From a virus: 20,196 nt of DNA. The stretch covers positions 1 through 20,196 of IMG/VR virus record IMGVR_UViG_3300033153_004069. One strand, 5' to 3'. The first letter of the stretch is position 1. Each line of letters starts with the position of its first letter. The translations under genes and the position numbers were made by a program. The notes beneath the pieces are model-generated. The model saw nothing but the letters and a program-made list of their open reading frames with translations, was not told the origin of the DNA and ran no database searches. Positions 1 through 20,196 of this stretch are shown in pieces.

Positions 1-1
1 A

Positions 2-14
2 ATTGAGTCTCAAT
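2..14. repeat. 13-bp perfect palindrome at window start
   Basis: Two 6-bp arms (ATTGAG and CTCAAT) flank a single T. It lies about 55 bases upstream of the promoter at 67-95, so it could be an operator half-site pair, but it may also be chance in AT-rich DNA at a contig edge. Confidence 0.3.
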
Positions 15-66
15 ATCATTTAATACACTCCAAATCACAAACAAGACACACAAACACATAAAAACC

Positions 67-95
67 TTCACAAAACATAACAAATAACATATAAT
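67..95 (+). promoter_or_regulatory. sigma70-like promoter, probably giving a leaderless mRNA
   Basis: TTCACA (67-72, five of six matches to TTGACA) is separated by exactly 17 bases from a perfect TATAAT (90-95). The ATG of the next gene is at 103, only 7 bases after the -10 box, which is where transcription should start. The surrounding 100 bases are A/C-rich with very little G and contain no Shine-Dalgarno, so the mRNA would have essentially no leader. The elements are seen; the leaderless start is inference. Confidence 0.7.
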
Positions 96-102
96 TCATC
101 AT

Positions 103-510
103 ATGCCTAAAAAATCACAAGATTGGAAAGTAAAATACTTAGAACAATTGTCTTATAGAGATACGCCTTTGATTATCATAAACGAGCTTAAAATAAGCTA
201 CGAAAAGCTAAAGACAGCAAGGAAAAGCGAGGAGTTTCAAGAGGCTGAGAAACTAGCTAACGAGCTATTCCAGGAAAGGTTTTACGAAGACTTACGAAGC
301 AAGGTTAAAGACAATCCAGCTCTCTTAATGAAGCTAGGTGAGAAGGTAGTTGCAAGGCTTCAGGATAAGCCACAGACAGTCAATATCGATACCGGTGATA
401 AGAGCATCAACATTCTTGGTATCACCTCAGAGCAAGCTTACAGCGACACGCAAAAGCTATTACAAAGCATAGCAAGTAACAAGAGCCTGGAAGCAGGTAA
501 TAACAAGTGA
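103..510 (+). CDS. Small HTH-like phage protein, candidate terminase small subunit
   Basis: This is a 135-aa, largely helical, charged protein. Residues about 10-45 have the pattern of a phage-type helix-turn-helix as in small terminases: a YLEQL helix, then a short second helix, then a Lys/Arg-rich recognition-like segment with KTARKSEEF. A long amphipathic helix follows (about 45-85) and then a polar tail with QTVNIDTGD. Small terminases bind the packaging site and recruit the large subunit, and their usual length is similar. The large terminase lies 2.2 kb downstream with small genes between, so linkage is suggestive but not tight. The start sits immediately after a consensus promoter with no ribosome binding site. 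It could instead be another DNA-binding early protein. Confidence 0.45.
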   Translation: MPKKSQDWKVKYLEQLSYRDTPLIIINELKISYEKLKTARKSEEFQEAEKLANELFQERFYEDLRSKVKDNPALLMKLGEKVVARLQDKPQTVNIDTGDKSINILGITSEQAYSDTQKLLQSIASNKSLEAGNNK

Positions 511-679
511 GCGTGTCAGCAAGAGCAGGCAACAAATAAAAAAGCGTGTCTATTTAGGGCAGCCCCTACACCCTACCCATAGCGGGATTTCAGGGGCGGG
601 GTATACGAGGGGAAGCCTCTTCTAATAATTGTATTTTCAAAAGCGGGATTAATTTTTGGCCAGTCAGAAAAAGCGTGTA
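510..679 (+). repeat. Iteron-like AGCG direct repeats
   Basis: Five same-strand copies of AGCG(T/G)G(T/A)(T/C) occur within 170 bases: AGCGTGTC at 510-517 and 543-550, AGCGGGAT at 581-588 and 642-649 (both extend to AGCGGGATT), and AGCGTGTA at 672-679. They lie in DNA without a gene. Possible roles are a replication or packaging site or a regulator binding array; the function is unknown. Confidence 0.45.
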
Positions 680-860
680 TATGAAAATGCCTTACCTTGG
701 AATACTTAGATTAACTTAAAGAGGTAATTGCCCAGAACTAACGATTCAAACGTCGCAGCGCGAACTAGCACCACTTAGTCTTGACTTAGCATGTAAGAGC
801 AATAAGATAAGCCGTTCAAGCTCCTGTCGTTAGTTGGCGAGAGCTTATCCTACTTAAGGC

Positions 861-873
861 GTTCGCTTCGCTC
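861..873. repeat. GTTCGCTTCGCTC element, copy 1
   Basis: This GC-rich 13-mer matches GCTCGCTACGCTC at 1926-1938 at 11 of 13 positions, in otherwise AT-rich DNA. One copy lies beyond the 3' end and the other before the 5' end of the leftward gene cassette. Confidence 0.35.
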
Positions 874-905
874 TCTAATATTAGATAGGTATTTTAATAT
901 GTCAA

Positions 906-927
906 GACTTATTAGGGGTGGTAAGTC
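906..927 (-). terminator. Weak hairpin downstream of leftward operon
   Basis: GACTTA (906-911) pairs with TAAGTC (922-927) around a 10-base loop, 23 bases past the stop of the last leftward gene. Read on the - strand it is followed by TTGACATATT rather than a clear U-tract, so it is only a tentative terminator. Confidence 0.25.
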
Positions 928-949
928 CTTCATTATCAACACCTGTATA

Positions 950-1174
950 TTATTTGTTCAGGTTAATATTAGTAAATCTGTCCTGAATGAAGCTAGAATT
1001 GCAATAAACGCACTCAAATAGGTCCATATTCTTCTTATATGGGTGTTGTGTCTTTTGCCATCTATGTGTGCAACTGTAAGACTCCACGTTATGGAAATCT
1101 CTATGATCGTATATTCGGTCTATCCAGGTCTGTATCTGGCTATAGTTTACTGGGGGTTCTAGGAGGCTATTCAT
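950..1174 (-). CDS. Small putative zinc-ribbon protein (74 aa)
   Basis: The C-terminal half has a C-x-H pair (C35, H37) and a C-x2-C pair (C55, C58) separated by 17 residues, with W39 after the first pair. This spacing resembles small phage zinc-ribbon proteins of the type C-x-H-x-W ... C-x2-C. The N-terminal part is short and polar with no recognised domain. It is the last gene of a leftward four-gene cassette and overlaps the preceding gene by 8 bases, so translation is probably coupled. No strong Shine-Dalgarno precedes it. Function is unknown; metal binding is inferred from spacing only. Confidence 0.55.
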   Translation of the reverse strand: MNSLLEPPVNYSQIQTWIDRIYDHRDFHNVESYSCTHRWQKTQHPYKKNMDLFECVYCNSSFIQDRFTNINLNK

Positions 1175-1490
1175 CGAAGTTATGTAGTATACCTAAAGTT
1201 GCAGCCTCAAAGTCTCCTTCATAATGCCAAGCTCTCTTGGTTTTCGGATGATCTTCTTGACCATTTATTTTATCAGTAGAGTATGTTGCGGGCCATCCGT
1301 TAGAAGGCTCCTTAACTTTATTTATAACTCCACAGCCTCCAGCCTTAAAATATACTACATCGCCGATTTTAAATCTAGCTGGTCCAGGTTGTTGAGCAGC
1401 AGCCCACTCTAAATCGCTATATTCCTTTCGATGATCTTCTCTTAATTTTTCAAATGAAATACATTCTTTACTAGTCCTTCTCTTATTCAT
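1167..1490 (-). CDS. Hypothetical protein with SH3/KOW-like strand pattern (107 aa)
   Basis: Residues about 39-60 (RFKIGDVVYFKAGGCGVINK) have the small-barrel pattern seen in KOW/SH3-like modules: G-D-V-V followed by a turn and G-x-G-V-I. The region up to residue 95 is rich in aromatic and charged residues (GWPATY, RAWHYEGDF), and the N-terminus is a Lys/Arg/Glu-rich helix. The start is preceded on the - strand by AAAGGGATTAAGG. Its ATG overlaps the stop of the upstream 56-aa gene by 8 bases, and its own stop overlaps the next gene by 8 bases. No specific family is recognised. Confidence 0.6.
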   Translation of the reverse strand: MNKRRTSKECISFEKLREDHRKEYSDLEWAAAQQPGPARFKIGDVVYFKAGGCGVINKVKEPSNGWPATYSTDKINGQEDHPKTKRAWHYEGDFEAATLGILHNFDE

Positions 1491-1653
1491 CCTTAATCCC
1501 TTTATCCTCTAATTCCCAGCCGTCCCTTGGTGTGTAAACCCAGATCCTGCCTCTATTGTCAAGTCCTACTAGTCCGTCATTCAGAGTGCATATCTGTATA
1601 ATCTTAGCATTAGTAGGCTTTGGGTCGTATGGTGGTGGGTGTGGTGTTATCAT
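1483..1653 (-). CDS. Very small leftward gene (56 aa)
   Basis: This short frame begins with a Pro-rich segment (MITPHPPPYDPKP) and continues with alternating strands, GLVGLDNRGRIWVYTP then DGWELED. That looks like one blade-type hairpin, and similar short phage proteins carry a G-L-D-x-x-G-R-x-W core. The start is well supported: GGAGGG lies 6 bases before the ATG. The ATG overlaps the stop of the upstream gene as ATGA, and its stop overlaps the next start by 8 bases. It is easily missed because of its length. Function is unknown. Confidence 0.65.
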   Translation of the reverse strand: MITPHPPPYDPKPTNAKIIQICTLNDGLVGLDNRGRIWVYTPRDGWELEDKGIKDE

Positions 1654-1817
1654 AGATGACCCTCCGTCTCGTCTATACCTTCATACTCCTGTAGATTCCA
1701 TTGGTCTACTAAATCTAAAGCTTTTTTCAAGCTTAATCCTATTATTATCTTTTTCATAACATTATGGCTCCAGATATAGTAACCATGCCTATCTTGCCAA
1801 ATTAAATACTTACTCAT
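1650..1817 (-). CDS. First gene of leftward cassette (55 aa)
   Basis: The frame encodes a 55-aa protein with an aromatic N-terminus (YLIWQDRHGYYIW), a hydrophobic/basic stretch (KKIIIGLSLKKALDLVDQW) likely to form an amphipathic helix, and an acidic tail. It has an ATGA overlap with the following gene and begins just downstream of promoter-like boxes on the - strand, with no Shine-Dalgarno, so it may be read from a leaderless message. No family is recognised. Confidence 0.6.
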   Translation of the reverse strand: MSKYLIWQDRHGYYIWSHNVMKKIIIGLSLKKALDLVDQWNLQEYEGIDETEGHL

Positions 1818-1823
1818 ACAAAC

Positions 1824-1851
1824 AATCTATGTATTTATTATTATCTGTCGA
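1824..1851 (-). promoter_or_regulatory. Promoter for leftward cassette
   Basis: On the - strand TCGACA (1851-1846, five of six matches to -35) is followed after 16 bases by TAGATT (1829-1824, four of six matches to -10). The ATG of the first leftward gene is 6 bases after the -10 box, again placing the expected transcription start at the start codon. Confidence 0.45.
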
Positions 1852-1871
1852 GTATATTTATATAGAAAATA

Positions 1872-1890
1872 CGTACGGATTAGCGTACGG
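1872..1890. promoter_or_regulatory. Paired CGTACGG operator-like sites
   Basis: CGTACGG occurs twice (1872-1878 and 1884-1890), offset by 12 bases, each containing the 6-bp palindrome CGTACG. The pair sits about 20 bases upstream of the leftward -35 box in the divergent control region. A related CGTATGG overlaps the ATG at 2021. Regulator binding is inference. Confidence 0.4.
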
Positions 1891-1920
1891 GCGAGAAAGT
1901 AGCGTTAAAACTTGACTTTT

Positions 1921-1960
1921 GCGAGGCTCGCTACGCTCGCCTTTACAGGCTTCACTTCGC
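1921..1960. repeat. GC-rich element, copy 2 (GCTCGCTACGCTC)
   Basis: The segment contains GCTCGCTACGCTC (1926-1938), similar to the 13-mer at 861-873, plus flanking CTTCACTTCGC. The GCGAG and CTCGC arms (1921-1925 and 1936-1940) could pair. Such GC-rich islands in AT-rich DNA resemble small dispersed palindromic elements. On the - strand they translate as a GERSEP-type sequence, a common source of spurious frames. Confidence 0.35.
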
Positions 1961-1985
1961 ATATTGTAAGAAAATAAAAAAATAG

Positions 1986-2013
1986 TTGCATAAACGATAT
2001 ACTTAGTATATGA
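1986..2013 (+). promoter_or_regulatory. Possible rightward promoter before 2021 gene
   Basis: TTGCAT (1986-1991) and TATATG (2008-2013) are 16 bases apart, and the ATG at 2021 follows 7 bases later, the same geometry as the promoter at 67-95. The box matches are weaker than there. No Shine-Dalgarno is present, so a leaderless start is again possible. Confidence 0.35.
1997..2011. promoter_or_regulatory. 15-bp palindrome overlapping -10 region
   Basis: ATATACT-T-AGTATAT is a perfect inverted repeat with 7-bp arms, ending 9 bases before the start codon at 2021 and overlapping the likely -10 box. This is where a repressor operator would be expected. Confidence 0.45.
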
Positions 2014-2020
2014 CTTACGT

Positions 2021-2338
2021 ATGGGCGAGCCTAAAGCAGAGGGACCAAGAATAGCCATTAGAGTAAATGGACAGGAAAGACTGTGGAATTTTGAGAAGTC
2101 CAGCATATACTATGATAAGCTTGTGGCTAAGGGTGACGATGTTACTGAGGAGGAGAAGAGAGAGAGGCACTGGCTGTGGTGTGTGCTTAAGTATTGGCCT
2201 GGTAAGATTAGAGATGCTAATACTGAGTATGAATTGGAAAGGCAATTAATGGAGCATGAGTTGGCTCAAGATAAATACCCTGATGAAGGTGAATACGATG
2301 AACACGGCAAACCCCTATGGATCATAAACCCCTATTGA
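2021..2338 (+). CDS. Hypothetical protein (105 aa)
   Basis: This is a soluble, highly charged protein. Residues 10-25 look like a short beta hairpin (IAIRVNGQERLWNF), the middle is helical with several Trp (HWLWCVLKYW), and the C-terminus is acidic with a final hydrophobic WIINPY. No domain is recognised. It opens the rightward gene block directly behind an operator-like palindrome. The absence of a Shine-Dalgarno makes the chosen ATG depend on promoter geometry. Its last codons contain one copy of a 14-bp direct repeat. Confidence 0.6.
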   Translation: MGEPKAEGPRIAIRVNGQERLWNFEKSSIYYDKLVAKGDDVTEEEKRERHWLWCVLKYWPGKIRDANTEYELERQLMEHELAQDKYPDEGEYDEHGKPLWIINPY

Positions 2339-2339
2339 T
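2309..2339 (+). repeat. Two 14-bp direct repeats over a stop codon
   Basis: AAACCCCTATGGAT (2309-2322) and AAACCCCTATTGAT (2326-2339) differ at one position and are offset by 17 bases. The second copy contains the TGA stop of the 105-aa gene. It may be a remnant of a local duplication. Confidence 0.4.
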
Positions 2340-2345
2340 TGATTT

Positions 2346-2543
2346 ATGAATAAAAAAGATAACGAAGCGGTCAAGGCGTATAGCAACGAATTAGAGAATC
2401 TAACGTATAGGTTTATACAGAATTGGGATATTACCTTTGAGGAGCTTGTAGGGTGCATAGACATGCATAAGGGCTGGATTCAGTGGCAGCATTATAGTCA
2501 GATAGAAGAAAAGAAGAAAGAGGGCGATGGAGGGGGAATATAG
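2346..2543 (+). CDS. Hypothetical protein (65 aa)
   Basis: A small charged helical protein with an aromatic centre (YRFIQNWDITFEELV, then GWIQWQHYSQIEE) and a Lys/Glu/Gly tail. No family is recognised. It starts 7 bases after the previous stop with no clear ribosome binding site, and its 3' end overlaps the next gene by 17 bases. Confidence 0.55.
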   Translation: MNKKDNEAVKAYSNELENLTYRFIQNWDITFEELVGCIDMHKGWIQWQHYSQIEEKKKEGDGGGI

Positions 2544-2715
2544 CTACGTCTGGGAGGATCTACAGCTAGATGTTAGGTATGTAGAGCTTAATCACCCTAA
2601 GATTGTTGCCCAGAGAATACTTTCACTAGAAAAAGAAGTTAGCCAGTTAAAGTATGTAAATACTATTAACGAGGAAATTATAAAGGAATACAAGAAGCGT
2701 GAGCGAAGAGATTGA
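2527..2715 (+). CDS. Small coiled-coil-like protein (62 aa)
   Basis: The N-terminus is aromatic and acidic (YSYVWEDLQLDV). Residues 25-60 form a probable coiled coil with Leu/Ile at heptad-like spacing (ILSLEKEVSQLKYV) and a basic end (KEYKKRERR). AAAGAGG lies about 4 bases before the ATG. It overlaps the preceding gene by 17 bases and the terminase start by 17 bases, so it belongs to the same transcript as the terminase. A packaging-related role is possible from position only. Confidence 0.55.
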   Translation: MEGEYSYVWEDLQLDVRYVELNHPKIVAQRILSLEKEVSQLKYVNTINEEIIKEYKKRERRD

Positions 2716-4117
2716 AGAAGAGGGAATAGCGGTTACACCGATGTCTGTGGCTAGGGCATTGGGGCTTACTCCGTATGGATGGCAGGAAGACGTAATGAAT
2801 AGCGTGGTTCCTATGTTTTCCCGCACTGCTCTTAGGGCTGCTAATGGTTCAGGTAAGACTGACATGGTAGTTGCGGTTTTGGTGTTGTGGCATGCTTTAG
2901 CTTTTAAAAACTCTCTAACTGTATTAACCTCAGGGGTTTGGAGACAGGTAAAGGAGCAGTTATTTCCCTCTATTATGCGTCATAGTAATAAGTTTCCAGG
3001 CTGGAAGTTCAATGCTACGGATTTCATAACCCCCGATGGATCAAGATGTATTGGATTTTCTACTGACGACCCTGGTAAGTTTGAGGGATGGCACGCTGTC
3101 TGTCACACTGAGTCACCTTTGCTTATAGTAATAGATGAGGCTAAGACGGTTAAGGCAGAAATCTTTCAAGCTAAGAATAGGTGTCAGCCTACTAGAGAGT
3201 TGCTGGTCTCCTCCCCTGGTGGGTCTATGGGAGAGTTTTACGAAGCTTTTCATAAGAAATCGCATATATATAATACTCATGCAGTTACAGCATACGATTG
3301 CCCGCATATTTCTAAGGATTGGATTAAGCAGCAGATAGATGAGTATGGGGAAGATCACCCATTTATTAGGTCTATGATTTTTGCGGAGTTCATGGACATG
3401 GGCGAAGACGGCACAGTAATACCTTTGTCTGTGCTAGAGAGGAACTTAAATACTAAGATCCATCCTGATACCTCAATGGAAGTGCATGCTTTTTGTGACT
3501 TTGCTGCTGGTGGTGACGAAAACGTTTTAGCGTTAAGGCGTGGTAACGTTGTTAAGGTGATTAGGGCTTGGCGTGAGACCAATACGATGTCTGGGTGTGG
3601 TGAGTTTATATCATTGTTTAATCAGCTGAAGTTAAGACCAGAGCATATATCTGCGGATGCGGGCGGTATGGGTAAAGTCTGGTGTGACCGATTTCAAGAG
3701 CTAGGCTGGGATGTAAATCGAGTGGATTTTGGTAGTAAACCTAATAATAAGCAGTTGTATTTCAATAGGATAGCAGAGATCTGGGGCGAAGGTGCTAGAA
3801 TGATCGAAGACAAAAAGTATATCCTCCCTGATGACGATGATGTTCTTAAACAGCAACTTACATCACGCAAATGGGAAAAGTATTTCTCAGACGGTAGACT
3901 CAAGCTGATTCCAAAGGACATGATGAAGAAGGACGGACTGTCTTCTCCTGACCGAGCGGAAGCGGTGCTTGGATGCATGATGCCACCCCCTACAGACCAG
4001 TGGCGCACACTAGGCTCAAATGTTGATAAATTCGGGGACTTATCCGATATAAATAACAATGAAGAGGGCTATCAGGGTATGATAGACGAAATGGGAATGA
4101 ATGTAGGAAATTATTAA
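2699..4117 (+). CDS. terL: Terminase large subunit (ATPase and nuclease)
   Basis: This motor protein pumps DNA into the prohead and cuts it. In its 472 residues I see Walker A at 49-54 (NGSGKT), Walker B at 141-147 (LLIVIDE, with D146 and E147), and a coupling-motif-like SSPGGS at 171-176. The C-terminal RNase H-like nuclease has candidate acidic residues at D267 (CDFAAGGDEN), D320 (ISADAGGMG) and D418 (PDRAEAVLG). Length is typical and all key motifs are present. The start chosen is GTG at 2699, overlapping the upstream gene. An alternative ATG at 2741 would still leave the Walker A intact. It is followed after two bases by the next gene. Confidence 0.96.
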   Translation: MSEEIEEEGIAVTPMSVARALGLTPYGWQEDVMNSVVPMFSRTALRAANGSGKTDMVVAVLVLWHALAFKNSLTVLTSGVWRQVKEQLFPSIMRHSNKFPGWKFNATDFITPDGSRCIGFSTDDPGKFEGWHAVCHTESPLLIVIDEAKTVKAEIFQAKNRCQPTRELLVSSPGGSMGEFYEAFHKKSHIYNTHAVTAYDCPHISKDWIKQQIDEYGEDHPFIRSMIFAEFMDMGEDGTVIPLSVLERNLNTKIHPDTSMEVHAFCDFAAGGDENVLALRRGNVVKVIRAWRETNTMSGCGEFISLFNQLKLRPEHISADAGGMGKVWCDRFQELGWDVNRVDFGSKPNNKQLYFNRIAEIWGEGARMIEDKKYILPDDDDVLKQQLTSRKWEKYFSDGRLKLIPKDMMKKDGLSSPDRAEAVLGCMMPPPTDQWRTLGSNVDKFGDLSDINNNEEGYQGMIDEMGMNVGNY

Positions 4118-4119
4118 TT

Positions 4120-4488
4120 ATGTCCACTGAATTAAAAAATGATTTATCGTCTAAAGTAGTAGACGCAAACTTATACAGCCAAGTTGCAGAGCTTCCAACC
4201 ATGACGGGTCCAAACCCAGGTGAGATCATCAATAATGCAGCACAATTTCAATATCACTATTGGCAGATACTAATCAAGGATATTGTAGGAACTTTAAAAC
4301 TTAGACCAGAAGCATCCTTAGATGGCGATGGATTTGCCACGCTTACTGCTGACGGAAACGATTTAGAATACACTGAAAATGGTCAACATCTGATTACGAC
4401 CACTAGAGGTATTAGGGCAAAGCAAGTGAGACTTGAATTTGTAGAGGGTGACGCAACTGTTGAAGTTAAATACAGAGGAGGTAACTAA
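4120..4488 (+). CDS. Hypothetical protein, likely virion-associated (122 aa)
   Basis: The N-terminal 50 residues are polar with helical potential (NNAAQFQYHYWQILIKDI). The C-terminal half is beta-rich with alternating hydrophobics (GFATLTADGNDLEYT, ITTTRGIRAKQVRLEFV, DATVEVKYRGG). No family is recognised. It starts 2 bases after the terminase stop in an A/T-rich context without a Shine-Dalgarno and is followed at once by the beta-roll fibre gene behind AGAGGAGG. Position suggests the base of the fibre cassette or a small structural part. Confidence 0.6.
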   Translation: MSTELKNDLSSKVVDANLYSQVAELPTMTGPNPGEIINNAAQFQYHYWQILIKDIVGTLKLRPEASLDGDGFATLTADGNDLEYTENGQHLITTTRGIRAKQVRLEFVEGDATVEVKYRGGN

Positions 4489-4490
4489 TC

Positions 4491-5360
4491 ATGGCTACCA
4501 AGACCGATATAGACGTAACACCTGGATTGCAGGGTGATGGAGATGCTTCAGGTTTTTTGGACACGCTAGAGTTTGGCGTAACAGCCGGTGGTGCAGCCCA
4601 TCCTAGCACATCTTTAATTGGCGGTCAAAAGACAGTTGCAGGAGGCGGAACTGCATACAACAATGCTGGTGCTAATTCTATTTCTATTTTAACTGGTGCT
4701 GCTAATGCATCAAAACTAGCAACTGGACCTAGTGCTGTAGCTATTGGAAATGACGTTATTGCGACTGGTTTAAGTTCGGTTGCTATAGGTCAAGGAACTA
4801 ACGCTGGTGGTTCAACTGGAGGCACTGGTGGAAATATTGCTATTGGTTTAAACGCGCAAGCATCTGGTGGTAATCCAAATAAAATTGCAATTGGACGCTC
4901 TGCAAATTCTGGAAGCGGTCAAGATGGAATATCGATTGGGTCTGTTGCTGTTGGAACTGGTAGTTTTTCAATTTGTATTGGCGGGTCTACCGCTGCATCA
5001 AATGGTGGTATTGGAATGGGGTTTGGAGCTGTAGGCTCTGGCACTGTATCGGTCTCAATTGGAAGAGCTAGCGATGCTACTCAAACTGGCTCGATTGCTA
5101 TTGGAGGAGATTCTGGAACGGGAGCGCAAGCCACAGGATTAGGATCAATTGCTGTCGGAGGAGACAGTGGTGCTAGGTCTTCTGCAATAGCATCAGGGTC
5201 TCATTCGGTGCAAATAGGATCAGGAACAAACTCCATCGCAGATTCATGTCAAATAGGATCTGCTGCAAATCCTTTAGAAATATTTTTAAACCTGCCAGTG
5301 GTAGCTGGAACTACGGGATCACTTTATAGTAATGCGGGTGTAGTAACTGTATCGCCTTAA
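4491..5360 (+). CDS. YadA-head-like beta-roll tail fibre protein
   Basis: From about residue 83 to 256 this 289-aa protein has about twelve repeats of the motif hydrophobic-A/S-I/V-G: VAIG at 83 and 97, IAIG at 116, 132 and 202, ISIG 147, ICIG 161, VSIG 188, IAVG 220, QIG 241 and 254. These alternate with Gly/Ser/Ala-rich loops spaced 13-20 residues apart. This is the signature of the left-handed parallel beta-roll of YadA-type trimeric adhesin heads, also found in phage fibres. The short C-terminus (TTGSLYSNAGVVTVS) is typical of fibre ends. AGAGGAGG lies 8 bases before the ATG. It is probably a receptor-binding or fibre subunit. Two GGDSG-containing repeats (about 202-230) are the most alike. 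Confidence 0.85.
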   Translation: MATKTDIDVTPGLQGDGDASGFLDTLEFGVTAGGAAHPSTSLIGGQKTVAGGGTAYNNAGANSISILTGAANASKLATGPSAVAIGNDVIATGLSSVAIGQGTNAGGSTGGTGGNIAIGLNAQASGGNPNKIAIGRSANSGSGQDGISIGSVAVGTGSFSICIGGSTAASNGGIGMGFGAVGSGTVSVSIGRASDATQTGSIAIGGDSGTGAQATGLGSIAVGGDSGARSSAIASGSHSVQIGSGTNSIADSCQIGSAANPLEIFLNLPVVAGTTGSLYSNAGVVTVSP

Positions 5361-5379
5361 ATTTAAAACAATAAAAATT

Positions 5380-5697
5380 ATGGGATTAGAAAAATCATTA
5401 AAAGGAAGAGGCAACTCTGACGTAGCTTATCACATGATACCTAATGGCACTTTAGAGAAAAATCTTCTCAGCGGGGCGTATAAGGTTTCATTTAATTTGG
5501 TTAGTTTTTACGACCAAGACACAAGAGATAATATGCCTGCAGAAGGATATTTAGATGTTAGATCTTATGTGAAGGACATTACAGAGGCTCAAATGGCTCA
5601 CATAATAGACTACCTTGGATTGTATGATCATGTTAAAAATAACCAATCAGACAAAGATGAGGGTCTGGTATTCTCTGACGCTCTTGACGTAGACTAA
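5380..5697 (+). CDS. Hypothetical protein in fibre cassette (105 aa)
   Basis: A soluble protein with mixed strands and helices: a beta-like N-terminus (AYKVSFNLVSFYDQD), an acidic middle and a helical stretch (EAQMAHIIDYLGLYDHV). No domain is recognised. Its TAA overlaps the next ATG as TAATG, so it is translationally coupled to the fibre N-terminal frame. It is preceded by an A/T-rich leader without a Shine-Dalgarno. Confidence 0.6.
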   Translation: MGLEKSLKGRGNSDVAYHMIPNGTLEKNLLSGAYKVSFNLVSFYDQDTRDNMPAEGYLDVRSYVKDITEAQMAHIIDYLGLYDHVKNNQSDKDEGLVFSDALDVD

Positions 5698-5801
5698 TGC
5701 CCGAGAAGGATCGCAGATACAAGCTAAACCCATTTACGGGTAAGTTTGATCGCAGCCTATTGCCTACGGATGAAGGCACAGCTGCGGGCGTAGATGGGTA
5801 A
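5697..5801 (+). pseudogene. Fibre N-terminus cut off by a 58-bp duplication (34 aa)
   Basis: This frame starts at a TAATG overlap with the previous gene and encodes MPEKDRRYKLNPFTGKFD and so on, ending GVDG then TAA. The N-P-F-T-G-K-F-D segment is a well-known N-terminal motif of phage tail-fibre proteins. It should run on into the fibre gene, but an exact 58-bp tandem duplication shifts the frame and brings in a stop at 5799-5801. Deleting one copy restores a single frame of about 136 aa. The downstream frame starts at an ATG created by the junction, 8 bases inside this one. It could be a peptide with reinitiation, a phase-variable state, or an assembly artefact. Confidence 0.6.
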
Positions 5802-5855
5802 GTTTGATCGCAGCCTATTGCCTACGGATGAAGGCACAGCTGCGGGCGTAGATGG
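5738..5855 (+). repeat. Exact 58-bp tandem duplication
   Basis: Copy one spans 5738-5795 and copy two 5796-5853, identical at every base; two further bases also match (60 bases shared in all). The unit length is not a multiple of three, so it changes the reading frame of the fibre gene. There are no other copies in the window. Confidence 0.95.
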
Positions 5856-6165
5856 ACAGGTCCAGTTTAATGATGATGGTGCATTAGGTGGAGATTCGGG
5901 TCTTACTTATGATAAAGATTCAGACACGCTTACAGTTGTTGGTTTTATTAAGCTTCCTAGCGCACCAGTATCAGATGCAGACGCTGCTAATAAGAAATAT
6001 GTAGACGATGCAATTGCCAATTCTAGCTCTGATGGATTTGTTTACACTAATATTCAGGCAGGAGAAGAAGTCACTATTCCAGTCAGAAGACAGATGGCTG
6101 TTCATGGTGAATTGATAATCGAGGGAGATTTGATAATCGAGGGAGAATTAGTTATAGAGGAGTGA
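5794..6165 (+). CDS. Tail fibre / trimeric receptor-binding segment (123 aa as it stands)
   Basis: Residues 1-20 repeat the end of the upstream frame (GKFDRSLLPTDEG). VQFNDDGALGGDSGLTYD (about 23-40) and ADAANKKYVDDAI (about 63-75) are both standard phage fibre motifs. A probable coiled-coil to beta transition follows. The C-terminus is three hexapeptides of the form (E/D)L(I/V)IE(G/E), a beta-solenoid-like cap seen at the end of many fibre proteins. The start codon ATG 5794 exists only because of the 58-bp duplication; the likely ancestral start is 5697. It is followed by the next fibre gene after one base, behind GAGGAG. Confidence 0.8.
   Translation: MGKFDRSLLPTDEGTAAGVDGQVQFNDDGALGGDSGLTYDKDSDTLTVVGFIKLPSAPVSDADAANKKYVDDAIANSSSDGFVYTNIQAGEEVTIPVRRQMAVHGELIIEGDLIIEGELVIEE
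6109..6162 (+). repeat. Three 18-bp tandem repeats at gene end
   Basis: Units at 6109-6126, 6127-6144 and 6145-6162 run directly to the TGA. The first two differ at one base; the third is diverged. They encode ELIIEG, DLIIEG and ELVIEE. Confidence 0.85.
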
Positions 6166-6166
6166 T

Positions 6167-7891
6167 ATGGCAGACGGAACAATTAGATTAGCGGCAACAT
6201 CAGAGCCGGACACTCCGCCAACAGGTAGAGCGTATATATATGTCGATACAACTGACAATCATCCAAAGGTTAAGATTGATAATGGGACAGTATTTGACTT
6301 AAGTAACATCACAACAATCACAGGCACCCCCATAGATAACCAATTAGCTGTTTGGACTGGATCTAATGGCCAAGAGGGAGACCCCAATTTAACATGGGAT
6401 GGATCTGAGCTTTCAGTCACTGGTGACATTGCAGTATCTGGTACGGTTGACGGAGTTGATATATCTGATTTAGACTCATCTGTTGTTAAGCTTTCGGGTG
6501 ACCAAGTTGTAGCTGGTATAAAAACATTTTCTTCTTTCCCCGTAACACCATCTTTAGCACCAACTACAGATTATGAGGTAGCCAACAAGAAATACGTAGA
6601 TGACAATACAGCAGGGAGTGGAGATGTTTCTGGTCCTGTTAGTTCTACAGACAATAATGTTGTTTTCTTTGACGGTGTTACTGGTAAGATAATAAAGGAC
6701 TCAGGGTTATCTTTGTCTGGAACAAATACTGGTGACGAGGTTGATGCAACCGACACAACCAAGGGTATTGTTGAGCTTGCTACAGATGGTGAAACTGCGG
6801 CTAACGTTGCTGTTCAAGGCAACGACTCTAGGCTTTCTGATAGCAGAGACCCAAACAATCACGCATCAAACCATACTGACGGAACAGATGACATACAAGA
6901 TGCTACGAATGCGCAGAAAGGTTTAGCTACTGCCAGTCAAATTACAGACTTAGAAGCTAATACTACACATAGGACATCAGACGGATCAGACCATACTTTT
7001 ATAGATCAGGATGTGACAAGTGGAGCGGCCCCAACATTTGATGGAAGTAACTTTACTAATATTCCTGCAGGCACACCAGCTGCTCATGCTGCCTCTCACA
7101 CTGATGGAACAGATGATATTCAGAATGCAACAAACGCACAAAAGGGATTGGCAACAGCTAGTCAAATCACTGATTTAGAGGCAAACACTACTCACAGAAC
7201 TTCAGATGGCAGCGATCATACCTTTATTGATCAAGACGTAACATCAGGATCTTCTCCGACTTTAGATGGTGCAAATATCACAGGGCTTGTAACGGCTTCA
7301 TACGATGATGATTCAGTTGCTAATGCTAAACTTGCTAATATGGGAGCAAATACTGCAAAGCTAAACCCAACAGCATCGGCAGCAGACCCTCAAGATGTAA
7401 CCTTTAATTCTTTTACTACATTAGGCAGAGACTCAGGATTACTGAGGCCATTGACTAGAGATGAGTTAAAAGCTGCTCAAGGGTTTCCAAGAATTGAAAC
7501 TTCAGAATATAAAGTAGGATCAACTGCAGATCCTACAACTACAGCATCAACAGCTGCTACAGCACCTACGCTTCCCGAAATGACTCACACATTTTCAGGC
7601 GCAGACACAACCAATAGAATTAGAGTTTGGTTTACTGGAGAGTTTAGCAATAATAATAAAAACGGTGCGGTTGCTTGCGGAGTATTTGTTGATGGAACAC
7701 TTGAAGCTGAAACGGAAAGAATTTCTCAGGAAGATCCGAATGATGAAACTGAACTTACCGCAATATGGCAAGGTAACTTACCGACCGCAAACTCTACTGT
7801 AGATATTAGGTATTGGGATCCTCAAGGAAATGGAACCGTTACCGCAGAGGGAATAAAGAGAAATATGATGATTGATGAGGTGGACATATGA
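6167..7891 (+). CDS. Large tail fibre / receptor-binding protein (574 aa)
   Basis: The N-terminus (GTIRLAATSEPDTPPTGRAY, then YVDTTDNHPKVKIDNGT) is a short beta module common at the start of phage fibre proteins. A fibre shaft follows with motifs such as EVANKKYVDD (about 140-149) and DGSNFTNIPAG. Residues 236-286 and 311-361 are near-identical copies of a 51-residue segment, part of a 75-residue repeat. The C-terminal 140 residues (from about 432) are a beta-rich domain with FVDGTLEAETE and TVDIRYWDPQGNGTV, probably the receptor-binding tip. GAGGAG precedes the ATG. The stop overlaps the next start as ATGA. The exact receptor is unknown. Confidence 0.88.
   Translation: MADGTIRLAATSEPDTPPTGRAYIYVDTTDNHPKVKIDNGTVFDLSNITTITGTPIDNQLAVWTGSNGQEGDPNLTWDGSELSVTGDIAVSGTVDGVDISDLDSSVVKLSGDQVVAGIKTFSSFPVTPSLAPTTDYEVANKKYVDDNTAGSGDVSGPVSSTDNNVVFFDGVTGKIIKDSGLSLSGTNTGDEVDATDTTKGIVELATDGETAANVAVQGNDSRLSDSRDPNNHASNHTDGTDDIQDATNAQKGLATASQITDLEANTTHRTSDGSDHTFIDQDVTSGAAPTFDGSNFTNIPAGTPAAHAASHTDGTDDIQNATNAQKGLATASQITDLEANTTHRTSDGSDHTFIDQDVTSGSSPTLDGANITGLVTASYDDDSVANAKLANMGANTAKLNPTASAADPQDVTFNSFTTLGRDSGLLRPLTRDELKAAQGFPRIETSEYKVGSTADPTTTASTAATAPTLPEMTHTFSGADTTNRIRVWFTGEFSNNNKNGAVACGVFVDGTLEAETERISQEDPNDETELTAIWQGNLPTANSTVDIRYWDPQGNGTVTAEGIKRNMMIDEVDI
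6872..7249 (+). repeat. Protein-level repeat with diverged codons
   Basis: Copies at 6872-7024 and 7097-7249 lie 225 bases (75 codons) apart. They encode 51 residues identical except for one D/N, yet by my count 36 of the 50 identical residues use a different codon. The copies are nearly perfect in protein but not in DNA. Confidence 0.9.
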
Positions 7892-8229
7892 ATAAGTGCG
7901 GAGAATGTACGGTTTGCTGTGGTGTTTTTTCTATACCTCAACTTAGTAAGCCAAAGAATAAGATGTGTGGTCATTGCGCAGACGGTTGCTCTATATATGA
8001 AGATAGGCCAGAGCCTTGCAGGGATTTTGCCTGTGCTTGGCTGGTTGGAAATTGGCGAAAAGAGCTTAGACCCGACTTGTCAGGGATAATGATTCAGAAT
8101 ACTCCAGATGGCTATGAAGCGTTGCAGATTCAGGACGATGTTGACCAACTCATTCTTGATCAAATTGATTACATAGAAGTTAACTATGGCGTAAACATAA
8201 AGCGTGTAGACGCTAGAAAGATTGCATAA
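7888..8229 (+). CDS. CxxCxxCC (YkgJ-like) cysteine-cluster protein
   Basis: The N-terminus has C4-x2-C7-x2-C10-C11, followed by C27, C30 and C34 and the motif IYEDRPEPCRDFAC with C44 and C49. This cysteine arrangement with the Y-x-x-R-P-x-x-C-R-x-F segment matches the CxxCxxCC/YkgJ family (PF03692), thought to bind zinc or an Fe-S cluster. The C-terminal 50 residues are a soluble acidic tail with no recognised domain. GAGGTGG lies 4 bases before the ATG, which overlaps the fibre stop (ATGA), and its TAA overlaps the next ATG. Its place inside a fibre cassette suggests a role in fibre maturation or modification; that is inference. Confidence 0.85.
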   Translation: MNKCGECTVCCGVFSIPQLSKPKNKMCGHCADGCSIYEDRPEPCRDFACAWLVGNWRKELRPDLSGIMIQNTPDGYEALQIQDDVDQLILDQIDYIEVNYGVNIKRVDARKIA

Positions 8230-8798
8230 TGAGTAATTTAATTAAAACATATTCCATATTAAATGATATTATTACTCAGACCGTAGATATTGTTAAGCTT
8301 TGCAATCAAATATCTGAAAGCGGATTCGTAGAAGATTATGCATCTCTATCAAAAGAAGGCGATTTTTTAAAAGTGTGGGGTGATTCAATGGGAAATGAGT
8401 CAGGTCTTGATGATTTAGTAAGGGATCATAACCCATTTGATTTAGACGAATATAAGCAATATAAAAACGACAATCAGATCGATAAAAGGACCGAAGAGCT
8501 AATACTGTCTGGATATGATTACGGTGGCACACTAATGAGTTCTTCATTAAATTCACAGGCCAACCTAATGGCGGTCCATAAAGACAGAAACGAGGCTTGG
8601 CTATCTTATCCGATTACTTTTAGTAGCAAAGATAATTTGAGCAGCATCTCAATTGCTAACGCTACAGAACTAAACAATTTATATCTAGCTTTCCTTTCCC
8701 ATAAAAAGGGCCATATGGACAGTGGTAATGTACTAAAGGACCAAGTCAGAGCAGCCACAACAAAAGGTGCTGTTGACGCAATAATAGACAGTAGATAA
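8229..8798 (+). CDS. Fibre-associated protein with DUF4376-like C-terminus (189 aa)
   Basis: The N-terminal 85 residues are helical and acidic without a recognised fold. Residues about 90-185 (ELILSGYDYGG, SLNSQANLMAV, PITFSSKDNLSS, ATELNNLYLAF, GNVLKDQVRAATTKG) follow the pattern of the DUF4376-type domain at the end of phage tail proteins, often next to fibre genes. It is coupled by TAATG to the cysteine-cluster gene and to the next small gene. A fibre chaperone or assembly role is likely from context, but not shown. Confidence 0.6.
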   Translation: MSNLIKTYSILNDIITQTVDIVKLCNQISESGFVEDYASLSKEGDFLKVWGDSMGNESGLDDLVRDHNPFDLDEYKQYKNDNQIDKRTEELILSGYDYGGTLMSSSLNSQANLMAVHKDRNEAWLSYPITFSSKDNLSSISIANATELNNLYLAFLSHKKGHMDSGNVLKDQVRAATTKGAVDAIIDSR

Positions 8799-8953
8799 TG
8801 GCATACCCAAAACTATACAGATCATACGCTCCTGACATGAAGACTCCTACGACTCAAAAGTCTAACAAGAAGAAGATGGAGCAGGAGAAAACAAACAAAA
8901 CACTTTCTACCAAGAAAATTAAATCAAAAACTAAAAACAAAAAAATACTATGA
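8798..8953 (+). CDS. Very small Lys-rich protein (51 aa)
   Basis: This frame starts as TAATG on the previous stop. It encodes an N-terminal aromatic segment (AYPKLYRSYAPDM) and a Lys-rich remainder; I count 15 Lys and one Arg against three acidic residues. The tail is of low complexity (KKIKSKTKNKKI). Its TGA overlaps the next ATG as ATGA. Coupling at both ends supports that it is translated. It may bind DNA or RNA or be a minor virion protein; nothing specific is recognised. Confidence 0.6.
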   Translation: MAYPKLYRSYAPDMKTPTTQKSNKKKMEQEKTNKTLSTKKIKSKTKNKKIL

Positions 8954-9123
8954 AATACAAAGGTAACGATAAAGCACGTGCTAGTAAAAACTCTCCTAAA
9001 GTATCTGGCGATGCTAAGGGTGACGCTTACAAAGTAACTGAGTCATACAAAAGCATAGGAAAACCAGAGCGTATTCCTTCTCCAAGCAAAGCTTCGGATT
9101 CATACGGAAACGTTAAAGGCTAA
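8950..9123 (+). CDS. Very small basic protein (57 aa)
   Basis: A hydrophilic protein rich in Lys, Ser, Gly and Tyr with no hydrophobic core (MKYKGNDKARASKN to SYGNVKG), likely disordered. Eleven Lys and two Arg against six acidic residues make it basic. It overlaps the preceding gene by four bases and is followed by a strong hairpin. No family is recognised. Confidence 0.6.
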   Translation: MKYKGNDKARASKNSPKVSGDAKGDAYKVTESYKSIGKPERIPSPSKASDSYGNVKG

Positions 9124-9136
9124 TCTTATGTTGGCG

Positions 9137-9186
9137 TTAACAATTTGTCCTTGGGGATAGCAACCGCTCCCCTTGGACGTTGTTAA
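9137..9186 (+). terminator. Large stem-loop between fibre and lysis-type genes
   Basis: Paired segments from the outside inwards are TTAACAA (9137-9143) with TTGTTAA (9180-9186), GTCC (9147-9150) with GGAC (9175-9178), GGGG (9153-9156) with CCCC (9169-9172), and AGC (9159-9161) with GCT (9166-9168) around an AACC loop. A TT/TT internal loop separates the two GC stems. No long U-run follows, only TCTTT. It may be a terminator, an mRNA processing site, or a control on the next start codon at 9192. Confidence 0.6.
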
Positions 9187-9191
9187 TCTTT

Positions 9192-9620
9192 ATGAAGTAT
9201 TTACTGCCATTAACTCTACTATTAACTGGATGTGGAACACTTAGTAATCCTCTATCTAGTGTTTATAGTGCTTTCCGAAACAAAACGAATGAACTTTCTC
9301 CTGAACAGATTGAGGCTATTGGTAATACGGTATCCCATACGAGCAATGCTCTTTCTGTATGGGTGTACGCTGGGATTATTTTATTTGTTGCTGGAATTAT
9401 TATGCTCGCATTTTCCCTTTCTAGGCATGCGGGAATTATATTCATCATTGGTGGAGTTGCTTGCTCATTTGCTGGTCATCTTATTGAGGACTATGCACAC
9501 TACGTCATCATTGCATTTATTGCATCTGGGTTAGCATACGGATCTTATACACTAGGAAATAGGCAGGGTTATCAGTTGGGATACAAAGACGGCGAAGATT
9601 ACATGGAGAACGATCAATAA
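9192..9620 (+). CDS. Putative lipoprotein with three membrane segments (142 aa)
   Basis: The N-terminus MKYLLPLTLLLTGCG is a short signal peptide with a lipobox L-T-G-C and a lipidation cysteine at C14. After a polar stretch come three hydrophobic segments at about 56-76, 79-97 and 103-121, and an acidic tail. I take ATG 9192 as the start because it gives this clean signal; an upstream TTG at 9180 would add four residues inside the hairpin. Its TAA overlaps the next ATG. Position between fibre and portal genes, next to a tail-anchored coiled-coil protein, suggests a lysis or membrane function such as a holin. That is inference. Confidence 0.7.
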   Translation: MKYLLPLTLLLTGCGTLSNPLSSVYSAFRNKTNELSPEQIEAIGNTVSHTSNALSVWVYAGIILFVAGIIMLAFSLSRHAGIIFIIGGVACSFAGHLIEDYAHYVIIAFIASGLAYGSYTLGNRQGYQLGYKDGEDYMENDQ

Positions 9621-10036
9621 TGGAAAGAGACACAAACGAAAAGCTTGATTCATTACTTAGTGAAATAGCTAAAGTTAGTTTAGTTGTAGCTGAAACCTCA
9701 AAAGAGGTCCACAGTGTAAATAATAGGCTTACAGGATTAGAAACTGTATTAAATGGCATTAATGGCAGGGGCGGCATTGTTGAGGATATTAAAAATATGG
9801 GTGAAAAACTCCACAAACATGGCAATTCCCTTAATGAATTTCAAAGAGACTTAAGTGTTTTAGATAATGATCACAGGAACCTTAAGAAAGACGTAGAAGA
9901 GCATGAGTCAAAAATAGACAAACTAGAGGTGAGTTCTGCTACGGTAAACACGAAACTAGCAGGGGTTGCTGCTTTGGTTTCGGCAATAGTAACAAGCTTA
10001 ATCGGCTTTGCTTTTAAATATTTAGAATCAAAATAA
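9620..10036 (+). CDS. Coiled-coil protein with C-terminal membrane anchor, holin-like
   Basis: Residues 4-104 are a long, charged, heptad-rich helix region with one Gly-rich break (NGRGGI, about 48-53). Residues 112-132 (KLAGVAALVSAIVTSLIGFAF) form a single membrane segment, followed by a short basic tail. This layout, coiled coil then tail anchor, is found in phage holin/hemolysin XhlA-like and related lysis-cassette proteins. It is coupled by TAATG to the lipoprotein-like gene. A role in holin timing or membrane anchoring is plausible; no catalytic domain is present. Confidence 0.6.
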   Translation: MERDTNEKLDSLLSEIAKVSLVVAETSKEVHSVNNRLTGLETVLNGINGRGGIVEDIKNMGEKLHKHGNSLNEFQRDLSVLDNDHRNLKKDVEEHESKIDKLEVSSATVNTKLAGVAALVSAIVTSLIGFAFKYLESK

Positions 10037-10045
10037 TCATAGAAA

Positions 10046-11977
10046 ATGGCTAATTATAATCAGATTTACGGAGGTGGCCCAAACGATAGCACAGCTAATC
10101 AATACTTAAGCCCAGAAGAGGATTTATACGGAAGAGTATTAATAGACCTTACTGAGCGTGAAGTTTGGGAAACTAGACAGGACACTTTTTACAAAATGCG
10201 TAATCACGGATTGCGTAGAAAGAATAAGCCTTGGTCCGGTGCTTCTGATATGCACTACCCGCTTATCGATAATACCATTCGTAAGCTTCTTCCATTTTAC
10301 TATGCACAATTTGCGTCTCAAGATCTTGTAGCTAAGTTTGTGGCTGGCCCACAGGTAGATGATGAGCTAAGAGCTAAAACTGCTAACGTAGAGCAGTGGT
10401 TTGATTATAAGATCAAGGAAGAGACAAACTTTGAAGATGAGTTGATGATCCTTATTGACTACATGCTTCAGACTGGTCACGGCATCATGAAGACTAGATG
10501 GAACCCAGATGGGAATAAAGTAGAATACGACGCTGTTGACCCTCTTTACATAATTGTTCCAGGCTACACAAGAAGCTTGGAGACTGCGGATCGCATTACC
10601 GAGGTTATTCAATACTCAACTAGAGAGTATATGTCTCACCCAGAATACAACCAAGATCCAGATTTAATTAAAGCAATATCACAACAGGAGGCATGGAGTT
10701 ATTTTGAAAAAGACGATTCTAGATACGATAGGGAAGGCATTACGCGTGGACACAGAGACCAAATCATCATATGGAACACATACGTTAAACGCCCTGATGG
10801 TGGCTACAATGTTCATTACTATTCTCCTAATGCTCCTGATAGGCCAGTTCGTGAGCCTTTTGAGTTACCATACAATCATGGTATGGCTCCGTATACGGAC
10901 TTTCTACATGAAAAGAAAGAGAAGAGATACTACGAGTCAAGAGGGATAGCTGAACTATTGGGCGTATATGAGCTTTCAGCAACTAAGATGTGGAATCTTA
11001 AGCTGGACGCTATGGCTTATTACAATAACCCGATATACACTGTAGACGGGCAGCCCAGTGGAAACATGGGCAATCTCAACATGAGACCTGGACAGGTATT
11101 CCCTAACAACCTACGAAGAGTTGATCAAGGTGGTCCAGCAATATCATGGGATCAGGAAATCACTAGGACTCAGGTAGTTGCAGAAGATACAGCGCAAGTT
11201 CCTGACTTTGGAATTGGTGACAAGTATGCGCAAGCAGCTGGTGGTGGCGGAGAAAAGCGCACTGCTACTGAAGTAAATGCTATCGGTCAGATGGTTAATA
11301 CTGGTGTGGATCTTAAGTCTAGACTCTTTAGACGTTCACTAACAAAACTTTACAAACAAACATTCTCACTATACCAGCAGTATCACAATGATGAAACTGA
11401 TGTAGTTGTTGATGATCAATCGGTATCTATTAGCAAAGATGAGCTTAATGCGGATTATAGAATTACTCCATCTGGCGCACCAGACTCATGGGATAAGGAC
11501 CGCATGTATGGAAAAGCTCTTAATCGCTATCAGATACTCTTAGGAAACCCTTATACTGATCAAGGGCAGCTAACTAAGGACTTAATGGAAAATGACGAGG
11601 TAGGCCTATCTAAGAGGCTTTACGTAGATCCTAATCAGGTAGCAGCAGAAGAGGCTGAAGATGAGGCAATCGAGATAGGAGCATTACTGCTTCAGGGCCA
11701 TCCAGCCATTGTCAAACCAGAGGATAACGATGCGGTCAGAATCATGGTGTTGGCCACAAAGATCATATCTATGGCACAAAACCTAGAGCAACCTACTAAT
11801 CCTCAGGCACTTATGATGATACAACAACACATGGAAGAGCATTTCTTGAACTTTGCAAGAAAAGATAGTCAAGCTGCCCAAGAATTGAGGGAGCAAATAG
11901 AGGGGATGTTTGCGGAACAACTAGGTCCACAAGCAGCACCAGATCAAGGCCAACCACCTATGGGACCAGTTGAATAA
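10046..11977 (+). CDS. Portal protein (643 aa)
   Basis: It forms the dodecameric ring through which DNA enters and leaves the capsid. Features match podovirus-type portals: KNKPWSGASDMHYPLIDNTI near residues 60-79, a helical region after it, DAVDPLYIIVPG (about 165-176), RGIAELLGVYELSATKMWN (stem/clip region, near residue 300), and the long C-terminal helices with KRTATEVNAI. The C-terminal end is rich in Gln and Pro (QAAPDQGQPPMGP). The length suits this class. Its start has an A-rich leader with no Shine-Dalgarno. Its stop overlaps the next gene as TAATG, ahead of scaffold and capsid. Confidence 0.93.
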   Translation: MANYNQIYGGGPNDSTANQYLSPEEDLYGRVLIDLTEREVWETRQDTFYKMRNHGLRRKNKPWSGASDMHYPLIDNTIRKLLPFYYAQFASQDLVAKFVAGPQVDDELRAKTANVEQWFDYKIKEETNFEDELMILIDYMLQTGHGIMKTRWNPDGNKVEYDAVDPLYIIVPGYTRSLETADRITEVIQYSTREYMSHPEYNQDPDLIKAISQQEAWSYFEKDDSRYDREGITRGHRDQIIIWNTYVKRPDGGYNVHYYSPNAPDRPVREPFELPYNHGMAPYTDFLHEKKEKRYYESRGIAELLGVYELSATKMWNLKLDAMAYYNNPIYTVDGQPSGNMGNLNMRPGQVFPNNLRRVDQGGPAISWDQEITRTQVVAEDTAQVPDFGIGDKYAQAAGGGGEKRTATEVNAIGQMVNTGVDLKSRLFRRSLTKLYKQTFSLYQQYHNDETDVVVDDQSVSISKDELNADYRITPSGAPDSWDKDRMYGKALNRYQILLGNPYTDQGQLTKDLMENDEVGLSKRLYVDPNQVAAEEAEDEAIEIGALLLQGHPAIVKPEDNDAVRIMVLATKIISMAQNLEQPTNPQALMMIQQHMEEHFLNFARKDSQAAQELREQIEGMFAEQLGPQAAPDQGQPPMGPVE

Positions 11978-12354
11978 TGCGATATTTTATACGATATATT
12001 AAGATGATGATGAGGCTAACCTACTCACCATCAAAGATAATACCTTCCGAGGAAATGATCTGGGATGAACAGGATAAAGTTAACCTGTCAACCTTCATGG
12101 AATCAGGCACAGGAAAGAGATTTAGCAAAATACTGAAAAACATAGAAGCAGAAACAAACGCAATAACCGTAATGAAAGACAGTAATACTAAATGGAATAA
12201 TGGAAATGCTTTTGGCAATCGCACTATGCTTGCTCATGTATTTGCACTGTCGGCTATCGATCCCCAGCCGAACGAAGGGGATGAATACGAGGCTTTAAGG
12301 CGTGAGACAGGCTTTGAAGGACTCGAATCACTTATGTCTCAATATAAAGGTTAA
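11977..12354 (+). CDS. Hypothetical protein between portal and scaffold (125 aa)
   Basis: After a basic, Met-rich start, the protein has a helical body (DKVNLSTFMESGTGKRFSKI, then KNIEAETNAITVM) and a C-terminal part with FGNRTMLAHVFALSAID. The TAATG overlap with portal supports the start at 11977; ATG 12004 is an alternative that drops the basic leader. Small helical proteins of this kind sit between portal and scaffold in many podophages, but I do not recognise a named family. It may be a head-assembly accessory. Confidence 0.6.
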   Translation: MRYFIRYIKMMMRLTYSPSKIIPSEEMIWDEQDKVNLSTFMESGTGKRFSKILKNIEAETNAITVMKDSNTKWNNGNAFGNRTMLAHVFALSAIDPQPNEGDEYEALRRETGFEGLESLMSQYKG

Positions 12355-12355
12355 A

Positions 12356-13384
12356 ATGAACCCACAAGATGAAATGCAAGAGTTGGATGCTATGGAAGCC
12401 GAGCTTATGGCGGATGCTGCACAAGAAGATGCGCGTATCCCTGATGAGTTTGAGAATCCTGCAGAAACTGTCGATATTGAACAGGAGAATATCGAGCCAT
12501 TAGTTGAAAGCTCTGAAGACAGCCAGATGGAAGCTGAAATTCCACAGAACGAAGATATTGCTGATGAGTCAGCTAATGAAGAAACAGTAAATGAAGAACT
12601 CAACGAAGAAGAAGAAAATGTTCCTTCTGACACCGAGGATAACTTGCTGGATGAGGAAAATCAGACTGAACAGGATGAAAAGCCTCTTAGCAAGCGGGAC
12701 AAAGAAAGAGCAAGACTAGACAAATCTTGGCAAAAACAAGAGGCGTTTAAAGCTGAGAACATGGAAGAGCGTGAGCGTTTACAGCGTGAGCGTGAAGAGT
12801 TCGAGAAGCAGAAAGCTGAAGTCGAGGAGAAAAATCGTCCACCCACAGCTAAAGAATACCGTGACCTAGCGAAATGGTATGAAGAGAAGGGTGAGTATGA
12901 GAAAGCTGAGGAAGCCAAGAATATGGCTGATATAGCACACGAAAAGGAATACGAGGAGTTGCAAAACTCTCAACGTATGTCTGCGGAGAATCAAGCAAAG
13001 TTCCAAAAGGAGTTTTGGGAGACTGCAGATAAATTCGTAAATCTTCCCGAGAATAAAGAGTTACAAGATGTCAACACGCCACTGGGTCAAGCGGTTAAGG
13101 GTCTCCTAGAGAAGGAGCCTAGATTGCTTTCTATGCCTGATGGGTTCGAGGTGGCAACTAATATAGCTCGAGGACAGGTAGCTGTTTCATCATTAGCTGA
13201 CGCAAATAAGCGTATTACTGAATTAGAAAACGAAATTAAAACACTTAATAAAAAGACTTCTATCGGAAATTCAGGTGCTAATGGTCACAATCCAACTCCA
13301 TCTAAAAGGCCACAGAGCTTAGATGCTGAGTTTGAACAATTGCAGGCTGAAGCACGAAGAGAGGATGCCCGATTAGGAGTATAA
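12356..13384 (+). CDS. Capsid scaffolding protein (342 aa)
   Basis: It directs capsid assembly and is lost before or during packaging. Residues 1-110 are very acidic and low-complexity. A basic/acidic coiled coil follows (about 112-160), then a helical region with KWYEEKGEYEKAEEAKNMAD (173-192), and a C-terminal coiled segment (KRITELENEIKTLNKK, 285-300) followed by a flexible basic tail. This layout and the position directly before the capsid gene are typical. The start chosen is ATG 12356, with AAAGG five bases upstream; an in-frame ATG at 12302 lies inside the preceding gene and is less likely. Confidence 0.88.
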   Translation: MNPQDEMQELDAMEAELMADAAQEDARIPDEFENPAETVDIEQENIEPLVESSEDSQMEAEIPQNEDIADESANEETVNEELNEEEENVPSDTEDNLLDEENQTEQDEKPLSKRDKERARLDKSWQKQEAFKAENMEERERLQREREEFEKQKAEVEEKNRPPTAKEYRDLAKWYEEKGEYEKAEEAKNMADIAHEKEYEELQNSQRMSAENQAKFQKEFWETADKFVNLPENKELQDVNTPLGQAVKGLLEKEPRLLSMPDGFEVATNIARGQVAVSSLADANKRITELENEIKTLNKKTSIGNSGANGHNPTPSKRPQSLDAEFEQLQAEARREDARLGV

Positions 13385-13397
13385 CTAATCTAAAATT

Positions 13398-14459
13398 ATG
13401 AGTAACCCTATTACAACTACTACAAGCGGTTTGACTTCAAATCGTTACTCGGAGTTCTTCAATAAGAAACTCCTTCATCATGCAATCCAACAGGAGCGTT
13501 TGGGCGAAGTTTGCACTAAGTTCGATCTTCCTGCTAACGTAGGTTCAACTACAATGAGAATGTTCAAGCGTTCAGAGGCTTCTGCTTCTACAGTTGAGCA
13601 GGCTACTGAAGGTGCGCCAACAACTAACTTCACAAACAGCACGTTGACTCCAATCGACATCGCTCTTACTCAGTGGTCTGAGAAGGTAAAGATTTCTGAC
13701 ACTCGCAGAAAGACAGACCTAATCAACCAGCTTAAGCTAGAGGTTGAGCGTATGGGTGAAGCTGCAGCTTACAAGGCTGACGAAATCATTCGTGACGCTA
13801 TCGTTGAAGAAATCATGTATAATGGCACAACTGCTATTACTGACTCTGGTTTCAACCAGTTCGTTGGACATGACAACCTAGATGGTGCTACTGAAGCTCA
13901 GTTGGAAACAGCTTGGGACATATTCAAGGCTCTATCTGCATCTGATGCTAAGGTAAAGGTTACAGACCTTCGTGCTTCTGTTACTCACCTTCGCAGAAAG
14001 CGTGCATTGCCATTTGAAGGCGGATGTTTCATGGCTGCTCTTACACCAGAGCAAATTCATGACCTACAAGACGACAGCCAGTGGAATGCGGTTAACATCT
14101 ACCAAGGTGGTGGCGAGCGCATCTACAAGGGTGAAGTTGGTAAGATCGCAGGATGTAAAGTAGTCGATTGGACACTAGCATTCAAACAAGATTCAACAGC
14201 TGGTAGCTTCGGCACATTCGCAGCAGACGGTGATGTATTCACTGGATTTGTGTTTGGCCGTGAGGCAGTAGGCTGCATGAAGCTTGCAGGATCTACATCT
14301 CCAATGCGTCCACGTTTTATCGTGAATGACAAACCTGACAAAAGCGACCCATTGAATCAGTTCATCACAGCTGGTTGGATCGGATACTTCGCTGCTAAGG
14401 TTCTAGACAAGAATTGGGTAACAGCAATTCACTCTAAGTCTACATTCGACGGAGCATAA
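13398..14459 (+). CDS. Major capsid protein, N4 gp56-like
   Basis: The 353-aa sequence follows the N4-gp56 capsid family (PF13252) pattern: TTTSGLTSNRYSEFFNKKLL at the start, LGEVCTKFDLPANVGSTTMR at 36-54, TEGAP at 70-74, and TQWSEKVKISD at 91-101. A long helix follows at about 107-140, with IMYNG after it. The C-terminal region has a second beta-rich part (VFTGFVFGREAVGCMKLAGS). This is the HK97-fold shell subunit. Isoleucine codons are nearly all ATT/ATC, as expected for a highly expressed gene. No Shine-Dalgarno precedes the ATG; the leader is TCTAAAATT. A GC-rich hairpin follows the stop. Confidence 0.93.
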   Translation: MSNPITTTTSGLTSNRYSEFFNKKLLHHAIQQERLGEVCTKFDLPANVGSTTMRMFKRSEASASTVEQATEGAPTTNFTNSTLTPIDIALTQWSEKVKISDTRRKTDLINQLKLEVERMGEAAAYKADEIIRDAIVEEIMYNGTTAITDSGFNQFVGHDNLDGATEAQLETAWDIFKALSASDAKVKVTDLRASVTHLRRKRALPFEGGCFMAALTPEQIHDLQDDSQWNAVNIYQGGGERIYKGEVGKIAGCKVVDWTLAFKQDSTAGSFGTFAADGDVFTGFVFGREAVGCMKLAGSTSPMRPRFIVNDKPDKSDPLNQFITAGWIGYFAAKVLDKNWVTAIHSKSTFDGA

Positions 14460-14477
14460 TCCGAATTAGAATTAAAC

Positions 14478-14507
14478 GGGCATTGAGGGTCTATTCCCTC
14501 TTTGCCC
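14478..14507 (+). terminator. Hairpin after the capsid gene
   Basis: GGGCA (14478-14482) pairs with TGCCC (14503-14507), and GAGGG (14485-14489) with CCCTC (14496-14500), around TCTATT. A TT/TT internal loop separates the stems, as in the hairpin at 9137-9186. It is not followed by a U-run, so partial termination or mRNA 3'-end protection is as likely as full termination. Confidence 0.6.
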
Positions 14508-14526
14508 AAAATTAGAAAGATAAAAA

Positions 14527-15216
14527 ATGTCAGATCCAAATTTACCTAATTTAAGTGCGAAAGTCGTACAGGACAAAGAAGCTGTCTTTGAAGATATGCT
14601 AGGTGCTGACGCTTCATCTGAATCAATTGCAAAACTTGAGCCATACAGATACTTCCACCCTGGACGTAGCTCTCGTGAGTCTTCAGCATCTCATGCTAGT
14701 CAGGCTTCACGCGGTTCTCTTGCTTCTGTTCCAGCTATTGAGGTGTATCCTAGTAGAGCTTCTGTTGCTTCTTCAGGCACAGCAGGCACAGCTGCAGCGT
14801 TAGGCTCTATTGCTTCACGTGCAAGTGCTGCTTCCACTGGTTCTGCTGGTGATGCTGCATCTCATGCTGCTTCTCCATCTTACATCAGTCAGGCAAGTGT
14901 TGCTAGTGCTGGTGCTATCGGCACTATCGCATCAAAGGCTTCACAGGGATCACTAGGAAGCGTTGCTTCTGATCCTGCAAATATCTCACTCGCATCTCGT
15001 GCATCCATTGGTTCAACTGGCTCTATCGCAGCTGTTGCTTCCGTTGCATCGAAAGCAGAAGGCGAAACACGTGCATCAGCTGGTGCGGTTGCTTCGGTTG
15101 CCTCTGTTGCTAGTGCAGCATCTGTTGCTTCAAGAGCAGAAGACGCTGTATATCCAGGGGTTGCTGCGGTTACAGGTGTGGCCAAGATCCATAAGATTGA
15201 GTGGAACGAGGTATAA
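14527..15216 (+). CDS. Ala/Ser-rich triplet-repeat protein next to capsid (229 aa)
   Basis: The N-terminal 50 residues are ordinary and include LGADASSESIAKLEPYRYF. From residue 54 to 206 every third residue is Ala or Gly (sometimes Pro), and the next is almost always Ser, Thr or Ala: 51 consecutive triplets of form (A/G)-(S/T/A)-x without loss of phase. Blocks starting at P69, P117 and P150 each span 33 residues and contain a pair of Gly triplets near the middle. The C-terminal segment (VAKIHKIEWNEV) is a different, mixed sequence. The gene directly follows the major capsid gene and is followed by a terminator-like hairpin, so it is probably made in quantity. A capsid decoration or fibre with a collagen- or polyglycine-II-like fold is my inference. 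I recognise no family. Confidence 0.8.
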   Translation: MSDPNLPNLSAKVVQDKEAVFEDMLGADASSESIAKLEPYRYFHPGRSSRESSASHASQASRGSLASVPAIEVYPSRASVASSGTAGTAAALGSIASRASAASTGSAGDAASHAASPSYISQASVASAGAIGTIASKASQGSLGSVASDPANISLASRASIGSTGSIAAVASVASKAEGETRASAGAVASVASVASAASVASRAEDAVYPGVAAVTGVAKIHKIEWNEV

Positions 15217-15237
15217 ACCAAAATCTTAACAGTAATG

Positions 15238-15267
15238 GGTGGCTAGGTAGAAGCCTAGTCACCTTTT
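15238..15267 (+). terminator. Intrinsic terminator after the triplet-repeat gene
   Basis: GGTGGCTAGG (15238-15247) pairs with CCTAGTCACC (15254-15263), ten base pairs including one G-T pair, around TAGAAG, followed at once by TTTT. It is the best intrinsic terminator in the window, between the triplet-repeat gene and the next structural gene. An outer TGGGT/ACCCA pairing is also possible. Confidence 0.7.
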
Positions 15268-15285
15268 ACCCAATAACTTTATAAC

Positions 15286-15753
15286 ATGGCAAATACACCA
15301 GGATACACATTCGCAGTAGACGATGATACTACAGCAGACAGGCATAATACAGCGATAGCTAATGCCGTAATAGATTTAGCAAATAATACGTCAGGTGAGC
15401 TTGACGGAAGTAAGATTGCAGACGGCACAATTGATAGCTCTCAGTTTGCTCCTGAGTGGGATGGCGCAGGAGGCACTGGTATCAATACAGCTGCTGGTGG
15501 GTTTTATTTTGTCAATGCGGGCGACTCTTATAATTTACCTGCAACACCATCAAACAATGACAGCGTAGGCTTTGCTCAATTGAGTGGAGACCTTTCTACT
15601 ACATCGGCATCCATAGAAGGAAATGGAAAGAATATAGATTACAACAATGTCGGTGGGGCTGCTGCAGACTCAACTTTAACTTTAAATATTAACTTTAACG
15701 GAAGACTAACACTGACCTATAACACAGGTCAAGATGTCTGGAAGCTAACGTAA
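15286..15753 (+). CDS. Beta-rich virion protein, decoration-like C-terminal domain (155 aa)
   Basis: The first 50 residues carry GSKIADGTIDSSQF, a common phage linker motif. Residues about 70-155 (GGFYFVNAGDSYNLPATPSN, then DSVGFAQLSGDL, IEGNGKNIDY, LTLNINFNGRLTLTYNT, WKL) form a beta sandwich-type pattern often seen in phage decoration or fibre domains: a Pro-rich turn, then N-x-I strands ending in Y-N-x-G-x-x-W. No Shine-Dalgarno is seen. It starts a new group of genes after a terminator, which suggests its own promoter that I cannot identify. Confidence 0.6.
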   Translation: MANTPGYTFAVDDDTTADRHNTAIANAVIDLANNTSGELDGSKIADGTIDSSQFAPEWDGAGGTGINTAAGGFYFVNAGDSYNLPATPSNNDSVGFAQLSGDLSTTSASIEGNGKNIDYNNVGGAAADSTLTLNINFNGRLTLTYNTGQDVWKLT

Positions 15754-15762
15754 GGCAATAAA

Positions 15763-16044
15763 ATGGCGAATTTATCAGTAATAACAGGAGGGCAGACAAC
15801 AGTAGACAGGTATACCTTTACTCCTTCAAGTAACAATGTTAGCGGAGGGACTACAGCTATAACTGCTGTTGCAGACGTTGATAAGGCTTACATAGTTCTA
15901 ACAACTGCCGATGCCAGTACAGAGGGTGCGGGTAATGGCGGATGCTTTATAAGACTAGATTTGACTGATGTAGATGAGGTTACTTACGACTTTGAGGCAA
16001 ACTCGGTTAAAGATATTAGTTTTCAAGTTGTTAAAGTAGGTTGA
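15763..16044 (+). CDS. Small beta-rich protein (93 aa)
   Basis: Alternating strands rich in Thr, Val and Asp (SVITGGQTTVDRYTFT, DKAYIVLTTADA, CFIRLDLTDVDEVTYDF, ISFQVVKVG), without signal or membrane segments. The size and location before the adaptor gene suggest a small head or head-tail structural protein. No family is recognised. It starts 9 bases after the previous stop. Confidence 0.6.
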   Translation: MANLSVITGGQTTVDRYTFTPSSNNVSGGTTAITAVADVDKAYIVLTTADASTEGAGNGGCFIRLDLTDVDEVTYDFEANSVKDISFQVVKVG

Positions 16045-16046
16045 TC

Positions 16047-16706
16047 ATGGGACAAACTAAAGGACAGATGGTCGATTATGTTACCGACAAGTTCGGTATC
16101 ACGACTGAGGAGGTAAAGAATCGTGCTAGAGGTTTCTATGATGTTAGATATAGAATGATCTGGGACCGCTTTTACTGGAAGCAGACTAAGGTTAGTGAAA
16201 CTGCTAGTGTTGCTGCCAATCAGCAGGATGTTACATTTACTTCTTTAATTGATAAGGTTGTGGCTATACGCTGGAACAATCGAAGACTTTTACCTGTAAA
16301 TCAAGAGCAGGTATTTCAATTAGATCCGGAGGCGTTTGATAGCCAAGGCGAGGTCGTTGGGTTTTCTGAGCTTCCCAAGGACAGTAGCGGATTATCTAGA
16401 ATACGACTCTATGAGATACCACAAGAGGCGAAGGAAGTATTGGTGCTAGGTAAGGCTCCTCCGGAAACTTTAACACATGGACAAAGCCCCAGAATGGTTG
16501 GAATAGACCAGTCTTTGCAGGCATATGTATTGGGCGACCTATGGCAGTCTATTCGTCAGTTCAGTAAGGCGAATGAATTGTATAGAGAAGCTGAGACATT
16601 TCTGAACCAGATGATCAAAATTGAGCAAGAGCAGTCAGCATACGACAATCGCATAATCCCTTATGACGATGAGCAGTATGACCGAGACGACCTATTCTAT
16701 GAGTAA
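16047..16706 (+). CDS. Head-tail adaptor protein (219 aa)
   Basis: The protein is mostly helical with a beta insertion: VTDKFGITTEEVKNRARGFYD near the start, AVAANQQDVTFTS-like beta region at about 53-68, a strand-rich centre (VVAIRWNNRRLLPVN), and a helical C-terminus (YVLGDLWQSIRQFSKANELY, then REAETFLNQMIKIEQE) ending acidic. This matches podovirus adaptor proteins (T7 gp11/P22 gp4 type), which connect portal and nozzle. The start is taken at ATG 16047, behind AGTAGG. Its last codons overlap the next gene by 8 bases. Function rests on pattern and on the neighbouring nozzle-like gene. Confidence 0.72.
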   Translation: MGQTKGQMVDYVTDKFGITTEEVKNRARGFYDVRYRMIWDRFYWKQTKVSETASVAANQQDVTFTSLIDKVVAIRWNNRRLLPVNQEQVFQLDPEAFDSQGEVVGFSELPKDSSGLSRIRLYEIPQEAKEVLVLGKAPPETLTHGQSPRMVGIDQSLQAYVLGDLWQSIRQFSKANELYREAETFLNQMIKIEQEQSAYDNRIIPYDDEQYDRDDLFYE

Positions 16707-18468
16707 TTTAAATATAGACTCTCTTGACGATTATCCTTTGGATGCTGGAACATCTGGCTTCATGGGGACTAATAGTAGGATGCGTCCTGCTCTTATCCCT
16801 GATGAAATGCTCTCTCAAGGGGAAGATACTATTATAGGTGAAACAGGGATGTCTCAGACTAGATACCCTGTTAAAGTCATAGAAAACACCCTTATAGACC
16901 CTACGTCTGCTCAGGGCATATTCTACTATGACACCAGAACAAAGGAGCGTATAATCGTTGCTGCAAACAATGGTTTGTATGCTGCCGACGCTAGAGTTGC
17001 TCCTAACTGGGAAGATTTAAATAGGTCAGTTGCTGGTGAGACTACATTCGCACAGCTTGACAATAAAATGTATTTCGTAGATGGAGACAAATATTCACGC
17101 TGGGATGGCTCTGCTATTACTGATGTATTATCGTTTGGCAATACTAGTAGAAGCATGCCCAAGTTTAATGATTTAATATCACATGATAACAGAATTTTGC
17201 TGTCTGCTATTAATGACCCTAATTATGATGACGATGCAATATATGCTTCTGACATACTTAATGGGGATTTCGTAAATTCAAACTTCAACGTGCGTGTTGG
17301 AGGGGGTGAAGGAGACCCTATAGTAAAGATTGTTTCATGGCACGAAAGTTATATAGCAGTTCTAAAACAAAGAAGCGTTTACGTGGTAAACACCTCAACC
17401 GCAATAGGAAATCTAGGAGAAGGGCCAGCAGACCCTCAAAACTGGTTTCAACAAAAGGTATCGCACACATTGGGTTGTGTAGCCAAAAACACTGCCGTAG
17501 TTGTAGGCAACGATGTTTGGTTCCTATCCAGAGAGGGATTGACAAGCCTTCAAAGAACTAAGGAGTCTGTTCAAAGACAACTAAGTGCTATTGTGTTAAA
17601 TACTGAGGTCAATGACGTATTTGAGGATATTAATTGGGACTATGCTTTTAATGCATGCGCTGGATTCTTTAACAATAGATACTATATTGCTTTACCAGTT
17701 GGAACATCTCAGATTCCTAACGTAACATTGTCTTTTAATATGCTTTCTGGTAAGTGGGATGGTAAATGGACAGGTACAGCTTGGAGACCATCTTATATGC
17801 ATAGATCAGCCTTTGGAAGCAACAGGCATCTTATAATGCAGGATGTAGAGGGCAATACTTACTGGCAGAAGGAAGAAGGTGGTGTGTATGAGTCTAGGGA
17901 CCAGCTGCCTAATGAAACTCAGACATCTGGAGCTTTGACTGTTGGTGAAGCGTATGTTATTCGCGAATACCAAACGGGAGATGACTTTACTAATGTGGGT
18001 GCAGATAGCAATACAACAGGCCATTACTTTGTGGCAACAGGCACTACACCTACGGATTACACAAATGGATCAACTTTAGACAGACATGTGTTTGAGGATA
18101 TTGACATAGACACAATTACTAAGGCTTGGGACTTTGGTCATCCAATTAACTTTAAGTCAGGATTCAATGCTGAAGTAGACTTCTTTAGGTCACACGGCAC
18201 TGTAGATATATTCCTGATACCTGATGACGATGAGACAAGAAAGCTTAAGATAGCTGAAAACGTGTCTACATCATTTAACCCTACGCTACCTCAACAGCTG
18301 CCATACACCTTCAACGGAAAGCTCGACAAGAGAGTCATTGAAGAGGTGAGAAATATTGAGCAGTTCAAAGAGATTAAAGTTCAAATAGTTGGAAACGGTG
18401 CTGAAATCAAGACGAGACGCATTCAGCTTACTGCATTCCTAAATACATTCGAGGTGGATAATAACTAA
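16699..18468 (+). CDS. Nozzle-like tail tube / tail hub protein (589 aa)
   Basis: Many segments have blade-like strands (GIFYYDTRTKERIIVAANNG, then FAQLDNKMYFVDGDKYSRWD, and DVWFLSREGLTSLQ), as in beta-propeller-containing nozzle proteins of short-tailed phages (T7 gp12/P22 gp10 type). It directly follows the adaptor gene, overlapping it by 8 bases. Residues 411-460 (YVIREYQTGDDFTNVGADSN to NGSTL) match a small domain found in many unrelated phage tail proteins and look like an insertion in the host sequence. The C-terminal 100 residues are again beta-rich with FFRSHGTVDIFLIPDDD. ATG 16699 is preferred over an in-frame ATG at 16663 that lies inside the adaptor. Its stop overlaps the next gene as TAATG. 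Confidence 0.75.
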   Translation: MSNLNIDSLDDYPLDAGTSGFMGTNSRMRPALIPDEMLSQGEDTIIGETGMSQTRYPVKVIENTLIDPTSAQGIFYYDTRTKERIIVAANNGLYAADARVAPNWEDLNRSVAGETTFAQLDNKMYFVDGDKYSRWDGSAITDVLSFGNTSRSMPKFNDLISHDNRILLSAINDPNYDDDAIYASDILNGDFVNSNFNVRVGGGEGDPIVKIVSWHESYIAVLKQRSVYVVNTSTAIGNLGEGPADPQNWFQQKVSHTLGCVAKNTAVVVGNDVWFLSREGLTSLQRTKESVQRQLSAIVLNTEVNDVFEDINWDYAFNACAGFFNNRYYIALPVGTSQIPNVTLSFNMLSGKWDGKWTGTAWRPSYMHRSAFGSNRHLIMQDVEGNTYWQKEEGGVYESRDQLPNETQTSGALTVGEAYVIREYQTGDDFTNVGADSNTTGHYFVATGTTPTDYTNGSTLDRHVFEDIDIDTITKAWDFGHPINFKSGFNAEVDFFRSHGTVDIFLIPDDDETRKLKIAENVSTSFNPTLPQQLPYTFNGKLDKRVIEEVRNIEQFKEIKVQIVGNGAEIKTRRIQLTAFLNTFEVDNN

Positions 18469-18869
18469 TGTTAGATCAGATTACAGATTACTTTTACGAT
18501 AGAATCGAGGTTACTAGAGAATGGGGCCGAGAGAAGTTAGATGGCATGGTATTATGGTATGCTGCCAATGGGCTGCTATTTGCCGTTAAAGATGCTGAAG
18601 ATAAGATCGTAGGAGCTTCTGTAGTTAGGATCATTGATGCTGATGATGAATATGCAGACTCAGAACCTTATAACCATAATCCTGACGGTAATACTTATTT
18701 TGTGGAGCTAATGGCTAGTGACGACACAAAGGCTAAAAGTAAGATGCTGGATATGGCGGTTAAACGATTTGGCAAGAAAAAGCTAGTCGGATATAAAAGA
18801 TTTAAACATGACAATAGGAAGATATTACTTCCTGCTATGAGATTCAAAACAATACACCAAACAGGATAA
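18468..18869 (+). CDS. Gp13-like internal or tail-associated protein, candidate (133 aa)
   Basis: The protein has alternating strand-helix elements: GMVLWYAANGLLFAVKDAED, then IVGASVVRIID, NTYFVELMASDD and a helix KAKSKMLDMAVKRFGKKKLV, ending with a basic tail. This resembles a small acetyltransferase-like (GNAT-type) fold and the T7 gp13 family, which lies at this position in T7 between the nozzle and the internal virion genes and is of similar length. I see no catalytic motif. The call rests on size, pattern and position. Confidence 0.5.
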   Translation: MLDQITDYFYDRIEVTREWGREKLDGMVLWYAANGLLFAVKDAEDKIVGASVVRIIDADDEYADSEPYNHNPDGNTYFVELMASDDTKAKSKMLDMAVKRFGKKKLVGYKRFKHDNRKILLPAMRFKTIHQTG

Positions 18870-18873
18870 TAAA

Positions 18874-19191
18874 ATGGGAAGCAAACCAGAACCACCAGCT
18901 GCTCCTAGTATAGGGCAATCAACACGAGAAGGCATTGAAGCGTATGTTGAAAACCTTCCACAGATTATAGACATTCAGAATCAGTATCAGCCAGCTTTGA
19001 CTGAGACGGCAATTGATCAGTATATGGCTGCACAGGGTGCTTTGGCTGAGGGAATGAATCGTTATGGTGATGACATCATGCGTGAAGTTCTTAAGCTTGA
19101 AAAAGGCTATGGACCTGAGTTGGCTAGAGAATATGTGGGCAGTATGCGTGCTGCAGCCCCTGGTTATTTTGGCATTAGGGATCAATACTAA
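18874..19191 (+). CDS. N-terminal part of an interrupted virion protein (105 aa)
   Basis: It begins with a Pro-rich MGSKPEPPAAPSIGQ, then a helical region (TREGIEAYVENLPQIIDIQN, then QYMAAQGALAEGMNRYG). The frame ends GIRDQY-TAA at 19189-19191. The same frame continues after one codon (GAG) with the ATG of the next gene, and the composition carries on without a change. Phage internal virion proteins of this layout usually run on through the region where the stop lies. So this is probably the first part of a 266-codon gene, either expressed as two chains or disrupted. The stop could also be a sequencing error. Confidence 0.65.
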   Translation: MGSKPEPPAAPSIGQSTREGIEAYVENLPQIIDIQNQYQPALTETAIDQYMAAQGALAEGMNRYGDDIMREVLKLEKGYGPELAREYVGSMRAAAPGYFGIRDQY

Positions 19192-19194
19192 GAG

Positions 19195-19674
19195 ATGGTT
19201 AAAGCAGACCTAGAGAGAGGTGGTGAGTTATCCCCTGAGCAGCAACGACTTGTGTCACAGAACATTAGAGCGGGTCAATCTGCTAGAGGAAATATTCGAG
19301 GTGGCGCACCTACAGCACAAGAGGTTATGGGATCTTTCTTGGCTTCTGAGGGTCAAAGAGACAAGGCTTTAAATAGAGCATACCAATATTCAGCTACACC
19401 AGCACCAGGGGTTACGGTTGGTTCGACTCCTTCGGTTATGGCAGCTTATAGAGGTCAGCCTATGCCTAGTTTTTCATCTGCTTCATTGAATCCAGGTCAA
19501 GGCTTGGCAATGGGTCAACAAGGTGCTAGTCTAGCACAACAGCAGTATGGTCAGCAGTATGGAGCTTATTCACAAGCAATGGCTAATTACCAGTCTCCTT
19601 GGGCTACAGTAGGTCAATTGGGATTAGGTTTAGCAGGAGCAGCGGGTGGCTTAGGCTGGAGTCCATTTAGTTAA
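19195..19674 (+). CDS. C-terminal part of an interrupted virion protein (159 aa)
   Basis: It starts with MVKADLERGGELSPEQQRLV, a pattern normally found in the middle of phage internal proteins rather than at an N-terminus, then SARGNIRGGAPTAQEVMGSF. A Gln/Ala/Gly/Tyr-rich low-complexity region (about 106-130) and a hydrophobic Gly-rich C-terminus (LGLGLAGAAGGLG) follow. The Gly/Ala-rich end resembles tail or internal proteins that interact with membranes during DNA ejection. Its ATG is 4 bases after the stop of the previous frame and in phase with it, with only AAGAG before it, so translation probably depends on reinitiation. Confidence 0.65.
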   Translation: MVKADLERGGELSPEQQRLVSQNIRAGQSARGNIRGGAPTAQEVMGSFLASEGQRDKALNRAYQYSATPAPGVTVGSTPSVMAAYRGQPMPSFSSASLNPGQGLAMGQQGASLAQQQYGQQYGAYSQAMANYQSPWATVGQLGLGLAGAAGGLGWSPFS

Positions 19675-19695
19675 TATTTAATAGGAGAGAATACA

Positions 19696-20196
19696 ATGGC
19701 TAGAAGAACAGATGTACAGGCGATAATGAGCGGGCTAAAGTCCGTTCAGGAAGGTTTTGAGCTTGCTCAAATGCGCAAAGAGCGTAAAGAAGATAAACAG
19801 TGGAGGCGTGAACAGCGTGAAGCTGATGTTGAATGGCTGATCGAATTAGAGCAAAAAGCAACTGAGCTTGAAGAAAAGAAAAGAGAGTCTTTCCGTAAAG
19901 CATTTGATGATCCTAAGCCTAGCGATTTAATGCGCGTAGAAGACATGTATAAGGAAGAGATAAACAAATTAAAAGCAGGTCTTCCTCCTGAAATGGCAAA
20001 GTATGTTCAGGATGATCCAGCTATCAGAGCTAAATATGATGAGATGATTAAGCCAATTAAGCAGAGTATAAAGGATAAGCAAGATTTGGCGGATATGGAG
20101 AAGGAGCTTAAGCAGTATCAGCTTGATGAAAAGAGAATCGGTGGCGGTAGCAGCGTGACCACTAAGACTGATTTTGGATCTGAAACTAAGTCCCTT
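19696..20196 (+). CDS. Charged helical virion protein, cut by window end
   Basis: At least 167 residues: a long helix of Lys/Arg/Glu (ELAQMRKERKEDKQWRREQR, then ELEQKATELEEKKRESFRKA), a KPSDLMRVEDMYKEEI segment and more coiled coil (KDKQDLADMEKELKQYQLD), then Gly/Ser/Thr-rich sequence running off the window. AGGAGAG lies 6 bases before ATG 19696, one of the better Shine-Dalgarno sites here. Its place after the nozzle and Gp13-like genes suggests an internal virion or ejection protein. The rest of the gene is outside the window. Confidence 0.65.
   Translation, partial: MARRTDVQAIMSGLKSVQEGFELAQMRKERKEDKQWRREQREADVEWLIELEQKATELEEKKRESFRKAFDDPKPSDLMRVEDMYKEEINKLKAGLPPEMAKYVQDDPAIRAKYDEMIKPIKQSIKDKQDLADMEKELKQYQLDEKRIGGGSSVTTKTDFGSETKSL

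Follow-up and report, generated by a model that had tools for sequence, protein, structure and literature searches.

A triplet-repeat protein with an exact three-residue period encoded behind the major capsid gene of a phage

Results

The window analysed here is the whole of IMG/VR virus record IMGVR_UViG_3300033153_004069, 20,196 bases long, which carries a podovirus-like head module. It encodes a terminase (2699-4117), an SU10-type portal protein (10046..11977, + strand; SU10_portal, E=4e-10), an acidic scaffold-like protein (12302..13384, +) with a weak match to PHROG 8865, head scaffolding (E=0.045), and, following the scaffold-like gene, a major capsid protein of 353 residues (13398..14459, +; PHROG 1357, E=8.6e-32; Pfam Phage_capsid_4). 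The scaffold-like protein likely starts at an ATG inside the listed open reading frame (ORF). The ORF list places a triplet-repeat protein of 229 residues, here called P0001, at 14527..15216 (+). As originally predicted, its gene adjoins the major capsid gene, the gap between the two being 67 bases.

A second contig, L001, carries the same region with a DNA identity of 99.76%. The triplet gene is intact in L001 and its protein is identical, none of the 11 base differences falling in the triplet ORF or the capsid gene. Four of the 11 are clustered in a 64-base stretch (13319-13382, +) at the end of the scaffold-like gene.

Elsewhere in the window, a fibre gene (6167-7891) and the genes for a Cys-rich protein (7888-8229) and a DUF4376 protein (8229-8798) together occupy 6167..8798 on the + strand. 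The Cys-rich protein, whose gene overlaps the end of the fibre gene, starts with CxxCxxCC, matches PHROG 9155 and has a YkgJ-like look; it is a putative fibre-linked metal or redox protein. A perfect 58-bp tandem duplication (5738-5855, +) consists of two identical copies and repeats the start of ORF 5794-6165. Between the terminase and fibre genes lies a 289-residue protein with YadA-head-type repeats (4491-5360, +; Pfam YadA_head, E=2.7e-5), a candidate for a second repeat-built surface protein. The sole PHROG match of a 601-residue protein (16663-18468, +) is labelled 'amidase' (E=1.8e-9); judged by its position this may be a tail protein, and the label misleading.

The triplet gene is flanked by two RNA hairpins. 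The first, in the interval between the capsid and triplet genes (14478..14507, +; -20.8 kcal/mol, z -4.0), has no T run, was absent from the original prediction and is a candidate processing or attenuation site. The second lies 3' of the triplet gene and is followed by TTTT (15232..15269, +; -23.7 kcal/mol, z -4.6). A terminator had been proposed behind the triplet gene: a strong hairpin is indeed present, but only four T stand behind its stem, and a consensus terminator scan did not flag it. It is a candidate terminator. The two hairpins would fit a capsid-triplet transcript that is separately processed and terminated.

P0001 is composed of an acidic non-repeat N-terminal part (residues 1-53, net charge -3; 14527..14685, +), a region of 51 triplets (residues 54-206; 14686..15144, +) and a non-repeat C-terminal part, AVYPGVAAVTGVAKIHKIEWNEV (residues 207-229; 15145..15213, +). 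The N-terminal part is a candidate anchor, and the C-terminal part a candidate tip or anchor. The Fourier spectrum of P0001 has one sharp peak, at 3.00 residues, with a power of 33.9 for A/G and 46.4 for S/T. This peak is common to Ala/Gly, Ser/Thr and bulky residues (power 16-46), while the power at 3.5 and 3.6 is about 1 or less, which is noise. The rule (A/G)(S/T/A)x is followed by 40 of the 51 triplets, compared with a mean of 13.8 (sd 1.7, maximum 23) in 10,000 shuffles of the same residues. The spectrum and the shuffles thus bear out the strict period that had been predicted for residues 54-206, with its phase never lost.

The original description of 51 in-phase small-residue triplets is correct as to the single phase, but 11 of the triplets depart from the rule. 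The first position is Ala in 30 and Gly in 13 of the 51 triplets, and its exceptions number eight (P69, E72, P75, P117, I120, P150, I153 and E180; four Pro, two Ile and two Glu), not four as first counted. The second position has four exceptions (V73, D109, E178 and E205), and the third is mostly V, A, R, I, L or Q. A 33-residue superrepeat marked by Pro at 69, 117 and 150 had also been proposed. These Pro are in fact 48 and 33 residues apart, and the self-identity of P0001 at lag 33 is below that of phase-preserving shuffles (z -0.44), so this superrepeat was rejected. The best self-identity lag is 21; its z of 2.87 does not exceed the 95% limit of the maximum, 3.07.

The Ser residues at the second position are encoded by mixed codons (TCT 14, TCA 9, AGT 7, TCC 3, TCG 2 and AGC 1). 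AGY Ser codons are two base changes away from TCN, and a mixture of synonymous codons that includes AGY indicates that the triplets are maintained by selection at the protein level. Tandem Repeats Finder returned only scraps of 2-3 copies from the triplet ORF. Given the mixed codons and these scraps, an origin as a DNA microsatellite or tandem repeat was rejected: the triplet period is kept by selection on the protein, not by DNA slippage.

In its synonymous codon usage the triplet gene is, among 21 window genes, the nearest to the capsid gene. Scored for capsid-like codon usage against its own amino-acid make-up, it reaches a z of 3.8, compared with 3.9 for the portal gene, 2.4 for the scaffold gene and -0.05 for TerL; the fibre gene shows the opposite trend (-1.7). 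Such usage suggests that the gene is strongly expressed or has long been part of the head operon, and it may reflect membership of that operon instead of abundance.

Related capsid genes (23-34% identity) were found at 79 loci. Within the locus DNA examined, the triplet protein was undetected at all 79, and the gene is absent behind the 45 related capsid genes that were inspected individually; the slot behind the capsid gene holds assorted small proteins. On these results the triplet gene is accessory, and a core role for it in this capsid family was rejected.

A second stand-alone triplet protein, P0002 (216 residues), is encoded on contig IMGVR_UViG_3300033146_000553 (L344:6903-7553:-), where the gene order is portal, scaffold-like protein, 557-residue putative capsid protein, 129-residue protein, P0002, 257-residue protein and 1462-residue protein. 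The 557-residue protein has no family match, is called a capsid protein from gene order only, and no relatives of it were found beyond itself. P0002 follows the same triplet rule as P0001, with the same third-position preferences, and likewise stands alone behind a capsid gene (putative in this case). However, the terminase, portal and capsid proteins of its phage are unrelated to those of the window, its triplets form two blocks with a one-residue slip at LYPSH, and its ends are unrelated to those of P0001, their similarity being no better than that of shuffles. Loss of phase in homologues had been put forward as evidence that would count against the original prediction: the only close homologue, that of L001, is identical, and P0002, the one comparable stand-alone protein, keeps the period apart from its one slip.

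The score of 215 between the cores of P0001 and P0002 was reached by 117 of 500 triplet-shuffled versions of P0001, indicating that the resemblance is explicable by the triplet make-up. It was reached by none of 500 triplet-shuffled versions of P0002, though this shuffle scrambles the two phases of P0002. A tblastn search with 26 window proteins against the second triplet phage gave only four counterparts, namely the fibre C-terminal (tip) domain, the Cys-rich protein, the DUF4376 protein and the triplet protein. The first three are encoded consecutively and in identical order in both phages; the Cys-rich counterpart is 43% identical and again lies behind a related fibre-tip domain. That a triplet protein and host-contact genes are common to two otherwise unrelated phages would fit a surface role linked to a common host group.

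Triplets of this type were also sought in viral contigs by DNA pattern scans filtered by reading frame, the counts being lower bounds among the matches listed. Among these matches, two kinds of A-[ST]-x protein are credible: long fibre-type ORFs with an internal tract of roughly 8-30 triplets, and one stand-alone protein, P0002. The tract-bearing protein L253 matches tail-fibre PHROGs and has a Peptidase_S74 chaperone domain, and L110, L049 and L052 also have tail-fibre PHROG matches; L075, L236, L280, L289 and L387 are fibre-like proteins with no informative family match. The tract types A-T-N, A-S-Y and A-S-F recur in very different fibre-type proteins (L110, L253, L075, L236, L289 and L387). 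The A-[ST]-x tract is not covered by any Pfam family; its one Pfam hit, to a His-rich family of Plasmodium, is sub-threshold. Most of the ASR/ASL/ASV 'relatives' from the scans proved to be either opposite-strand frames of collagen-like or ATE/ATD triplet-repeat genes or 9-bp DNA microsatellites and were discarded, among them nearly all of the strong genome-contig matches. Searches of named phages with the repeats by tblastn found none, probably owing to the low-complexity filter. P0001 shares the A-[ST]-x pattern and its period of 3.00 with the tract-bearing tail fibres; searches with Pfam, NCBIfam and PHROG recognised in it neither an N-terminal fibre domain nor a tip or chaperone domain. 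The triplet motif itself is not new, being present within recognised tail fibres, while a free-standing, capsid-linked Ala-Ser-x protein seems undescribed.

Three residues per turn is the geometry of a polyproline-II (PPII)-type helix, compared with 3.6 for an alpha helix, 3.5 for a heptad repeat and 2 for a beta strand. The exact period of 3.00 fits PPII-type geometry and none of the other three. The same period was found in both blocks of P0002 and in the fibre tract of L253, and the same spectrum method, applied as a control to the Ala/Ser-rich tract of lambda Stf, gave peaks at 3.5 and 7 (10.7-12.9 at 3.5, for A/G and A). P0001 lacks the Gly at every third residue of a collagen, including the SPP1 gp12 type. 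With Gly at ~9% of the repeat region, it also lacks the composition of a Gly-rich PPII bundle, whose helices pack via Gly faces, and it has no seven-residue or 3.5 period of an Ala/Ser coiled coil. The original view that Gly lacks its collagen function here agrees with its presence at 13 of 51 first positions. To our knowledge, a regular structure with a turn of exactly three residues depends on Gly or Pro, and both known packings of three-per-turn chains, collagen and PPII bundles, require Gly. Since P0001 is Gly-poor relative to these packings, either its chains would pack otherwise or the region would be an extended, mainly disordered bristle.

AlphaFold2 monomer models had a pLDDT of 41.6 for P0001 and 35.0 for P0002, and the helices drawn in them therefore carry no meaning, also as regards the plain disordered or helical prediction that was to count against the original view. 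Searches of PDB sequences with P0001, the P0002 core and two fibre tracts returned no informative solved relative. P0001 has no match in Pfam and a single, sub-threshold match in NCBIfam, to HxsA4 (19.5 bits against a cut-off of 55), a score too low for that family of His-Xaa-Ser repeat proteins. Its only PHROG match, PHROG 36982 (E=0.0011), was rejected as low-complexity, as it also matches three unrelated control genomes. The originally proposed new fibrous fold goes too far in one respect, as A-[ST]-x triplets inside recognised tail fibres show that P0001 is not alone in this chemistry; its proposed place on the capsid surface is putative.

Discussion

SPP1 gp12 is a trimeric, non-essential protein of 64 residues with a collagen-like middle, present in about 180 copies at hexon centres and encoded between the scaffold and capsid genes (PMC6813328, PMC6316719); host adhesion is its suggested role (PMC7602432). 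Like gp12, P0001 is small and accessory, has a three-residue repeat in its middle and is encoded beside the capsid gene (PMC6813328, PMC6316719). Unlike gp12, with its 64 residues and Gly-x-y centre, it has 229 residues and Ala/Ser triplets of which 13 of 51 begin with Gly. P0001 may, by analogy, work as gp12 does, but it lacks the Gly that defines a collagen and does not belong to that class.

Our favoured reading, at somewhat less than an even chance, is that P0001 is a head-fibre or decoration protein: accessory, abundant at the virion surface, made together with the capsid and built around an extended, PPII-like body of three residues per turn. Attachment to the capsid or neck would be through the N-terminal 53 residues or the short C-terminal part. 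In the body of 51 triplets, an extended polyproline-II-like course would align Ala/Gly, Ser/Thr and variable residues in three stripes along a rod. Contacts between the small-residue stripes would hold several chains together, probably three, leaving the variable stripe (V, I, L, R, Q, K) to face outward and bind loosely to cells or surfaces. We infer the extended three-per-turn geometry, oligomeric state, virion location and adhesion of P0001; the proposal as a whole draws on the 3.00 period, the mixed codons, the capsid-like codon usage, the placement of P0002, the shared fibre module, the fibre tracts and the gp12 precedent. Counted against it are the scarcity of Gly compared with known PPII bundles and collagen, the low-confidence models, PDB searches that gave no solved structure with such a tract, the absence from the 79 related-capsid loci, the possibility that capsid-like codons mark operon membership, and a likeness between P0001 and P0002 that stays within their triplet make-up.

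The same repeat could instead form a disordered, hydrated bristle on the virion, comparable to Pro/Ala/Ser polymers or Ala-Ala-Thr antifreeze glycoproteins and perhaps O-glycosylated along its Ser stripe; the period would then serve to keep Ser and variable residues at regular distances rather than to maintain a fold. We regard this as possible, if on the unlikely side. P0001 is Ala/Ser-rich, has few hydrophobic residues except V/I/L at the third position and gave no confident AlphaFold structure. The antifreeze glycoproteins, (Ala-Ala-Thr)n, have a similar tripeptide repeat of Ala and a hydroxyl residue and are largely disordered, with a debated PPII content (PMC6628104), although they are glycosylated fish proteins and unrelated to P0001. 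However, 51 triplets in a single phase are stricter than a disordered spacer requires, similar tracts lie within recognised tail fibres, and among the window proteins scanned none was recognised as a glycosyltransferase.

An ordered packing has partial parallels in the snow flea antifreeze protein, which is 46% Gly, and the T-even adhesin tip, which like P0001 use small residues for packing and have three residues per turn, a geometry that is putative in P0001 (PMC8409303). Both are Gly-rich with loop-joined helices, whereas P0001 is Gly-scarce and has long stretches. That Ala-Ser-x defines an unrecognised fold, a Gly-poor, non-collagen multi-chain helix with three residues per turn that occurs in fibre tracts as well as in free-standing head rods (P0001 and P0002), is a speculative proposal that we consider rather unlikely to be right.

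It is improbable that P0001 is a fibre shaft of the tail or neck, its tract expressed as a separate short chain, and not a capsid decoration. The tail-fibre ORFs L253, L110 and L049 have the same period and residue classes, more structural genes lie downstream of the triplet gene, and a fibre-tip module is common to both triplet phages. The tracts of L253, L110, L075 and L236 share with P0001 the exact 3.00 period, with Ala first and Ser/Thr second, but they amount to roughly 8-30 triplets within fibres of 230-2300 residues and have N, T, L, F or Y third, whereas P0001 is triplets over nearly its whole length, with V, R, I, L, Q or A third. Against the shaft reading, P0001 is devoid of recognised fibre domains, the codons of its gene are capsid-like where those of the window's fibre gene trend the opposite way, and in both phages the triplet gene lies near the capsid gene (putative in the second).

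It is very doubtful that P0001 forms a trimeric alpha-helical coiled coil of the lambda Stf type or that of PCoil, a region of prophage collagens that is a helical trimer by experiment (PMC3368898): P0001 is Ala/Ser-rich and low-complexity like these rods of phage fibres, and helices appear in its low-confidence models, but its period is 3.00 with nothing at the 3.5 and 7 of their heptads, and Pro stands at in-phase positions. Least credible of all is a role outside the virion or as the precursor of a modified peptide, such as those with His-Xaa-Ser repeats. The sub-threshold HxsA4 match and the YkgJ-like Cys-rich protein of both triplet phages might speak for it, but P0001 has few His, no radical-SAM maturase was recognised among the window proteins scanned, and the Cys-rich gene sits beside the fibre gene and apart from the triplet gene.

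The novelty lies in a short protein of little but triplets, encoded near the capsid gene (putative in the second phage) in two unrelated phages. The same Ala-Ser-x chemistry occurs both free-standing beside capsid genes and inside tail fibres. A Gly-poor Ala-Ser-x repeat with a strict period, under selection at the protein level, points to a fibrous structure that is missed by prediction tools, and this question can be tested on one small protein.
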